Source: Holdemania massiliensis AP2 (GTDB lineage: Bacteria > Bacillota_I > Bacilli_A > Erysipelotrichales > Erysipelotrichaceae). From it: a stretch of 64,000 nucleotides of DNA. Made by a program: the position numbers and the translations under genes. Numbering within the stretch: position 1 is the stretch's first letter; every line of letters begins with the position of its first letter. This document shows positions 1 to 64,000 of this stretch, piece by piece. The stretch covers positions 29,496 to 93,495 of the forward strand of contig NZ_HE998572.1 in the NCBI RefSeq assembly GCF_000327285.1, in the 5' to 3' direction. The notes under the pieces are model-generated. The model was not told the DNA's origin. It worked only from the letters and a program-made list of their open reading frames with translations, and made no database searches.

Positions 1-2225
1 CCGTCTACAATATGCTGAACTGTGTAGCTCAGATCCTTCGTCTGATTTTCATCTACCTCAAAATGTGCTGTGTACGTTGCCGCCACATTCAAGCCGCCAA
101 CTTTGTTCGGTGAGAAATGAGCTTCTGTGCTGACTTCATCACCTGATGCGTTCGTCCAGTTCACAAAATGGTATCCTGCCGAAGCCGTTGCTGTTGATCC
201 CTGGGCTTTGCCCGTCGCCGGGCTTAATGTTTCATATGTCGGATCTACATTACCACCTGTGGTTGCTTTGTAATTGATTGTGATATCCTCATCTTCAATC
301 CATTGCGCTGTATAAGTTGCATCTGCTGTTACTTTCTCTTGAACTGATGGATTCCAGCCGGCAAACACATATCCTGGTCTAACCGGATCATTAATTAGAG
401 GTGTATTGCTGTTTTTACGCAAATCAGAGTAAACTAATCGTTCACTGCTTATACCACCGTTTAATACATAAGTGACGGTATATTTTTGCTCCGCAACATA
501 CTTTCCATAATAGTTTGTATTCTCAGTAATTTTTGAATTAAAATTTGCAGGTTGCGTACATGCTTCATCCGTATACCATCCATCAAACTTATAAGTATCA
601 CCATCAAATGTACGATCTTGCGTTGACGGCTTACTTAAGGTAGAAGCAGAAGTCCCTGAAGGAACAAGTATGGAATACCCTTCTTGAATATCAAATGAAT
701 CAGAACCTGGCATTTTCATTCTGAACGTTACGTTATACAGATTGTGTTCATTGATGAAAATCTGACCATCCATATGGAAAGTCGGGGTATTTGTACTTAC
801 TGTAGGGTTATAACCGTTATTTCCAGCATTAGCCCCTTCCGCTCGTACAAGCCGAATCCATTCCAAAGTATAATATCCTTCTTTTGTTTCATTTCCGCTC
901 CCTGGCGCAGCATATTGATATGTTTTTCCAGCAACATTGATATTAGGATAATTCCCAGGATAGGTAATATTTAGACTTTCATCATACAGATTCACACCAT
1001 TTGCATAGGTACCCGGTGCATTTAAGCCCACTAGCGATCCTTTTCCCATACCATTCCATATACTGTCAGGAGTTCCTGTACTCCCTATCGTTTTTCCTGG
1101 AACCAAGGAATAGAAATAAAGGTCATAACTTTTTTGTCCCGCAGAAACAACATTGACAATAAATGTTTCTGATTTATTGACGTTCCATGTGTGAGTAATC
1201 GTCACTGTTCCCGCCTTTTTTCCAGTAATTTTAGCGGTATTACTTGAAGCGTTACTAATTGTTACAGAACCTCCATCGTTAGAACGCTGGTTCCATTTGT
1301 GATTATAACTCGTCCAGCTGCCTGATCCTTCAAGATTTGCGGTCGCACCTATTTCCAAAGTGATTTCATTTCGCGCATAAGTTGTTGGCTGATCTTTATT
1401 CAGATTTTCAGAAGCTTGGAGTTCAGTCAATCCCTCTACCTCGACAGTTACTTCTTTTGCACCAATTTCAGTGTATTCCTGAGCACTTGTATCAGTTAAA
1501 GTGATTTTGAAAGTATATGTTCCATTCTTCGTTGCAATAAAGTCAACCTGACGCAAAGAATCGAGTTCATTCATAACGATTGAAGCATCATCAAGAGTCA
1601 GTTCTTCCTCGTTATAAAGAATATCTCCCATGGAAATTGACGGATTACCTAAAACACCTAATCGAATATTTGCACTTGCTTTATTTTCATTGAATATTAA
1701 TTCATTAGTAATTTCAATGATATCGTTCGGATTCTCCGTCGGTTCCGTTACTTCCGGAGTTTCCGTAGCCTTAGGTTCCTCACTAACCTCCGGTGTAGTT
1801 TCTGGAGTCACAGTCGGCTCCGGAGTTTTTTCTGTTTCTTCAGGCTCATTGACCTGCGTTGCAGTTGGGTGAGCCGAAATGTTTAAAGATTGACTTGTTT
1901 CCTGGACTTCAACCGTATCGTTAAACGCGGCTCCATCCAGATCCATCGAATCAATTTCATAACCATCGTTGGCTCTGACGGTCAGGGTTCCTGGTGCGAC
2001 TGATTTGGCTGCGGATACTGTCTGACCATTGACAGTAACGCTTACAGTTAAATTTACGCTATCACTCGCATCAGCCCCGTTGGCGCTTGATTCAATACTG
2101 ACTACAGAATCGACATCAAAGCTTTCCGCTACAACACGTATCGGCATATCCGTAAAACAGGACATCGTCATCGCTAAGACGGTCAGCCACTTTAAAACTT
2201 TGTCAAACCTGTTTGTAATCTTCAT
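1..2225 (-). CDS. Large repeat-containing surface protein, C-terminus beyond window
   Basis: Open minus-strand frame that runs off the left edge, so 741 residues of the N-terminal part are visible. ATG at 2225 follows a strong GGAGGAACGAGG site. The first 35 or so residues form a signal peptide (KITNRFDKVLKWLTVLAMTM...VVA). Then come a threonine/proline/glutamate-rich stretch (about residues 125-165, many TPE/TET units), Ig-like beta segments including a GKKAGTVTITHTW stretch typical of Big/BID domains, and near the edge InlB B-repeat (Listeria-Bacteroides) units with FDGWYTDEA and FAGWNPSVQEKVTADATYTAQW-type signatures, followed by a YHFVNWTNASGDE unit and the start of a MucBP-like YTVQHIVDG motif. 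These families are known from wall-anchored adhesins; an LPXTG end is expected outside the window but not seen. Its start overlaps the end of the upstream small secreted protein by 23 bases, so the two are probably co-translated. Ligand unknown. Confidence 0.85.
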   Translation of the reverse strand, partial: MKITNRFDKVLKWLTVLAMTMSCFTDMPIRVVAESFDVDSVVSIESSANGADASDSVNLTVSVTVNGQTVSAAKSVAPGTLTVRANDGYEIDSMDLDGAAFNDTVEVQETSQSLNISAHPTATQVNEPEETEKTPEPTVTPETTPEVSEEPKATETPEVTEPTENPNDIIEITNELIFNENKASANIRLGVLGNPSISMGDILYNEEELTLDDASIVMNELDSLRQVDFIATKNGTYTFKITLTDTSAQEYTEIGAKEVTVEVEGLTELQASENLNKDQPTTYARNEITLEIGATANLEGSGSWTSYNHKWNQRSNDGGSVTISNASSNTAKITGKKAGTVTITHTWNVNKSETFIVNVVSAGQKSYDLYFYSLVPGKTIGSTGTPDSIWNGMGKGSLVGLNAPGTYANGVNLYDESLNITYPGNYPNINVAGKTYQYAAPGSGNETKEGYYTLEWIRLVRAEGANAGNNGYNPTVSTNTPTFHMDGQIFINEHNLYNVTFRMKMPGSDSFDIQEGYSILVPSGTSASTLSKPSTQDRTFDGDTYKFDGWYTDEACTQPANFNSKITENTNYYGKYVAEQKYTVTYVLNGGISSERLVYSDLRKNSNTPLINDPVRPGYVFAGWNPSVQEKVTADATYTAQWIEDEDITINYKATTGGNVDPTYETLSPATGKAQGSTATASAGYHFVNWTNASGDEVSTEAHFSPNKVGGLNVAATYTAHFEVDENQTKDLSYTVQHIVD

Positions 2226-2745
2226 CCTCGTTCCTCCTCTCTATTTTGATCATTTTTCCATTAACGCCGACCTTCTGATTTCCTGCAATCCATTCGATTT
2301 CAGTTTCGTCGTTAATGACCGTAATGATAGCGTCTTTGTGGACTCCCGGCTCAAATTCAGTAGGCTCTGCTTTCTTCAGGATAATCGCAGTTCCCTTTTT
2401 TACTTTTAAGCCAGCTTCATCCTTGTTGTATTTAATCTTGGAATGCTTGGGATTCTTATAGCCCCAGGTAATTGTGTAGCTGCCATCGCCGTTGTAATCA
2501 ACATGGTTGACAAACAAGCTGAGATTTTGATTCTTAGACATCACAGCAGCCGCAATCACGACAACGCCGGCAGCTAAGAAAGCAAAGAACATCACAGAAT
2601 CCTGATTTCTGCGGGCAGCCTGCGGCGTGGACTCATCTTCAATTTGTTCCGTTTCCGGTTCGGGTGTGGGCGAATCCGCCAAAACTCCGGTCGGACACAG
2701 GAGCAGCATGGCTGTTATAAAACTGAAAATTAATCCTTTCCGCAT
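2203..2745 (-). CDS. Small secreted/membrane-anchored protein paired with the surface protein
   Basis: About 180 residues. I start at ATG 2745 because the GGAGG at 2758-2754 lies 8 bases before it; the ATG at 2751 is only 2 bases away, and a TTG at 2760 is inside the ribosome site. An N-terminal signal sequence (RKGLIFSFITAMLLLCPTGVLA) is followed by a short proline/glutamate linker and a second hydrophobic helix (VMFFAFLAAGVVVIAAAVM). A C-terminal beta-rich domain of about 105 residues begins SLFVNHVDYNGDGSYTITWG. I do not recognise that domain. The 23-base overlap with the large adhesin argues for a joint role on the cell surface, for example as an accessory or membrane-proximal partner, but this is inference from position only. 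Confidence 0.8.
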   Translation of the reverse strand: MRKGLIFSFITAMLLLCPTGVLADSPTPEPETEQIEDESTPQAARRNQDSVMFFAFLAAGVVVIAAAVMSKNQNLSLFVNHVDYNGDGSYTITWGYKNPKHSKIKYNKDEAGLKVKKGTAIILKKAEPTEFEPGVHKDAIITVINDETEIEWIAGNQKVGVNGKMIKIERRNEDEDYKQV

Positions 2746-2901
2746 ACACATTACCTCCAAGACACCCTTATCCTATCAATCACTGGTTATAAATCGGTTA
2801 GATTTCCAGGTTTTAACGGGGAAAGTTTCAATATTTTCTAAATTGGCTCGCTTTCCTGAATTCTTAAAAAGGGCTATCATAAAAAAAGGAAACAAAAAAG
2901 A

Positions 2902-2930
2902 TTGCAGAAGCTCTTTCTGCACGATATAAC
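2902..2930 (+). promoter_or_regulatory. Sigma-A-like promoter of the pantothenate kinase gene
   Basis: TTGCAG at 2902-2907 and TATAAC at 2925-2930 with a 17-base spacer, 37 bases before the coaW start. The ribosome site AAAGGAGGAG follows. Confidence 0.6.
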
Positions 2931-2966
2931 TACGTTATAAATAAAAAAGGAGGAGAAGGTGATACA

Positions 2967-3803
2967 ATGAAGGGAATGCTGGGAGCGGATTTGGGCGGCT
3001 CCGCCATCAAGCTGATTTTTCACCGTAATGACGGAACGATGCAGACACAGACCTGGTCAAAGGCAATCCGTACAGAACACGAACTAACCGAGGTGATTGC
3101 AGCCTTTCTAATGCAGGCGGACATCGCCGCTGAGGACATCGAAGGGATCGCCCTGACCGGGGTTGGAAGTTCCTTTATCCGCACCGCGATTTTAGGTAAG
3201 ACGCCGATGTTGATTGACGAAATCCAAGCCATCGGAATCGGCGCGCAGAAACTTTCACAGAAACAGGACATCCTCGCGGTCAGCATGGGGACCGGAACTG
3301 CCTTTGTCCGGGCGGATAACCACCAGATTCTTCATCTTGGCGGCACCGGTGTAGGCGGAGGAACACTGGCCGGTTTGGCACTGCGGTTAACAAAAACAAC
3401 AGAAATCGATGCCTTTGCCCAGCTGGCTTTGCACGGCAAACTGGAAAATGTTGATCTGAAAGTCGGCGATCTGACCCAGAAAGAAATAAAAACACTGCCC
3501 TCAGACTTGACGGCAGCAAATTTCGGGCAGTTAAAAACGTTGGGCAGTCCGGCAGATCAGGCCGCAGGGGTGATCAATATGATTCTCGAAACGATCGGCG
3601 TAATGGCGGTTCTGGCACTGCGTTTGGAAAACACGAAGACGATCGTCTTAACCGGCATGCTGACAAAACTACCTCAGGCGCAATCTGTGTTTGAACGGAT
3701 GAGTCAGCTGTATGCTGTTGATTTTCTCATTCCTCCCAATGCCCCCTATGCCGCTGCATTGGGAGCCATCCTGGCCAGTGAAGGGTTAGATCGTAAAGAT
3801 TGA
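2967..3803 (+). CDS. coaW: Type II pantothenate kinase
   Basis: 278 residues, the usual size of the Staphylococcus CoaW/Fumble-type enzyme, which phosphorylates pantothenate with ATP as the first step of coenzyme A synthesis in the cytoplasm. The ASKHA ATP-fold signatures are visible: GADLGGSAIKLIF at residues 6-18, SMGTGTAF near 106-113 and the diagnostic glycine-rich GGTGVGGGTLAGL near 125-137, which separates type II from types I and III. ATG at 2967 follows AAAGGAGGAG with about 10 bases between. It is a single-gene unit with its own promoter and terminator. Type II enzymes typically escape CoA feedback inhibition; whether this one does cannot be read here. Confidence 0.93.
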   Translation: MKGMLGADLGGSAIKLIFHRNDGTMQTQTWSKAIRTEHELTEVIAAFLMQADIAAEDIEGIALTGVGSSFIRTAILGKTPMLIDEIQAIGIGAQKLSQKQDILAVSMGTGTAFVRADNHQILHLGGTGVGGGTLAGLALRLTKTTEIDAFAQLALHGKLENVDLKVGDLTQKEIKTLPSDLTAANFGQLKTLGSPADQAAGVINMILETIGVMAVLALRLENTKTIVLTGMLTKLPQAQSVFERMSQLYAVDFLIPPNAPYAAALGAILASEGLDRKD

Positions 3804-3813
3804 AAATTGTTAC

Positions 3814-3856
3814 AGACGAAAGAGCGTAATTTTTGCTTTTTCGTCTTTCTTTTTTT
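3814..3856 (+). terminator. Rho-independent terminator after coaW
   Basis: 12-bp stem AGACGAAAGAGC (3814-3825) with GCTTTTTCGTCT (3835-3846), one G-T pair, 9-base loop, then a T-rich run to 3856. Confidence 0.85.
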
Positions 3857-3925
3857 CTGAAACTTCGCGCAAAGGAGTTCTCTCATGTTAGAATGAAACT
3901 ACTTGTTTGAAAGGAGAATGAACAA

Positions 3926-5284
3926 ATGGATTTTAAGCAGTTAATCGACGAAATCCCGGCCTATGATCATTTCATGACCGTGGATGAAATGGATGCCAGC
4001 ACCTTGAAACTGGCAGAAGAATATCCAGATTTAGTGACGGTGACACAGGAGGGAACCTCGCGGGGCAATCATCCGATCTATTGTCTGAAGATTGGCGATG
4101 GTCCGAAAAATGCCTTTATGTTCGGATGTCCGCATCCGAATGAACCGATGGGGGCGATGATGTTGGAATATTTCTCACGGCGCTTATGTGAGGATGAAGC
4201 GCTGCGCAAAGAATTAGGTTATACGTGGTATCTGATTAAAAGCATAGACGTTGACGGAACCCAATTGAATGAAGGCTGGTTCAAAGGACCGTTTACAATT
4301 ACCAATTATGCCAAAAATTTCTTCCGTCCGGTCGGCTCTGAACAGGCGGAATGGACATTCCCGTTTGTTTACAAAAATTACAGCTGGACCTCGCCAATCC
4401 CGGAAACTCAGGTATTAATGAATATCATTGATCGGGTCAAACCGGAATTCATGTATTCCCTGCACAATGCCGGCTTCGGCGGTGCGTATTGGTACGTTTC
4501 CGGAAATGAGCCAAGCTTGTGGGATCGCTTCTACAAAGCGGCGGAAAAGCAGAATGTTCCGCTGAATTTGGGTGAACCGGAAATGGTTTATGTCACGCAG
4601 TATGCCCCAGCCTGCTACAAAATGACAGGCTCCAAGGATTCTTACGACTATTATGAGAAAAGCATGGAACATCCGGAAGCGATGATGAGTTGCGGCACCA
4701 GCTCTGATGATTATGCTTCCCAATATGGGACTTACACATTGGTTGCCGAGCTGCCTTATTTCTTCTCACGCAAAATTGTTTCCGATAAAATCATGCCGTT
4801 TACCCGGGCGGAAGCCGCCATTCAGGGTCAACAGGTCAGCCACGATCAGATTGAAGAGATCGGCAAGATTTTAGAACCGGTTAAGCCTTGGTTTACGGAT
4901 GATAATCCTTTCCCGAAAATCGTTCTGCTGTCTGTTGATAAAAATGACGCTTCCACTCAGACTCAGATTGATTATTATAAAAACACGGAGGCCTACCAAC
5001 AGCCCTGCAAGGAATCAGAAGCCTTTGATTGTCTGGATATCACCCGTTTCTACACCCTGCTGAGCTGGGGCTTAAGTGTACGGGCAATCCGTTATGCGAT
5101 GGAACACACCGATATTGATCCGCAGCTGGCAAAGACAGCTTTGGACAAGGCTCAGGCTGGGTTTGACCGTCTGGCCGCCGCGCTGGAAAACGACATCGAC
5201 TATTCTGTGGTTCCGATCCGCAGTCTGATCGGCGTGCAGTTGGAAAGCGGCATGATCGTAGCCGATCTCATCCGTTCTAAATAA
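3926..5284 (+). CDS. M14-family zinc carboxypeptidase
   Basis: 452 residues with no signal peptide, so probably cytoplasmic. The M14 zinc site is readable: H70-P-N-E73 (from GCPHPNEPMGA) as the HxxE pair, H180 (in YSLHNAGFGG) as the third ligand and E275 (in LVAELPYF) as the catalytic glutamate. The C-terminal roughly 150 residues are helical and not typical of plain carboxypeptidase A. Family members remove C-terminal residues or cleave peptidoglycan-derived peptides; the substrate here is unknown. ATG at 3926 follows AAAGGAG. A TGTTAGAAT at 3886-3894 could be an extended -10 element. It stands alone between two terminators. Confidence 0.9.
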   Translation: MDFKQLIDEIPAYDHFMTVDEMDASTLKLAEEYPDLVTVTQEGTSRGNHPIYCLKIGDGPKNAFMFGCPHPNEPMGAMMLEYFSRRLCEDEALRKELGYTWYLIKSIDVDGTQLNEGWFKGPFTITNYAKNFFRPVGSEQAEWTFPFVYKNYSWTSPIPETQVLMNIIDRVKPEFMYSLHNAGFGGAYWYVSGNEPSLWDRFYKAAEKQNVPLNLGEPEMVYVTQYAPACYKMTGSKDSYDYYEKSMEHPEAMMSCGTSSDDYASQYGTYTLVAELPYFFSRKIVSDKIMPFTRAEAAIQGQQVSHDQIEEIGKILEPVKPWFTDDNPFPKIVLLSVDKNDASTQTQIDYYKNTEAYQQPCKESEAFDCLDITRFYTLLSWGLSVRAIRYAMEHTDIDPQLAKTALDKAQAGFDRLAAALENDIDYSVVPIRSLIGVQLESGMIVADLIRSK

Positions 5285-5290
5285 GGATTG

Positions 5291-5320
5291 AAAAAAGGAA
5301 AATCGCCGGATTTTCCTTTT
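5291..5320. terminator. Bidirectional terminator between M14 peptidase and ABC permease genes
   Basis: AAAAGGAAAATC (5293-5304), loop GCCG, GATTTTCCTTTT (5309-5320): a perfect 12-bp stem. The A-run on the left and T-run on the right let it serve both converging transcripts, the plus gene ending at 5284 and the minus gene ending at 5340. Confidence 0.88.
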
Positions 5321-5339
5321 CTTATATCTATTTTTAGCT

Positions 5340-6068
5340 TTATTCGTCAATTCCTTTGCGGCGATAGACAAGATTGAACGCCAGGGCACAGAGTCCGACC
5401 CAGACGATCATCACAGCCAAGCTCATGACGCCTTCCAGACTGACTAACGGAAGACCTGATGCCTGACGCATAACCAGATCGATAAACGCGGTTGTCGGCA
5501 AAAACTGAGCGATGGCATGAATGTTCGAGTTCATCGTTGAGAAGATTGCCGGCAGCATAACCAGAATCATAAATGGCGCGGACAAGGTTCCGGTTGACAT
5601 TTGGTCTTTGCACAGCAGGCCGATCATTGCTCCCATAAACAACAGACTGAGCGAAGCCAGGGTCCCGCCAATCAGATACACCGCAAAGAAATCCATGGAT
5701 CCTTTTAAAAGGAAGAAATCAACAATTGCGACAATCGTCATTAAAAATAAGGCAATCAGCGATTTGCTTAACAGGAATTCTTCGGCCGACACATCCGAAA
5801 GCATTAAAGTGCGCAGCGTGTTCTTTTCTTTTTCTTCCGCGACCATCATGCTTAACAGACTGATCGGGGTCATTGCCAGGTTCATGATCTGACAGATCAC
5901 GATGAAGTATACAGTCGCCTCACGGTCTTTGGTCATAGGAAGAATATAACCATACATAACGGCAAACACAACCGGCAAGATCAGCATGATCAGTGTATTC
6001 TTATTGATCAGCGTCATTTTCAGATCCTTGCGCAATAAGGCAGTCATGACATGACTTCTGAGCTTCAT
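5340..6068 (-). CDS. ABC-2 type transporter permease
   Basis: 242 residues with about six hydrophobic helices. After the first helix and loop it carries EEKEKNTLRTLMLS (about residues 78-91), the conserved E-x-E-x-x-T motif of ABC-2 permeases that contacts the ATPase. It is short, like the NatB/bacitracin-type half permeases. The start ATG overlaps the ATPase stop by four bases (ATGA), so the pair is translationally coupled and should form an exporter. Substrate unknown; the neighbouring LytTR-type regulator suggests a peptide or antimicrobial, as in many LytTR-linked ABC systems, which is inference. Confidence 0.9.
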   Translation of the reverse strand: MKLRSHVMTALLRKDLKMTLINKNTLIMLILPVVFAVMYGYILPMTKDREATVYFIVICQIMNLAMTPISLLSMMVAEEKEKNTLRTLMLSDVSAEEFLLSKSLIALFLMTIVAIVDFFLLKGSMDFFAVYLIGGTLASLSLLFMGAMIGLLCKDQMSTGTLSAPFMILVMLPAIFSTMNSNIHAIAQFLPTTAFIDLVMRQASGLPLVSLEGVMSLAVMIVWVGLCALAFNLVYRRKGIDE

Positions 6069-6904
6069 CGTAAATCCCTCCCCGTCAGCTGCAAAAAGAT
6101 TGTCTTGAGATCCGGCTCCTGCGAATGGATCGTTAACAGCTGACCTTCCTGTTTTAAGGCTTCGCGCAGCGCTTCCGCGTCCTTGCGCACGCGCACGCAG
6201 GTTCCGTCCTTGTAACGCAGCTCCACCGCATCTTCGGCATATTTTAACCGCAAATCAGAAGGCGTGCCTTCTTCTACGATATGCCCTTCATTTAAGAAAG
6301 CGACGTGATCGCATAATTCCTGAGCTTCTTCCATATTGTGTGTCGTCAGAAAAATCGTTGTTCCCTGGCTGTTCATCTGCCGGATCAGCCGATGCACGTC
6401 CTCGCTGGTTGAGGGATCCAGGTTCGCGGTCGGCTCATCCAGAAACAACAGCTTGGGCTGATGCAGAATGGCCCGCGCAAACATCAGCCGCTGCTTCATG
6501 CCGCGGGAAAGCTTCTCCGCCTTCTTATTCTGGTGTTCGGCCAAACCCAGCTGTTCAAGCACCTGCTGAATCCGAGTATCGGTTGTTTGGGAAATCCGGG
6601 CAAACAGCTTTAAGTTTTCTCTCACTGTCATCTTTTCATAAAATCCGCTGTTGTCCGTCAAGACGCCAATCTGGGAATACAGATCATTACGTCCGGGGAC
6701 CACCGGCTTGCCTAAAACAGTTAATTCACCGGACTGCGGCTTGAGCTGCCCGGTCAGCAGTTTGATCGTCGTCGTTTTGCCGGCCCCGGAAGGTCCGAGA
6801 AAGCCATAAATTTCTCCCTGCTTCACGACGCAGTTCAGTTGATTCAGCGCCGTCTTGCCTTGAAAGGTTTTGGTCAGATTGGCGATGCGAATACATTCGT
6901 CCAT
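6065..6904 (-). CDS. ABC transporter ATP-binding protein (CcmA/NatA type)
   Basis: 279 residues. All nucleotide-binding motifs are present: Walker A GPSGAGKT (37-44), signature LSRGMKQR (132-139), Walker B LLFLDEP (152-158) with catalytic glutamate, and switch histidine H189 in TTHN. The C-terminal 70 residues (EDAVELRYKDGTCVRVRK...) form the small beta extension seen in drug/sodium exporters of the DrrA/NatA type. ATG at 6904 follows AAAGGAGGAACCTACG. It is the first gene of a two-gene unit with the permease and has its own promoter, separate from the regulator gene upstream. It energises export; substrate unknown. Confidence 0.94.
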   Translation of the reverse strand: MDECIRIANLTKTFQGKTALNQLNCVVKQGEIYGFLGPSGAGKTTTIKLLTGQLKPQSGELTVLGKPVVPGRNDLYSQIGVLTDNSGFYEKMTVRENLKLFARISQTTDTRIQQVLEQLGLAEHQNKKAEKLSRGMKQRLMFARAILHQPKLLFLDEPTANLDPSTSEDVHRLIRQMNSQGTTIFLTTHNMEEAQELCDHVAFLNEGHIVEEGTPSDLRLKYAEDAVELRYKDGTCVRVRKDAEALREALKQEGQLLTIHSQEPDLKTIFLQLTGRDLR

Positions 6905-6934
6905 CGTAGGTTCCTCCTTTGAATATCGGCTTTG

Positions 6935-6963
6935 ATTATATCGGCAACAACAGCGTCTGACAA
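6935..6963 (-). promoter_or_regulatory. Promoter of the ABC transporter operon
   Basis: Minus-strand TTGTCA (6963-6958), 17-base spacer, TATAAT (6940-6935), 31 bases before the ATPase start. The gap to the regulator gene end at 7016 leaves about 50 bases where a LytTR-type operator could sit; I could not define paired binding sites. Confidence 0.7.
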
Positions 6964-7015
6964 TGAAATATCGACCAGCGGAGCACTGAGAATGTTCAAT
7001 GGAGTCCTGAAGCGG

Positions 7016-7888
7016 TTAAAGATTCCACAGCCGCTTCAAATCATCGACACGTCCTTTGCTTAATGGTATGTCAACATCCGGTTGCGTCTTCAGCTTTAAG
7101 CCGTAGGAATTGCGCGTCCAGCGGATCAGTTCCTTCACCTTTTCCATATTGACTAAATATGAACGATGACAACGGAAAAAACCATAGGCCGCGAGCCGGT
7201 CCTCCAGCTCCTCCATGGTTGAGGGCGTGATAAATTCGCTGCCGTGGACAACGATTCGGCATTTGCCTCCGACGCTTTCTGCGTAATCGATTTCCTGAGG
7301 GTCAAAAACAAGAATTTTATCTTCCAGCTTTACGGGGATTTTACCGCAGGCATGCGGCTGAAACGCATCGGCTTCATTCTCCAGTTTAACCAGACTGCCT
7401 TGATCCAGCGTGTAGCCAACGCCGGGAAGCAGATACAGCAGCTTCAATGAAACGGTGGTCGTGATAATCTTGGTCGAAACAGCTTGTTCCAGCCAGGCTA
7501 AAATCACCGCGCGGCTGCTTTCGTCAAGGTTTAAGAGTGGTTCTTCGATCCAGAGAACCGGCGCCTGATGCAGAATCTCCCGAGCGATGGCTAAACGGCG
7601 GCGTTGGGAATAGTCTAGTTTTTCAATCGGCGTCCGTGCCAGGGTTGACAAACGCATCGTTTCCATCACGGATTGAATCGGCAATGCCGATCGGAACAGG
7701 CTGGCAAAAAAGCGCAGATATTCCGCTGTCTTCATGTCCTCATAAAAGGCCTCCTGACGCCGCACGATGCCTAACGGACTCACCGCAAGCAGGCAATCCC
7801 GAATCTGATCGCTGCCTTGATTGTCGCATTCGATATGAATTAAATGCTCTCCGCTTTCAAGCAGCCGCTGTTTCCACGCTTCGTTCAT
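7016..7888 (-). CDS. Fused degenerate ABC-ATPase / LytTR DNA-binding regulator
   Basis: 290 residues in two parts. Residues 1-170 align by eye with the second half of an ABC ATPase: a signature-like LDYSQRRRLAIAREIL (91-106), then VLWIEEPLLNLDESS (111-125), a Walker B/D-loop in which the usual DEP is EEP. No Walker A GxxGxGKT exists anywhere, so ATP hydrolysis is unlikely. Residues 184-290 are a LytTR DNA-binding domain with the FFRCHRSYLVN core (237-247) and a KLKTQPDVDIPLSKGR strand-turn. It sits directly upstream of, and co-oriented with, a complete ABC exporter, so it probably regulates it, perhaps by sensing the transporter through the pseudo-ATPase part. Start ATG follows AAAGGCGG. ABC-like/LytTR fusions exist in Firmicutes databases but their mechanism is, to my knowledge, little studied. 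Confidence 0.88.
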   Translation of the reverse strand: MNEAWKQRLLESGEHLIHIECDNQGSDQIRDCLLAVSPLGIVRRQEAFYEDMKTAEYLRFFASLFRSALPIQSVMETMRLSTLARTPIEKLDYSQRRRLAIAREILHQAPVLWIEEPLLNLDESSRAVILAWLEQAVSTKIITTTVSLKLLYLLPGVGYTLDQGSLVKLENEADAFQPHACGKIPVKLEDKILVFDPQEIDYAESVGGKCRIVVHGSEFITPSTMEELEDRLAAYGFFRCHRSYLVNMEKVKELIRWTRNSYGLKLKTQPDVDIPLSKGRVDDLKRLWNL

Positions 7889-8052
7889 CCGTTTTCCCGC
7901 CTTTCTGATTGTCTTATTTTACATCACATTCGGCCTGTCAAAAATGAAATCTTTCTTAAATCGTGACCTGAAAATGGGAGAGGGCCATCTTCATTGAAGA
8001 AGAATCCTGCGGCAGACTTACGGACTGTCCATGTCCCCTGTGCTGCTTAACC

Positions 8053-8085
8053 CAAAAGAAAAGACGAACGTTGAATGAGTTCGTC
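8053..8085 (-). terminator. Terminator after the FMN-binding lipoprotein gene
   Basis: Minus strand: GACGAAC (8085-8079), 9-base loop, GTTCGTC (8069-8063), then TTTTCTTTT. It lies 71 bases past the stop at 8156. Confidence 0.75.
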
Positions 8086-8155
8086 AGTTCTGTCTTTCAT
8101 CGTTCACAACAGCGCAGAGGAAAAGTGTTCATTCCCTTTCGCTGTCTGTCTTACT

Positions 8156-9835
8156 TTATTCGCTTTTCAGCGTTATCGGACGGCGGTTTTCATAAGCATT
8201 TTTTATTGCCTGAATGAAATCGCCGTGCGGATCGTTCAGGGAAATCGTAGCTCCGGTGCGGACATCTTCCAGCATCTGCTTTTCCTCATCCGTCAAAGCC
8301 TTAAACTTGGCCTTGTCTTCCTCACTCTTGGCTTCCGCCTGCAGCGGACGGCCGTTGGCATCGGTATACTTGGCAAACCAGTCCTCAACTTCCGCAATCG
8401 TCTTGCCGACAAACAGCTGTTCAAAAACATCGGCTTCACTGGCCCAGGTCCCGCTGTTAAGCTTATAGCTGTCGCCGCGTTCCCGCTTTGTTTTCCAGGT
8501 TTCAAATTCAGCTAAATACTGATCTTCACTGTCGGCGGTTTTGCCTTCAATTTTGCCGTCATGATTTTCATCGTTGTTATAGCCGCCCTGGCCCGGGAAC
8601 CCCGAGAACTGCGGCATATCCGCGCCATCGTAGTTCGGCGTTGCAACTTCCAGTTCATCCAGCCTTAATGCTGTGATCCGTCCTTCGTCATCAAACAGTG
8701 CGCTGGCTACTACAGTATTGAAGCTGTAAACCGGCACTTCCTGATCATCCTTGCCCGGTCCAACGCGGCCGTTGGAAACCAATCCCAACCCTTCTGCCGC
8801 AGCTTCTTTGACTTCCAGCGGCTGACGCATTGCATAAGCTTTTTCCAGCGCTGCGATGAAATCGCCGTGCGGATCTTTCAGAGAAATCGTGGCTCCGGTA
8901 CGGACATCTTCCAGCATCTGTTTTTCGTCATCATTTAAAGCATTAAATTTAGCCTTGTCTTCATCGCTCTTGGCTTCTGCCTGCAATGGCCGGCCATTGG
9001 CGTCGGTATATTTAGCGAACCAGTCTTTGACTTCAGCGACGGTTTTGCCTGTAAACAGCTGTTCAAAAACATTCATCTCACTGGCCCAGGTCCCGCTGTT
9101 AAGCTTATAGCTGTCGCCGCGTTCCCGTTTTGTTTTCCAGGTCTCAAATTCGGCCAGATACTGATCTTCACTGTCAGCGGTTTTGCCTTCAATTTTGCCA
9201 TCGTGGTTCTCATCATTATTATATCCACCTTGACCTGGGAACCCCGAGAACTGCGGCATATCCGCCCCGTCATAATTCGGCGTCGCCACTTCCAATTCAT
9301 CAAAATTCAAATCCAGAATTTGACCATTCTGATCAAACAGTGCGCTCAGCACGACTTCATTGAAGCTGTAAACCGGCACTTCCTGATCGTCTTTGCCCGG
9401 CCCTAAGCGGCCATTGGAAACCATCGCCAGGCCTTGATAGAGATCCGCCGCGGCGACGTCCTTCTTTGGCTCTTCCTTTTCAGCCTTTTCTACATAAGGA
9501 TAAGCCTGCGGATCCAATGCATTGTTGACCGCATCCTTAATTCCCTGACTGGTGAAAGTCGCCCCGCTGACATTATCCACGTCTGCGGAATTGGCTTTGA
9601 CAATGGCAGCTGGAAGCTGTTCAATCGCTTTGGAGCCAATGCCCTGGGTTTCTTCATCCCCAACAGCTTTGACCTCTGTGATCTTGCCATCTTTGCGCGT
9701 CAGGGTTACTGTAATCAATCCGCCGAAGCCATTGCCTTTCCCTTCCAGTGTTTCCGTTTTCGTTTCTGAACTGCTGCAGGCCGCTGAGGAAAGCATCAGC
9801 AGAGCAGCGATCAGAAGCATCGTCAACTTTTTCAT
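8156..9835 (-). CDS. Lipoprotein with three FMN-binding-type motifs and an internal duplication
   Basis: 559 residues. Signal peptide with lipobox LSSAAC, lipidated Cys at residue 20. Residues about 35-107 form an FMN_bind domain (GGLITVTLTRKDGKITEVKAV...) ending in VSGATFTS, where T93 is the threonine expected to receive FMN from an ApbE-type transferase. Two further units, residues about 135-340 and 349-554, are near-identical copies offset by 214 residues. Each begins with a VPVYSFNxVVxSALFD strand pair and ends with RTGATISLxDPHGDF, again the [ST]GAT pattern (T316 and T530). Each holds an acidic/glycine insert (PNYDGADMPQFSGFPGQGG) not typical of the family. Known relatives (PplA, RnfG) shuttle electrons at the membrane face, so an extracytoplasmic redox role is likely. 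Single gene; no ApbE or Rnf genes in the window. Confidence 0.85.
   Translation of the reverse strand: MKKLTMLLIAALLMLSSAACSSSETKTETLEGKGNGFGGLITVTLTRKDGKITEVKAVGDEETQGIGSKAIEQLPAAIVKANSADVDNVSGATFTSQGIKDAVNNALDPQAYPYVEKAEKEEPKKDVAAADLYQGLAMVSNGRLGPGKDDQEVPVYSFNEVVLSALFDQNGQILDLNFDELEVATPNYDGADMPQFSGFPGQGGYNNDENHDGKIEGKTADSEDQYLAEFETWKTKRERGDSYKLNSGTWASEMNVFEQLFTGKTVAEVKDWFAKYTDANGRPLQAEAKSDEDKAKFNALNDDEKQMLEDVRTGATISLKDPHGDFIAALEKAYAMRQPLEVKEAAAEGLGLVSNGRVGPGKDDQEVPVYSFNTVVASALFDDEGRITALRLDELEVATPNYDGADMPQFSGFPGQGGYNNDENHDGKIEGKTADSEDQYLAEFETWKTKRERGDSYKLNSGTWASEADVFEQLFVGKTIAEVEDWFAKYTDANGRPLQAEAKSEEDKAKFKALTDEEKQMLEDVRTGATISLNDPHGDFIQAIKNAYENRRPITLKSE
8174..9433 (-). repeat. Tandem duplication inside the lipoprotein gene, 642-base period
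   Basis: Copies at about 8174-8791 and 8816-9433 share long nearly identical blocks, for example the stretches starting at 8217 and 8859. They encode the two C-terminal modules. Such high nucleotide identity suggests recent duplication or ongoing gene conversion, and would allow copy-number change by recombination. Confidence 0.9.
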
Positions 9836-10158
9836 AAATTTTCCTCCCTATGATGATTTCAGCATACCACCCGTCCCCGCTTCCGGACAGTCCTTTGCTT
9901 CACCGAGTATGGATTAGGGCAGAATCATTATCGATAAACACTAGTTTCTTTTGCTTTATACATTTTCTTATGGAGAAAGCGGTTACGGATGTCAGGCTGG
10001 AAAAGATTGAAGTAAAAAAGGAAGCAGAGCTTGGCATTTTTGATAAAAATACGAACAAAGACAAAAAACCGTCGATTCAATTCACTTTTTTCCGACATTG
10101 TTTTATGATTAATTCAGAAGCTCTCGGCCATTTATAACAGTCTGTTTAAAAGGGGAAA
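9836..10158. other. Divergent intergenic region without an assigned gene
   Basis: 323 bases between the lipoprotein gene and the diguanylate cyclase gene, which point away from each other. It must hold both promoters, but I find no convincing -35/-10 pair; a minus-strand TGTATAAAG near 9960 is the best -10-like element. The ribosome sites GGGAGGAAAATTT (lipoprotein) and AAAAGGGG (cyclase) flank it. No RNA structure or conserved motif recognised. Confidence 0.5.
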
Positions 10159-11654
10159 ATGAAATTGAAGAAACAACTTCAGCTTTCAAGCACAACTTTG
10201 CTGCTCGCGGCAATCTTTTTATTGATCAATGGGTTAGGGGGAGCCTGGATCTGGCATCGGGAAGTACGCTGGATTGAAAATACTTTATCGGGCCATGGCG
10301 AACACGCCGAAATCCAGCTCAACGAGGTTATGGCAGACTACACCCATTCCTTCCAGCTGTTTGTTTGTCTTTTGGATCAGCTGATTCAGGCGCATCCCGA
10401 TCCGGATGAAATCTGGAATGAATTAAAAGGAATGGATTCCATGTTAGCCCAAATCGAACAAGAAACCTTCGACGGCGTATATATGGTATATCAGGATCGT
10501 TATCTGTATAGCTGGGATACCCCTTATGCTGAAAATAAGAGTACAGGCTATCAGCCGCAGGCGCGGCCTTGGTATCAAAATGCGGTGAAGGACCAGGGGG
10601 CCGTCGTCTTCACTCCGCCCTATATGAGTTATGCCAATCATTACATTCTGTCAACAATCTCACAGCTAACGGTACGATTATCGGTTCTGACCAGGAAGCG
10701 TATTTGGGCAGCGTTTTAAGCGGTGAGACGGCAGCTGCTGAAAAAGCGCTGAGACAGGCGGAAGAAGCCCGGGATAAAATCACTGAGCAGGGGCAGGCAA
10801 AGCAGAAAGCCCAGGAAGAAGCGGAGGCAGCAGCACTCTTCCTGCAGTTTCTTCAGACCAACAGCCCTGCCGTCAAACAGCTTTTGGATCAGCCGGCACA
10901 GGTGCTGCCCGTCAAAATTGATCAACGCCATTATTACGGAACGATGCAGACGGGGGAGTCCTATCACGTCCTGTTTCTGGTTCCACTCACTTCCCTGCTT
11001 GCCCAAAGCGTGCAGGTCTGGCTACTTCCGCTGCTGAGCATTGAACTGATTTTGGTCTACGGTTTAAGCCGGATCCGCAAGGAGCTGCATACCCGCGAGC
11101 TGCGGCAGGCCTATATTGAATTGGGACAAACCCAAAAGCGGTTGGAAATCGCCTTGAAAGCAGCCCAGAAAGCAGCGGCGATTGATGATTTAACCGGTAT
11201 GATGAACGTCAAATCTTTTTGCCAGAATGTTACGGAACAGATTCAGCACATGCAGGAAAACGATCATGGGATTTTAATTTTCCTGGATGGCGATCACTTC
11301 AAGACGATCAATGATACCTATGGACATCAGGTCGGTGATGAGGTTATCAAACTGGCTTCCCAGATGATCATCGGACGTATCCGTACGATTGACTTGGCAT
11401 CGCGGCTGCATGGCGATGAATTCGCAATCTTTGTTTCCAACACTCAGGATTACCAGGTAGCCCGAAAAATTGTTGAGGATATCAACACAACATTGCTTGC
11501 CGAATCAGCGCGGCGGCATATGCCGAATATCACCCTGTCCGCCGGAGCGGTCATCGCTACATGCAAAAGCAGCTATCCCCTTCTGGCAAAACAAGCCGAT
11601 CAAGCGTTATATGATGCTAAAGCAACGCACAACGGCGGTTTTGCCCACGCTTGA
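10159..11654 (+). pseudogene. Membrane diguanylate cyclase, broken by one frameshift
   Basis: Two overlapping frames encode one protein. The first (10159-10719) has an N-terminal transmembrane helix (residues about 11-31) and a dCache sensor with the ligand-pocket signature RPWYQNAVKDQG...PPYMSYANHYILSTIS. After about 10660-10670 the homologous reading continues one frame back (TANGTIIGSDQEAYLG...), through a coiled-coil-like stretch, a second transmembrane helix and a GGDEF domain with DDLTGMMN, FLDGDHFKTINDTYGH and LHGDEF. The A-site reads HGDEF, not GGDEF, so cyclase activity is doubtful even if the frame were intact. The I-site RTID is kept five residues upstream. No slippery heptamer explains the shift. 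It could be a true pseudogene or a one-base sequencing error. Start ATG follows AAGGGG. Confidence 0.8.
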
Positions 11655-11899
11655 TCTGACCGCTCAGACCTAGAACAGTGCAGCTCGATTTTCGGGCTGT
11701 ATTTCCTTTTTCCGCAGCTCGGCCGCATTGACTTTTTAAACAGCCTGACCTTCGCTCCCCTTCTTCCTGTTCCCGTTTTCCAATGCCTGTTTTGACAGCA
11801 TCATATTTCATTTTCGTTGGAGAAGCTGAACCTTACTTTTATCTTCTGAGGATTCCTCTGTTTCTCTTTCTGGCCGCTTTCCGCTTCCGCGTTTCCAAC

Positions 11900-11940
11900 A
11901 AAAAAGCGAGCAGAGAAGAAAAACCTTCCCTGCTGCGCTT
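11900..11940 (-). terminator. Terminator after the serine hydrolase gene
   Basis: Minus strand: AGCGCAGCAGGGAA pairs with TTCTCTGCTCGCT (one bulged C, one G-T pair), followed by a run of six T (11905-11900). It ends the gene whose stop is at 11948. Confidence 0.75.
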
Positions 11941-11947
11941 GTCCGCT

Positions 11948-13819
11948 TTAGATCAAAAGCAGATAACCGCTTTCTGCGGGTTTGAGTTGTTCGTCGGTCA
12001 GCGTATCCCCGACAACGTTGAGATCCTTGTCCAGAATCATGATCCGACGGCCTTCCGGAACGCTCATTGTCCCGTCAAACGGCTGATCTAGGCGGAAAGT
12101 CTGCGGATGATCCGCAAAAGCCTGCCCCTGATAAGCCGGCAGCGTATCCGTGCGCTGGTAACGATAGGAAGCCACTTCGCACAGCTCGGCCTCCCCCTGT
12201 GTAAAGAAGTAAGGATCAATCAAATCACGGCTGCCATTGCAGGGGGTGCGCAGAAAACCACGCCCGCGATTTTCTCCAGCTGGAATAAAGCTGCCGTCAA
12301 ATCCGCCGCTGTACACATCGCTGCCCTGCCGGCCGCTGAACGAAGCGACAAGAATGCCTTCAAAGTCCGGCAAGGCTTCCAGACTGAAACCCGTCATGAT
12401 CTCCCCAATGACTAAATCCTCCGGCGTTGGATTCACGACAACATAGCGATGATTTAAGCGCTGCTTCCAGGTTTCACTTAACGGGGCAAACGCTTTTGCC
12501 TTCATCGCCACCGGATAGCATACGCCGTTCATCTCACTCATCAAATATTCATCGCCTTGTGCTTCGGCAAAGAAATAACTGACCTTTTCATTGGCAATCC
12601 AGCGCTGGCCATCGTAGCGCAGATAGGATTCCCATGGGTAAGGCTGACCTTTTAACGGGGTATCCTGGAAGTGGGCAATCGCCCCCTGCATGGCCACGGT
12701 TGCAATCGCGCTGGGCATCAGATAGATGCCGCTGCGGGCCTCAACCACAGCTGGCGGAATTGGCTGCGCCCGCTTATAGATTGAAATCCCTTTATGCTGC
12801 AGGAGCCATTGCGCCAAAATGTGCAGCGCCGCCTGGGTCACATCGATCTTGCAGTCATGCGTTTCACTGATCGCCAGCACCGCGTTGTACTTGGGAATGA
12901 TGATCAGCTGAGATGTAAACTGGAAGCTGTTGCCGCCTTTGCGCAGCACACCCTCACCCAGATCAAAATCAGGATCACTGAAGCAGACCGTATCCCAGCC
13001 TAAACCATAGGACGGACTCTTCTGATCCTGGGCTAAGAAGGAAACACCCTGCGGCTTAGCCATTTCCTGCTTGCTGGCTTCGGAAAGAATCGGATTCTCA
13101 GATAAAAACAACTGGCCGAATTTGCACAAATCGATCATCGATGTCGTCAATCCCCCAGCGCCTTCCACCAATAACAATTCAGCGGGTTTGGCTTTTTCAT
13201 GAACTAACGGAAAATCCGGATTGCGGTCCTCAATCGTCCGCGTGGAATCCGCCTGAATCGGACCGGTGATGTTTTCCCGCAGAAAATCACTGTACCGCTG
13301 TCCGCTGACGCGGGCGACGACGATCTCAGCCAGGGTGAACCCGTCGTTGCAGTAAACCGAATATTCGCCCGGTTTGGCTTTGAGATGACTGTTCGCCAGA
13401 TAGTTCAGCACTTCTTCATCATAGTCGCGTTTCGTTAAAGCCGTGACAGAAAAACCTTTCCACTGAGTTCCCGGCAAACCGCTGGCATGGTTTAACAGAT
13501 GCCGCACGGTGATCTTTTTATAATCTTCATCCAGCATTGTAAATTCCGGCACGTACTCCACGACCGGTGTATCCAAGTCGATCAATCCGCGCTGAACCAG
13601 CACCATCGCTGCCGCCGTACAATAGATTTTGGAAACCGAGGCTACATTGTAGGTGCAACGTTTTTCCGCCTGGATCTGTTGGGGCTGATCCTGCCAGCCT
13701 AATGCATCGGCCGCAACCAGTTCGTCCTCCACCCGCAAGGCATAGGAAACCGACGTGTAATCCTTGGCCAGCGTCATTTTTAAAAAGTCTGAGGTTCTCT
13801 TACTCCATTCGCAATCCAT
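11948..13819 (-). CDS. Beta-lactamase-fold serine hydrolase with C-terminal extension
   Basis: 623 residues from ATG 13819, which has AAGGAG at an 8-base spacing; a GTG three codons upstream is too close. The class C beta-lactamase/PBP fold is shown by the SVSK nucleophile tetrad (S61, K64), the Y-C-N triad (156-158, in YSVYCNDGF) and a KGG box (294-296, in LRKGGNSFQF). No signal peptide, so likely cytoplasmic. The roughly 280 residues beyond the catalytic domain are unlike plain esterases. Family members act as esterases, D-aminopeptidases or peptidases; true beta-lactam resistance is unlikely without export. Single-gene unit. Substrate not predictable. Confidence 0.9.
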   Translation of the reverse strand: MDCEWSKRTSDFLKMTLAKDYTSVSYALRVEDELVAADALGWQDQPQQIQAEKRCTYNVASVSKIYCTAAAMVLVQRGLIDLDTPVVEYVPEFTMLDEDYKKITVRHLLNHASGLPGTQWKGFSVTALTKRDYDEEVLNYLANSHLKAKPGEYSVYCNDGFTLAEIVVARVSGQRYSDFLRENITGPIQADSTRTIEDRNPDFPLVHEKAKPAELLLVEGAGGLTTSMIDLCKFGQLFLSENPILSEASKQEMAKPQGVSFLAQDQKSPSYGLGWDTVCFSDPDFDLGEGVLRKGGNSFQFTSQLIIIPKYNAVLAISETHDCKIDVTQAALHILAQWLLQHKGISIYKRAQPIPPAVVEARSGIYLMPSAIATVAMQGAIAHFQDTPLKGQPYPWESYLRYDGQRWIANEKVSYFFAEAQGDEYLMSEMNGVCYPVAMKAKAFAPLSETWKQRLNHRYVVVNPTPEDLVIGEIMTGFSLEALPDFEGILVASFSGRQGSDVYSGGFDGSFIPAGENRGRGFLRTPCNGSRDLIDPYFFTQGEAELCEVASYRYQRTDTLPAYQGQAFADHPQTFRLDQPFDGTMSVPEGRRIMILDKDLNVVGDTLTDEQLKPAESGYLLLI

Positions 13820-13843
13820 ATCTTCCACTCCTTATTTTTGTTC

Positions 13844-13849
13844 ATTATA
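13844..13849 (-). promoter_or_regulatory. -10 element of the serine hydrolase gene
   Basis: Minus-strand TATAAT 24 bases before the ATG. No good -35 sequence at the right distance; the region there is a T-run belonging to the neighbouring terminator. Confidence 0.4.
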
Positions 13850-13864
13850 CCGCACATCATAAAG

Positions 13865-13905
13865 AAAAAACACAGGGAAAGGCGGATTCCCGCGATTCCT
13901 TGTGT
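13865..13905 (-). terminator. Terminator after the ZIP transporter gene
   Basis: Minus strand: ACACAAGGAA (13905-13896) pairs with TTCCCTGTGT (13879-13870) with one G-T pair, then TTTTTTC. The stem is 49 bases beyond the stop at 13955. Confidence 0.8.
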
Positions 13906-13954
13906 CTCTGATTCTAAAAATGATTGAGCTTGATCGCGGATATCCAGATTCCGC

Positions 13955-14743
13955 TTACCCCAAGGCGACGTCCAGAATCATCATGATCAGAAAGCCGACC
14001 ATAAACCCGATCGTGCCGACGTGAGTATGTTCCCCCAGATGGGCTTCCGGAATCAGTTCCTCCACGACGACAAAGATCATCGCACCAGCCGCAAACGAAA
14101 GCAGCCACGGCATTAAACCGGCGATCTGCGAGGCTGCCAAAACAGTCAGAATTCCGAAGATCGGTTCAACGATTCCGGATAAACTGCCGTACAGAAATGC
14201 TTTAAACCGACTGAAGCCCTCTTGTCTGAGCGGCAGGGAAATCGCTGCGCCTTCCGGAAAATTCTGAATCCCGATGCCAATCGCCAACGCCATCGCCGCT
14301 GACATCAAGGCTGGATCCTGATGCTGAGCGGCCATCGCAAAAGCCAGGCCGACCGCCATGCCCTCGGGAATGTTGTGCAGCGTCACCGCCGAGACCAGCA
14401 GCGTTGTCTTTTTCCAGTTGCTGCTCAAGCCCTCCGGCTGTTTCTGTTCCAGATGCAGATGCGGAAGAAGATGATCCAGGGCAAACAGAAAGACGCCGCC
14501 GGCCACAAAACCGATCGCTGCCGGAATCCAGCCGACTAACCCCATCGCTTCCGCCTCGCTGATCGCCGGAATTAACAGCGACCAAACCGAAGCTGCCACC
14601 ATGACCCCGGCGGCAAAGCCAAGAAAGCTTTTCTGGATATTCCCTTTGATTTCATTTTTAAAGAAGAAGACGACGGCTGCGCCGGCAGAAGTTAACAGAA
14701 AGGTAAAGCCGGTGCCCAAAGCCGCGTAAGCTACTGCGTTCAT
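13955..14743 (-). CDS. ZIP-family divalent metal transporter
   Basis: 262 residues with about eight membrane helices. The two family signatures on helices IV and V, HNIPEGMAVG and QNFPEGAAISLPL, supply the metal-binding H/N/E residues of the transport site, as in ZupT/GufA proteins. A histidine-rich loop LPHLHLEQ precedes helix IV, and HLGEHTH sits near the end. The protein imports zinc, iron or manganese; which one cannot be told. Start ATG follows CAGGAGGATCACTT. It has its own promoter and terminator. A TTTATAAA-centred AT-rich stretch lies just after the -10 element and could be a metal-regulator operator, but I could not match it to a known box. Confidence 0.93.
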   Translation of the reverse strand: MNAVAYAALGTGFTFLLTSAGAAVVFFFKNEIKGNIQKSFLGFAAGVMVAASVWSLLIPAISEAEAMGLVGWIPAAIGFVAGGVFLFALDHLLPHLHLEQKQPEGLSSNWKKTTLLVSAVTLHNIPEGMAVGLAFAMAAQHQDPALMSAAMALAIGIGIQNFPEGAAISLPLRQEGFSRFKAFLYGSLSGIVEPIFGILTVLAASQIAGLMPWLLSFAAGAMIFVVVEELIPEAHLGEHTHVGTIGFMVGFLIMMILDVALG

Positions 14744-14787
14744 AAGTGATCCTCCTGATTGTTAGTTTTATTTAACTTTATAAACTT

Positions 14788-14816
14788 ATTGTAGAGTAGG
14801 GAGCGATGAAAGTCAA
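14788..14816 (-). promoter_or_regulatory. Promoter of the ZIP transporter gene
   Basis: Minus-strand TTGACT (14816-14811), 17-base spacer, TACAAT (14793-14788). Confidence 0.75.
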
Positions 14817-14937
14817 TTTGGACGCTTCTTTTTGCTTCAATTCTTTCATCTTTCTTTCAGAGCGAAGGGTTTTCTTCCCACGTGATTCTTAAATGTGGTA
14901 TCCTATTGAAAACAGAGTAAACTAAAGGAGCGATACC

Positions 14938-15945
14938 ATGACCTCTGCCAAAACCCAACAATATCACGCTGTGGATGTGATGAAATTTGTCTGCGCCTTT
15001 CTCGTCATCGTTGTCCACACTTACCCCTTTTATGAAGTCTGGCCGGATTTAGGCTTTGTCACAAGCAATATATTAGGAAGAATCGTCATTCCGTTTTTCT
15101 TTATCTCGGCCGGTTATTTCATGCAGATCGGGCGCTGTCATAAGGATGAAAATTACTTCCGAAGCTATATTAAGCGGCTGATTAAGCTGTATCTGATCTG
15201 GAGTGTGATCTATATTCCGTTTGGGATGCACAAGCTGGGCAATATGATGGAAATCAGCGGAGCTTTGTGGCTGGCAGCCTTGCCGATCGCTTTGTTCAAT
15301 ATCGGAACCTACTTTCATCTGTGGTATATGTCAGCGCTGATTTTTGCGATGGTTTTCTGTCATCTGTTTTTAAAGAAATTTTCAATGAAGGCTTTGTTGA
15401 TCCTGGGCGGTCTCTTATTTCTAATTGGATTGGTTGAAACCTATCATGGCTTAATCACCAACGAAATTCTGCTGCAGTCGGTCAACACCTACTTTTTACT
15501 GATGTTCACAACCCGCAACGGCTTGTTCTTCGGCGTGCTGTTTGTCGCGATGGGCATGGCACTGGCTGATCTGAACCAGACGAAGACCCTTCGCCATCCC
15601 TTTATCAAAGCGGCTGTAGCCTTCGTTTTGTTAGTCGCAGAAGCCTTCACTGTCCGGCATTTTCATTGGGCTTTGGATTACAACATGTATTTGATGACGG
15701 TTCCGTTTATCTTGTATTGGTTTGCCGGACTGCTGCAAACGCAGTTAAACTGGAAGCTGAATTTCAAAGCGCTGCGTGAAGCCAGCACCGTGATTTATTT
15801 CTGTCATGCGATGTTTTTGGAATTGGGTGAAATCTTACTGGGTTCTTTGTATTTAAACAACGGCGCCGTACGGTTTTTCTTTGTCTTTCCGCTGACGATG
15901 ATCCTGACGGTCATCATCCGCAAATGGCTGCCCTTTCTGAAATGA
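14938..15945 (+). CDS. Membrane acyltransferase, acyltransferase-3 family
   Basis: 335 residues with about ten membrane helices. The N-terminus AVDVMKFVCAFLVIVVHTYP carries the family's conserved histidine of helix 1, followed by the RIVIPFFFISAGYFM motif. This family O-acetylates or otherwise acylates cell-surface sugars, peptidoglycan or small molecules with donors from the cytoplasm. ATG at 14938 follows AAAGGAGCGATACC. TGGTATCCT about 40 bases upstream may be an extended -10 element. No carbohydrate gene is adjacent, so the acceptor is open; the large polysaccharide locus to the right is one possibility. Confidence 0.88.
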   Translation: MTSAKTQQYHAVDVMKFVCAFLVIVVHTYPFYEVWPDLGFVTSNILGRIVIPFFFISAGYFMQIGRCHKDENYFRSYIKRLIKLYLIWSVIYIPFGMHKLGNMMEISGALWLAALPIALFNIGTYFHLWYMSALIFAMVFCHLFLKKFSMKALLILGGLLFLIGLVETYHGLITNEILLQSVNTYFLLMFTTRNGLFFGVLFVAMGMALADLNQTKTLRHPFIKAAVAFVLLVAEAFTVRHFHWALDYNMYLMTVPFILYWFAGLLQTQLNWKLNFKALREASTVIYFCHAMFLELGEILLGSLYLNNGAVRFFFVFPLTMILTVIIRKWLPFLK

Positions 15946-15988
15946 ACCGTTCCTTACAAAAGTGTTCGTTGAATCGATACTTTTTTCT

Positions 15989-16017
15989 ATGACAATTTCT
16001 CGCTTTTATACTATAAT
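15989..16017 (+). promoter_or_regulatory. Promoter of the phosphodiester glycosidase operon
   Basis: ATGACA (15989-15994), 17-base spacer, TATAAT (16012-16017). The start of transcription would be near 16024, leaving a leader of about 90 bases. Confidence 0.65.
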
Positions 16018-16040
16018 GATACACGAACCTATTAAAAAGC

Positions 16041-16077
16041 TTGATCTGAGCCAAATTATAAACTTTCCTCAGATCAA
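16041..16077 (+). promoter_or_regulatory. Perfect inverted repeat in the operon leader
   Basis: TTGATCTGAG (16041-16050) and CTCAGATCAA (16068-16077) are exact 10-base reverse complements separated by 17 AT-rich bases. It lies inside the expected 5' leader and has no T-run, so it is not a standard terminator. It could be an mRNA hairpin or a dimer operator. Confidence 0.55.
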
Positions 16078-16115
16078 TTAATCTAAAATACCAGCAGATA
16101 GAAAGGTGGGATTGG

Positions 16116-17120
16116 GTGGCAAAGCGCAAGCGAAACCGCACGCGGAAAATCAAACCCTTTACGATTTTACAGAAAACCTATATGATCGCAGCGGTTTTCA
16201 TTCTCGTTGGTCTGATGACCGTCTACGGTGCAGCAATGATCGTGCTGAAAGGCCCGTCGGTCACCGTCAGCAACCTGCTTACGAGCACGATGATGGAGAC
16301 CCGGACGTTAAAAAGTGTTGCCCGGCTGTTTTTTTCGGAAGAGGAAATGGAAACGATCATGAACCGCAACTCCGTCAGTGATACCGATGAAATCACGGAC
16401 TCCGAAACGGATTTTGTCATTGACGAAAGCAAAAAAGATAAAATCGAGATTATTGATATCAAAGGTCCGACGTATGAGGGAAAATTGATGATTGTCTACG
16501 ATCCGTCGCGCATCCATCTGGCCGTCAATTCGGATTTGGGCAATGCCAACGAAGGCTACTTCGTTGAAGAATACGTAAAAGCCAACGATGCCATCGGCGG
16601 AATCAATGCCGGGGGCTTCGATGATCCCAACGGTCAGGGAACCGGCGGAATTCCTTACGGCATCGTGATTCAGGATGGCGAGCTGGTCAGCGGCGGACTG
16701 GATGATTACAATTCCGTCATCGGATTTAACGAACAGAATAAGCTGATCGTCGGCAACATGACCGGACGGCAGGCGCTGGAGTACGGCCTGCGCGATGCGG
16801 TGACGTTCAAGCCGATCTTTATCGTCAACTATGTTCCGGTTGAAGTCACGGGCACCGGCGGCGGGGTCAATCCGCGCACGGTGATCGGCCAGCGGGAAGA
16901 CGGAGCCGTGCTGCTGCTGGTCATCGACGGCCGGCAGACAACGAGTCTGGGAGCTTCATATTCTGACTGCATTGACATCATGACGCAATACGGAGCGATG
17001 AACGCCGCGAATCTTGACGGCGGGTCTTCGTCGGTCATGGTCTATGACGGCAAGATTATCAACAACGTGGTTTCCATGAACGGCGACCGCAAGGTTCCGA
17101 CCGCCTTTATCGTGAAATAA
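16116..17120 (+). CDS. Membrane-anchored phosphodiester glycosidase (NAGPA-like)
   Basis: 334 residues. The start is GTG at 16116, placed by AAAGGTGGG about 8 bases upstream. A basic N-terminus (AKRKRNRTRKIK) and one hydrophobic helix (about 21-44) anchor the protein with its body outside. Residues about 115-334 form a phosphodiester glycosidase (NAGPA) domain with the paired signatures GGINAGGFDD and AANLDGGSSSVMVYDG. Characterised relatives cleave sugar-phosphodiester bonds, as the human uncovering enzyme does for GlcNAc-phosphate. In Gram-positives a wall teichoic acid or capsule phosphodiester is a reasonable target. It is followed after 13 bases by an NTF2-like anchored protein, and the two form an operon. 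Confidence 0.88.
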   Translation: MAKRKRNRTRKIKPFTILQKTYMIAAVFILVGLMTVYGAAMIVLKGPSVTVSNLLTSTMMETRTLKSVARLFFSEEEMETIMNRNSVSDTDEITDSETDFVIDESKKDKIEIIDIKGPTYEGKLMIVYDPSRIHLAVNSDLGNANEGYFVEEYVKANDAIGGINAGGFDDPNGQGTGGIPYGIVIQDGELVSGGLDDYNSVIGFNEQNKLIVGNMTGRQALEYGLRDAVTFKPIFIVNYVPVEVTGTGGGVNPRTVIGQREDGAVLLLVIDGRQTTSLGASYSDCIDIMTQYGAMNAANLDGGSSSVMVYDGKIINNVVSMNGDRKVPTAFIVK

Positions 17121-17133
17121 CAGGAGGGCCTGC

Positions 17134-18474
17134 ATGAGCAACAACGAAGAACAAAAAAAACCGGCCGCGGCGAAAAAGCAGAAGCCGGCAGGCAGCGGGA
17201 CTTCCAAACGTCCTGCCCGTACCGCCAAACCGGATCAGCCGGTGAAAAAGAAGAAGAAAAAGACGGAAGCGGTGCTGCATCACAGCCCGGAAGGACATAC
17301 CGGCGGCAAGCAGGAAACTACCGATCTGTGGCATCTATCCGTCGAGCGTATTCGCGAGGCTTCCGAGCGGGAGAGAAGGAAGATCAATTCTTCCAATCAG
17401 CAGTTTCTCTATTTTTTGCTCAAACTGTTTCTAGTCCTGATGATCTTGGGCAGCGCCGTCCTGTTTCTGACCTGGAAAGTGCTGGAAAATTACGAGAAGA
17501 GTACACCGAACGGAGCAATGAGCAGCTACGTGCATCTGCTTCAGGCGGAGAATTATGATAAAATCTATGAGAAATCTACGATTATCTTTACGCAGTTCAA
17601 TGAAAAAGAACCGTACATCGAATATCTGAAATCCATTTACGAAGGCGTCGATTTGAAAAAAGCGGTGTTCTCAAAAAAAGCTTATTCCAACGATACGTTT
17701 TTATATTATGACATGATGGTGGACCGGCAAAAAATCGCAACGCTGGAACTGATCTACAACGAAGATGAAAAACAATGGAATGTCCGGACGGTAACGGATG
17801 CGCGCAACTTCTACATTGAAGTCTTTGGCGATGCCCAGGTCTATGTCAACGGAATCCGCCTGAATGAAAACTACATCACCGAACGCAATGTCAGCTCGGA
17901 AGCGTATTCCAACCTCTTCGATCTGAACCAGGCACCGCTGGTCACCCGTTATCACATTGACAATCTGGTCGGAATTCCCACGGTCACCACGCAGGATGAC
18001 GCTCAGTACAGCGTCGTCAAGGATGCGCTGCAGGACTGCTTCTATATTGCCGATCGTCCAGGCGGAGCCATGGAAGAGGTCATGCGGACGCGGATCCGTG
18101 ATACGGCCATGACCTATGCGAAATATATCTCAGAAGATACGCGCTTCTCTGATCTGCAGCAGTATTTATACCGCCGGACGAATTATTACAAAGCGATTTC
18201 CAGCTTCGTGAACCGCTACTTCTCGACGCATGATTCCTATCGTTTTGACAACATGCACATCAGTGATTTGATCAGCTATGGGGAAGACGTCGGCTTTACC
18301 GGAACGATTTCGTTTGGTTATGTCGTGACGATCGAAGGTGAGAAATCCCAAACCTATTCCAATACCTACCAGATGACCTTCCTCAACGTCAGCGGCAAAT
18401 GGCTTTGCAGCAACCTGGTGATTGCCAACCAAAGTCAGCCGGTAACTGAGGAGATCGAAGCGGAAACGGAATAA
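17134..18474 (+). CDS. Membrane-anchored NTF2-like (TcaA-type) protein
   Basis: 446 residues. A strongly basic cytoplasmic tail (about 1-60, runs of K plus A/P/Q) precedes one transmembrane helix (about 92-115). The long outside part has NTF2-like/TcaA-type folds: helix-rich start YVHLLQAENYDKIYE, a VYVNGIRLNENYITE strand pair typical of TcaA-like beta domains, and a C-terminal unit ending MTFLNVSGKWLCSNL. Such proteins often sit beside cell-wall polymer enzymes in Firmicutes. ATG at 17134 follows CAGGAGGGCCTGC. Co-transcribed with the phosphodiester glycosidase, so it probably acts with it at the envelope. A smaller protein of similar design lies at 40460-41146. Exact function unknown. Confidence 0.85.
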   Translation: MSNNEEQKKPAAAKKQKPAGSGTSKRPARTAKPDQPVKKKKKKTEAVLHHSPEGHTGGKQETTDLWHLSVERIREASERERRKINSSNQQFLYFLLKLFLVLMILGSAVLFLTWKVLENYEKSTPNGAMSSYVHLLQAENYDKIYEKSTIIFTQFNEKEPYIEYLKSIYEGVDLKKAVFSKKAYSNDTFLYYDMMVDRQKIATLELIYNEDEKQWNVRTVTDARNFYIEVFGDAQVYVNGIRLNENYITERNVSSEAYSNLFDLNQAPLVTRYHIDNLVGIPTVTTQDDAQYSVVKDALQDCFYIADRPGGAMEEVMRTRIRDTAMTYAKYISEDTRFSDLQQYLYRRTNYYKAISSFVNRYFSTHDSYRFDNMHISDLISYGEDVGFTGTISFGYVVTIEGEKSQTYSNTYQMTFLNVSGKWLCSNLVIANQSQPVTEEIEAETE

Positions 18475-18499
18475 TCCCAACAAACTCAATGAAAGTCAG

Positions 18500-18523
18500 C
18501 CGGGGAATCCCGGTTTTCTTTTT
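18500..18523 (+). terminator. Terminator after the NTF2-like gene
   Basis: CCGGG (18500-18504), loop GAAT, CCCGG (18509-18513), then TTTTCTTTTT. Short but GC-rich stem with a strong T-run. Confidence 0.7.
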
Positions 18524-18540
18524 GGTTTTTTTACGCAAAA

Positions 18541-18562
18541 TAAAAAAGCGGACAGTGCCGCT
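18541..18562 (-). terminator. Terminator after pduL
   Basis: Minus strand: AAGCGG/CCGCTT 6-bp stem with a six-base loop, then TTTTTTATTTT. Placed 30 bases beyond the pduL stop at 18593. Confidence 0.7.
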
Positions 18563-18592
18563 TACTTATAAACTGAATTTCGTTGATCTGAC

Positions 18593-19168
18593 TTATTTAA
18601 TGATTTCGCCCATTGCTGAACCCGAGATCGCTGCCGCATTGGCTTCATCCGTATCGATATGCATAGCCAACGCATATTTCTCAGAAACGCGGACAACCGT
18701 ATCCCCGAAAGTCAGGCTGCGGCCATCCGTATCTATCTTCACAGAAACAATCTGACCGTTGGTGACGCCAAACTTTTCCGCATCGGCCGGCGTCATGTGA
18801 ACATGCCGTTTCGCAGCGATGACACCTTTCGTGATTTCAATGGAACCGGCTGGACCGATGATCGTTACACCCTGTGTTCCTTCAATATCGCCGGACTCCC
18901 GGATCATGGCTTTTACGCCCACCGTACGGGCATCCGTCAAAGACAGCTCAACCTGGGTTTCAGGACGGGTTGGTCCCAGAACGGACAGCTTCATTTCGCC
19001 GCGTTCTCCCTTGATTGTTACCTTTTCATTCGAAGCGAACTGACCTGGCTGGGACAGCTCTTTCTTTACAGTTAATTTGTATCCTGGACCGAACAAAGCT
19101 TCAACGTCGGCATCGCTCAAATGGATGTGACGGGCAGAAACTTCAACTAATACTTTTTCTTCTGACAT
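18593..19168 (-). CDS. pduL: Phosphate propanoyltransferase (PduL)
   Basis: 191 residues from ATG 19168, which follows AAAGAGGGAG; longer readings would start at or before the promoter at 19197-19225. Two copies of the PduL barrel are visible. Each has the zinc-binding histidine signature, SARHIHLSDADVEALFG near the N-terminus and AAKRHVHMTPADAEKFGV near residue 120. PduL converts acyl-CoA and phosphate to acyl-phosphate and CoA, feeding acetate or propionate kinase for ATP. There is no N-terminal encapsulation peptide and no microcompartment gene nearby, so this is the free cytoplasmic type that replaces Pta in many fermenters. Confidence 0.94.
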   Translation of the reverse strand: MSEEKVLVEVSARHIHLSDADVEALFGPGYKLTVKKELSQPGQFASNEKVTIKGERGEMKLSVLGPTRPETQVELSLTDARTVGVKAMIRESGDIEGTQGVTIIGPAGSIEITKGVIAAKRHVHMTPADAEKFGVTNGQIVSVKIDTDGRSLTFGDTVVRVSEKYALAMHIDTDEANAAAISGSAMGEIIK

Positions 19169-19196
19169 AATTTTACTCCCTCTTTCTTTCATGTTC

Positions 19197-19225
19197 ATTA
19201 TAGTCAATTTCATAAGCTTCGGCAA
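19197..19225 (-). promoter_or_regulatory. Promoter of pduL
   Basis: Minus-strand TTGCCG (19225-19220), 17-base spacer, TATAAT (19202-19197), starting just past the end of the upstream oxidoreductase gene at 19235. Confidence 0.75.
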
Positions 19226-19234
19226 TGGAATTGA

Positions 19235-20617
19235 TTATTTTTTGGTCAAAATTTCGCCGATGATTAATCCGTTGGCCGCCGCTTGGGACAGCGACCGGGT
19301 AAAGCCTGCGCCATCCCCCAAAGCGTAGATTCCAGGGCAGTCTTTAATTTCAAAGTTGACACAGTCCGGGCGGGCGGAATAATACTTGCATTCCACGCCG
19401 TACAGCAGCGTATCATAGTTAGCGGTCCCCGGCGCCACCTTATCCAGAGCGTGCAGTGTTTCAATGATATTGTCCAGCTGACGCTTCGGCATGCACAGGC
19501 TTAAATCACCTGGCACAGCGTTGAGGGTCGGACGGACCGTCGACTGCTTCAGCCGCTTTTCATCCGTCCGCCGGCCGCTTTCCAGATCGCCTAAACGCTG
19601 AACAAGCACGCTGCCGCCGGAAATTTTATTCGCCAGCGAAGCGACGTAACGGGCATAATCAATCGGGTCGTTAAACGGTTCGGTGAAGCGGATCGTGCAG
19701 AGCAGCGCAAAGTTGGAATTGTCAGTCTTGCGTTCCAGTTCTTTATAGGCGTGGCCATTGACCGTCAAAACTCCGTCGGTATTCTCAGTCACGACTAGGC
19801 CGCGCTCGTTAAAACAGAACATCCGCGTCGTATCCCCATAGGCTTTTGACCGGTACAGAATTTTAGGCTCATAGATTTTCTTGGAGAAATGCTCCCATAC
19901 CATCGCTGGCAATTCAACCCGCACGCCGATATCAACCTGATTATTAGCACAGGCCACACCGTTGCGTTTGCACCAGTCCAGAAAAACCCGACTGCCGGCA
20001 CGGCCGACCGCAAAGACGATTTTCTCTCCCTTGACACTGTACTGTTGTCCGCGATGCGTAAAATAGACTTCGTGTGTCTGCTTATTCACATCCGTGACCG
20101 TACACAGCGTTTCAATCTGGATGCGCTGCTTTAAGTCATCGACCAGATTCTGCATCGTTTTTAAGTTGGCGTCTGTTCCCAAATGCTTTAACTGCGCCTG
20201 CTGCATATGCAGATCATAGCGCAGGCAGAGCTGCTTCAGCTCATCATTGGGCACAAAACGTTCCTTCTGAGCCCCAAAGTGCATCAGCACCTGATCCGCC
20301 TGTTCGATATAATCCATGACTTTGGTGGGTTCCATGAATTCCGGCAACCATCCGCCGTATTCTGTTGAAATAATATACTTGCCGTCTGAGAAGGCCCCCG
20401 CACCGGCAATTCCCTCCATGACTGCGCAAGGCTCACATTTCAGACATTTTTCGGCCTTGCCTGAAATGATCGGACATTGGCGGTGTTCCAAATCCAGTCC
20501 TCGTTCCAGAAGCAGAACCGACGCTTTTGGATCCCGTTCGGCAATGCGGTAAGCGCACATTAATCCGCCGATGCCGCCGCCGATGATCACGACATCATAT
20601 TTGTTGTTACAATTCAA
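19235..20617 (-). CDS. FAD-dependent oxidoreductase (COG2509-like)
   Basis: About 460 residues from a TTG start at 20617. The open frame reaches 20836, but an ATG at 20662 overlaps a good -10 element, so it cannot be on the mRNA; the TTG has GGCAGGAATCAGGG before it. The N-terminus KYDVVIIGGGIGGLMCAYRIAE is a Rossmann FAD-binding motif, followed by a CxxC-containing stretch (CPIISGKAEKCLKCEPCAVME), the FSDGKY motif and a C-terminal YALGDGAGFTRSLSQAAANG that closes the FAD site. These are the marks of the COG2509 FAD-dependent dehydrogenases, whose substrates are unknown. Divergent from the alpha/beta hydrolase gene. Confidence 0.88.
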   Translation of the reverse strand: MNCNNKYDVVIIGGGIGGLMCAYRIAERDPKASVLLLERGLDLEHRQCPIISGKAEKCLKCEPCAVMEGIAGAGAFSDGKYIISTEYGGWLPEFMEPTKVMDYIEQADQVLMHFGAQKERFVPNDELKQLCLRYDLHMQQAQLKHLGTDANLKTMQNLVDDLKQRIQIETLCTVTDVNKQTHEVYFTHRGQQYSVKGEKIVFAVGRAGSRVFLDWCKRNGVACANNQVDIGVRVELPAMVWEHFSKKIYEPKILYRSKAYGDTTRMFCFNERGLVVTENTDGVLTVNGHAYKELERKTDNSNFALLCTIRFTEPFNDPIDYARYVASLANKISGGSVLVQRLGDLESGRRTDEKRLKQSTVRPTLNAVPGDLSLCMPKRQLDNIIETLHALDKVAPGTANYDTLLYGVECKYYSARPDCVNFEIKDCPGIYALGDGAGFTRSLSQAAANGLIIGEILTKK

Positions 20618-20660
20618 ACCCTGATTCCTGCCTTTCTGTATTGACCTTTTCCCGCTCTCC

Positions 20661-20689
20661 ATTTTAGCACAAAAAAGCAGGATTCCCAA
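20661..20689 (-). promoter_or_regulatory. Promoter of the FAD oxidoreductase gene
   Basis: Minus-strand TTGGGA (20689-20684), 17-base spacer, TAAAAT preceded by TGC (20666-20661). Its -10 overlaps a potential ATG and so decides for the downstream TTG start. Confidence 0.6.
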
Positions 20690-20697
20690 CGTTTGTA

Positions 20698-20706
20698 TGA
20701 TATAAT
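20698..20706 (+). promoter_or_regulatory. Extended -10 promoter of the alpha/beta hydrolase gene
   Basis: TGATATAAT: a TGn extension plus perfect TATAAT, 22 bases before the ATG at 20729. No clear -35 element. Confidence 0.6.
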
Positions 20707-20728
20707 AGGAAAAATTGGAGGAAAGAAA

Positions 20729-21490
20729 ATGATTCTTGAAAAACAGCTGAAAGGAACACGCGCTAAGCGTCCGGTGATCATCTTCCTGCATGGCTTTGGA
20801 AGAAAACGGACAGGTGAGCTGGAGGCTTTCCAACAAGCGTTTGAGAATGATTATGAGATCATCATGCCGGAGCTTTTTGATCCAGAGGACCCGAAGGATT
20901 CCAATGGGATTTTATGGGCGAACCGGGCCCTGCATGTCGTTGAAAAAGAATTGCTGAAACAGCGCCGGGTCATTCTGGGCGGGTTCTCAATGGGCGGTGT
21001 CATCGCCAGCTGGATCGCGTCGATGCTTCCAGTGGAGAAGCTGATTCTGATCGCACCGGCCTTCGATCTGATCAATCTGAAGAATACCGGCAATATTCTG
21101 ACCTCGCTGATCACTCACTTCACCCATCTGGAATCACCGCAGGAAATCGCCAATTTTAATGGTCTGCCGGCAAACTTTTTTCAGACGCTGATCGACGTTG
21201 TCGTCCAGTTTCGGCCTTATGCTTCCCGCTTATCCTGTCCCGTGCTCTTGATTCATGGTTCCCAAGACGGCATCGTTTCACCGCAAAGCTCAAAGATTGC
21301 CTTCTCCCGCATGCCTTCCGCTCAAAAACAGATGTTTGTGATTGAAAACGGACATCATGTCATGTTTGAAGATGAAGGTGTCTGTCCGGAAGTTCTGGCC
21401 TTGATCCAATTGTATCTGAACGATCAGATCGTCATCCGGAATGAGGAAATCTTGGAAGAACAACCACCCCAAGAAGAAAAAGCAGAATAA
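20729..21490 (+). CDS. Alpha/beta hydrolase
   Basis: 253 residues from ATG 20729, which follows GGAGGAAAG; earlier in-frame starts overlap the promoter. The full catalytic triad is readable: nucleophile elbow GGFSMGG (GxSxG), aspartate in HGSQDGIVSP and histidine in ENGHHVMFED. IIFLHGFGRKR near the N-terminus gives the oxyanion-hole HG motif. No signal peptide. Esterase or lipase-like activity on a small acyl substrate is likely, but the natural substrate is unknown. The last 25 residues are acidic and low-complexity (EEILEEQPPQEEKAE). Single-gene unit with its own terminator. Confidence 0.9.
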   Translation: MILEKQLKGTRAKRPVIIFLHGFGRKRTGELEAFQQAFENDYEIIMPELFDPEDPKDSNGILWANRALHVVEKELLKQRRVILGGFSMGGVIASWIASMLPVEKLILIAPAFDLINLKNTGNILTSLITHFTHLESPQEIANFNGLPANFFQTLIDVVVQFRPYASRLSCPVLLIHGSQDGIVSPQSSKIAFSRMPSAQKQMFVIENGHHVMFEDEGVCPEVLALIQLYLNDQIVIRNEEILEEQPPQEEKAE

Positions 21491-21495
21491 ACCTG

Positions 21496-21550
21496 AAATC
21501 TGATCATTCAAACGTGAGCGTCGTCTTCGTTTGCTGAAATCAGATTTTTT
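21496..21550 (+). terminator. Terminator after the alpha/beta hydrolase gene
   Basis: AAATCTGAT (21496-21504) pairs with ATCAGATTT (21539-21547), enclosing an inner AAACG/CGTTT stem, then a run of T. Confidence 0.8.
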
Positions 21551-21648
21551 TCTGTTTTAATTTATTGCGAAATTATTACAATTTAATGACAAATTTCACA
21601 CAATCTTCATAAATTTAAACTATACTTTTTTTCATGAGGTGAATGGAA

Positions 21649-23168
21649 ATGAAATTTGATCGATCTTTTTGGCTGCGGATTCTGCCCTGGGGACTGTTTG
21701 GCGCGGCCTTGATTTTCTTGGCTGTTCAGGGTTTTTCCCCGGAAGAAGCAGCTGGCTGTGCCGTAAGCATCAGTGCCGACGGCACTCATATCGGAGATTT
21801 GCTGACGACCAGCGATTTGGAAATTCAGATCAACGGTTTGCCACTAAATGTGGATCTTTCCGAAACGGCGCCGTTAGTTGCACCGTTGTCCTTGAGCCGG
21901 GAAACGACCAATATTCTGACCTGGACTTCCAGTGACAGAAATCTGCAGATCAGCTGGAATGGTCAGAAGCTGACCTCCCCCGCCGCGATTGAAGTGGAAA
22001 CCCTCAGTCCGCAGCAATCCTCCGTTCTCACGATCCGTAAAGGCGATTGTCAGCGCCATGTCACCGTGCAGCTGCTGCCGGACAGCTTCCCGACGGTGCA
22101 GTTTACCGGTCACAGCCCAAGCGGCGGGGATTTTTATGGAGATCTGATGAATGATGACGGGGATTCCTATATCTTTAAAATGGATAACGACGGACAGCTG
22201 TTGTATTACTACCGCGGTTTTTATAATAAGAGCGGTTCAGTAATGAATTTCCAAAAGCATGAATTAGACGGTGTCGTCACTTATTCCTTCTTTGAACCTT
22301 CGGCCGATATTTCCGATCATTTGTTGTATATGGGCGTACAATATGGTCACATCAATCTTCTCGATGATCAGTATCAGCTGATTCAACAAATAGAACTTTT
22401 GCCTTCTGAACATCTGCCCGCAGGCGGGATGTGTGAGAACCACGAGTTTTTGATGCTCGGTGAAAACCATTATCTGCTTACCGGTTCTGTTGATCAGAAC
22501 CTATGGGTTTCCAGTGAACAGCGTTATGTTCGGGTAAAAGCAGCCTTGATCCAGGAAATTCTAAACGACGAGGTCATCTTTGAATGGTGCAGCAGCGATC
22601 ATCCGGCCTTGTTGAGACAGTCGGTAGAAAACAATGATTATACCAATACCAATGATACCTATTACGCTGCGGATTATGCGCATATCAACAGTCTGTGCGT
22701 AGATCCGAATGACGGCAATCTGATCGCCTCCTTCCGTAATCTGGATGCAGTCTTAAAGATTGACCGGCAAAGCGGACAGATTCTCTGGACATTAGGCGGC
22801 TGGGTGATGATTTCGGGTTGGAGGAAGAGCAGCTTTTCTCCCGTCAGCATTATGCCAAGCTGACGGATGAGGGAACTTTGCTTCTGTTTGATAATGGCAA
22901 TGCCCAGGAACAGACGCGGATTCTGGAATTTCAGTTAAATGAGAAAAATCAATCGGTGATCACATGGAAGGAAATGATGGTCGATGGAAAATATTCCTTT
23001 GCGACCGGCTCGGTGATGAAAACCGAAGCTAACACCTACGTCATCGGCTGGGGCACGGGCAACGTACATTCGCTGATGAGTGAGATTGACTTTGACACCC
23101 GCGAAGTTGTGGCGGAGATGATTCCGGCCTATGGTCAATACAGCTACCGTGTGGTGAAGTTCCAGTAA
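21649..23168 (+). pseudogene. Arylsulfotransferase (ASST family), broken by one frameshift
   Basis: Start ATG 21649 has GAGGTG 8 bases upstream; the ATG at 21643 is too close. A signal anchor (FWLRILPWGLFGAALIFLAVQ) leads to an N-terminal beta domain and then the six-bladed ASST propeller: FKMDNDGQLLYYYRG, GGMCENHEFLML, DYAHINSLCVDPNDG with H345, and FRNLDAVLKIDRQSGQILWTLGG. After about 22797-22806 homology continues one frame back as GDDFGLEEEQLFSRQHYAKL to the normal end VVKFQ at 23168. ASST enzymes move sulfate between phenolic compounds outside the cell. The break removes the last quarter, including a conserved SRQH stretch. It may be real decay or a one-base sequence error; no slippery site is present. 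TATACT at 21621-21626 is a possible -10. Confidence 0.82.
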
Positions 23169-23190
23169 TGGATTGAGATAAGCGAAACAG

Positions 23191-23245
23191 AAAAGACGGG
23201 AATGCGTTGCCGGAAGGAGATTCCGGCAACGCATTCCCGTCTTTT
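23191..23245. terminator. 25-bp perfect hairpin terminator, bidirectional
   Basis: Left arm 23191-23215 and right arm 23221-23245 are exact reverse complements (key core GACGGGAATGCGTTGCC) around a five-base loop GGAGA. AAAA on one side and TTTTT on the other allow termination of both converging transcripts. It marks the left border of the polysaccharide locus. Confidence 0.92.
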
Positions 23246-23260
23246 TGATGTGATCATGAT

Positions 23261-25357
23261 CTAATTTTGAGATGAAGCTTCAATCCCGTCAGGCTCTGAA
23301 ACCGCTTCTTCAGCCGGCGGATAGGCTTCCAGCAGCCGCTGCAGTTCCTTTTCCGTCAGCGGCGTGGCTGAGCCATGACGAACGTCTTCATTCGGCAAGG
23401 TATACTCCGACTCATCCAGCCAGCGCAGATCGCTGTTCTCTCCCAGCGTTGAAAACTGAGCGACATGGAAGGTTTCGTATGGATAATAGTCCTCATACAG
23501 GTAGAAGGAATTTTCTCCATTCACCGGGAACACAAACGGGCCTTCCATAAAGCGCAGCGGAAACAGGAATTCCTGATCATAGGCTTCACCGAACAGATTG
23601 GATAACGCCTCTGTGGAAGCGTAATAAATCGTCTGCGCAGCTTTGCGTTCATCTTTGTAAAACAGCCAGTACTTTCCCTGCGTCTGCAGGACGGTTCCGT
23701 CGATCACCGTATAGCCCGGCTTAAAGAAATTGCCCGGATAACTGTAATGCTCGAAATCCTTCGTCGCGACATAATACAAGGCGCTCTCATCCTTTTCCGT
23801 CGGATCCGAAAAATAGATGTAATATAAGTCCTGCTCAGGATCATAGCTCATTTCCGGCGCCCAGGCCCGAGTTCCGCTCATCTTGAGGAAGGGATCCCAT
23901 AATGAAACGGAAACAAGCCGATGGTCGGTAAATGTCACCAGATCAGTACTGCGCCAAAGATAAATATCCGGATTGTCAAAGCCTTCGGTAGCCAGTACCA
24001 CAAAATCACCGGATTTATCCCGTCCGATAAACGGATCACGGATGCGGCCGTTACCCAGTTCGGACGTCAGCACAGGCTGGCCTTGATTGAGATCTGTCCA
24101 ATGCAGGCCATCGCGGCTGTAAGCCAGTTTGCCGCGCTCCTCGCCCAGCTCTCCATTAAAGTAGGAAAGCACGTAGCCGGTAAATTCATCCAGCACCACA
24201 ACGTCGCGCTCGATCGTTTCGCTGAGTTGTTCCTGACGGAGGGTTACCCGCAGCCTAGCCTTCACTTTCTCGGTTGGCTCTGTTTTGACGATCCGATTCT
24301 CCTGCAGCTCGATTCCGCCGCTCAGCACCGTCCATTCCAGTTCGGATCCGTTGGCCGCCGAGGCCGGCAGCACATCATTCTCGTTCATCAAGGTCTGAAA
24401 GTCGTTATTGACTGCGATTTGATCCCGCTTTAATCTTGTTTCCGGGGAATCCGCGAGGACGTGGAAGACAAAATCCTTGGTAAAGGTCTGACCCTGATGC
24501 TCCACATGGGCGGTGATCGTCACGGTCTGATCCCCCTGAGCCGTTGTCGGTTGGGTCAGTTTGCCCTGATCCGTAATGATTTCCGGCTTATCGCTGGTCC
24601 AGCTGAAGTATAACTCACGATACGGATTTTCAGCAAACCAGAGATTGCCCGTCAGATCATCCCGATTGCTGAAATGGAAGGTATCCAGTACGGCTTTGGG
24701 ATAAAACCGATCGAATTCAGCGGCCACTTCCTCCGCCGTCCAAGCTTGATTGATAATCTGAAAATCCTGGAATGCCCCCTCCGCCTGCGGATCATTGTAA
24801 ATCAGGCTCTTGCCTAGGATCAGCTCCTCGCTGCGCAGCTGTTTGACCTGCTTAGCGACATGGCCGGATGCGGTTTGCTGGCCATTAAGATATAAGGTCA
24901 CCGTATTGCCTTCCTGCGTCAGTACGATGTGATTATAAATTCCCGTTTCTACCGTGGCTTCTTGATCTGAAATGACCCGGTAGGCTTTGTTTCCGGATTG
25001 GATGGAATAGTTCAGCCCGCAGCGCTCTCCGGTTGGATTGCCGGAGGTCGCCAGCTGCATCACATGCCGGTCATCCCGTCCCATCGAAAGCAGGGTTGTC
25101 CATTCAAAATTGGCTTCCGGTTTAAACCAGAAGGAGATCGTAAAACTCTTGGAATTACGCAAAATCTTAGACTGCATGCGATGTTCTGTTTCTGCGCCAA
25201 GACGATAGGCCTGAGCGTCAATCCCTTCATCGCTGAACAAAGCCGGATCACTGGACGCATAGGTTTCCATTTGATCCTGAATCAACGTCGTGCGGCAGCC
25301 GCATAACAACCCCGCAAGCAGGCAAAAGCCGCACAGCCACTGAATGATTTTTTTCAT
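23261..25357 (-). CDS. GH43-like lipoprotein with LamG domain
   Basis: 698 residues. Signal peptide with lipobox LLCGC, lipid Cys at 21. Residues about 50-215 are a LamG/concanavalin-like domain (SFTISFWFKPEANFEW...GIYNHIVLTQEGNTVTLYLNGQ). Next comes an Ig-like "atrophied" region (about 225-380). Residues about 395-660 form a five-bladed GH43-type propeller with the catalytic-base aspartate in RIRDPFIGRD, RAWAPEMSYD, the second aspartate in VIDGTVLQ and the general-acid glutamate in FMEGPFVFP. GH43 enzymes cut arabinan, xylan or galactan side chains. Start ATG overlaps the flippase stop by four bases, so it is translated with the polysaccharide operon; it may trim the cell's own polymer or a dietary glycan. 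It is the last gene before a strong terminator. Confidence 0.88.
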   Translation of the reverse strand: MKKIIQWLCGFCLLAGLLCGCRTTLIQDQMETYASSDPALFSDEGIDAQAYRLGAETEHRMQSKILRNSKSFTISFWFKPEANFEWTTLLSMGRDDRHVMQLATSGNPTGERCGLNYSIQSGNKAYRVISDQEATVETGIYNHIVLTQEGNTVTLYLNGQQTASGHVAKQVKQLRSEELILGKSLIYNDPQAEGAFQDFQIINQAWTAEEVAAEFDRFYPKAVLDTFHFSNRDDLTGNLWFAENPYRELYFSWTSDKPEIITDQGKLTQPTTAQGDQTVTITAHVEHQGQTFTKDFVFHVLADSPETRLKRDQIAVNNDFQTLMNENDVLPASAANGSELEWTVLSGGIELQENRIVKTEPTEKVKARLRVTLRQEQLSETIERDVVVLDEFTGYVLSYFNGELGEERGKLAYSRDGLHWTDLNQGQPVLTSELGNGRIRDPFIGRDKSGDFVVLATEGFDNPDIYLWRSTDLVTFTDHRLVSVSLWDPFLKMSGTRAWAPEMSYDPEQDLYYIYFSDPTEKDESALYYVATKDFEHYSYPGNFFKPGYTVIDGTVLQTQGKYWLFYKDERKAAQTIYYASTEALSNLFGEAYDQEFLFPLRFMEGPFVFPVNGENSFYLYEDYYPYETFHVAQFSTLGENSDLRWLDESEYTLPNEDVRHGSATPLTEKELQRLLEAYPPAEEAVSEPDGIEASSQN

Positions 25358-26898
25358 GCCTGCACCTCTTTATTCTGATTCATCTTGTGCCGGATTAAAC
25401 GCCATCCGCGCTGAATCAGCTTGCGGAAGGAAGCATAGGAGAACCAGTAAACAATCGTAAACACCACAAACACAATCATGCCCAGAATGACGCAGCCGAT
25501 CAGAAAATGCAGGGTTGACGAGGTGACAAACGCCTGCTGCGTCTGCCAACCCGCATAGGCCGCCGCTCCGATCAAGACCGCCACGGCCAAGCGGGAGAAC
25601 ACCATCTTATAGTAACGCAGCGGATTTAACCGGAATACTTTTTTATAAACCAAGACCGGATTATAGAGGAAATCCACGGTCCAGTTCGTCAGCATCGTCG
25701 CGGCCAAGACCCCCGCAATACCTAAAGGCTGAATCAAGACGATCGACAGCACAACCTTGGAAATTGCCAGCAGGTAAGCGTTGTTTTTGGCATCCTTAAA
25801 CAGGCCGTTGGCATCGCGGCAGATGATGATCGGCTCACGCATCGTCATGTAGAAAATATTGATCGCAAATAAGAAGGCGATCAGGAGGGTCACCGAATAT
25901 TCAGGACGCATTTTCATCCAGATCAGCACGAACCGCCCGATTACCACAAAGATGCAGACCCCGATGATCGAAGCGATGTAAACCGCAAAGTTGAAAAACT
26001 CAGTAAACACGCTGTAGGAATCCGCACCGGAGTCATTGAACAGATTGCCGAAGCTGTTGATCGGCGAGGTGATCGCGGAATTGATAATCTTCGACACCGA
26101 TTCCGTCAGATAACTGTAAGATCCGTACACGCTGGTCATCGTGTAGCCCATGAAAAAGGTGATGACAAGATTATCAGTATTGTTGGTGGCCAGCGTCGAT
26201 AGACGCTGAATAATCGTATATTTTGCGTTCTTCTGAAAAGCGTCATCATACGCCAGCTGCTTGTTTTCCTTCAGCCACGGATAATTTTTCAAGGCAATCC
26301 GGCGGGCGATGAAGTTGGCGATGAACACCTGCAGCCCTTCGATGAGGAAGATATAGACATACGGCAGTTTCAGCAGGATGACCCCCACCATCAAGACCAT
26401 CCGCAAAATCGCAATCGTCTGAATCCAGATGTTGATTTTGTACTCCTTTTGATCGGCGATGATGACAAAATTCGGTCCCATCAAAAAGTAAGACAAACCA
26501 AAAGGAACACAAAGGATCAAAAACATCGTGACCGTTTCACCATATCCCAATGGGGACTGGGCAAACATCGGAAATAACAGCGCCGTCAGCGCGCCGACGA
26601 TCAGTACCGCCATGCCGGTGAAGCGGAATACCTTGACCGCACCGTTATAAATCGACAGCACTTTGCCGCGGTCATCCTCGGCCAGCGGCTTAAACAACAG
26701 CTGGCGGAAAGCCAGCGAATAGCTCAGCTCAAAGACGTTCAGAAAAGTGATCACATTCATGATCGTCAGCTGCAGGCCGTTGAGGTCGCTGCCATACAGA
26801 TCGATGAACATCCGCACCTTGATAAATCCGAAAATCGGAAGAGCCACGCTGGTGATCAGACTCACCAAAAAATTGTAAAATGAATATCTTGTACGCAT
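25354..26898 (-). CDS. Wzx-type polysaccharide flippase (first copy)
   Basis: 514 residues with 12-14 predicted membrane helices, beginning RTRYSFYNFLVSLITSVALPIFGF, the MOP/PST flippase arrangement. Charged loops such as FKPLAEDDRGKVLSIYNGA separate the helices. The family carries undecaprenyl-linked repeat units across the membrane. It sits 15 bases after a GT2 gene and overlaps the GH43 lipoprotein gene, so all three are co-transcribed. A second, unrelated-looking flippase lies at 32457-33911; two flippases hint at two different repeat units. Start ATG follows AAAGGAGGAGCTT. Confidence 0.88.
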   Translation of the reverse strand: MRTRYSFYNFLVSLITSVALPIFGFIKVRMFIDLYGSDLNGLQLTIMNVITFLNVFELSYSLAFRQLLFKPLAEDDRGKVLSIYNGAVKVFRFTGMAVLIVGALTALLFPMFAQSPLGYGETVTMFLILCVPFGLSYFLMGPNFVIIADQKEYKINIWIQTIAILRMVLMVGVILLKLPYVYIFLIEGLQVFIANFIARRIALKNYPWLKENKQLAYDDAFQKNAKYTIIQRLSTLATNNTDNLVITFFMGYTMTSVYGSYSYLTESVSKIINSAITSPINSFGNLFNDSGADSYSVFTEFFNFAVYIASIIGVCIFVVIGRFVLIWMKMRPEYSVTLLIAFLFAINIFYMTMREPIIICRDANGLFKDAKNNAYLLAISKVVLSIVLIQPLGIAGVLAATMLTNWTVDFLYNPVLVYKKVFRLNPLRYYKMVFSRLAVAVLIGAAAYAGWQTQQAFVTSSTLHFLIGCVILGMIVFVVFTIVYWFSYASFRKLIQRGWRLIRHKMNQNKEVQA

Positions 26899-26912
26899 AA
26901 GCTCCTCCTTTC

Positions 26913-27872
26913 TTAATGAATCACTCGCTTATAAAGCGGCAGCGTCAGACTGCCGAAGGTTTTTAAAAACAACTGATCTTTCCATCCCAGATATCGGATG
27001 TACGGATTCTTTTTCCAGTGGGGATAGAACTGCTGCATGACGGTATCGCTCATCGTTTTCAATTCTTTTGTTAACGGTGAGCGCAGAAAGCGGAACATGC
27101 CGTACAGCCGCAGATGCTCAATATGTAAATATTCCAGTTCATCGTGATATTGTTCGCTGCATCCCATCGCCGCGAACTGATCGCGAACCTGCTTCATCAC
27201 GGGAAAGATTTCCTTCAGCCGCGCGCTTTGGGTCACCGACATGATCGAGCCTTCCCGCTGGCGGTAATGAATCCACGCGGCATGCTGAATCCCAATCTTT
27301 TGACATTGGGCGAAAATCGGCATCGTCACCGGGATATCCTCATACCAGGTCCCGATTGGATAACGAAACTGCTGCTTCATGAAGAAATCAGCGCGATAGA
27401 GCTTGTTCCAGGCAAACATCGGCGACAGAAAGGCTTGTTTGATCGGACTTTCAAAGGCATGCGGATTCAGTCCCGGCATGATCCAGGACGGCTGTCCGTT
27501 TTCATAAAAGTATTCGATGTCGCTGACCACTACATCCGCGCCCTGTTTCATCACTTCTGCCATTTGGGCATAATAATCCGGATCCGCCCAGTCGTCGCTG
27601 TCTAAGAAAGCAATCCACTCACCTTCCGCTTTGTCCATCGCAAAGTTGCGGGCATCGGACAGGCCGCCGTTGGGCTTGTTCAGCTGCGCAAACAAGCTGG
27701 GAAAACGACGGACATAGTCGGCGATGATCTGGGGGGAGGTGTCGGTCGAGCCGTCGTTCACCACCAGAACCTGTAAATTCGGATAGGTTTGCGCTGCCAG
27801 CGAATCCAAGCATTCCGGCAAATATTTTTCCACGTTGTAAACGGGGACAATCACAGTTATTTTCGGTTCCAC
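26913..27872 (-). CDS. GT2 family glycosyltransferase
   Basis: 319 residues; start is GTG at 27872, after CAGGAGGATCGCT. The GT-A fold is clear: KITVIVPVYNVEKYLPECLDSL at the N-terminus, VVNDGSTDTSP and the metal-binding FLDSDDW (about residues 90-96). The acceptor half has WYEDIPVTMPIF. No membrane helix. These enzymes add one sugar from a nucleotide donor to a lipid-linked precursor inside the cell; donor and acceptor cannot be assigned. In operon with the flippase downstream; an extended -10 lies just upstream. Confidence 0.92.
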   Translation of the reverse strand: MEPKITVIVPVYNVEKYLPECLDSLAAQTYPNLQVLVVNDGSTDTSPQIIADYVRRFPSLFAQLNKPNGGLSDARNFAMDKAEGEWIAFLDSDDWADPDYYAQMAEVMKQGADVVVSDIEYFYENGQPSWIMPGLNPHAFESPIKQAFLSPMFAWNKLYRADFFMKQQFRYPIGTWYEDIPVTMPIFAQCQKIGIQHAAWIHYRQREGSIMSVTQSARLKEIFPVMKQVRDQFAAMGCSEQYHDELEYLHIEHLRLYGMFRFLRSPLTKELKTMSDTVMQQFYPHWKKNPYIRYLGWKDQLFLKTFGSLTLPLYKRVIH

Positions 27873-27897
27873 AGCGATCCTCCTGTTTCATGCAATA

Positions 27898-27906
27898 AGT
27901 ATATCA
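27898..27906 (-). promoter_or_regulatory. Extended -10 promoter before the GT2/flippase/GH43 unit
   Basis: Minus-strand TGATATACT, whose TGA is the stop codon of the upstream YfhO gene. No clear -35. It gives a short leader for the GTG start at 27872. Confidence 0.45.
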
Positions 27907-30426
27907 TAAACCACTCCCAGCCGTTCGTTTTTTTCGTGTGTGAAGCAAGCCGACGAAAGCCATTAGAGCGCCGGCCGCGCTCACCGCTAATCCCAGCGTC
28001 AACCCCCGCGGCCAGAAATGCAGGGTGATCTCATGGGTACCCGCCGTCAGCGGCAATTCAATAAACGTGTTTTGAAAGACTTCAATCGGAACTGTGTTGC
28101 CGTCGATTTCAGCCTTCCAGCCTTTGTCAAACGGGATCGTTGTCAGCAGCTTCTGCCCTGCTTCAGCCTGAACCTGCATCGTGATCGTTGAACCGTGGAT
28201 CTCGATGTCTTTTGCGCCCTGCTTTTGAACCTGCGCCGCCCACTCAGCCAGCGCCGACAAATCCAGTGAGAATACCTCAGCCTTGCTCAGCCGCAGCAAT
28301 TCATCGCGAACGACCAGCTGAACGAGAATATCCTCGCCGGGCGCATACGCGCCGAGGTACTGAGCTCCGGCATTGTAGCCGGTATGATCATCCCGGGCGT
28401 AGTTCTGATTGATCCACAGCTGATACCACGTTTCATCCGTTTCATAAGGCAGCTGCAGGTAGAGCGGATCTTCCTCGTTTAACGACTGCGTATAAATCGC
28501 AATCGAAGTTTCCGCGCCGGGACGCCGAGCCACAACTAGCGGCGAACTGCTCAATTCATTGCCATCCCAGACAAACAAATCAGGATCCTTCAGCGGAGTG
28601 ATGATCGGCTCAGCGCCGCACAGTTGAGCCAGCTCATTCTGGGCCAGAAGCGTCGTCGTCTGCGGAATCGGGGCATCACCACGATCTTCAATCACAAACC
28701 CCAGCGGCAGCGCATACGGATTTTCGAGAATTTCAAAGGTGGATGTTTCAGCGATTTTCGAGTAGTGATCGGCCTGCGTCTGAACATGAATTTCGCCTTT
28801 TTCCCGCAAGAGATAGCGAAGGCCGAGAAACGCGTCGAGAAACAGCGTCGTGCCCTGGTAAGTGCTGCCGAACATCCGATGACTGACGCCGTAGTGTTCA
28901 AGAAAATCGCTGACCTTCTTATCATAGGTCGACGAATAGTGAGAAATACCCGGATAGTTATAGCCCAAACCTTCATTCTGGTTGCGCATCGACAGATTTT
29001 CGATGCGATAGCCGGACTCAGACTCAAAACTAGCTAAAGCTTCCTGCACCGCGCTTTGATAATCCAGCACTTCCTGGGCTGAAGCATAGCCATCATAGAC
29101 GTTATCGTGATCCAAAGAACGGAAGGCCGCCGTACAGGACAGCGCCAATTCCCCGACTACAACTACCGCCAAAACTTTCTGGAATCCATAAACAAGCAAT
29201 GCCGTGATCACCATAAGGAGTCCAGCCGCGGCCAGTTTCACCGGCAGCGTCATCGTCGTATTGCAGGCTAACAGAATCAGACTGAGCGCACTGCCCCAAA
29301 GCAGCGACCGCTGATCCCGGCTTTCCCAAACCTGTGCCGCTGTTGCAATCAGCCAAAAGATGATCACAAAGCTGAATCGAGATGGAAAACCATAGGGCAT
29401 GGAAAGAAAATGCCACAGTTTGTAGAACGGCGTGATCAGCACGGAGGCGGCAAACAACAGCAGCATCAGCCCATCGACAACTTTTTTCCGCTTTGATCGA
29501 GATCGTTGAAAAAACGAAGAGAGCACCAGAATTAAACAAAGCAGCCCGGCGTAGTCAAACGTGATTTCCTGTCCTAACGTAACCGCCGGGACAAACGGGA
29601 AGGCATTGTTCAGCCCGATCAAGCGCTCCATGCTGAATGAAGGCAAAACCTGCGCCGGCTGAACAAGGCGGTTATTGATCACAGAGAGAAAGCTTGGAAT
29701 TAACAGCCATCCATTGCAGGCTAAACCAATCCCCATCCCCAAAATGCCTTTTTTCAGCACGGTTAAAAAGGGAATCGTCGGTTTCTCGCTGAAATAGCGC
29801 GCCAAAACAAACAGGTAGGCAAACATCAGTCCCATCAGCGCGGTGTAATAATTGGAAAAGACGCTGACCGCCACTGCCAAGGTAAACAGCTTCGCCGATT
29901 TCCCCTGCAGAATCCGCTCGGCTCCCCATAACAAGACCGGCAGCCAAATCAGCCCATCCAGCCACATCACGCATTGAGAATAGGCGATCGCCGTCCCGCT
30001 GAAGGCATAACCCAGTGCAAACAGACCGTGAATGCAGCGCTGACCAAAGCGTTGATCGAGATAGATCAGCATGGTCATACAGCACAAACTCAGTTTGATC
30101 AGCGTTACCCCGCTGATGGACAGCAGAATGGCCTCTTGAGGCAGCAGCGCAAAAAGCAGCTGCAGCGGACTGGAACAGTAATAGGAAAAAATCGGAATGA
30201 AGCTGCTGCCCATCCCCGCAGCCGATGCATAAGTCAGGCTGTTTTGTCCGGTGACAATGGTATGCAGATACTTGAAGTATTCCACATACTGAATGTTCAG
30301 ATCATTGATCAGCAGGGAACGTCCGCCAAAAGGAACAAAGCCCAGGACGGCGAAAATCCCGCACAGCAGGACGAACGTACCCAGAAAAGCGAGAAGCGGC
30401 CGGCGGCTTATTTTCAGTCCGCGCAT
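27904..30426 (-). CDS. YfhO-family membrane protein (1 of 5)
   Basis: 840 residues. An N-terminal GT-C-like membrane half with about 12 helices carries the loop-1 acidic motif SLLINDLNIQYVEYFKYLH, where the D is the expected catalytic base. A large extracytoplasmic C-terminal part follows (about 430-790), ending in the family's beta module IPFDKGWKAEIDGNTVPIEVF plus GTHEITLHFWPRGLTLGL and a last helix. In B. subtilis and Listeria, YfhO-type proteins add sugars from undecaprenyl phosphate to lipoteichoic acid. ATG at 30426 is preceded by AAGGAGTAGCGG, and only 3 bases separate it from the GT2 gene upstream, so they are coupled. Acceptor and sugar here unknown. Confidence 0.9.
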   Translation of the reverse strand: MRGLKISRRPLLAFLGTFVLLCGIFAVLGFVPFGGRSLLINDLNIQYVEYFKYLHTIVTGQNSLTYASAAGMGSSFIPIFSYYCSSPLQLLFALLPQEAILLSISGVTLIKLSLCCMTMLIYLDQRFGQRCIHGLFALGYAFSGTAIAYSQCVMWLDGLIWLPVLLWGAERILQGKSAKLFTLAVAVSVFSNYYTALMGLMFAYLFVLARYFSEKPTIPFLTVLKKGILGMGIGLACNGWLLIPSFLSVINNRLVQPAQVLPSFSMERLIGLNNAFPFVPAVTLGQEITFDYAGLLCLILVLSSFFQRSRSKRKKVVDGLMLLLFAASVLITPFYKLWHFLSMPYGFPSRFSFVIIFWLIATAAQVWESRDQRSLLWGSALSLILLACNTTMTLPVKLAAAGLLMVITALLVYGFQKVLAVVVVGELALSCTAAFRSLDHDNVYDGYASAQEVLDYQSAVQEALASFESESGYRIENLSMRNQNEGLGYNYPGISHYSSTYDKKVSDFLEHYGVSHRMFGSTYQGTTLFLDAFLGLRYLLREKGEIHVQTQADHYSKIAETSTFEILENPYALPLGFVIEDRGDAPIPQTTTLLAQNELAQLCGAEPIITPLKDPDLFVWDGNELSSSPLVVARRPGAETSIAIYTQSLNEEDPLYLQLPYETDETWYQLWINQNYARDDHTGYNAGAQYLGAYAPGEDILVQLVVRDELLRLSKAEVFSLDLSALAEWAAQVQKQGAKDIEIHGSTITMQVQAEAGQKLLTTIPFDKGWKAEIDGNTVPIEVFQNTFIELPLTAGTHEITLHFWPRGLTLGLAVSAAGALMAFVGLLHTRKKRTAGSGL

Positions 30427-30429
30427 CCG

Positions 30430-31452
30430 CTACTCCTTGACGAAGGACTTCACCCAGCGGCGATAAACCGGATGCGAAAGGAAGGAGGTCAGGACAAGCT
30501 TATCCTTCAGCCGTTCCCGATTTCCGGTGTAGCCAAAGCGCTCCATCCCTTGAAGGATTGCCGAGCGATACGGCATCAGCTTTTTTACTAAACCATACAG
30601 AACTTCCGCATGCGCCTGTTTTTCCTCCGGCGTGCCCTTAATCCGGCGCAGCTGATAGAAGGAAAATTTGTAAGCTTCAAAAATCCGATAGTAAAACAGA
30701 TCCGGTACCTCCGGACAGGACTTTGCCTGATCCAGAATCGTGGAAAAGACCTGGGCATGCGCGTCAATCACCTGCGGCTTCAGATCCGTCATCGTGTTGC
30801 CGGCCCGGTCGATCAGATAATACGCCAGAGCTTTATCCGTATAAACTACGTTTTTCGCATTCAACAGACTGATATAGAACAACAGATTGTCGGTGTAGCC
30901 GATTTTATGCGGAAACTGAATCTTCTCAGCTAAGCTGCGGCGGTACAGTTTGGCATGCGGAGAGGGATCGATGAAGAAAAGATTTTCAAATTCATCGGTT
31001 TCCTTACGATAACAATGACCGGACTGCAGGGTTGTAAACTTGGTGTTGTAGGCTGGATCATAGGTCTGTTCATCACTGTCAGAATAAATAAAATTCTTAC
31101 TGCCGATCACCAGATCGGCCTGATGGGCATCGGCCAGACCAACTAACGTTTCCAATGCGTTGTCAGCAAGATAATCATCCGGATCACAGACCAGAAAATA
31201 CTCCGAGTCCAATCGGGCAATCGCCATTTCCAGAACTGAACCATATCCGCCGTTTTCCTTGCGGATCGCCACGACTTTCTCTGGATAAGCTGCGGCATAG
31301 CGGTCAATGATCGGCTGTTCGTTTTTCGGCGAACCGTCGTTAACAGCGTAGATGACATAGTCGGAATAGGTCTGGCGCAGCAGGGAATCCAGACACTTGG
31401 CAACATATTCCTCCACATTATAAATGGGTACGATGATGGTAACTTTACTCAT
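30430..31452 (-). CDS. GT2 family glycosyltransferase
   Basis: 340 residues, soluble. N-terminal VTIIVPIYNVEEYVAKCLDSLL, AVNDGSPKNEQPI, and a variant metal motif CDPDDYLADN (DPDD in place of DSDD) near residue 91. Acceptor side has FIDPSPHAKLYRRSL and IGYTDNLLFY. Likely adds one sugar to a lipid-linked repeat unit in the cytoplasm. Its gene runs directly into the YfhO gene (3-base gap). Start ATG follows ATAAAGGAGAAGCTGACT. Confidence 0.92.
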   Translation of the reverse strand: MSKVTIIVPIYNVEEYVAKCLDSLLRQTYSDYVIYAVNDGSPKNEQPIIDRYAAAYPEKVVAIRKENGGYGSVLEMAIARLDSEYFLVCDPDDYLADNALETLVGLADAHQADLVIGSKNFIYSDSDEQTYDPAYNTKFTTLQSGHCYRKETDEFENLFFIDPSPHAKLYRRSLAEKIQFPHKIGYTDNLLFYISLLNAKNVVYTDKALAYYLIDRAGNTMTDLKPQVIDAHAQVFSTILDQAKSCPEVPDLFYYRIFEAYKFSFYQLRRIKGTPEEKQAHAEVLYGLVKKLMPYRSAILQGMERFGYTGNRERLKDKLVLTSFLSHPVYRRWVKSFVKE

Positions 31453-31486
31453 AGTCAGCTTCTCCTTTATTTCATGGTTCAGGGGC

Positions 31487-32464
31487 TTAGCGACGAAGCA
31501 GGCTGCGGGTGCGCAGATAGGCTTTCAGTGCCTGCGGACGCATGTAGATCCAGTCATTTTTCTGGCGGTTGATCGGATATCGGCATTCCGGATAATCCGG
31601 AAACTGGGTATGAATGAAGGCAAAACAGGCGTCAATGTATTCATCGACCAGCTTTCGGTCTTTCACAGTTCGGGTTTTCTTCAGATTTTCAATAATGTTG
31701 ACGCAGGCCAGATATTTGAGTTCTTCATAATATTGATCAAAAACCCCTTCTTCACGATAATAGTTCATCGTTTCCTCAGCCATGTTCAGAATATGATAGG
31801 CCTTCTTGTTAAACGACTGAGTGATATTGCCTGGCCGGTCAGCCAAGTAATCATACAGCGGCTCATTGACGAAAGCGATGGATTTGGCTTTCAGCAGCAG
31901 CTTGTATGTCGTTCCCAGATCTTCATACAGATAACCGACCGGATAGGTGATGTTATTTTCCTGAAACAGGGAAAGCCGGTACATCTTGTTCCAGGCCGCA
32001 TTGAGAATGCGGGTAATCATCTCCGGATTTTCCTTTAGGGTATAGGTTTTCTCATCACTGTAGCGGTTGGCGATGACTTCTTTCGTCTTGGTTTTCATAA
32101 AGTATTGATAAACGTCAAAAATGACCAGATCCGCCCCTGTTTCATCGAGCTTGGCGGACGCTTTTTCCAGTGCCTGCGGCTCAAGAAAATCGTCTGAGTC
32201 GACAAACACGATATAAGGCGACGTGGCAAACTTCATGCCGTAGTTGCGGGCATCTGACAGTCCGCCGTTGGTCTTTTCCAGCACTTGAATGCGGGAATCC
32301 CGGTTTTTATAGATGTAAAGCAGTTCGTTGGAATGATCCGTTGAGCCATCGTCCACGCACAGAATCTCAATATCCTGCAGGGTCTGATGGATTAGGGAAT
32401 CCAGACATTTTTCAAGATAATCCTCGACGTTATAAACGGGTACAACAACGCTGACTTTACTCAT
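31487..32464 (-). CDS. GT2 family glycosyltransferase
   Basis: 325 residues, soluble. N-terminal VSVVVPVYNVEDYLEKCLDSLI, CVDDGSTDHSNELL and FVDSDDFLEP (about 91-100) give the GT-A nucleotide and metal site; GYLYEDLGTTYKLL marks the acceptor half. The start ATG overlaps the flippase gene end by 8 bases (32457-32464), showing tight coupling between transfer and export. Donor unknown. The C-terminus YMRPQALKAYLRTRSLLRR is basic and may bind the membrane face. Confidence 0.92.
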   Translation of the reverse strand: MSKVSVVVPVYNVEDYLEKCLDSLIHQTLQDIEILCVDDGSTDHSNELLYIYKNRDSRIQVLEKTNGGLSDARNYGMKFATSPYIVFVDSDDFLEPQALEKASAKLDETGADLVIFDVYQYFMKTKTKEVIANRYSDEKTYTLKENPEMITRILNAAWNKMYRLSLFQENNITYPVGYLYEDLGTTYKLLLKAKSIAFVNEPLYDYLADRPGNITQSFNKKAYHILNMAEETMNYYREEGVFDQYYEELKYLACVNIIENLKKTRTVKDRKLVDEYIDACFAFIHTQFPDYPECRYPINRQKNDWIYMRPQALKAYLRTRSLLRR

Positions 32465-33911
32465 GGGCGGCTTCTCCTTTGCGATGATTTAGCACTTTGC
32501 GGATCAAGTTCATATGGAAATCGTCATTCATCAACGTCAGCAGGCCAAAATAGACGATTACGCCGGCAGCGATCTGAATGAGGTTGGTCGTAAATCGCGG
32601 ACCCATCGCCTCACCGATAAAATGAACAGGAAGCATCATGACCAGCGACGCGATGACATATTTTGTCACTTCCTGGATCCGGAAGCCGAGATTCAGCTGT
32701 CCCCGAATCGAGAGCCATTGCGTAAACGTCACCATAAACTCAGCGATGACAGAACCAGTAATCGCGCCAAACGCCCCGAGCTTCGGCATCAGCAGAGCGT
32801 TCAGGCAGAAATTCGTCACGGCCCCGATGATGACTGAACGGGTATATTCCTTCGTTCTTCCCACCGGCAAGAGATACTGCGTGCCAAACACATTGCTTAA
32901 GGAAATAAACAGGATGATCGGCGTCGTGAAGATGATCAACGGTGTTACGATCTGATAGGTTTCATCCAAAAACCATCCAATGAAATACGGGATCAGCGAA
33001 ATAATGCCGGCAATCATCGGAATCGCCAGATACAGCGCCATGCGTAGAGTCGTGCGGAGAAACCGCAGCACTTCCTCATCCTGTCCTTTGGCATGAATGT
33101 TGGCGATGCGCGGCAGCATCACACTGCCGATCGACGTGATAAAGAACAGAAACATTTTAATGAATCTTTGAGCCTGATTGTAAAAACTGACATGGCTGAC
33201 ATCGGCATACAGATATCCCAGCATAGAAACGTCCAGCATCGTATATACACTGGTCGCAATCTGCGGAATGAACAGCATCAGATTGGGTTTGAAATGCTTT
33301 AGGACATCCTTGAAGTGAATCGGCGTCCACCGGACATATTGTTTTAACTGCGTCCACATGATCAGCTGACCGAGAACTCCGGAACCGGCGTTGATAATGA
33401 TGAACAAGCCGAGATCAGAAGGCTTTTTGACAAACGCAAAAATCAGAATGATACCCAAGATCTTCACGATCATGTTGCGGATCGAAGCGGTTTTAAAATC
33501 CTCGACGCCATAGAAAAACCATGTGATATCGAGCGCTACTGACAACAGTGAAATCGTTTGAATTGTGGCGTACAGCCGCACGTTATCGCCAACGGTAAAC
33601 AAGTAAAGGAAATAGACGAGCGTCGAAGCGCACATGCTTAAAAACTGCATCGTAAAGATTTCAAAGAAGGTCTTTGACATCTTGATCTGATCGTCCCGCA
33701 CACGCGCGATTTCGCGGTTGCCATAAATCGATACGCCCATGATGCCAAACAGCACAAACCACTGCACGTTGCTGCCGGTCCAGTCGCTGATTCCCAGCAT
33801 CGTCGCCCCCAGCGTTCGGGTCACATACGGCACGGTAATCATCGGCGCTAAGACGACTAAGAGCTGATATAAAATATTATAGAAATAGTTTTGTAATATC
33901 TTTTTATCCAT
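32457..33911 (-). CDS. Wzx-type oligosaccharide flippase (second copy)
   Basis: 484 residues from ATG 33911, which follows AAAGGTGATTTT; the frame is open farther up but overlaps a terminator and promoter. The N-terminus NYFYNILYQLLVVLAPMITVPYVTRTLG is the classic Wzx/RfbX opening, then SIYGNREIARVRDD; 12-14 helices in all. Function: flips undecaprenyl-pyrophosphate repeat units outward for polymerisation. It differs in sequence from the flippase at 25354-26898, so the locus may make two polymers. First gene of a unit that continues with four GT and YfhO genes. Confidence 0.92.
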   Translation of the reverse strand: MDKKILQNYFYNILYQLLVVLAPMITVPYVTRTLGATMLGISDWTGSNVQWFVLFGIMGVSIYGNREIARVRDDQIKMSKTFFEIFTMQFLSMCASTLVYFLYLFTVGDNVRLYATIQTISLLSVALDITWFFYGVEDFKTASIRNMIVKILGIILIFAFVKKPSDLGLFIIINAGSGVLGQLIMWTQLKQYVRWTPIHFKDVLKHFKPNLMLFIPQIATSVYTMLDVSMLGYLYADVSHVSFYNQAQRFIKMFLFFITSIGSVMLPRIANIHAKGQDEEVLRFLRTTLRMALYLAIPMIAGIISLIPYFIGWFLDETYQIVTPLIIFTTPIILFISLSNVFGTQYLLPVGRTKEYTRSVIIGAVTNFCLNALLMPKLGAFGAITGSVIAEFMVTFTQWLSIRGQLNLGFRIQEVTKYVIASLVMMLPVHFIGEAMGPRFTTNLIQIAAGVIVYFGLLTLMNDDFHMNLIRKVLNHRKGEAAHE

Positions 33912-33927
33912 AAAATCACCTTTATTT

Positions 33928-33936
33928 AGTATACCA
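33928..33936 (-). promoter_or_regulatory. Extended -10 promoter before the second flippase gene
   Basis: Minus-strand TGGTATACT, 17 bases before the ATG, so the leader would be only about a dozen bases and carry just the ribosome site. Almost the same TGGTATACTA...AAAGGTGAT block precedes the GT2 gene at 50242. Confidence 0.55.
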
Positions 33937-33942
33937 TGAATA

Positions 33943-33972
33943 GAAGAAAACTGCGAATTGTTATCGCAGTTT
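33943..33972 (-). terminator. Terminator at the end of the glf gene
   Basis: Minus strand: AAACTGCGA (33972-33964), 7-base loop holding the rest of the stop codon region, TCGCAGTTT (33956-33948), then TCTTC. A perfect 9-bp stem that begins inside the last glf codons; the weak T-run may allow read-through. Confidence 0.6.
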
Positions 33973-35136
33973 CCCTGAATTAAACATTTGCAGCGCTTTG
34001 GCGACAATCGCGTCCATGTTGTAGTACTGATACTCAGCCAAACGGCCCAACAGATGCAGATTGTCAATGCCGCGGATCAGATCGCAATAGGCTTGATACT
34101 GCTTCCGGCATTCTTCTTTCGCAATCGGATAGTACGGAATATTCCCTTTTTCCGCATTGTGGTGATAAGTCAGCGGGTATTCAACCGCAATCGTTGTCGC
34201 TTCCGGTTGTTGGTCTGCCGGCATCAGCAGTTTATATTCCGTAATCCGGGTGAAGGCATTTTGTTCTGCCGGAGTTGGATAGTTGACAGTCGCCGCCTCC
34301 TGATAGGTCTGAGAGTGGCTTTGAAGATCAAATTCCAGGGAGCGATAAGGAAGCTCGCCTAATGGATAGTCAAGCAGATCGTCGATCGCTCCGGTGAAGA
34401 TCACGGGTCCGTCGAACACTTCGCCTTCAAACAAAATCTGCTTTTTATCGAGATCAACCTGCAGACAGGACTTGGCCTCCGTATTCAGACGAACTTCAAT
34501 TTTCTCGTTTTTCAGCATATTCTCAAAGATACCGGTAAATCCATGAGCCGGCATCATCTGGTAAGTGTCCTGGAAATATCGGTCATCATACGAAATATGC
34601 ACAGGCACACGGCCGGTCACCGCCGGATCGATTTCCTCCGGGGTCTGTCCCCATTGCTTCATCGTGTAATACTTAAAGACATGTTCGTAGATGTATTCGG
34701 CCAGTTCATTGATTTCCGGATTGGCATTCGCCCGCAGCTGCAGGATCGGTACTTTTTTCTCCATCCCGTATTCCTTGATTAACAGCGTCTTTAAGCGATC
34801 CGCCTTTTCCTTTGGGAAAGAGCGTTCAATCGTCGTCAGATTAAAGGGAATAGGCGCAACGATGCCGTTGATGTGTCCGAGGACGCGATGCTGGTAAGGA
34901 TACCAGTCGGTAAACTGCGAAAGGTAATCCACCACCTCTTTGGAATTGGTATGGAAGATATGCGGTCCATATTCATGGCGGCGGACGCCGTTTTCATCAA
35001 TATAGTCATACATGTTGCCGCCAAGATGCGCCCGTTTTTCCAAGACGAGCACGCGCTTGCCTGCGGCATTGGCAAAGCGTTCCGCCGCGACAGCGCCGGC
35101 AAAGCCTGCGCCGATAACAATTACTTCTGGTTTCAT
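33961..35136 (-). CDS. glf: UDP-galactopyranose mutase
   Basis: 391 residues, full length. FAD-binding VIVIGAGFAGAVAAERFA at the N-terminus, then the family hallmarks HLGGNMYDYIDENGVRRHEYGPHIFHT, FNLTTIERSFP and KYYTMKQWGQTPEEIDP. The C-terminus AEYQYYNMDAIVAKAL holds the conserved Y-x-Y-Y-N-M-D stretch. The enzyme turns UDP-galactopyranose into UDP-galactofuranose with reduced FAD, so the surface polymer should contain galactofuranose. It is the last gene of the nucleotide-sugar group rfbA-SDR-rfbB-glf, with 12 bases between it and rfbB. Start follows AAAAGGAGAACGGA. Confidence 0.97.
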   Translation of the reverse strand: MKPEVIVIGAGFAGAVAAERFANAAGKRVLVLEKRAHLGGNMYDYIDENGVRRHEYGPHIFHTNSKEVVDYLSQFTDWYPYQHRVLGHINGIVAPIPFNLTTIERSFPKEKADRLKTLLIKEYGMEKKVPILQLRANANPEINELAEYIYEHVFKYYTMKQWGQTPEEIDPAVTGRVPVHISYDDRYFQDTYQMMPAHGFTGIFENMLKNEKIEVRLNTEAKSCLQVDLDKKQILFEGEVFDGPVIFTGAIDDLLDYPLGELPYRSLEFDLQSHSQTYQEAATVNYPTPAEQNAFTRITEYKLLMPADQQPEATTIAVEYPLTYHHNAEKGNIPYYPIAKEECRKQYQAYCDLIRGIDNLHLLGRLAEYQYYNMDAIVAKALQMFNSGKLR

Positions 35137-35148
35137 TCCGTTCTCCTT

Positions 35149-36171
35149 TTACGGTCTGTCCTTATACATCATTTGATAGTAGTTCTGATACTCGCCCTGC
35201 AGGATATGTTCCCACCATGCGCGATGGTTCAGATACCAGTCGATTGTCTGGGGAATTCCCGTTTCAAAGGTATACTTCGGTTTCCAGCCCAGCTCAGTCT
35301 CGATCTTTGTCGGATCCATCGCATAGCGCAGATCATGACCTGGACGATCCTTGACAAAGTGAATCAGAGATTCAGGTTTATGCAGTGCGGCCAGAATGGT
35401 CTTGACCACTTCCAGATTCGTTTTTTCATTATGTCCGCCGATGTTGTACACTTCGCCATCGCGGCCCTTGCGCAGAATCAGATCAATGGCCGTGCAGTGA
35501 TCGTAAACATGCAGCCAATCGCGGACGTTCATGCCATCACCATACACCGGCAGGCTTTCATCAGCCAGTGCCCGGCTGATCATCAGCGGAATAAGTTTTT
35601 CTGGGAAATGGTAAGGTCCATAATTATTGGAACAGCGGGAAATCGTCACTGGCAGCTTGAACGTGCGGTGATACGCCTGAACTAACAGATCGGCACCGGC
35701 TTTGGCAGCGCTGTAAGGGCTGGAAGTATGAATCGGTGTTTCTTCAGTAAAGAACAGATCCGGACGATCTAGCGGAAGATCCCCATACACTTCATCGGTA
35801 GATACCTGATGATAGCGCTGAATTCCATACTTACGGCAGGCATCCATCAAAACCTGAGTTCCGATAATATTGGTTGTGATAAAGACTTCCGGGTCTTCCA
35901 CAGAGCGATCAACATGCGTTTCTGCCGCAAAGTTAACGACCATATCGAACTTTTCTTCAGCAAACAGCTGATCAATGAATTCCCGATCCCGGATATCACC
36001 TTTCACAAATTTGAAATTCGGCTTATCCATAATCGGTTCGAGTGTTTCCAAATTTCCGGCATAAGTCAAAAGATCCAAGACGACAATCTGATCTTCTGGG
36101 TAAGTATTAACCATGTAATGAGCGAAATTACCGCCGATGAATCCGGCGCCGCCTGTAACTAAAAATTTCAT
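35149..36171 (-). CDS. rfbB: dTDP-glucose 4,6-dehydratase
   Basis: 340 residues, normal length. KFLVTGGAGFIGGNFAHYM is the NAD-binding Rossmann motif. TDEVYG (in QVSTDEVYGDLPL) and the SDR pair Y-x-x-x-K in SSPYSAAKAGAD mark the active site; the family motif NNYGPYHFPEKLIPL and WLHVYDHCTAI follow. It makes dTDP-4-keto-6-deoxyglucose, the branch point for rhamnose and other deoxysugars. The start overlaps the stop of the SDR gene upstream by four bases. No rmlC or rmlD in the window. Confidence 0.97.
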   Translation of the reverse strand: MKFLVTGGAGFIGGNFAHYMVNTYPEDQIVVLDLLTYAGNLETLEPIMDKPNFKFVKGDIRDREFIDQLFAEEKFDMVVNFAAETHVDRSVEDPEVFITTNIIGTQVLMDACRKYGIQRYHQVSTDEVYGDLPLDRPDLFFTEETPIHTSSPYSAAKAGADLLVQAYHRTFKLPVTISRCSNNYGPYHFPEKLIPLMISRALADESLPVYGDGMNVRDWLHVYDHCTAIDLILRKGRDGEVYNIGGHNEKTNLEVVKTILAALHKPESLIHFVKDRPGHDLRYAMDPTKIETELGWKPKYTFETGIPQTIDWYLNHRAWWEHILQGEYQNYYQMMYKDRP

Positions 36172-37070
36172 GAATGAGTTCTCCCTTGTTCGTTTTTTAT
36201 TCGTTCAATTTCTTTTTGAATTCCGTCCTGCAGCGACGTCTGAATTGTAAAGCCTGTCAGTCGTTTCAATTTTTCAATATTGAGCACAATCTGATCCACA
36301 ACCGGGACTTCACTGTTGACGTGATGAACCTCGATCGCCTGCCCCGTTTTTTCCTGGACTTCATCCAGAATTTCAGTCAGACTGGTTGCGGTTTGCGAAG
36401 CCACATTCACCACTTCGTTGGCAATTTGATGCTTTAAAAGCAGCTGAATTGCCCAGGCAAAGTCTTCGATATAAATGTAGTCCCGGCTGCTATGCGGGGA
36501 AGCCCACATTTCAAAGACTTCATGATTCAGTGCCTTTTCGATCAGGATTGGGATAACACCTTGCTTCTTATCGGTTGTCTGATGTCCGCCATAGGGATTC
36601 GCTAAACGCAGGATCAGATAAGGCAGCCCTGAATTGCGAATGACTTGTTCACAGCGAGTCTTGCTTCGAGCATAGAGTGTAATTGGATGCAATGGCGCTT
36701 CTTCACTAATTGGCTCAGAAGCGTTGCCGTATACCGTACCTCCAGAGGACATAAAGATAAACAGCTTCGCTCCGCGTTGTTTTAATTGATCTAGTAAAAA
36801 TGCATATTTTTCTTCTACGCCACGCAGCGTTTTTTCTTCATCTTCACTGCGGGCATTGTTGGCAAGCAGGGAAATGGTATCAATGACAACGGCGTCTTGA
36901 AAATCGATTTGATCGAGATCCTCAGCTGAAAAAGCATTGATTTCTTTGAAATGGCTGCACAACGGCGTATAGGGACTAGGCAAGCCGATGACTTGCGTTT
37001 CCGCTTCTGCACTGAGCAGTGAAGCAAGATTGTAGCCCAAATAGCCGCAGCCTAATAGTATGATTTTCAT
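36168..37070 (-). CDS. NAD-dependent epimerase/reductase of the extended SDR family
   Basis: 300 residues from ATG 37070, which follows AAAGGAGTCGCG. N-terminal MKIILLGCGYLGYNLASLL is an SDR nucleotide motif with the last glycine spacing seen in RmlD-like and NDP-sugar epimerases. The active site is MSSGGTVYG and Y-x-x-x-K in TLYARSKTRCEQ, then RLANPYGGHQ and SRDYIYIEDFAWAI. It resembles UDP-glucose epimerase-like proteins rather than RmlD. Wedged between rfbA and rfbB with overlap, it probably acts on the RmlB product, giving dTDP-fucose, dTDP-6-deoxytalose or a related sugar; this is inference. Confidence 0.85.
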   Translation of the reverse strand: MKIILLGCGYLGYNLASLLSAEAETQVIGLPSPYTPLCSHFKEINAFSAEDLDQIDFQDAVVIDTISLLANNARSEDEEKTLRGVEEKYAFLLDQLKQRGAKLFIFMSSGGTVYGNASEPISEEAPLHPITLYARSKTRCEQVIRNSGLPYLILRLANPYGGHQTTDKKQGVIPILIEKALNHEVFEMWASPHSSRDYIYIEDFAWAIQLLLKHQIANEVVNVASQTATSLTEILDEVQEKTGQAIEVHHVNSEVPVVDQIVLNIEKLKRLTGFTIQTSLQDGIQKEIERIKNEQGRTHS

Positions 37071-37080
37071 CGCGACTCCT

Positions 37081-37971
37081 TTATTTGTTATAACTGGTGA
37101 CAAAATTCCCGGAAGCCACCGTTCTCAGATGCTCGCCATACGGTGATTTTCCATAAGAATCGGCAGACTCCAACAGTTGCTGGGTATCAATCCAGTGATT
37201 GTAGAATGCAATTTCTTCTGGAACTGAAATCTTGATGCCTTGTACTTCTTCAATGGTTTTTACGAAATTGCTGGCCTGAGCCAAAGAGCTGATCGTGCCG
37301 GTATCTAACCAGGCAAATCCGCGGCCGAAAACAACACAGTCAATTTCGCCTTTTTCCAGATAAATTTTGTTCAAATCGGTGATTTCATATTCACCTCGAG
37401 CGGATGGCTTCAGATTTTTCGCGTATTCGACGACGCGATTGTCATAGAAATACAGGCCAACAACGGCATAGTTCGATTTCGGATTCTCCGGCTTTTCTTC
37501 AAGAGAAAGAACTTTGCCTGTCTTGTCGAATTCTACAACGCCAAAGCGTTCTGGGTCAGGAACATATTGACCAAAGATCGTCGCCCTGCCCTTATTGTTT
37601 TTGGCTTTTTCCAGCATTTCACTGAAGTGATTGCCATGGAATATATTATCTCCCAAGATTAAGCAAACATCCTCATCGCCGATAAATTCTTCACCTAAAA
37701 CGAAGGCCTGAGCCAACCCATCCGGTGAAGGCTGAACTTTATAAGATAATTGAATGCCGAACTGATTTCCATCGCCCAGCAAGCGCTGAAAATTAGGCAG
37801 ATCCTGCGGTGTTGAGATAATTAGAATATCGCGGATTCCTGCCAGCATCAGTGTTGACAGGGGATAATAAATCATTGGTTTATCATAGACAGGCAGCAAT
37901 TGTTTTGATGTCACTTTGGTCAACGGATATAACCGTGTGCCGCTGCCTCCAGCAAGAATAATTCCTTTCAT
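37081..37971 (-). CDS. rfbA: Glucose-1-phosphate thymidylyltransferase
   Basis: 296 residues, full length. [31 protein letters not shown] is the sugar-nucleotidyltransferase signature; DNIFHG holds the metal-binding aspartate, then [20 protein letters not shown] and FAWLDTGT complete the active site. It joins glucose-1-phosphate and dTTP to dTDP-glucose, the first step for dTDP-deoxysugars. Ten bases separate it from the SDR gene. Start ATG follows GGGAGGAAATCC. A candidate promoter with a palindrome lies upstream; it likely drives the four-gene sugar-nucleotide group. Confidence 0.97.
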
Positions 37972-38003
37972 GGATTTCCTCCCAAACTCATTAATTCTTC
38001 ATT

Positions 38004-38031
38004 ATTTTAACATAGTTAGGCATTGAATGCC
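38004..38031 (-). promoter_or_regulatory. Candidate promoter with palindromic operator before rfbA
   Basis: Minus-strand extended -10 TGTTAAAAT (38012-38004) with a perfect palindrome GGCATT-C-AATGCC at 38031-38019 where the -35 region would start. The palindrome may be a regulator site; no -35 match. Confidence 0.4.
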
Positions 38032-38120
38032 ATTCATTCATCGAATTGTAAAAGGAGTTTAATCGTCTCTCTTTTCACAAAGAAAAGAAGACCAAGCAAA
38101 TCAGCCTTCTTTACAATAAA

Positions 38121-40448
38121 TTACTTAAAGATTTTACCAAACAGGTTGAAAAATTTATTAGGGAAGATAAAGGCAGCAGGTGGTTCTCCGTTTCCTTCGC
38201 CTTGTCCATCTCCAGCTTGATTGGTATTCTCACCATCATTACCACTCCCACCATCTTCACCTCCGACTGGCTCATCAGTAGAATCCGGACTTTCGGGCGG
38301 AGTTACAGGTTCCGAGGGCTCTTCAGGAGTTGGGGTTGGTATTGGGGTTGGTGTCGGGGTCGGCGTAGGTGTTGGGGTTGAAGTAGGAGATTCTGTCGGA
38401 GTTGTAGAAGGTGTAGGTGTCGTTGACGGAGTCGGTGTTATTGTTGGTGTCACGGTAGGCGTTGTCGTCGGTGTAGAAGTCGGATTCGCAATACATCCAA
38501 CACCGCCTGTATTTAAGTCAGAGTCATTCTTTGCATAATAACCGCTTTCGCAGACACAAGCGTTTTTCCCGGAATCATAGTAGGAGTTCGCAGGGCAGTT
38601 CTTCGTGGCGCCTTCATGGGTAATCACATTCACTGTGATTTCCGTTACGTTTTCAGTTTTAATTCCCGGACGAACACTTTGTCCTACAACTGTGTTTTCA
38701 GCATAGGAATCAACGTAGCCTTCCTGTCCTTGATGAATCTTATTAACATAAATCGTAATCTTTCTTGATGCTGCCCACGCCTGAACTTCAGACAGCTGTT
38801 TACCACTGAAGTTAATCACGGTATCTGGAACTTCATCATGGATAATCGGTTCTGAGTAAGTTTCATTTGACAGAGTCGGCGCTGTGAAGACCCAGTTGGC
38901 ACTGAATGAAATTGCTTTTGGCGCGTCGATTTTAGAATCTAAGTTAATATTTCTTAAAATTGCATTCCGGTTATCCGTAACTGAACCTTGGTAAACACGA
39001 TAAATATAAAGATTCAGCTGCATACTTTCATTCCATTTAGAGGAACCATAGCCTGTAACACGGGAACCTACCATGTTAATAACATTGGAATTTTTAACAT
39101 AGCTGCGGTTCATCTTCTTAATCGAATAGTTAAACAAGCTGATCAGCTGGTCCACCGTGAAGTTTGTCGATACATTCTCACCGGCTGCATCCAAAACCTT
39201 CAGCGCTTTATTCACATCTGTTAATTTCATAGCTTCCGTCAGAATAGCTTGGATGACCTGCTGCTGATTCGCTTGGCGCTGGAAATCGCCGTTTGCGTAG
39301 AGATGACGTTCACGAGCATAAGCCAACGCCTGCTCACCATTCAGTCGGTTTGTTCCAGCTGGAACCCAAACGGTCATCTTGCCCCGGGCATCCGATTTCT
39401 GACCAACGAATTCATAAGGATTTGTGATGATGACCCCACCTAAGGCATCGACCATTTCAACGACGCCGGCAAAATTACTTTCAAAATAGAAATCAATATC
39501 TACATCCATTAAATCCTCAACCGTATCAATCGTACACTGACGGCTGCGGACACGGGCATGGGTGATCTTATCTTCAGACTTGCCGGCATAACAAGCGATT
39601 GGAACATAGCTGTCACGGGCAATCGATGTTAAAGTCACCTGCATGCTGATCGGATTGAAAGAAGCCAGCATTAAGGCATCCGAACGCTGTTCATCAGTAC
39701 CGATAATCAGAACTGTAAACGGTTCCTTCGTGATATCTTTATCAGAACCTGATTCCGTTGTCACAGTGATATTCTTATCAAAGGTTAAGATAGCTTTGGT
39801 ATTGTCCAAAAACTCACTGTAACCGTCATTGACTTCAAACATGGCAACATAGTTGCTGGGTAAAGCTGCCGCATCAATTTCACCACTGAACAGTGCCATC
39901 AACATACTGTTGTAATCATCGTATTCGTGATAGGTAACATTAATCTTTTTAGCTTCCAATTCCTTTTTCGGAAGGATGTATCCTACCTGTTCCTCGGTAT
40001 TGGATAAAATACCAAAGGTTTTTCCTTCCAGATCATTAATGTCATTGATTGTGAAATTATAGCTTTCACTGTAAACAACAAACGAAACTTCAACTTTTTC
40101 ATCGGTAGTACCGGTATTGATAATCTTATCAATGTTTTTATTCACTCGTGTTGTAACATAGGTTAAAGCGCCTCCGGATAAAAAGGCAATCACTAATACG
40201 CCGATGGTGACATACAGGATATTCTTTTTCATCGCATAGGCATTGTAAGCAATTAATCCATTCAACAACAGAAGAATCACTAAGATAACAACATTAATTA
40301 CAACAAACATGGATTTGCTGAAATTGCTGTAACGCGTGATGTTCAGAATGCCTAAGACCATTAAGATATCGGTCAGAATTGCAATGGCAGCCAGAACGAA
40401 GTTAATATTGGAAAGTTTACGTTTACTCATTTTATTCTGTTTCGTCAT
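38121..40448 (-). CDS. LCP-family ligase with binding-protein-like, PASTA-like and P/T-rich modules
   Basis: 775 residues, far longer than usual LCP proteins (300-450). Three N-terminal helices (about 16-36, 46-68, 76-98). Residues about 120-225 resemble half of a periplasmic binding protein (DINDLEGKTFGILSN, MALFSGEIDAAALPSN). The LCP catalytic domain spans about 243-410, with TSIARDSYVPI, KITHARVRS and ALAYARERHLYANGDFQRQANQQQVI, the conserved D/R residues for pyrophosphate-lipid binding. A PASTA-like unit (about 540-612) follows, then a four-cysteine segment CPANSYYDSGKNACVCESGYY...C, a threonine-proline repeat (about 655-708) and an acidic-glycine tail. LCP enzymes attach polymers to peptidoglycan, so it should anchor this locus's glycan. 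Start follows AAGGAGGTTAGCT. No convincing terminator. Confidence 0.9.
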   Translation of the reverse strand: MTKQNKMSKRKLSNINFVLAAIAILTDILMVLGILNITRYSNFSKSMFVVINVVILVILLLLNGLIAYNAYAMKKNILYVTIGVLVIAFLSGGALTYVTTRVNKNIDKIINTGTTDEKVEVSFVVYSESYNFTINDINDLEGKTFGILSNTEEQVGYILPKKELEAKKINVTYHEYDDYNSMLMALFSGEIDAAALPSNYVAMFEVNDGYSEFLDNTKAILTFDKNITVTTESGSDKDITKEPFTVLIIGTDEQRSDALMLASFNPISMQVTLTSIARDSYVPIACYAGKSEDKITHARVRSRQCTIDTVEDLMDVDIDFYFESNFAGVVEMVDALGGVIITNPYEFVGQKSDARGKMTVWVPAGTNRLNGEQALAYARERHLYANGDFQRQANQQQVIQAILTEAMKLTDVNKALKVLDAAGENVSTNFTVDQLISLFNYSIKKMNRSYVKNSNVINMVGSRVTGYGSSKWNESMQLNLYIYRVYQGSVTDNRNAILRNINLDSKIDAPKAISFSANWVFTAPTLSNETYSEPIIHDEVPDTVINFSGKQLSEVQAWAASRKITIYVNKIHQGQEGYVDSYAENTVVGQSVRPGIKTENVTEITVNVITHEGATKNCPANSYYDSGKNACVCESGYYAKNDSDLNTGGVGCIANPTSTPTTTPTVTPTITPTPSTTPTPSTTPTESPTSTPTPTPTPTPTPIPTPTPEEPSEPVTPPESPDSTDEPVGGEDGGSGNDGENTNQAGDGQGEGNGEPPAAFIFPNKFFNLFGKIFK
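38325..38483 (-). repeat. Microsatellite-like P/T-coding repeat inside the LCP gene
   Basis: Hexamer-type units of GGTGTN/GGNGTN (plus strand) encode TP repeats, the longest being TPTPTPTPTPTPIPTPTP. Replication slippage would change the tail length in steps of two residues without breaking the frame if by six bases. Confidence 0.8.
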
Positions 40449-40459
40449 AGCTAACCTCC

Positions 40460-41146
40460 TTAATCATAATGATCGAAGAACTGTGCAATCTCATAACGTC
40501 CATTGTTATCGACTACAGTGAAATAACCTGTCTTCTGAAAACTATTGACATCAATTTTAGAACTGGATTTATAATTCCAAGAAGCTTCAACATAATAAGC
40601 TTCATATTCTTCTCCAGAATAATGTTCAAATTTTCCAGCATAAACGACATCCGTCAGTGTAATATCAGTCACTTCCAGTAAATTTTCGCGGCCATACTGG
40701 CTAATATATAGATCTAGATCTTTATAAAATTCCCAGCGTGACTGTTCTTGGAAACTGGTGAACATCGGTCCATAGATATACTGCAGACCGCCAACTTCAT
40801 AGTTTCCATCTTTATTGGTCCAAGTAAAATAATCGGCAATGAAGCACCGAACTATGGCTGCTGTTATTGCGTTAGGGTCTTTTCCTTTTAACGCTTCAGT
40901 CAATTTTTTGAACTCATCCTGCTGAAATTGAGTTGGATTGTTGCCAATAACATATTGATCATTCTTCATGGATGAAGTATTTGTTTTTTCAACTACTTCC
41001 CCGCTTCCCGCTGATTTTTTCGTTGAAATGCGGATGATATTGAATCCCATAACGGCAACGACAACTAACGATGCCGCCAGCATCATATAAATAATCTGTT
41101 TATTCTTTTTTGCTCGTTTCGCTTTCGCCTTATCCTGCTTACTCAC
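40460..41146 (-). CDS. Membrane-anchored NTF2-like protein
   Basis: About 228 residues. I prefer a GTG start at 41146 (7 bases from AAAGGAGG, and sharing a base with the TAG stop of the GT2 gene) over ATG 41152, which is only one base from that site. A lysine-rich tail leads to one membrane helix (IIYMMLAASLVVVAVMGFNII), then an outside domain of about 160 residues with an NTF2-like look: FIADYFTWTNKDGNYEVGGLQYIYG ... SWNYKSSSKIDV ... YFTVVDNNGRYEIAQFF. It lies between a CsbB-like GT2 and the LCP gene, so it may help the LCP step. Design similar to the protein at 17134-18474. Function unknown. Confidence 0.82.
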   Translation of the reverse strand: MSKQDKAKAKRAKKNKQIIYMMLAASLVVVAVMGFNIIRISTKKSAGSGEVVEKTNTSSMKNDQYVIGNNPTQFQQDEFKKLTEALKGKDPNAITAAIVRCFIADYFTWTNKDGNYEVGGLQYIYGPMFTSFQEQSRWEFYKDLDLYISQYGRENLLEVTDITLTDVVYAGKFEHYSGEEYEAYYVEASWNYKSSSKIDVNSFQKTGYFTVVDNNGRYEIAQFFDHYD

Positions 41147-42093
41147 TAACATTCCTCCTTTTGCTGTTCATATTTTTTACGGATGATGTATTTCGGACGT
41201 TTTTTGGCTTCCATGTAGGTTTTGGATAAATATTCACCAATAATACCTAAACTCAATAACTGAATCCCTCCCAAAAACAAGATGATGACAACCATTGATG
41301 GATACCCTGCTACTGGATCGCCAATAATCAACGCTTTCCCAAAGACAAACAGCATATAGAGAAAGGCAATGATTGAAACCAGAATTCCAAATATTGTTGC
41401 CATGCGCAAGGGTGCAACCGTAAAGGCAACAATTCCTTCAATGGCGTAGGCAAACAATTTCCAGAACGACCAGCTTGTTTCACCAGCAACACGTTCCACA
41501 TTTTCATATTCCAAATAAACTGTTTTGTATCCAACCCATGCGAAGATCCCTTTTGAAAAACGATGATATTCCTGCAAGGATAACACGCTGTCCACGACTG
41601 GTCGTGTCATCAATCGGAAATCCCGAGCTCCATCCACAATTTCAACTTCCGTAAACTTATTGATCAGCTTATAGAATTGTCTGGCAAAGAAAGAGCGGAT
41701 TTTCGGCTCTCCCTTTCGTGTTACACGCCGTGTACCCACAATGTCGACATGCTGCTCATTCATCACTGTAAACATTTTGGGTAAGTACTCTGGCGGATCC
41801 TGCAAATCAGCGTCCATTACCGTAACATAATTTCCCGTTGCACTTTCCAGCCCTGCCAGCAATGCGCCTTCTTTACCGAAGTTTCGGCTAAAATCAATGA
41901 CGATGACATGCTCAGGATGAGCATCGTGGAGTTTCGTTAATTCTTCTAAGGTCTTGTCGCGGGAACCGTCGTTGACAAAGATAATCTCATAATCCATTTT
42001 CATAGCGTCTACGACTTTCGTTGTTTCGCGGTAAAAGATGTTCACCGTTTCCTGTTCGTTATAACAAGGAACTACGATTGATAGCTTGTCCAT
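41146..42093 (-). CDS. DPM1/CsbB-like GT2 that loads undecaprenyl phosphate
   Basis: 315 residues from ATG 42093 with GGAGGTTAGAT upstream. GT2 domain: LSIVVPCYNEQETVNIFY, FVNDGSRDKTLEEL, FSRNFGKEGALLAGL and VMDADLQDPPEYLP, the DPM1-type rather than SpsA-type metal motif. Two C-terminal helices (MATIFGILVSIIAFLYMLF and VVIILFLGGIQLLSLGIIGEYL) match CsbB/GtrB/ArnC. Such enzymes make undecaprenyl-phosphate-sugar at the inner leaflet, which a GtcA-type flippase and a GT-C such as YfhO then use outside. With five YfhO proteins in this locus it is a likely donor source. No GtcA gene is seen. Coupled with the genes downstream. Confidence 0.92.
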   Translation of the reverse strand: MDKLSIVVPCYNEQETVNIFYRETTKVVDAMKMDYEIIFVNDGSRDKTLEELTKLHDAHPEHVIVIDFSRNFGKEGALLAGLESATGNYVTVMDADLQDPPEYLPKMFTVMNEQHVDIVGTRRVTRKGEPKIRSFFARQFYKLINKFTEVEIVDGARDFRLMTRPVVDSVLSLQEYHRFSKGIFAWVGYKTVYLEYENVERVAGETSWSFWKLFAYAIEGIVAFTVAPLRMATIFGILVSIIAFLYMLFVFGKALIIGDPVAGYPSMVVIILFLGGIQLLSLGIIGEYLSKTYMEAKKRPKYIIRKKYEQQKEEC

Positions 42094-42120
42094 ATCTAAC
42101 CTCCGCAAATTCACCATTTA

Positions 42121-42149
42121 ATTATAAAGGAGAAATTCAAGAAGTACAA
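42121..42149 (-). promoter_or_regulatory. Promoter of the CsbB-like GT2 / NTF2-like / LCP operon
   Basis: Minus-strand TTGTAC (42149-42144), 17-base spacer, TATAAT (42126-42121), 28 bases before the ATG at 42093. Confidence 0.78.
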
Positions 42150-42198
42150 ACAATTTCCTGAATTGTCATGATTCCTTAATATTTTAAAATCAGTGATC

Positions 42199-43161
42199 TT
42201 ATTTTTTAAATCGATGAAATAGTTCGGAATAAAGCATAATATTCCAATTGCTGACTGTTTTGAAATAGCGATTCTTCATGCCTCCTAACGATTTTAAATA
42301 GGGATTTTTCTTCCAATTTGGGAAGCATTCATTTAAGCGATCCCAGCCCATTTGAATCGTTGTCCGGCGGTCTTGTTTATCTGATATCTTCGTGCTTCTT
42401 AAGAAAGAGTTCCCTAAAAAGAACTTAATATGCAAATATTCCAACTCATCATGATATTCCTTTTCCCAACCCTGAGATTTAAAATAATCACTAATGATTT
42501 CAAAAACATGAATCATATCTTTCACTTCATGGTTGTTCGTATGGGTAATCGAATTGCCTAATTGGACATAGCTGACAAAAGCTTCGTCAACAAATGCCAA
42601 TTTTGTGATATGCGGAGTCAGACAGTAAAGAAAGCAAGCATCTTCATACCGATATCCTCGCGGAAACTGTAATCCTGTCTTTCTGACAAAATCAGTACGG
42701 TAAATTTTATTCCACAGCGTTGCGAATAAATGAATCAACATGTCTTTGCCCGGAGCATAAGGGCCTTCTTTTTCTAATCGTTTTTCTTTGTCATATACCC
42801 AATTAAAATTAGAAATCACCACATCGGCATTTTCCTTTTTCGCAGCCGCGACCATTTTCTCAAACATATCCAGTTCGGTATAGTCATCGCTGTCCAGAAA
42901 GCCAAAGTATTCTCCCCGAACCTGAGCTAATCCAAAATTACGGGTATCCGCAATACCGCCGTTTGTTTTCTTAAATGGACGAATTTGCGGATAACGGGCA
43001 GCATAATCATCAATGATCTGCTGACTGTTGTCTTTTGTTCCATCGTTGATCACAATGATTTCCATATTTTCAAGTGTCTGATTCACTAACGAATCAAGAC
43101 ACCGAGGAAGGTATTTTTCAACATTGTAGACTGGTACAATCACACTGAGGATGGGTTTCAT
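42199..43161 (-). CDS. GT2 family glycosyltransferase
   Basis: 320 residues, soluble. LSVIVPVYNVEKYLPRCLDSLV, VINDGTKDNSQ and FLDSDDYTELDMFE (about 91-104) form the GT-A core; RYEDACFLYCLTPHI is in the acceptor half. Similar overall to the GT2 at 26913-27872 (both have an EKYLPxCLDSL start, and a WNKIYRTDF-type block), so they are paralogues. Start ATG follows AGGCGGTGGAAC. It has its own promoter and is followed by another promoter, so it is probably a single-gene unit. Sugar specificity unknown. Confidence 0.92.
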   Translation of the reverse strand: MKPILSVIVPVYNVEKYLPRCLDSLVNQTLENMEIIVINDGTKDNSQQIIDDYAARYPQIRPFKKTNGGIADTRNFGLAQVRGEYFGFLDSDDYTELDMFEKMVAAAKKENADVVISNFNWVYDKEKRLEKEGPYAPGKDMLIHLFATLWNKIYRTDFVRKTGLQFPRGYRYEDACFLYCLTPHITKLAFVDEAFVSYVQLGNSITHTNNHEVKDMIHVFEIISDYFKSQGWEKEYHDELEYLHIKFFLGNSFLRSTKISDKQDRRTTIQMGWDRLNECFPNWKKNPYLKSLGGMKNRYFKTVSNWNIMLYSELFHRFKK

Positions 43162-43218
43162 GTTCCACCGCCTGCCTTTCTGATTTCTAATTTATTCAGT
43201 CCTGGTTTCGTTTTACCT

Positions 43219-43247
43219 ATTATAGCATTACTACAGGTTTACAACAA
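43219..43247 (-). promoter_or_regulatory. Promoter of the GT2 gene at 42199-43161
   Basis: Minus-strand TTGTTG (43247-43242), 17-base spacer, TATAAT with a TGC extension (43224-43219). Confidence 0.7.
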
Positions 43248-43270
43248 TAGACCTGATAAAAGTTTCATTG

Positions 43271-43296
43271 AAATAAAAGCCATGGTCTCCCATGGC
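43271..43296 (-). terminator. Terminator after the tandem polymerase-like genes
   Basis: Minus strand: GCCATGG (43296-43290), loop GAGA, CCATGGC (43285-43279), then TTTTATTT. Placed 2 bases after the stop at 43299. Confidence 0.82.
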
Positions 43297-43298
43297 GA

Positions 43299-44879
43299 TC
43301 AATTTTCGCTCTGTTTTGGCTGCAGGACGAGATTCAGCAGCACACCGACCAGCAGCGCCATAAATGAAGACGTCAGAAACTGATCAATCGTATGTCCGCT
43401 GATGTAAGAAGAAACTAAACCGCAGCCCAGCGCCATTGCATACACTAAAACATCCAGACGCAGCATTCGCTTCCAACGAAGCAGTACTAAGACAGCGCCG
43501 AAACAAGTGACTAACAACCATGGAAGCACTGTTAAAGCTGCCCCTGCATAGCCCATTGTATAAATCTGCTGCGCAAAATCGCGTTCTAATAAAATCGAAC
43601 CATTATTAAACGTCGAATATGCCATTCCTAAAAACTTTTCCTTCCCGGAAAGCTCACTCCATTTATAGTCCATAAAGATTTTCTCAATCTGCCGGCCATT
43701 CACACGCTGCTCTAAAGGCAATTCCAGAACATCAACCCAAAATTTAGGATCGGCCGTGTAATAGTACCATTCCATATAATATTGAGTTGGTACACTGGCC
43801 ATCAGATTAGCACGGATTCCATAAGCCTCAAACATAAAGCGATAATAATCGCTGGTTTTCAGCTCAGTCGTATTCTCTAATGAACTGCCTAATTCTTTGC
43901 GCAGATAATCATCCTGCAGCAGGATCGCGGTATTCGCTGAATCGATACTCTGGTTCACGACTGCTGGGGAATGCGGTAAAATACAGGCGCTGACTAGCGA
44001 TGTTCCCGCACAGAATAAAACTACGGTTTTCTCAATCCGATTCTCCTTCATCATGAAAGATGTAAAAATATAAAGTACCAAAAAACCGAATGGAATCAAT
44101 ACAGTGCCGAAAGTGGCAACCCGCGTCGAAAGAATAATCATGGATAAGCTGTGAATGCCAATCAACGAGCCCAACGCAATCCGTTCCTTTTTGGATGAAC
44201 TGCGCTGAAAGAATAGATACAGTAAAGGCAGCAGCATAAACATTAAAATTCCCACGGTATTTCCTTCTTCAAAGAAAAATTTTGAAGCCAGCTGCCGCGG
44301 ATGAATTTTGGTTGGATCCGCATAAATGCCTAAAAACCAGCTGAGAAAGGGAGCAGCTGTCATTCCTGAATAGGTAGACTCTCCAAAAACAAACAAATCA
44401 CCGAGAAAAATCGGAACCGCTGTTAAACAGGATAAACTAACGGTAATTTGTTTAATTATTCTCTCTGTCAGATGAAGGTGATAGACACAGTACACCATTC
44501 CATAAGGAATGACGAGGGTCAGCAAATAAGTTATTTCCTTGGATAATTGAAAGAAAAAGTTGGGTGTCAGATATAAATTTTTATAGATTTCTGCCCCTTG
44601 ACGAATGTGCAGGAAAAAATAAACAGCCAGGGCAATGCCATACAGCCCACCTAACAGTAACGTTTTCTTTTTATTTTTATCAGCGAGAAAAAAGACCCAG
44701 CAAATAGCTAACGGTATGATTAAGAATCGAATCATGGTTGACGGTCTTGGGATACCGAATTGATTCAGAAAGGGATAGATCAGATAATCCAAATCGAATA
44801 CCGGCTGCATAACAAACAGAAGGAGAACAAAATATTTCATTGCTTTTTGTGATTGAAAGAACGTTTTTATTCTTGTCAT
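43299..44879 (-). CDS. O-antigen ligase/polymerase-like membrane protein (tandem copy 2)
   Basis: 526 residues with about 11-12 helices and a long outside loop (about 320-400: DDYLRKELGSSLENTTELKTSDYY ... ELPLEQRVNGRQIEKIF). The pattern of a big periplasmic-side loop between late helices and the conserved STRVATFG stretch before it fits the Wzy/O-antigen-ligase family, which joins repeat units outside the membrane. The N-terminal block FDLDYLIYPFLNQFGIPRPST is nearly the same as in the next gene, so the two arose by duplication. Three bases separate them. Start ATG overlaps no other gene; the ribosome site is GGGAGGAG. Confidence 0.82.
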   Translation of the reverse strand: MTRIKTFFQSQKAMKYFVLLLFVMQPVFDLDYLIYPFLNQFGIPRPSTMIRFLIIPLAICWVFFLADKNKKKTLLLGGLYGIALAVYFFLHIRQGAEIYKNLYLTPNFFFQLSKEITYLLTLVIPYGMVYCVYHLHLTERIIKQITVSLSCLTAVPIFLGDLFVFGESTYSGMTAAPFLSWFLGIYADPTKIHPRQLASKFFFEEGNTVGILMFMLLPLLYLFFQRSSSKKERIALGSLIGIHSLSMIILSTRVATFGTVLIPFGFLVLYIFTSFMMKENRIEKTVVLFCAGTSLVSACILPHSPAVVNQSIDSANTAILLQDDYLRKELGSSLENTTELKTSDYYRFMFEAYGIRANLMASVPTQYYMEWYYYTADPKFWVDVLELPLEQRVNGRQIEKIFMDYKWSELSGKEKFLGMAYSTFNNGSILLERDFAQQIYTMGYAGAALTVLPWLLVTCFGAVLVLLRWKRMLRLDVLVYAMALGCGLVSSYISGHTIDQFLTSSFMALLVGVLLNLVLQPKQSEN

Positions 44880-44882
44880 TTT

Positions 44883-46490
44883 TTACTCCTCCCTTTCTGT
44901 TTTTCCAGCAATACCGAAGACTCGATCTAATAAAATAGCTGCGACAAAGGCCATGAACATCGTCGTTACAAACTGATCCAAGGTATGTCCGCTAAGATAA
45001 GCAGCACCTAAGCCACAGCACAGGGACGTAGCCAAAACCATGACTTCTAAATTAAGACACTTTTTCCATCTAAGTAAAACAAACACAGCTCCGACGGCAG
45101 TTAAAATCAGCCACGGTCCCGCCAAAAGAATATCCCCAAGATAACCCAGCGTGTATTTCTGTTGGATAAAATCCTGTTCTAATAATATAGAACCATTCAT
45201 AAACGGCGTATATCCCATTCCCAACAGCTTCATCTTTGCATCAGCCATTCCCCATTTCTCATTCATGAAATAAGTTTGGAATTGACGTCCTGTCAGGCGT
45301 TGCTCCAAGGGAACAGTAAACAATAAGTCACTCCAAAATACGGGATCTTTTTTATAACTATACCAATCCATATAGTACATCTTCGGTATGCTGGAAATAA
45401 GATTATCCTCAATTCCTGATTTTTCAAATGCCTTTAAACAAAAATCCTCGTATTCCTGAGTTCCCGGCGTTAATTTTAAACGCCCCTCATAAGCCAAAAT
45501 TCCTTTTTGCAGCAAATCATCATCACCTCGGACTGCGTCATCGCTGATAGCATCACGCTTTTGGTTTTGAATCGCTGGCGTATACGGCAAAATCAATATA
45601 CTAACCAGGGATACCATTGCACTGAACAGCAATACCAGTACTTTAACCTTCTGATGCTTCAGCAGCAAGCTATCAAAGAGATACAGTGCTAGAAAAGCGA
45701 TAGGGATTAAAAAAGCACCGAGTGAAGCAACCCGCGTTGATAAAATCAGCATTGACAGACTTTGAACGAGAATTAAGATTGCCCAGGAAATTTTTTCTTT
45801 TCGCTGCTCGCTTTTGGAAAAGAAATAATACATTAACGGCAGCAGCATGAATAACAGAATACCAATCGTGTTTCCTTCATCAAAAAAGAACTTACATGCT
45901 AAACGCCGAGGTTCCACAGTTTCATAAATACCAGTAAACCAGCTGAAAAAAGGAGCGGCGGTATTGCCAAGATAGGTAGACTGACCAAAAACCAGCAAAT
46001 CACTGATTAAGATTGGAAATGATATTGTAGCCGATAAAATCGCTGTGATCTGCTTTAATGTTTTGGTTTTGATACGAATTGTGGTAAAGGCCGCAATCAG
46101 GCCAAAAGGAATGATTAAGGTTAAACAATAGGTTAGTTCACCAAAGATAGAAAACTGAAAATTGGAAGTCAGACGCAGCAAGGATGCAGTGTTGCGTACA
46201 ACTTGAACGTGAACCAAAAAATAAACGGCAAACACGAGAATATATAGTCCACCTAAGATTATCGTTTTTTTACGATTCTTGCCATAGGCGTAAAAACACC
46301 ACACGATTAAAGATGGAATCAACAAAAACCGAATCAACGTGGATGGACGCGGAAGTCCAAACTGATTTAGAAATGGATAAATTAAATAATCTAAATCAAT
46401 GATCGGCTGAAATGCCAAAATTAAAAGTAATATTCCTATTGCAGTTCCTTGTTTTAACCAAGGGTGCAAAAAAGCTTTGATTTTTTGCAT
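44883..46490 (-). CDS. O-antigen ligase/polymerase-like membrane protein (tandem copy 1)
   Basis: 535 residues from ATG 46490, which follows AAAGGAGGCTGGCCC; an ATG farther up lies before that site. About 11-12 helices, IDLDYLIYPFLNQFGLPRPST near the start, STRVASLGAFL before the large loop, and VPLEQRLTGRQFQTYFMNEKWG within it. Diverged tandem paralogue of the protein at 43299-44879; each may polymerise a different repeat or act as a pair. Assigned to the Wzy/ligase group by helix layout and loop rather than by a diagnostic motif. It heads a two-gene unit with its own promoter and terminator. Confidence 0.82.
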   Translation of the reverse strand: MQKIKAFLHPWLKQGTAIGILLLILAFQPIIDLDYLIYPFLNQFGLPRPSTLIRFLLIPSLIVWCFYAYGKNRKKTIILGGLYILVFAVYFLVHVQVVRNTASLLRLTSNFQFSIFGELTYCLTLIIPFGLIAAFTTIRIKTKTLKQITAILSATISFPILISDLLVFGQSTYLGNTAAPFFSWFTGIYETVEPRRLACKFFFDEGNTIGILLFMLLPLMYYFFSKSEQRKEKISWAILILVQSLSMLILSTRVASLGAFLIPIAFLALYLFDSLLLKHQKVKVLVLLFSAMVSLVSILILPYTPAIQNQKRDAISDDAVRGDDDLLQKGILAYEGRLKLTPGTQEYEDFCLKAFEKSGIEDNLISSIPKMYYMDWYSYKKDPVFWSDLLFTVPLEQRLTGRQFQTYFMNEKWGMADAKMKLLGMGYTPFMNGSILLEQDFIQQKYTLGYLGDILLAGPWLILTAVGAVFVLLRWKKCLNLEVMVLATSLCCGLGAAYLSGHTLDQFVTTMFMAFVAAILLDRVFGIAGKTEREE

Positions 46491-46520
46491 GGGCCAGCCT
46501 CCTTTGTGCATTTCTGTGAT

Positions 46521-46549
46521 ATTGTATCGGTTTTTATCTCGAATGTCTA
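46521..46549 (-). promoter_or_regulatory. Promoter of the tandem polymerase-like genes
   Basis: Minus-strand TAGACA (46549-46544), 17-base spacer, TACAAT (46526-46521), 31 bases before the start at 46490. Confidence 0.68.
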
Positions 46550-46568
46550 ACTTTTATTGCTTTCATTC

Positions 46569-48092
46569 CTATTGTTTTTTATAGAAAATTAATTTTGTCG
46601 TTTCAGGCAGCCCGTAATACTCTTTAAAACTATTCTGATGATAGGTATCTCCTTCTTCAATATCTGCCGAATGAATACTCTCTTCCGGCATTCGCGGAAT
46701 CCACGCTTCATCATCTTCAGGATGTTCGCGATAGTACTGGAGAATGGATTCCCGTTCAGCTTGAACTTGGGCGACCTGCGTATAAATTCGCTTCCATGAC
46801 AGACTTCGCTGCAGACACAATCCTCCGCAAATAACGAGGATAATCGCTGCTTCAGCGTTACTCGTTTTAATTCTGGAAGCGATCGAAGCTGTCAATAGGA
46901 TAATGAAATAAACTGTATACAGTGAGCTTCGAGGGCCATAAATTGGCGACAGCAGCATCGCTAAATTACAGGTTCCTGCCATCATGACCATCATAAGCTT
47001 TTCCACTCGTTCTTCATCCTCATATAAAGTGAAGAGAATCCAGAATAGATTAACAATATAAAGAAGATAAAACAGAGAACAGAAGATCATCCCTCCGGTC
47101 GTTTCCAAATCGTAGAAAACACTGAAAAATTCTAAATTCAGCTTCTCGACGAAGGTCGGCGCACAGCAAGCCACAATGGCCATCGTTAAAATGAGTCCCT
47201 GAACAACTGCCGCCAATTTATCTTTTTTGTTCATCCAAATTCGATCAACCCAATGATGGATCAGAGCAAGGAATGTGATCAAACTCAAAATCAGCATCAT
47301 ATATTTATTGGCAACAAACGTGTAATTTAAGAAATGTGTCCAGTTTTGTTGAATTTGACCCATCAGTCCCAATTCAATCCAGGTCTGGTTATCCCGAGCC
47401 AAGCGGAACGCCGCCCCTGGCGACATCCGAATCAAGGCGAAACCAAGAATACTGATGGCGAATCCGACAATCGTCAGTTTTAAGGCATCTTTCCGCTTGA
47501 AATAAGCGTAAATGAGCATTAAAAGATTAAGCAAAATACTGGCTGCCGAAATATTTTCCATGGCCAAACCAATGTAGAAGTTCAGAAAGATTAAAACTAA
47601 ATAATGGACAGGTTTAATTTTTTTATCAGTAAACAAAAGGGTCTTCATCATCCAAATAACAAGCAAAATTAAAAACAGCGGTACAACATAGGTTGTGCCC
47701 ATAATCCACGTATAGGTTTCCATTCGCAGACGATCTGCGACTGTCAACATCATCGCTGCGATCAAAATCGCAACTGAGAAAGAATTGCGCTTTGGATTGA
47801 CAATTTGATATAACAAAACATAGATGCCCGCGAACAAGGCTGGATTTAATAAATTCCATAATCCTTTGTGCGGGGCTACAATAAATCCCCATAGTTCCGC
47901 AAAATAGCGGCCAGACCAGGTAAAATAAAATTCCCATGCCTTACCGAACGGATTTCCGCTCATTCCATTGACGGCATAACCCCAATCATCGCCCGCCAGC
48001 GGTGTCCTGACTGTGATATAGTAAAATAAAACAAAAATAAATAAGGCTCCACCCAGCCAGCACCAGGACTTTCCTTTTTTTAATCTTTCCAT
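46569..48092 (-). CDS. DUF6056-like polytopic membrane protein
   Basis: 507 residues from ATG 48092 with GGAGGCGGATGC upstream. About 11-12 helices. The first outside loop reads RTPLAGDDWGYAVNG, then FYFTWSGRYFAELWG. An acidic pair in loop 1 followed by W-x-GR is the layout of DUF6056/GtrII-type GT-C-like proteins. The C-terminal end is a short outside or cytoplasmic tail (RMPEESIHSADIEEGDTYHQNSF). Such genes occur in capsule and rhamnan-type clusters and probably move a sugar from a lipid carrier to the polymer; no activity is proven for this family as far as I know. Lies 13 bases after the GT4 gene, so in the operon starting at 50242. Confidence 0.78.
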   Translation of the reverse strand: MERLKKGKSWCWLGGALFIFVLFYYITVRTPLAGDDWGYAVNGMSGNPFGKAWEFYFTWSGRYFAELWGFIVAPHKGLWNLLNPALFAGIYVLLYQIVNPKRNSFSVAILIAAMMLTVADRLRMETYTWIMGTTYVVPLFLILLVIWMMKTLLFTDKKIKPVHYLVLIFLNFYIGLAMENISAASILLNLLMLIYAYFKRKDALKLTIVGFAISILGFALIRMSPGAAFRLARDNQTWIELGLMGQIQQNWTHFLNYTFVANKYMMLILSLITFLALIHHWVDRIWMNKKDKLAAVVQGLILTMAIVACCAPTFVEKLNLEFFSVFYDLETTGGMIFCSLFYLLYIVNLFWILFTLYEDEERVEKLMMVMMAGTCNLAMLLSPIYGPRSSLYTVYFIILLTASIASRIKTSNAEAAIILVICGGLCLQRSLSWKRIYTQVAQVQAERESILQYYREHPEDDEAWIPRMPEESIHSADIEEGDTYHQNSFKEYYGLPETTKLIFYKKQ

Positions 48093-48105
48093 GCATCCGC
48101 CTCCG

Positions 48106-49278
48106 TTATAAAACTTCTGTAAATTTTCGGATGATTTCATCATTCGGATAATGATATTCCTGCAGCTGCTGCTTCATTTTCTGCAGCTCTTCTTTTGAAT
48201 TCAAAGCTTTTAACAAGCCTTGATTTAATCCTTCTTGACTGTTCTCTACAATCCAGCCATAATGCGGCGCGGTAATTTGTTCATGCACGCCTGCCACTTC
48301 TGTGGATAAAACCGGAGTTCCTGCGATAAAGGATTCATTGATCACCGTTGCAAAGCCTTCATATAACGAAGGCAAAACAAACAAGTCACAAGCTCGGATA
48401 TCGGCATACGGATTTGTTTTAAAACCAAGAAAATGAACATGCGTCAGCTTCAGTTCTTTCTGCATCTTCAATAACATTTCTTCCTGTTCGCCACCGCCAA
48501 TTAAGTAAAGCTCATGATCAATTCCCTGATTGATCACATATTGATGAGCTAATAATAAGCGATCTGCCGCTTTCTGCGGATGGAAACGAATAACCGAAAT
48601 AATATTGATTTGGGTCGGATCAATATCCGCTAAATCATCCATCATCTCCATACCTTTTTCGACTTTTTCAGTATTCATTAAATTATGGATTGTCATTACA
48701 TTTTTGATTCCAAATACTTTCTTATAAGCTTCGGTCGCTTCCGCGGAATCCGCTATATTCAAGTCGATACGCTGCAGGGCTGACTTTACCAAACGCATAT
48801 GATTCGCAGAATAATTGCATACGCTGTAATCGGTAAGTACCCAGTTTACTTTACGCTGACTGTTGCCATAAGCGGTGAAGATCGTACAAAAGCCTTCTTT
48901 TGCCGCCATTTCCACATCATAAGTCTCACTCAGCATTTTCTTTCTTTCTTTCAGAATTTTTTTTCGGATCAGCCCGGTTTTCATATAAAGCAATAATCGC
49001 AGCTTACTAAAAAGATGGGAGAGATCTCGCTTTTTCAGCAATTCCTTTAACGGACTGTCAACAGCATTAAAAAACGGTGTACCTTCAATAATATGGACGC
49101 CGTCCGGAACATCCTGAAGCAGCGTTCCAGTTTTATGTAAAACCAGCAAATCAATTTGATAGACCTGTTGATCAAGATTTTTCATTAATGTATTCAAAAC
49201 TCGGGCTACACCGCCCATTTCCATTTCATCATTAACAAACAAAATCTTTCGTTTTTTATGTTTATTTTGATCGGTCAT
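48106..49278 (-). CDS. GT4 family glycosyltransferase
   Basis: 390 residues with a GT-B fold. N-terminal KILFVNDEMEMGGVARVLNTLM is the acceptor-side motif (GGxxR). The donor half has SVIRFHPQKAADRLLLA, LYLIGGGEQEEML, and the retaining E-x7-E signature in LYEGFATVINESFIAG. It should transfer a sugar from a nucleotide donor with retention of the anomeric configuration, to a lipid-linked acceptor in the cytoplasm. Start overlaps the GT2 gene end by 17 bases, so they are tightly coupled. It is the only GT-B enzyme of the locus. Confidence 0.92.
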   Translation of the reverse strand: MTDQNKHKKRKILFVNDEMEMGGVARVLNTLMKNLDQQVYQIDLLVLHKTGTLLQDVPDGVHIIEGTPFFNAVDSPLKELLKKRDLSHLFSKLRLLLYMKTGLIRKKILKERKKMLSETYDVEMAAKEGFCTIFTAYGNSQRKVNWVLTDYSVCNYSANHMRLVKSALQRIDLNIADSAEATEAYKKVFGIKNVMTIHNLMNTEKVEKGMEMMDDLADIDPTQINIISVIRFHPQKAADRLLLAHQYVINQGIDHELYLIGGGEQEEMLLKMQKELKLTHVHFLGFKTNPYADIRACDLFVLPSLYEGFATVINESFIAGTPVLSTEVAGVHEQITAPHYGWIVENSQEGLNQGLLKALNSKEELQKMKQQLQEYHYPNDEIIRKFTEVL

Positions 49279-50242
49279 AAATGCCGAGCACCGCCTTCCA
49301 TTGTTTTCGCTTTAACAACGCAATAATCATTTTCTTCTTCAATCCCACCGATTTTACCATTATATCGTTTTCCCAACCCGGATAAAATTGTTTCAAATAC
49401 TTCATGTTTTCTTTAAGATAATATTCCCTGTCTTCAGATCGATCAAAATCTTTTATCCGTAATGTTGTCAAATCCAAACCGTGAATAATATAGCAGTGCT
49501 TCATTTCCTGAATAAATTGATTTTTCAATTGCTCATTAGAACAATGCGTTTCAATATAATCAATCACGCGTTGGATAGCTTCATAAATATGAAAGATTTT
49601 AGGATTGGCGCTGTGAGCAATTGAACCTGTCCGTTGATAATAAACATAGAAAGGTTCATTGACTTTAACAATTCGTTCCGCATTGAAACATATCATTGGA
49701 ATTGTAGCCAAGTCTTCATACCATTTTCCAATAGGGAATTCAATGTCCGAAAATAAAGATCGAGCAAACAGCTTATTACAGGCACTATTGTTCATCCGAA
49801 TCAGTTCCGGATGTGTTTTTATATCTGCTACCTGGAAATCCCCACCACTGGCCAATTCAACCCTGCCGTCATCATAGAGGTATTCCATATCACAAACTCC
49901 AATTTGAGCTTGATTTTCCAGCATAGTTTCTAACAGCTTTTCAATCATCGCAGGCCGAATAAAATCATCACTGTCAATGAATGCAAAGTATTCTCCCTGA
50001 GCTCTTTGAATTCCATAGTTACGCGCATCGCTCAATCCGCCGTTTGTTTTCTGCAGCAAATGAATGCGGGAATCTTTTTCTGCCCACTTCTGCATCAAAG
50101 AATAAGATTCATCCGTTGACCCATCATCCACTAATAAAATTTCCAGATTTGAATAGGTCTGATCTACGATCGACTGAACACAACGATCCAGATACATTTG
50201 TACGTTATAAACAGGAACAATGACACTGACTAGATGTTTCAA
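49262..50242 (-). CDS. GT2 family glycosyltransferase
   Basis: 326 residues; start is TTG at 50242, placed by AAAGGTGATG and by the VSVIVPVYNVQMYLDRCVQSIV opening. LVDDGSTDESYSLM and FIDSDDFIRPAMIE (about 91-104) are the GT-A site; WYEDLATIPMI is the acceptor block also seen in other GT2s of this locus. Soluble. First gene of a unit that continues with the GT4 and DUF6056-like genes. Sugar unknown. Confidence 0.92.
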   Translation of the reverse strand: MKHLVSVIVPVYNVQMYLDRCVQSIVDQTYSNLEILLVDDGSTDESYSLMQKWAEKDSRIHLLQKTNGGLSDARNYGIQRAQGEYFAFIDSDDFIRPAMIEKLLETMLENQAQIGVCDMEYLYDDGRVELASGGDFQVADIKTHPELIRMNNSACNKLFARSLFSDIEFPIGKWYEDLATIPMICFNAERIVKVNEPFYVYYQRTGSIAHSANPKIFHIYEAIQRVIDYIETHCSNEQLKNQFIQEMKHCYIIHGLDLTTLRIKDFDRSEDREYYLKENMKYLKQFYPGWENDIMVKSVGLKKKMIIALLKRKQWKAVLGIYDRSK

Positions 50243-50259
50243 TTTTCATCACCTTTTAT

Positions 50260-50268
50260 AGTATACCA
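50260..50268 (-). promoter_or_regulatory. Extended -10 promoter of the GT2/GT4/DUF6056 unit
   Basis: Minus-strand TGGTATACT, 17 bases before the TTG start; leader very short. Same block as before the second flippase gene (33928-33936). Confidence 0.55.
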
Positions 50269-50319
50269 GAATTTAATTCGGGTTGTGAAATTTTAGAAGA
50301 GGAAATCTGTATTTAAAAG

Positions 50320-51594
50320 TTAATTCTGCATCCTTTTCAGTACATTGGGCATTGAAAATACTGCACATTGAATCGCAAAGGAAGCGATAATTAATATACG
50401 ATAAGTATAGAAATAATGCATAAACGAATGATTGCGCAAGATTAGTATCCATATCAATGGAAACACAACAAAACAAAGAGTAAGTAAGAGTTTCTGCACA
50501 AACGCTTTCCAATCCTGAATCAAATGTGAAATTAATGCGGGAATTTTCGCAGCTAATGGAATATAAAACAACAACGCATACGGTAACCGCTGGAGTAATT
50601 CCAAGTTTTTATTAAGAACCAGACTATATGTTAGATCTAAGTTTTTGACTTCATCATTAGTTCGTAAAATGATCTGTTGGAAGGCATCCAAATAAATATT
50701 TTGATGTAAAACAAGCGTAGCCACCGTCCACTTCCCCATCCACATGGCCGCATACCCACTCAGCCACGCGCATCCAATCATGAACAACAATCCGATGGAA
50801 GATAACAGTGATCTTCGTTCCATCGTGAATATCAGTAACACCGCTGGAATGCCAAAGGTGACCAGTGGATAAGTCAGCAAGTCAAAATAATTGGTGATGA
50901 TACCAATCAAAAAGAAGAAGTAGATTGCATTCTCGCTCTTATTTAAACGTTCTCGAAACCTGAACAATAAAATTATCGAAAGAAGCGTAATGTAAACAAT
51001 AAATGAATACTGCAGGCAATACGCTGTGGCAACAGGCATGAAGAAAACAAAAGCGACTAATAAAGGAATAACCAGTTTTTTCCCGCCTTTTTCACTCATG
51101 ACCTTAACCGCGATCCCAAGCAGGAGAATTTGCAGGAATAAATTCAAAATTCTGAAATCCAAATAAGTCATCGCTGACAGAGCTATTTTCAAAGGCAGCA
51201 AATAGCCATGCCAATATCGTGCATAGGCATAGGTTTGTTTTCCTTCCGTCTTTCCTTTTACTAGATCCAGAAACGTTTGCTGCATTGTCTGATCTTCATT
51301 AAAGGAATGATGCGCGGCCACCGCATTATAAAAATGACTCTGATTACTTTCATAAATCAAGGTATTCATCATCAGAGCATCAGTATATAAATCCAACATC
51401 GTTGCATCATCATTTTCTATCACGCGATAGTACTCAAACTCCATTTCACTTGCAAAGACGTCAAAATTCTCCTTTAAGTTATCTTTTATCGGCTCTACAG
51501 GAAGTGAAAAAGCGATAGTATTTAGAGCTAATCCTCCGGCTATCGCTATTAATAAAATTAAAGCCAAGTTCCTTATCATTTTAAGTTTATTCAT
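50320..51594 (-). CDS. Polytopic membrane protein, possible GT-C enzyme
   Basis: 424 residues from ATG 51594. Earlier in-frame ATGs exist, but the one at 51603 overlaps the -10 box of a near-consensus promoter, so the 51594 ATG would lie at or next to the 5' end of the mRNA. About nine helices. After the first there is a roughly 100-residue outside loop (NLKENFDVFASEMEFEYYRVI...YARYWHGYLL), rich in acidic and aromatic residues. Loop-then-helix layout is GT-C-like, and the YARYWHG motif recurs in membrane proteins of capsule loci. I cannot assign a Pfam family by eye. It stands between a YfhO gene and a GT2 gene, so it belongs to the same surface-polymer machinery. Confidence 0.75.
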   Translation of the reverse strand: MNKLKMIRNLALILLIAIAGGLALNTIAFSLPVEPIKDNLKENFDVFASEMEFEYYRVIENDDATMLDLYTDALMMNTLIYESNQSHFYNAVAAHHSFNEDQTMQQTFLDLVKGKTEGKQTYAYARYWHGYLLPLKIALSAMTYLDFRILNLFLQILLLGIAVKVMSEKGGKKLVIPLLVAFVFFMPVATAYCLQYSFIVYITLLSIILLFRFRERLNKSENAIYFFFLIGIITNYFDLLTYPLVTFGIPAVLLIFTMERRSLLSSIGLLFMIGCAWLSGYAAMWMGKWTVATLVLHQNIYLDAFQQIILRTNDEVKNLDLTYSLVLNKNLELLQRLPYALLFYIPLAAKIPALISHLIQDWKAFVQKLLLTLCFVVFPLIWILILRNHSFMHYFYTYRILIIASFAIQCAVFSMPNVLKRMQN

Positions 51595-51601
51595 GACTGC
51601 C

Positions 51602-51630
51602 ATTATAGATAGTAGTAGAGTCGAAGTCAA
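51602..51630 (-). promoter_or_regulatory. Near-consensus promoter abutting the gene at 50320-51594
   Basis: Minus-strand TTGACT (51630-51625), 17-base spacer, TATAAT (51607-51602). It fills the gap after the YfhO gene stop at 51632. Transcription would begin at about 51595, next to the A of ATG 51594. Confidence 0.8.
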
Positions 51631-51631
51631 A

Positions 51632-54208
51632 TTAAGATTTTCTAAACATATTCTTTTTCACTGATATCAGAATTAAAATTACCAATGATCCTAATGAAAT
51701 CCCAAATCCCACTTTTAGATAAGGTATCTCATATTTAAATTCTATATGATAGTCACCACGAGTTAATTCGAAACCTATAAATCCCAAATTCACTTTTTCG
51801 TAAGAAATTTCCTCGCCATTAACAAAAACTTTCCAGCCTTTATCATACGGAATAGATGTGAATAAATATCGCTCATCAGAAAGACTAATATCTGCTGATA
51901 TAAAATCCCTCTTAAATGTGACATTTTCAAATTTCTCTTTTTGAGTCTGTTGATACCATTGATCGTAACTTCCTTCATCAGGCTCAAAATAAACATCCAT
52001 AAAAGCTGCTACACCAGAGTTGTTTACCCCTTCAACAACTATTCTGTCTATTTTTTGAGACTCTTCTATATAAATATCTACATAATTGTATTGACTATAA
52101 GCTTGGGATTTTATTAATTCATTTCCATTGTATAAAGATAATGTGATTTCAGAAACTCCGTAATTTACAAGATATAAATTTCCGTTTGACAGCGGTTCGT
52201 CTAATTTTAATTCTCTGTGATCTTCATCGGGCAATTGACCAATATGGCTAAAATTATCATTAAGTACATACTCTATATTATTGCTTTGTTCAGTCACTAG
52301 ATAATCCTGCATTATTTGGTCTTGTATGAACACTGGCAGAGTTTTAAAATAATCCTTATTAATTGTATTTTCATAAGTCTTTCCTAATTCAATGAAATAG
52401 GGATTTTTATAAATCGTAAAACCTGCCTCGTCATGATATAAATACTCGTAACGATCAGGAATCTGTGTCTCAAAATCATATGTTATCCAATACTTTGCTG
52501 ACATTAAATTGTAGACTTTGTTCCTTCCCATAGCCTCTGATACAAACCAATTCGATCTTGAGCGATCATAGAAATCATCTGTCTCCACATTATAAACTGT
52601 ATTATAAAATGAAAAACCAGGATAATTTTTAGAGAAAGGCTCGTTAGGCGTAGTAATAACAAAGGCTCCGGGAGCTCCAGGAATTTGATATGATTCTGAT
52701 CCATACAAAACGCGATAATATCCTTTATCAATGGATTTAATATAATTAATTGCATCGGTAGTTTGTTCAGGCTGTTCAAAATAAGTATGATCAATTGCAT
52801 AATTGTAAGCAACAAATATTCTTCCTGAAGCAAGAGCTTCCAATGCCAAAACAAGGATCAACAACCATGATTTACGATTCTTCAATTGAAAGTAAAACAG
52901 ATAGAGCATCAGATAAGTAATTTCCAGCAAAGAAACGAATCCAACTTCTATCAGCTGCTTTCTCGGCCAATAGTGATGAAGGTACATATTTATCACAAAC
53001 CCCATAATACACAGAATAGAAAAAAGTCCAGAATACAATAGCTTCCGTTTTTCAATTAATCCTGCTTCTAGTTCATCATTAATCTCAATCATCGACAAAG
53101 CACCTAAAAATAAAAACATATAAGTCCATCTTGTATCGATGGATCGCTGTAATAAATACCATAAATATTGAAAAATTAATGTAAAACCCAGAAGTAAATA
53201 ACCAGCAAAGTAGCTGTTTCGCTTTAATTTATCCTTTACACAAAAAAGCAATGGTAAAAGCAATGGCGTAATGATTAATGCAAAAAGACTGCATCCTCCT
53301 CCCCAGCCAATAAAATCATGAGTATATTCTGGTATATAATAGCTGGCGTTAAATCGATCAAAAACAGGAGTGAAGATTGTACTTATGAAATAAATCAATT
53401 CATGAACTCCAATTGTATCAAATGTTTGAATATCACTTCCAGTGAATCTGCTGCTATTTATGATTAAATACGCGCAGGGTACTAATATGACTGCGCTTAT
53501 TCCTATACCTAACAGAACATATCCAACAAATTTAAGCGCTTCTATGATCACATTCTTCCATAGCAAATAATTTCTGTTAATTGCAATATATCGAATTAAA
53601 GCATACAAGCATAAAAAAGGTACAAACATATATAGAAAATAGTAATTGATAATTCCTAATACTCCTATCCCTAGAACTAAAGGCACTATTTTACTTTTCT
53701 TTAAATATAGTTCAACAAATCCTAAAATTAAAGGATAAAACAGAAAAGCATCTAAAAACATATTATACGCAAAGTAAAAAAACATCCATCCTGAAAAAGT
53801 TATTGAGAAGCATGCAATTAATCGAGATCTAATATTTCTTGTGATTTTGCCAGTCCAATAATAAGTAGTTAAAAAAAGCAAGATTATCTTAAGCATATTC
53901 AAATTCAAAAACAAATATTTAATCAATTCTCTTGGAAATAATAAAGTAACATAAAAAAACGGACTTGTTAAGAAATAATAAACATATGCCATTACATTTC
54001 CGCCAACCCCTAACGACCATTCAAATTGCGACAATGTACCTGAATGAAATCTTTCCCATCCACCAAGGTAAAACTGATACATTTGTTCTACAGAATCACC
54101 CGGCAATATATAAATACCTCGGTTAGTAAAAAAAACATTTAGAAATATAAGAAAAACTATTATAATAACCATGACAGGTATAAGCAATTTTTTAAATTTT
54201 GTCTGCAT
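51632..54208 (-). CDS. YfhO-family membrane protein (2 of 5)
   Basis: 858 residues from ATG 54208, with GGAGGAAGCT upstream. GT-C-like membrane half of about 12 helices with the loop-1 motif YILPGDSVEQMYQFYLGGWERF (acidic D), and a big outside C-terminal part ending IPYDKGWKVFVNGEEISYEKV, then GDYHIEFKYEIPYLKVGFG and a final helix. Shares only motifs with the other YfhO proteins here, so it is an old paralogue. Expected to use an undecaprenyl-phosphate sugar to decorate a surface polymer. Base composition is more AT-rich than in the genes left of 40 kb. Single-gene unit with its own promoter. Confidence 0.9.
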   Translation of the reverse strand: MQTKFKKLLIPVMVIIIVFLIFLNVFFTNRGIYILPGDSVEQMYQFYLGGWERFHSGTLSQFEWSLGVGGNVMAYVYYFLTSPFFYVTLLFPRELIKYLFLNLNMLKIILLFLTTYYWTGKITRNIRSRLIACFSITFSGWMFFYFAYNMFLDAFLFYPLILGFVELYLKKSKIVPLVLGIGVLGIINYYFLYMFVPFLCLYALIRYIAINRNYLLWKNVIIEALKFVGYVLLGIGISAVILVPCAYLIINSSRFTGSDIQTFDTIGVHELIYFISTIFTPVFDRFNASYYIPEYTHDFIGWGGGCSLFALIITPLLLPLLFCVKDKLKRNSYFAGYLLLGFTLIFQYLWYLLQRSIDTRWTYMFLFLGALSMIEINDELEAGLIEKRKLLYSGLFSILCIMGFVINMYLHHYWPRKQLIEVGFVSLLEITYLMLYLFYFQLKNRKSWLLILVLALEALASGRIFVAYNYAIDHTYFEQPEQTTDAINYIKSIDKGYYRVLYGSESYQIPGAPGAFVITTPNEPFSKNYPGFSFYNTVYNVETDDFYDRSRSNWFVSEAMGRNKVYNLMSAKYWITYDFETQIPDRYEYLYHDEAGFTIYKNPYFIELGKTYENTINKDYFKTLPVFIQDQIMQDYLVTEQSNNIEYVLNDNFSHIGQLPDEDHRELKLDEPLSNGNLYLVNYGVSEITLSLYNGNELIKSQAYSQYNYVDIYIEESQKIDRIVVEGVNNSGVAAFMDVYFEPDEGSYDQWYQQTQKEKFENVTFKRDFISADISLSDERYLFTSIPYDKGWKVFVNGEEISYEKVNLGFIGFELTRGDYHIEFKYEIPYLKVGFGISLGSLVILILISVKKNMFRKS

Positions 54209-54237
54209 AGCTTCCTCCATCATTTCTATCATGGACT

Positions 54238-54267
54238 ATTATAAACCAGAATCTTCGAGAATACCAA
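54238..54267 (-). promoter_or_regulatory. Promoter of YfhO gene 2
   Basis: Minus-strand TTGGTA (54267-54262), 18-base spacer, TATAAT (54243-54238), in the 86-base divergent gap to the plus-strand gene at 54295. Confidence 0.6.
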
Positions 54268-54294
54268 TTTCATACAATCAAAAGGAGTTAAATT

Positions 54295-55941
54295 ATGAAT
54301 ATCATCATACAGATTTCCAAGAAAAAGAAAATTTTAATTATTTCCTTACTTATATCTTTTTTATTTTGCGGCTTATTACTTAGCTCTCCTTCAATAATAA
54401 GAAGTGATGATTTAGTCTTTCATTTGAATCGAATTCGAGCTCTTGCTAACTCGATTAACAATGGAGATTTTTATCCTTATTTATTTCAAACACAAAATTT
54501 TAATTATGGCTATGCATCGCCTATTTTTTATTCAAATATCCTTTTATACCCAGCTGCAATATTGAACTGCTTTGGGTTAACAATTATTCAATCTTACAAA
54601 ATTTTAATGTTATTGTGTACATTTCTTACTTGTCTATCAATTTCTTATTTTTTAACAGAATTCACAGGAAATATATTTTCTATTTCAGTCGGAATGTTTT
54701 TTTATATTTTTTCAGGGTATAGAATAACTGATTGCTATACAAGAGGGGCTTTAGGAGAAATTTTTGCATTTATATTTCTACCCTTAGTTTTGTATGGGAT
54801 TTATAATCTATTCTATGCAAATAAAACAAAGTGGTGGCTCTTAACAATTGGATACACAGGCTTACTCTTATCTCATAATATAACTTTCTTATTAAGTTGT
54901 TTCATGTTCTTAGTATTTTTAATCATAAACTTAAGAAAAATTATTAACGATAAATCCATTTTCATCTATACCTTTATAGCAATAAGCATTTCTATTGGAT
55001 TATCTGCATTTTTTCTATTTCCAATGTTAGAACAAATTAATTTGCTAACGATAACAAATAATACCCCTCTAAATACCTTAGTTTTAACTTTTTCAGATAT
55101 CCTGGGTATAGCCAACAAAACATACATATTTACACCAAGTTTGATTTTAATTCTTATACCATTATTTCATTTCAAGAGCCTTAGTAAAAGCTGCTTTTTC
55201 AAACACACCTATTTCTTAGGCCTTGTCACAATTGTTCTTGCAATGATTCCCACCCTATGGAAAATACAAGCTTTTGCTGTAATCCAATTTCCTTGGCGAT
55301 TACTTATATTATCATGTATTCTTTTGATACCTGCTTTTTTAGACACTTTTGATCATTATAAGATAAGTTTTAAAGCCATACTTATATTATCAGAACTAGT
55401 TTGCGTTATTTATTGGCTAAACTGTCAAATAGCATTACCTATATTATCGGTTACCGAAGATTCTCAATTAAACATAGATAAATTAGTAACTACATTTGGT
55501 GATAGCGTGAATTACAACTCGAGTGAATTGGCCCATGCCGAATACTTGCCTAATAAAGAATTCAACTATCGATTCGCCAAACGAAAAATAAATACCAATC
55601 CTCTTACAAATGAGGAAATTGTTTTTTCAGAAACGTATGACAAGTTAACTTTCACACCATCCTCAATTAGCGAAGAGACTACTTATATTATTCCGTTAAC
55701 TTATTATAAAGGCTACGAAGTAAGAATAAACGATTTGATAATATATCCATATCCCGATTCAGATAATGGCTTTGTCACTTTCGTTCTTAGCAATGAGCAA
55801 TCTGGAAAAAAAGTTGAAATTATATATAAAGGTACAAAAACACAAAAATTAAGTTTTTTTATTTCCATCCTGACATTCCTTTATTTCATAATATATATGA
55901 TAAAAACTAAGCATAACTTAAAATCTAAAGATAGAATTTAA
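54295..55941 (+). CDS. PTPS-related (PF10131-type) GT-C-like membrane protein
   Basis: 548 residues, about 11 helices. Loop 1 reads IIRSDDLVFHLNRIRALANSINNGDFYPYLFQ, the D-D-x-x-F-H-x-x-R-I pattern of the 6-pyruvoyl-tetrahydropterin-synthase-related membrane domain (PF10131), a GT-C relative. Then YGYASPIFYSNI and a late outside domain whose end (IIPLTYYKGYEVRINDL) resembles the YfhO C-terminal module (PYDKGWKVxVNG). It is one of only two plus-strand genes in the locus, and very AT-rich, so probably acquired separately. ATG follows AAAAGGAG. Likely a lipid-carrier-dependent sugar transferase; substrate unknown. Confidence 0.82.
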   Translation: MNIIIQISKKKKILIISLLISFLFCGLLLSSPSIIRSDDLVFHLNRIRALANSINNGDFYPYLFQTQNFNYGYASPIFYSNILLYPAAILNCFGLTIIQSYKILMLLCTFLTCLSISYFLTEFTGNIFSISVGMFFYIFSGYRITDCYTRGALGEIFAFIFLPLVLYGIYNLFYANKTKWWLLTIGYTGLLLSHNITFLLSCFMFLVFLIINLRKIINDKSIFIYTFIAISISIGLSAFFLFPMLEQINLLTITNNTPLNTLVLTFSDILGIANKTYIFTPSLILILIPLFHFKSLSKSCFFKHTYFLGLVTIVLAMIPTLWKIQAFAVIQFPWRLLILSCILLIPAFLDTFDHYKISFKAILILSELVCVIYWLNCQIALPILSVTEDSQLNIDKLVTTFGDSVNYNSSELAHAEYLPNKEFNYRFAKRKINTNPLTNEEIVFSETYDKLTFTPSSISEETTYIIPLTYYKGYEVRINDLIIYPYPDSDNGFVTFVLSNEQSGKKVEIIYKGTKTQKLSFFISILTFLYFIIYMIKTKHNLKSKDRI

Positions 55942-55962
55942 CACTTAACAATACAAATAATC

Positions 55963-57756
55963 TTATTCTGGTAATAAAGAAAATTCATAAAGTTCCGGAT
56001 TTTTTGGATAAAATTCACGATATCGTTCACTAATAATCTTACGCACTGAATTAGGAACCTGTTCTATTCTCTGATAGATGTTAACATGAACATCATTATC
56101 TAAATCGTATTCTCTAACAATACGATAGTATGGATCAGACTCCTCAGAATTTAGCATAAATTCAGCTAAAATACTGACACATTTTTGATTTTCTTCACCA
56201 AATTGAAGTTGAATTGGATCTGCAACAACAATATAGTAGTATTGGAAGAAATCCTCCGGAATGCCGTCGCGATAATCGTAAGCATCAGCCACTAATAAAT
56301 TTGCTACCCCTTCATTCTTTTCTGGGAAAAATGCATTTCTAAGCATGTCATCATTAAATAATACAGAATTAGATAGCACATAAACATATTCATATTCGCC
56401 AGGAGTTTTATTTAAGAAATCAGCCATATTACGAATTTTATCTAAGTCACTGCGAATTCGTAAATCTGGAAAAGGCGCTGATATTAACACATTAAGTTTA
56501 TCTAAAGTCTGATCTGCTTTTTGATTCTTTCCAAACAAAACTGTTTTTGAAAAATTCACACAAACCAGGCATGCAGAAGACACTAAGAGCACCATGCCGG
56601 TTTTAGCGGATAAACTGTCAACGATTTTTTCTAATCCTATCATCATAAGGATCATGACCGGCCCATTAATAATGTAATAATGATGGGATCCAAAGCTCTG
56701 AACACGATTAAATAAGATGATTGCCACCAAAGTCTGAATAATACATAATATAGTAATAAGCCGATGTTTTTTCGACTTTATACCATAGACCACGCCTGGA
56801 ATCAACAAAAGAATCAAAAGCCAGCCATAAAACTGAATAAACCAGCCGATGATATAAGTAGCACCTCCAACCTTGGCTACAGAATAAGCTTCTGCATAAT
56901 TATAGGTTGTAATTGTCCTAAAGAGTGGGAAAAATAAAGTTAACAGAATAGTTAAAGGAATTAATCCGCAAACTAGCATATTCAAAAACTGCACTTTGAT
57001 TTTTTCTTTGGTCAAAGCATGATCAATTCCTTCTCGAATTAAATAGGCTAAGGTATAAGCCACATAGAAACCTACAATCCAATAAGCAAACCATCGCCTT
57101 ACTAAGAGTAAGATAATCATAGACAATCCGATAAATATATTATTTCTCCAGCTAAACTTTTCTAAGCCATCTGCATAAACTAATAATAATATACTTGTAA
57201 TAAAGGGTAAGCCCGCACTTCCTATGTAACCAAAAACCATCGAATAAAGATTACCTGCAAAGGTTGCAATTAACATTCCTAGAAAAACCTTTTTCACAGT
57301 CAGTTTATTCTTTTCAATAATCATTAAACTAAAAATATATAAAATAAGATTAGCTGGCAGTATAAAACTATTAAACATAGCGAGTATAAACCGTGGATAT
57401 GTATTTCCCAACAATTGTGTTGGGAAATATAAAAACCACTCAGGCAAAAACGAATACTCTGAATAATTCAAAGAAAACCAAAGATTATCCATCGCCTCTT
57501 TAACACTGCGATTCATCATCTGATTAAATTCTACAGATTTTCGCCAAAATCCCCCGAAATCCCAATAAGCAATAAATTGTTCTTGTCGCAAATGAAAAAA
57601 CAACAAAATATTAATTATTACAAAGTTAAGAAACAAAAAGACGAGTATAGACTTCTTATTTTTCTTTATCGTACTCCTTATTGCTGTATTATTCCACAAA
57701 ACAACTGCAATTAAAACTAGTAAAACTGGGTATAAACTGCCAGCAAGATATTTCAT
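55963..57756 (-). CDS. GT-C-like polytopic membrane protein
   Basis: 597 residues with about 12 helices and a soluble C-terminal part (about 440-597). The first outside loop has the acidic/aromatic motif FIAYWDFGGFWRKSVEF, where D-F-G-x-F/Y-W is the loop-1 arrangement of GT39/GT-C enzymes that use lipid-linked sugars. The tail (VYVLSNSVLFNDDMLRNAFFP, PDPIQLQFG-type stretch) is alpha/beta-like and may bind the acceptor. No family assigned with certainty. Convergent with the PTPS-related gene (21-base gap) and divergent from an SDR gene. AT-rich. Own promoter at 57782-57810. Confidence 0.8.
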   Translation of the reverse strand: MKYLAGSLYPVLLVLIAVVLWNNTAIRSTIKKNKKSILVFLFLNFVIINILLFFHLRQEQFIAYWDFGGFWRKSVEFNQMMNRSVKEAMDNLWFSLNYSEYSFLPEWFLYFPTQLLGNTYPRFILAMFNSFILPANLILYIFSLMIIEKNKLTVKKVFLGMLIATFAGNLYSMVFGYIGSAGLPFITSILLLVYADGLEKFSWRNNIFIGLSMIILLLVRRWFAYWIVGFYVAYTLAYLIREGIDHALTKEKIKVQFLNMLVCGLIPLTILLTLFFPLFRTITTYNYAEAYSVAKVGGATYIIGWFIQFYGWLLILLLIPGVVYGIKSKKHRLITILCIIQTLVAIILFNRVQSFGSHHYYIINGPVMILMMIGLEKIVDSLSAKTGMVLLVSSACLVCVNFSKTVLFGKNQKADQTLDKLNVLISAPFPDLRIRSDLDKIRNMADFLNKTPGEYEYVYVLSNSVLFNDDMLRNAFFPEKNEGVANLLVADAYDYRDGIPEDFFQYYYIVVADPIQLQFGEENQKCVSILAEFMLNSEESDPYYRIVREYDLDNDVHVNIYQRIEQVPNSVRKIISERYREFYPKNPELYEFSLLPE

Positions 57757-57781
57757 AAATTCACCTCAATAGTCATCCCTT

Positions 57782-57810
57782 ATTTTATCCTGTCTATTCA
57801 AGTAATGCAA
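57782..57810 (-). promoter_or_regulatory. Promoter of the GT-C-like gene at 55963-57756
   Basis: Minus-strand TTGCAT (57810-57805), 17-base spacer, TAAAAT (57787-57782). Confidence 0.65.
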
Positions 57811-57898
57811 GTTTCTAAAAATTTCATTAATTTCTCTAGTTTTAACATATTTTCAATATATAATTATGAATACAGTATACATATAAAGAGGTTAAATT

Positions 57899-58957
57899 AT
57901 GAACTTAAATGATGATTTTTTAGAGCTCGCTTCAAAAAACGAAGACATTCAACTATTAGAAAATAGAACGATCTTAATTACTGGTGCTACTGGTATGTTA
58001 GCTCGTTATCTAACGCGTTATCTAATTTATTTGAATGAAGAAAAACATTTAAATATGCGTTTTATTTTAGCTGTTAGGAATATTGAGAAAGCTAAAAAAA
58101 TATACCACGATCAGCTAAATAACAGGATTCATTTGTTGGCAACGAATTTGAGCTCACCACTCAATGTTGAAGAGCCCACTCATATTATTATTCATGCGGC
58201 TTCCCTGGCTGATCCTCAATTCTACAAAACGAATCCAGTTGACGTAGCTTTGCCCAATGTTTTAGGTACATATCACTGCTTAGAACTAGCTAGAAAGAAA
58301 CAAGCAGAACATTTTCTTTATTTTTCAAGTGCTGAAGTTTATGGAAAACTTTCCGATACAAATCTCATTACTGAATCAATGACAGGACAGATTGATCCGT
58401 TAGATATTCGGAGCTGCTATAGTGAAAGTAAACGAATGGGCGAGACATTATGTAAGGCCTATTGTGAACAATATCAAGTTCCTGCAACTTGTTTAAGAAT
58501 TTTTCACACTTATGGTCCTACTTTAGACTACAAGCATGATCAACGCGTTTTTAGTGAATTTGTAAAGTCTGTAATTGAGGACAATCAGATCATTATGAAA
58601 TCTTCAGGTGAAGCTAAAAGAGCCTTCTGCTATGCTCTGGATTTGGTTTCCGCTTGTCTCACCGTTCTTTTTCACGGCTGCCCGGGCGAGGCATACAATA
58701 TGGCTAACGACGACTGTTTCATTTCTATAAAAGAACTAGCACAGGAAATTATTGCGGCATTTCCAGAGCGCTCAATTCAGCTTAAACTTCAACAAAGAGA
58801 ATTGACTTCTAACTATATTGAAAATAAAACTACTACTTACATAAACGTATCTACTGACAAACTACGGAAACTCGGCTGGAAGCCAACTATCTCTGTGCGA
58901 GAAGGTTTCCGCAGAACAATTACATTACTCGAAAATGAAATAAAGCAGCAGAGATAA
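57899..58957 (+). CDS. NAD-dependent epimerase/dehydratase (extended SDR)
   Basis: 352 residues. ILITGATGMLARYLTRYLI is the Rossmann motif, HAASLADPQFYKTNPVD and FSSAEVYGKL the SDR core, and Y-x-x-x-K in SCYSESKRMGE the active site, followed by LRIFHTYGPTLD. The order resembles UDP-glucuronate decarboxylase and dTDP-glucose dehydratase-like enzymes, with an RMGE in place of the common KRAAE. It may supply a modified nucleotide sugar to the transferases around it; the exact reaction is not assignable. Plus strand in an AT-rich block of minus-strand genes. ATG follows AAAGAGGTTAAATT. Its stop codon touches the stop of the minus-strand YfhO gene. Confidence 0.88.
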   Translation: MNLNDDFLELASKNEDIQLLENRTILITGATGMLARYLTRYLIYLNEEKHLNMRFILAVRNIEKAKKIYHDQLNNRIHLLATNLSSPLNVEEPTHIIIHAASLADPQFYKTNPVDVALPNVLGTYHCLELARKKQAEHFLYFSSAEVYGKLSDTNLITESMTGQIDPLDIRSCYSESKRMGETLCKAYCEQYQVPATCLRIFHTYGPTLDYKHDQRVFSEFVKSVIEDNQIIMKSSGEAKRAFCYALDLVSACLTVLFHGCPGEAYNMANDDCFISIKELAQEIIAAFPERSIQLKLQQRELTSNYIENKTTTYINVSTDKLRKLGWKPTISVREGFRRTITLLENEIKQQR

Positions 58958-58970
58958 TCAATGCTGCTTT
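58942..58970. terminator. Shared stem-loop over two touching stop codons
   Basis: AAAGCAGCA (58942-58950) and TGCTGCTTT (58962-58970) form a 9-bp stem; the plus gene ends at 58957 and the minus gene at 58958, both inside the loop. T-run follows on the plus side. It would end both transcripts within or right after the coding regions. Confidence 0.7.
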
Positions 58971-61234
58971 TTAATTCGTTTTTCGTATACGAATAGACTT
59001 GCTAAAGCAATTAAGCCAAAAAAGCTGGCGGCCAAGCCTATTTTAAATCCTTGAGGTGTAAAAATCATCTGAATTTCACTATATCCTGACGGTACTGAAA
59101 AACCTATCATTCCTCCATTGACTGAATAAATATCTACAGTTTGCCCGTTAACTTTAACATTCCAGCCCTGATCGTAAGGAATCGCTACAGAAATAAAGCT
59201 CTCTGCCGAAGAATCAATACCAGCAAAAACAGTATTACCACTATGATTGACGTATGTGCAAGTTACAGTGCCAATCAAGCTTACATTATTACTCAAGAGC
59301 TCATAATCTTTCTGAGAAACTATTAGAGTATCCAAAATATCCTCACTTTTTAATTCTGCCTGCTCTAAAATGGAGATTTTGTTATAACTTCGCGAAAAAT
59401 TCTGATAATGGAGATTCTGATACACTGGAAGATAATTAAATTCACCAACTTGCACAAAATCTTGGTGTGGTAATTGCGAAGCATTCGTCACAATTGCGTA
59501 TTTCGTACAAAGAAAATCAACCAGAGCGGGATCTTTTATTTCATACGACCAAGGTAAATAAGATTCTATTTTAGATATTTTATTCATATCAACGATTGAA
59601 GAAGAAACGGTAGAATCATATGTCATTAATCCCATAATATTAAAATTAAGATTTAAATTAGTTGAATAATCCCAATAAACTGAACTTGGATCAATATATA
59701 TTCGATAGAATTCATTTTTATTTTGTTCATCCAATTCAAGCAAGTAACGATTTAAATCATTCCGATTTTGAAGTACATGCGTTACACCTTGAATTGTATC
59801 TTTACTGAATTGCCGATAATAGCTATTAGAATAAACTGACAAATATGAAACTATAAGCATCTCTGTAAAGGTAAACACGATCAGACCCGTCCTGTTTCCT
59901 TTTATAACAATAAAGTAAGCCATCCATAAAAAAGGCAATGTAGTCAAAATCAATGTGTATTCACGGCTATATTCTTCGAAAGGAACATGAGCGAATATCC
60001 CTAATAATGGAGTTCCTAATAAGAGTATTCCAGATATAAAAACAACTGAATAAAAGAGAAATTTTTTATTTATGTTCTGAATATTCTCTAAATAGGGTAA
60101 CACAAATGTTATGTTCATGAATAATGGAAATTGAAGCCATCGGAAAGCAGGTTCACTAAACCCATGCATCATCGAAGAGCCGATTGGAATCAACATCAAA
60201 ATCCCATTAAGAAACAGGAACAGTTTAGTATTTTTATTTTCTTCTTTCTTTGAGAAAATCTGCGGCAATAAGAGTGAGCATAAGGAACCCGCCCACAAAC
60301 AAACATAGAGAACAGTGTTGTTTTGAGAAACAAATGTATAAATTGACGAGAATTCATTAGTTCTGTTAATTATTATGCTGGATGGGAAAAATAGTCCTGT
60401 TAATACATAAAAGTATGTTTTTATACTATCATATTTTAAAAACGCTGACGAATTACCAATTCTTTGATTTGTAATAATATTAAACGCCTCCGGAACCAAG
60501 GCGAAACCAGCTATCATAACAGCGATGAAATAACAGCCAATCAAAGGCAAAGCTTCTTTAAAGAATCCTTTTATAGTTTTGTGCAGACAAGAATATCGGT
60601 AAATAAAGTAAAATACACTGAAAATACTCAGTGAATAGAAATGATAGTAATTGGTTACAGCCAAAAAGGCTGTAATAATAATATATCCTAGTTTCTTCTT
60701 TTCCTGTAAATACTTATCTATTTTAAGGATATACAAAGGAATAAAAATATAAAACGAAAGGAAAAAAGGATCCTTGAGTGCCTCTAAAGCATAAGAAGAA
60801 AAAGCAAACATTAAAGAACCAATAATATTGGTTGCTTCTGAGTAACGATGATATCGTCCATAATGATAAAAACAAAAACCTGCAATAATCAATTTAACGA
60901 AAGTTTGAAGCATAATTACTCTGTTATACTCTAAAAATGGAAATAACAACAATGTAAAATAATCAAAAACATCATGATAGTAAAACAACTTGCTTCCCCA
61001 AAAATTATTGCCTAAAAATGTTGCCCAGGAATAAAAAGGTAAATTATGGAGTTGCTTCATTTCAATAAACATCGTCTTGAGGTTTTCATAAAATGAACTA
61101 TATTGGGTTCGCATATCCCAGCCCAACATGAAAGGAGTATCTGTTATTATATATGGAAGCAAAATGCTTCCGGCAAGAACAATCAAACAAAAGGCAAGCA
61201 AAATTGAAGGATGCTTTTTACAGATCCTAATCAT
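58958..61234 (-). CDS. YfhO-family membrane protein (3 of 5)
   Basis: 758 residues. GT-C-like half with about 12 helices; loop 1 FMLGWDMRTQYSSFYENLKTMF has the expected aspartate. The outside C-terminal domain holds LMTYDSTVSSSIVDMNKI and ends IPYDQGWNVKVNGQTVDIYSVNGG, then FTPQGFKIGLAAS and a last helix. Closely related in layout to the next gene, to whose end it is joined by an 8-base overlap (61227-61234), so the two are a coupled tandem pair. Substrate unknown. Very AT-rich. Confidence 0.9.
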   Translation of the reverse strand: MIRICKKHPSILLAFCLIVLAGSILLPYIITDTPFMLGWDMRTQYSSFYENLKTMFIEMKQLHNLPFYSWATFLGNNFWGSKLFYYHDVFDYFTLLLFPFLEYNRVIMLQTFVKLIIAGFCFYHYGRYHRYSEATNIIGSLMFAFSSYALEALKDPFFLSFYIFIPLYILKIDKYLQEKKKLGYIIITAFLAVTNYYHFYSLSIFSVFYFIYRYSCLHKTIKGFFKEALPLIGCYFIAVMIAGFALVPEAFNIITNQRIGNSSAFLKYDSIKTYFYVLTGLFFPSSIIINRTNEFSSIYTFVSQNNTVLYVCLWAGSLCSLLLPQIFSKKEENKNTKLFLFLNGILMLIPIGSSMMHGFSEPAFRWLQFPLFMNITFVLPYLENIQNINKKFLFYSVVFISGILLLGTPLLGIFAHVPFEEYSREYTLILTTLPFLWMAYFIVIKGNRTGLIVFTFTEMLIVSYLSVYSNSYYRQFSKDTIQGVTHVLQNRNDLNRYLLELDEQNKNEFYRIYIDPSSVYWDYSTNLNLNFNIMGLMTYDSTVSSSIVDMNKISKIESYLPWSYEIKDPALVDFLCTKYAIVTNASQLPHQDFVQVGEFNYLPVYQNLHYQNFSRSYNKISILEQAELKSEDILDTLIVSQKDYELLSNNVSLIGTVTCTYVNHSGNTVFAGIDSSAESFISVAIPYDQGWNVKVNGQTVDIYSVNGGMIGFSVPSGYSEIQMIFTPQGFKIGLAASFFGLIALASLFVYEKRIKKQH

Positions 61235-63530
61235 ATACTGATCTCCTTATTTTCTTCGCTCGTAGCAATTCACAACTGATCAATAAAATGTAAGCTGAGA
61301 ATCCTAGGATTGATAAAATCGCTCCCTGTTTAAATCCAACAGGAGTGAAATACATTTCTATCTGATTTTCGCCTTGAGAAACGCCGAAACCGATAAATCC
61401 TCCATTAACATCATAAGTTTTAACTTGAGTACCATTAACTAAAACATTCCAGCCTGCGTCGTAAGGCAACGATAACACTAGGAAACTGGAATCATCAGTA
61501 TAGCAGCTCCCAGTCAAATGATTTCCTGCATATTTAACATTTTCCAGTTCATTGAGATTAGAACTCTTCATAACCTGCTGTATCTCTGAATAATCTTCCT
61601 CATTACATAACACGTGACTCATCAGTATTGACATGGAATTGCCATCTTCCAATTCATTCATTTTTTTAATCTGATTATATGTCACTCCTAATGATCGATA
61701 GTCATCATTTCTGTAAACGAGCAAACCTGATCGATAATTGTCAGTTAATAATCGCCAGTTCATACCGCTTGGCAACTGTTCAGAATCCGTTACAATTGCA
61801 TATTTCACACTTAAGAATTTCAGAATCTCGGGATCTTTTATATTAAATATCCAATCGGACTCATAATCTTTAACTTGCGGAGCAATTTTTTTCATTTTAT
61901 TAAAGCTTGGCGCGTAGGTTGAATCATAAGTCATCGTTCCTTGTAATTGAACCATTAAACTCATATTATGACTGAAATCCCAATAAATTGGCTCTAGAGG
62001 GATGTATGTTCTATAATACTGCATTGGATTAATTGGCTCGATATTCTCTAAAAACTCATTTAATTCATTATCTTCATCCTGCAATACGTGTGTCACTGAG
62101 TCTACGAATTCATAACTAATACCTTCACTTTTCATTCTTGAATAATAAAGTGTAAGACCCGATAAAGAATACTCAATGCAAAGTAAAAACAAAAGTAATA
62201 AATAAGATTTTTTCTTTAGTATCACCCATGAATTCAGGACTACAAAAAACGCAGCCATTATAAATAGAATAATTTGATTTACATAATCTATAACTGGTTT
62301 ATTTATTATGTATGCAGTCATAGGAATGATTGTTAATAAAATAAACACGGAGAAAACTGTTGTGATTTTTAAATTTTTAATATCTAAAGAATCTATTTTT
62401 TCTAAATAATGACTCATTATAATAATTTGAACTATGATTAGAATAAGTGTACATCGAAATGAATTGCTGCTAAATCCATGAATTACAGAACTAAACACTG
62501 GAAAAACCAGAAATAAATTTAAAAATAGATAAAATATCAATGTATTCTTTCTATATCGTTTATCTTTATCAGAAAAAACTTGAGGAAGTAAAAGCGCAGA
62601 TAACACTCCGCTATATAGGCACAATTCTCGCGTTGTATGTGATGCAGTTTCAAAGATATTGGTACGATAAATATAAATATAATTAGGTACTAACCTAGCA
62701 CATAATTCATGAAGATAAATGCTAATTTGATTAAAGAATAATTGGAGAGAAAATTGTCCAACACGGTCATTTTGAAGAATATAAGATGCCGTTGGTATCG
62801 TTAATATACCAGTCATACAAACACCAATAAGATAACATCCGGCTAATATTAGAGTGTCCTTGACAACATTCTTATAATTAGGTTTCACCAAGGAATATCG
62901 ATAGAGATAATAAAACGGTGTTATGCATGATAATGTAAAAAAGAAATAAAAATTCGTGAATAAAAGCAGCATACTAGTGAGAGGAAATAGGAGCTTTTTA
63001 CCTTTCTTCAGATAGAGCTCAATGGCAGCAAAATAGAGAGGCATCCAGCTATAAAAGGATAAAAATGAGAGTTGACCGCTAAAAAAGATTGCCCAAGAAC
63101 TAAAAGTATAGGCTATAGCACCTATCATTTTGACTTTTGACTTGAATTCAAAGCAGCTCAACAGGTAATACATCGTTAATCCAGAAACTAAAAACTTTAA
63201 TATCTCCAATATTTGTGCAACATCAAAGAATTGTAAAGGAAACAACAAACCAATATAACTAAATATATCTCCCATCAAGTAATAGCTTTTTGATGCATAA
63301 AAGTTGTTCCCTAAAAATAAATTCCAAGAATAAAAAGGTAATTGCTTTGTTTCAAAAAACTGATTAATTAAATTTTTAAATTCTGTATAAAACTCAAACC
63401 ATTGAGGTTTAATATCAGTGCCATAAGTTAACGGCATATGATTAATCAAATACGGTGAAAATATAATTAAACTGACCAGAATTATTAGAATACTTAATAA
63501 TATTATTTCTTTTGCATCTTTTCGCTTCAT
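61227..63530 (-). CDS. YfhO-family membrane protein (4 of 5)
   Basis: 767 residues from ATG 63530, with AAGGAGCTAGCT upstream; the open frame starts 21 codons earlier without a ribosome site. GT-C-like half with loop 1 LTYGTDIKPQWFEFYTEFKNL, outside domain with GTMTYDSTYAPSFNKM and KYAIVTDSEQLP (compare KYAIVTNASQLP in the next gene), ending LPYDAGWNVLVNGTQVKTYDVNGG and FTPVGFKQGAILS. Tandem paralogue of the protein at 58958-61234. The pair may form a heteromer or act on two acceptors. AT-rich. Confidence 0.9.
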   Translation of the reverse strand: MKRKDAKEIILLSILIILVSLIIFSPYLINHMPLTYGTDIKPQWFEFYTEFKNLINQFFETKQLPFYSWNLFLGNNFYASKSYYLMGDIFSYIGLLFPLQFFDVAQILEILKFLVSGLTMYYLLSCFEFKSKVKMIGAIAYTFSSWAIFFSGQLSFLSFYSWMPLYFAAIELYLKKGKKLLFPLTSMLLLFTNFYFFFTLSCITPFYYLYRYSLVKPNYKNVVKDTLILAGCYLIGVCMTGILTIPTASYILQNDRVGQFSLQLFFNQISIYLHELCARLVPNYIYIYRTNIFETASHTTRELCLYSGVLSALLLPQVFSDKDKRYRKNTLIFYLFLNLFLVFPVFSSVIHGFSSNSFRCTLILIIVQIIIMSHYLEKIDSLDIKNLKITTVFSVFILLTIIPMTAYIINKPVIDYVNQIILFIMAAFFVVLNSWVILKKKSYLLLLFLLCIEYSLSGLTLYYSRMKSEGISYEFVDSVTHVLQDEDNELNEFLENIEPINPMQYYRTYIPLEPIYWDFSHNMSLMVQLQGTMTYDSTYAPSFNKMKKIAPQVKDYESDWIFNIKDPEILKFLSVKYAIVTDSEQLPSGMNWRLLTDNYRSGLLVYRNDDYRSLGVTYNQIKKMNELEDGNSMSILMSHVLCNEEDYSEIQQVMKSSNLNELENVKYAGNHLTGSCYTDDSSFLVLSLPYDAGWNVLVNGTQVKTYDVNGGFIGFGVSQGENQIEMYFTPVGFKQGAILSILGFSAYILLISCELLRAKKIRRSVYD

Positions 63531-63591
63531 AGCTAGCTCCTTCTTAACAATATACCAAATAAAGTGATTCCTTTTAATTTTTATTACTTTC

Positions 63592-63619
63592 ATTATATTT
63601 ACTTCTAATAACTTGATAA
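63592..63619 (-). promoter_or_regulatory. Candidate promoter of the YfhO tandem pair
   Basis: Minus-strand TTATCA (63619-63614), 16-base spacer, TATAAT (63597-63592), 62 bases before the start at 63530. The surrounding 63531-63721 gap is almost pure AT and has no clear terminator for the gene to its right. Confidence 0.45.
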
Positions 63620-63721
63620 ATTAAATAATTAAATTAACATCGTTTATTCATTTAATATATTTGAATAGTTAAATCTGTTAAATTAATTCTAATATAAACC
63701 TTTTTTCCTTCTTTGTACATA

Positions 63722-64000
63722 CTATTTCTTTATTTTAAATATCCAGAAAAATAAAGTAACTAGCGATATGACAGATATAATCCCCCCTAGTTTTAATCCT
63801 CTTGGTATATAAATAGCTTGTATTGTATGAAAACCTTCACTCATTTTTAAGGTGGTATAAATTCCTATACATTCGGTTGCCAAAGTCTTTATACCATCTA
63901 CATAAAAGTGCCAGTTTAGATCATAAGGTACTTGTAACAATAAAAATGAGGATGAATCGACTTCAATTTCACCAGCAATATAACCATTTTTCAATTTTTT
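63722..64000 (-). CDS. YfhO-family membrane protein (5 of 5), only the C-terminal end
   Basis: The frame is open to the window edge, so only the last 92 residues are seen. They are the YfhO terminal module: VPYDLNWHFYVDGIKTLATECIG, then GFHTIQAIYIPRGLKLGG and a final helix (IISVISLVTLFFWIFKI). The G of the usual PYDxGW is N here. With this the locus holds at least five YfhO genes and continues beyond the window. Confidence 0.85.
   Translation of the reverse strand, partial: KKLKNGYIAGEIEVDSSSFLLLQVPYDLNWHFYVDGIKTLATECIGIYTTLKMSEGFHTIQAIYIPRGLKLGGIISVISLVTLFFWIFKIKK

Follow-up and report, generated by a model that had tools for sequence, protein, structure and literature searches.

The window analysed here is a 64,000-nucleotide stretch of Holdemania massiliensis AP2 (contig NZ_HE998572.1, positions 29,496 to 93,495), and its minus strand carries an open reading frame (8156..9835) for a three-domain lipoprotein of 559 residues. 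The product starts with a signal peptide whose lipobox LSSAAC, recognised by eye, ends in the lipidated Cys20 (9776..9835, minus); this cysteine belongs to the nearly invariant set (at least 90%) of an 18-row alignment of relatives, which agrees with the lipoprotein assignment of a first-pass annotation. It is followed by a domain of the FMN_bind1 type (residues 36-108; 9512..9730, minus) and by two long FMN-bind2-like modules, module 1 (residues 133-343; 8807..9439, minus) and module 2 (residues 347-557; 8165..8797, minus). The modules are spaced 214 residues or 642 bp apart, as had been read from the sequence earlier. Scanning for a promoter or terminator at the gene revealed none that was obvious, and counts were at or below those of shuffles. 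Neighbouring genes in the window encode an M14 peptidase, ABC and LytTR proteins, a broken diguanylate cyclase and a beta-lactamase-fold protein, and none of the neighbours in the window is flavin- or redox-related.

We found that residues 36-108 constitute a genuine domain of the FMN_bind family. PF04205 matched them along its whole length (model positions 1-77 of 77) with 64.1 bits against a cut-off of 22 and an E value of 2e-17. Their predicted fold aligned with domain 2 of SaFMN3 (8p2a) at Z 12.0 over 84 residues (1.9 A) and with domain 1 of CbFMN4 at Z 11.9. When the full-length model was submitted to Foldseek, only this N-terminal domain matched below E 0.001; MHC-like rows (probability about 0.1) were dismissed as sheet-and-helix look-alikes. 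The RnfG model TIGR01947 was not reached (22.5 bits against a cut-off of 102), and the PplA model NF041941 was absent from the matches of the lipoprotein at E <= 1.

Exactly three [S/T]GA[S/T] tetrads occur in the protein, SGAT at residues 90-93 and TGAT at 313-316 and 527-530, just where the first-pass annotation had placed them. Each meets the ApbE substrate consensus D-x-x-[S/T]-G-A-[S/T] with its aspartate included: DNVSGAT around T93 (9557..9577), DVRTGAT around T316 of module 1 (8888..8908) and DVRTGAT around T530 of module 2 (8246..8266), all on the minus strand. Shuffling the residues of the lipoprotein gave a mean of 0.068 tetrads, and 0 of 20,000 shuffles contained two tetrads bearing the aspartate. 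The earlier proposal of three possible covalent FMN sites is supported in part: T93 sits in a genuine FMN_bind domain, and the sequences at T316 and T530 conform fully to the ApbE consensus.

Pfam and NCBIfam searches with residues 133-343 and 347-557 gave nothing above cut-off; ADDT, IFT57 and other faint Pfam matches fell below it and were discarded. Neither a clear solved relative of a module by sequence (best E 1.4) nor a Foldseek match of a single module at E <= 0.001 was obtained. The model of a single module (pLDDT 89.8, pTM 0.87) runs beta-beta-beta, insert, alpha, more helices, motif, alpha, beta, and the FMN_bind domain runs beta-beta-beta-alpha-motif-alpha with connections of about 10 and about 12 residues. 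Strands beta1 and beta2, joined by a short turn, have 19 and 14 residues in the module versus 9 and 9 in FMN_bind1. Among 995 aligned PDB chains the FMN_bind protein 3o6u came top for the module, at a weak Z of 6.8 (4.0 A, 108/120 residues) that lies in the range reached by unrelated folds, followed by IscU at Z 6.1. Because IscU also scores Z 6.8 against the plain FMN_bind domain, we take the match to 3o6u to reflect a shared fold class, as supportive rather than decisive. Profile similarity between FMN_bind1 and the modules was weak as well, with probabilities of 4% for the long modules and 31% for the short family described below, both on the motif, and the module profile gave no useful score against the lipoprotein's own FMN_bind1 sequence. 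For an FMN_bind-like fold of the repeats, a point on which the first-pass annotation had hinged their flavin-binding role, the order of elements and the identity of the best match are supportive, and the strength of the two structural searches is not.

A scan of genome contigs for long-form relatives yielded 21 loci, including those of Holdemania sp. Marseille-P2844, Sedimentibacter, Proteiniclasticum, Gemmiger, an Anaerocolumna MAG and a Christensenella MAG. Each of the 18 proteins aligned over its whole length consists of FMN_bind and exactly two modules. Runs of N cross the paired modules of two relatives (L012 and L013, in genomes G027 and G002), perhaps reflecting assembly trouble with near-identical copies. 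The motif Asp, Ala and Thr/Ser are each kept in 36/36 long modules. By contrast, the motif glycine is G in 14/36 modules, with A, S or T at that position in 22, whereas glycine and threonine are both invariant in the 18 FMN_bind1 domains. A G-to-A change roughly halved flavinylation in one test protein, according to a review (PMC12052999). Judged by their residues, both modules of the AP2 protein are ideal predicted sites, and the relaxed motif of the family would mean either that ApbE accepts it or that some sites have been lost.

This pattern is what would be expected if only T93 carried FMN and the modules, descended from a flavinylated ancestor, were structural, calcium-binding or partner-docking, their TGAT being vestigial in much of the family. 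Strong conservation beyond the motif (TPNYDG, the DENHD loop and DxHG) suggests such another role, and the weak solved-fold match of the module fits it too. However, the invariance of the three other motif positions argues against it, as does the full consensus present in both modules of Holdemania and several relatives. A further argument comes from short relatives with equally relaxed motifs, which adjoin apbE. We regard flavinylation of T93 alone as the less likely possibility.

The short family came to light through a distant homologue next to apbE (L020). Its modules, of about 155 residues, are mostly paired in lipoproteins of about 340 residues, and short forms were present in 36/392 genomes sampled from the phylum; one short pair is encoded in the genome of H. 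massiliensis AP2 itself (L094 5675-6706). Long modules aligned with the short family through the threonine (hhalign probability 98.8, E 9e-17), and the attachment Thr/Ser is kept in 52/52 short modules. For 8 of the 28 short-family proteins listed, apbE lies in the same small locus, which has a probability of about 2e-14 at an assumed 0.3% chance and with the proteins treated as unrelated. A subtype termed FMN-bind2, with domains of about 160 residues in even numbers and an example from Erysipelotrichaceae, is described in Huang et al. 2024 (PMC11334425). The short family fits this description; because the published domains were compared by description and not by sequence, we infer that the two are the same. 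As for the long modules, they share with FMN-bind2 the long beta3-alpha1 insertion (about 65 residues in the module model versus about 10 in FMN_bind1) and the even domain number (two in each of the 18 complete proteins), and depart from it in length, at about 212 residues. Also described for the subtype are a sheet-extending insertion between beta1 and beta2, where the module has the longer strands and the short turn given above, and a packing of its paired domains sheet against sheet.

The first-pass annotation had taken the two modules for a recent duplication, nearly the same in DNA. The latter was an overstatement: identity is 82% over a 300-nt ungapped core and 80% across the module as a whole, rising to 86% in its middle and falling to 57-70% at the ends. 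A module tree groups the copies by lineage and not by position, with 9 label changes of which at least 7 are forced. Both the 80-82% identity and this clustering would be consistent with a recent duplication private to the lineage. Nevertheless, the layout of FMN_bind plus two modules in 18/18 aligned complete carriers recurs in distant families, with the same tandem in Sedimentibacter, Proteiniclasticum, Gemmiger and others and with copies homogenised within lineages, so the duplication is not recent. In the sister Holdemania, moreover, the middle segment is 92% identical between its own copies versus 81-85% between species, and the module ends are 65-70% identical between modules versus 78-82% between orthologues. 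Such a homogenised middle between position-specific ends is, on these DNA comparisons, the pattern of gene conversion, indicating concerted evolution of an old pair. A recent and private duplication is thus highly improbable.

The glycine- and acid-rich insert that had been pointed out in the repeats is real. It corresponds to a conserved segment of the DENHD type, TPNYDG...YN-x-D-x-[ND]-H-D-x-x-[VI]-[DE], which is kept in all rows of the long-family alignment. In the AP2 protein the loop reads DENHDGKIE in both module 1 (9188..9214, minus) and module 2 (8546..8572, minus), and two short strands flank it in the module model. The loop resembles EF-hand-like D-x-[DN]-x-D loops and may bind Ca2+. 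It is conceivable that the long paired modules form a distinct, unmodelled class of covalent flavin carriers, with an ApbE site that accepts A, S or T where the consensus has glycine and a loop that binds Ca2+ to tune or gate the flavin pair, so that the protein would be a calcium-dependent surface electron relay; we consider this combination quite doubtful. A further D-x-H-G is invariant after each module threonine in the long family (SLxDxHG, residues 318-324 and 532-538) and missing from the short family.

No apbE was found beside the long-form genes in the flanks examined, and no partner gene is common to the long-form loci except in Sedimentibacter. At five loci of the Sedimentibacter type (L025, L029, L032, L036 and L039), the next gene downstream specifies a lipoprotein in which a flexible linker of about 50 residues, N/G/T-rich or acidic, accompanies one FMN_bind domain; this lipoprotein looks like a tethered flavin arm. 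Elsewhere in the AP2 genome there are candidates for the ApbE and the flavin-reducing partner that the first-pass annotation had suggested looking for: two ApbE, an RNF cluster, and 29 reductase-like ORFs combining FMN_bind with FAD_binding_2 in the manner of fumarate reductases. The RNF cluster (L046 6604-7845 (-), 7858-9237 (-) and 10732-11916 (+); G000 C1:1014000-1033000) encodes an RnfG with three FMN_bind domains and an RnfD with an extra C-terminal one, and a lipoprotein ApbE adjoins it. This RNF has five predicted FMN sites when the TGAT of RnfD itself is counted. Co-occurrence with ApbE was set aside as evidence; it is uninformative, with 17/18 carrier genomes against 50/60 ordinary relatives.

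The best reading of these results, to which we give a probability of about 0.6, is a relay of three flavins on the membrane surface. Its computed support consists of the lipoprotein architecture, the N-terminal FMN_bind domain, homology between the modules and an apbE-linked paired family, threonine conservation, the conserved three-domain layout, and the ApbE, RNF and reductases of the genome. Counting against it are the variable motif glycine, the weak profile and fold matches of the modules to FMN_bind, and the lack of flavin-related neighbours in the window. The protein would be a secreted flavoprotein anchored to the membrane of a Holdemania-like Firmicute. Extracytoplasmic ApbE would join FMN via a phosphoester bond to T93 in FMN_bind1 and would likewise load T316 and T530 in the paired long domains of FMN-bind2 type, giving the cell surface a short relay of three flavins. 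Electrons would presumably enter from RNF, with its FMN_bind domains on RnfG and RnfD, directly or via other flavoproteins, and leave to acceptors outside the cytosol, for example the 29 predicted flavinylated proteins that resemble fumarate reductases. The paired modules would act as one paired unit, probably also in space, with their copies kept alike by gene conversion.

A relay between proteins is not the only use to which surface flavins might be put; the lipoprotein could instead be a terminal extracellular reductase (of ferric iron, quinones or humics, for example) or a redox sensor. SaFMN3, a related protein with several flavins, can in its fully reduced state donate electrons to O2 in vitro (PMC10339131), and the lack of a conserved partner gene at most loci would suit such an end point. 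Yet the Pfam search of the lipoprotein returned no catalytic domain for substrate reduction, FAD_binding_2 for instance, the FMN_bind/FAD_binding_2 candidates could themselves be the terminal enzymes, and the Sedimentibacter operons pair the gene with the linker-tethered FMN_bind lipoprotein. A terminal reductase or sensor is accordingly unlikely.

Proteins with several covalent flavins are already known (PMC8238504, PMC10339131, PMC11334425; 2021-2024). CbFMN4 and SaFMN3 (Tong et al. 2023, PMC10339131; 8p2b and 8p2a) are likewise exported and membrane-anchored, with several covalent FMN that in the AP2 protein are predicted; they consist, however, of three or four highly similar compact FMN_bind1 domains, whereas the AP2 protein combines a single FMN_bind1 domain with two dissimilar long modules. 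The two-domain FMN-bind2 protein of Huang et al. 2024, from the same bacterial family, resembles it in the paired domains, the long insertion, the extracytosolic location and an attachment threonine before the last helix. The long modules differ from those domains in the EF-hand-like loop, in extra helices before the motif and in their fusion behind FMN_bind1. RnfG and NqrC have FMN_bind with SGAT in common with the AP2 protein, which is a lipoprotein outside an rnf operon. The survey of Meheust et al. 2021 (PMC8238504) describes extracytosolic proteins with multiple ApbE sites, Gram-positive hosts and a proposed longer-distance electron transfer; it counted FMN-binding domains, and the AP2 protein would probably count there as a single site, its modules being without a Pfam model. 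As judged from sequence, the apparent novelty lies in the hybrid of FMN_bind1 with paired, enlarged FMN-bind2-like modules, the conserved EF-hand-like loop and the relaxed attachment motif; the accessible part of PMC11334425 contains no description of such a hybrid.

If T316, T530 and their relaxed relatives are flavinylated, then 1) counts of extracytosolic flavins based on Pfam FMN_bind overlook a whole class of paired domains; and 2) the accepted recognition motif of ApbE is too narrow. The protein would also be a candidate distributor of membrane-surface electrons in gut Firmicutes that use RNF and dozens of flavinylated reductases.

Three minor observations concern other genes. The second ApbE of the AP2 genome (L047 6019-9598) has as neighbours a pair of rhodanese-like lipoproteins and another lipoprotein that shows a degenerate FMN_bind match and a DTFTGSSVSS motif, a possible sulfur-linked flavinylation cluster. 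In the window, genes for an ABC permease, an ABC ATPase and an ATPase-like protein with a LytTR domain (5340-7888, minus) stand between the M14 peptidase and flavoprotein genes and are absent at the same locus of the sister genome (L095). The diguanylate cyclase with an extracellular sensor (10159-11654, plus) is broken, having lost about residues 170-205 and acquired a frameshift relative to the intact 534-residue sister gene.
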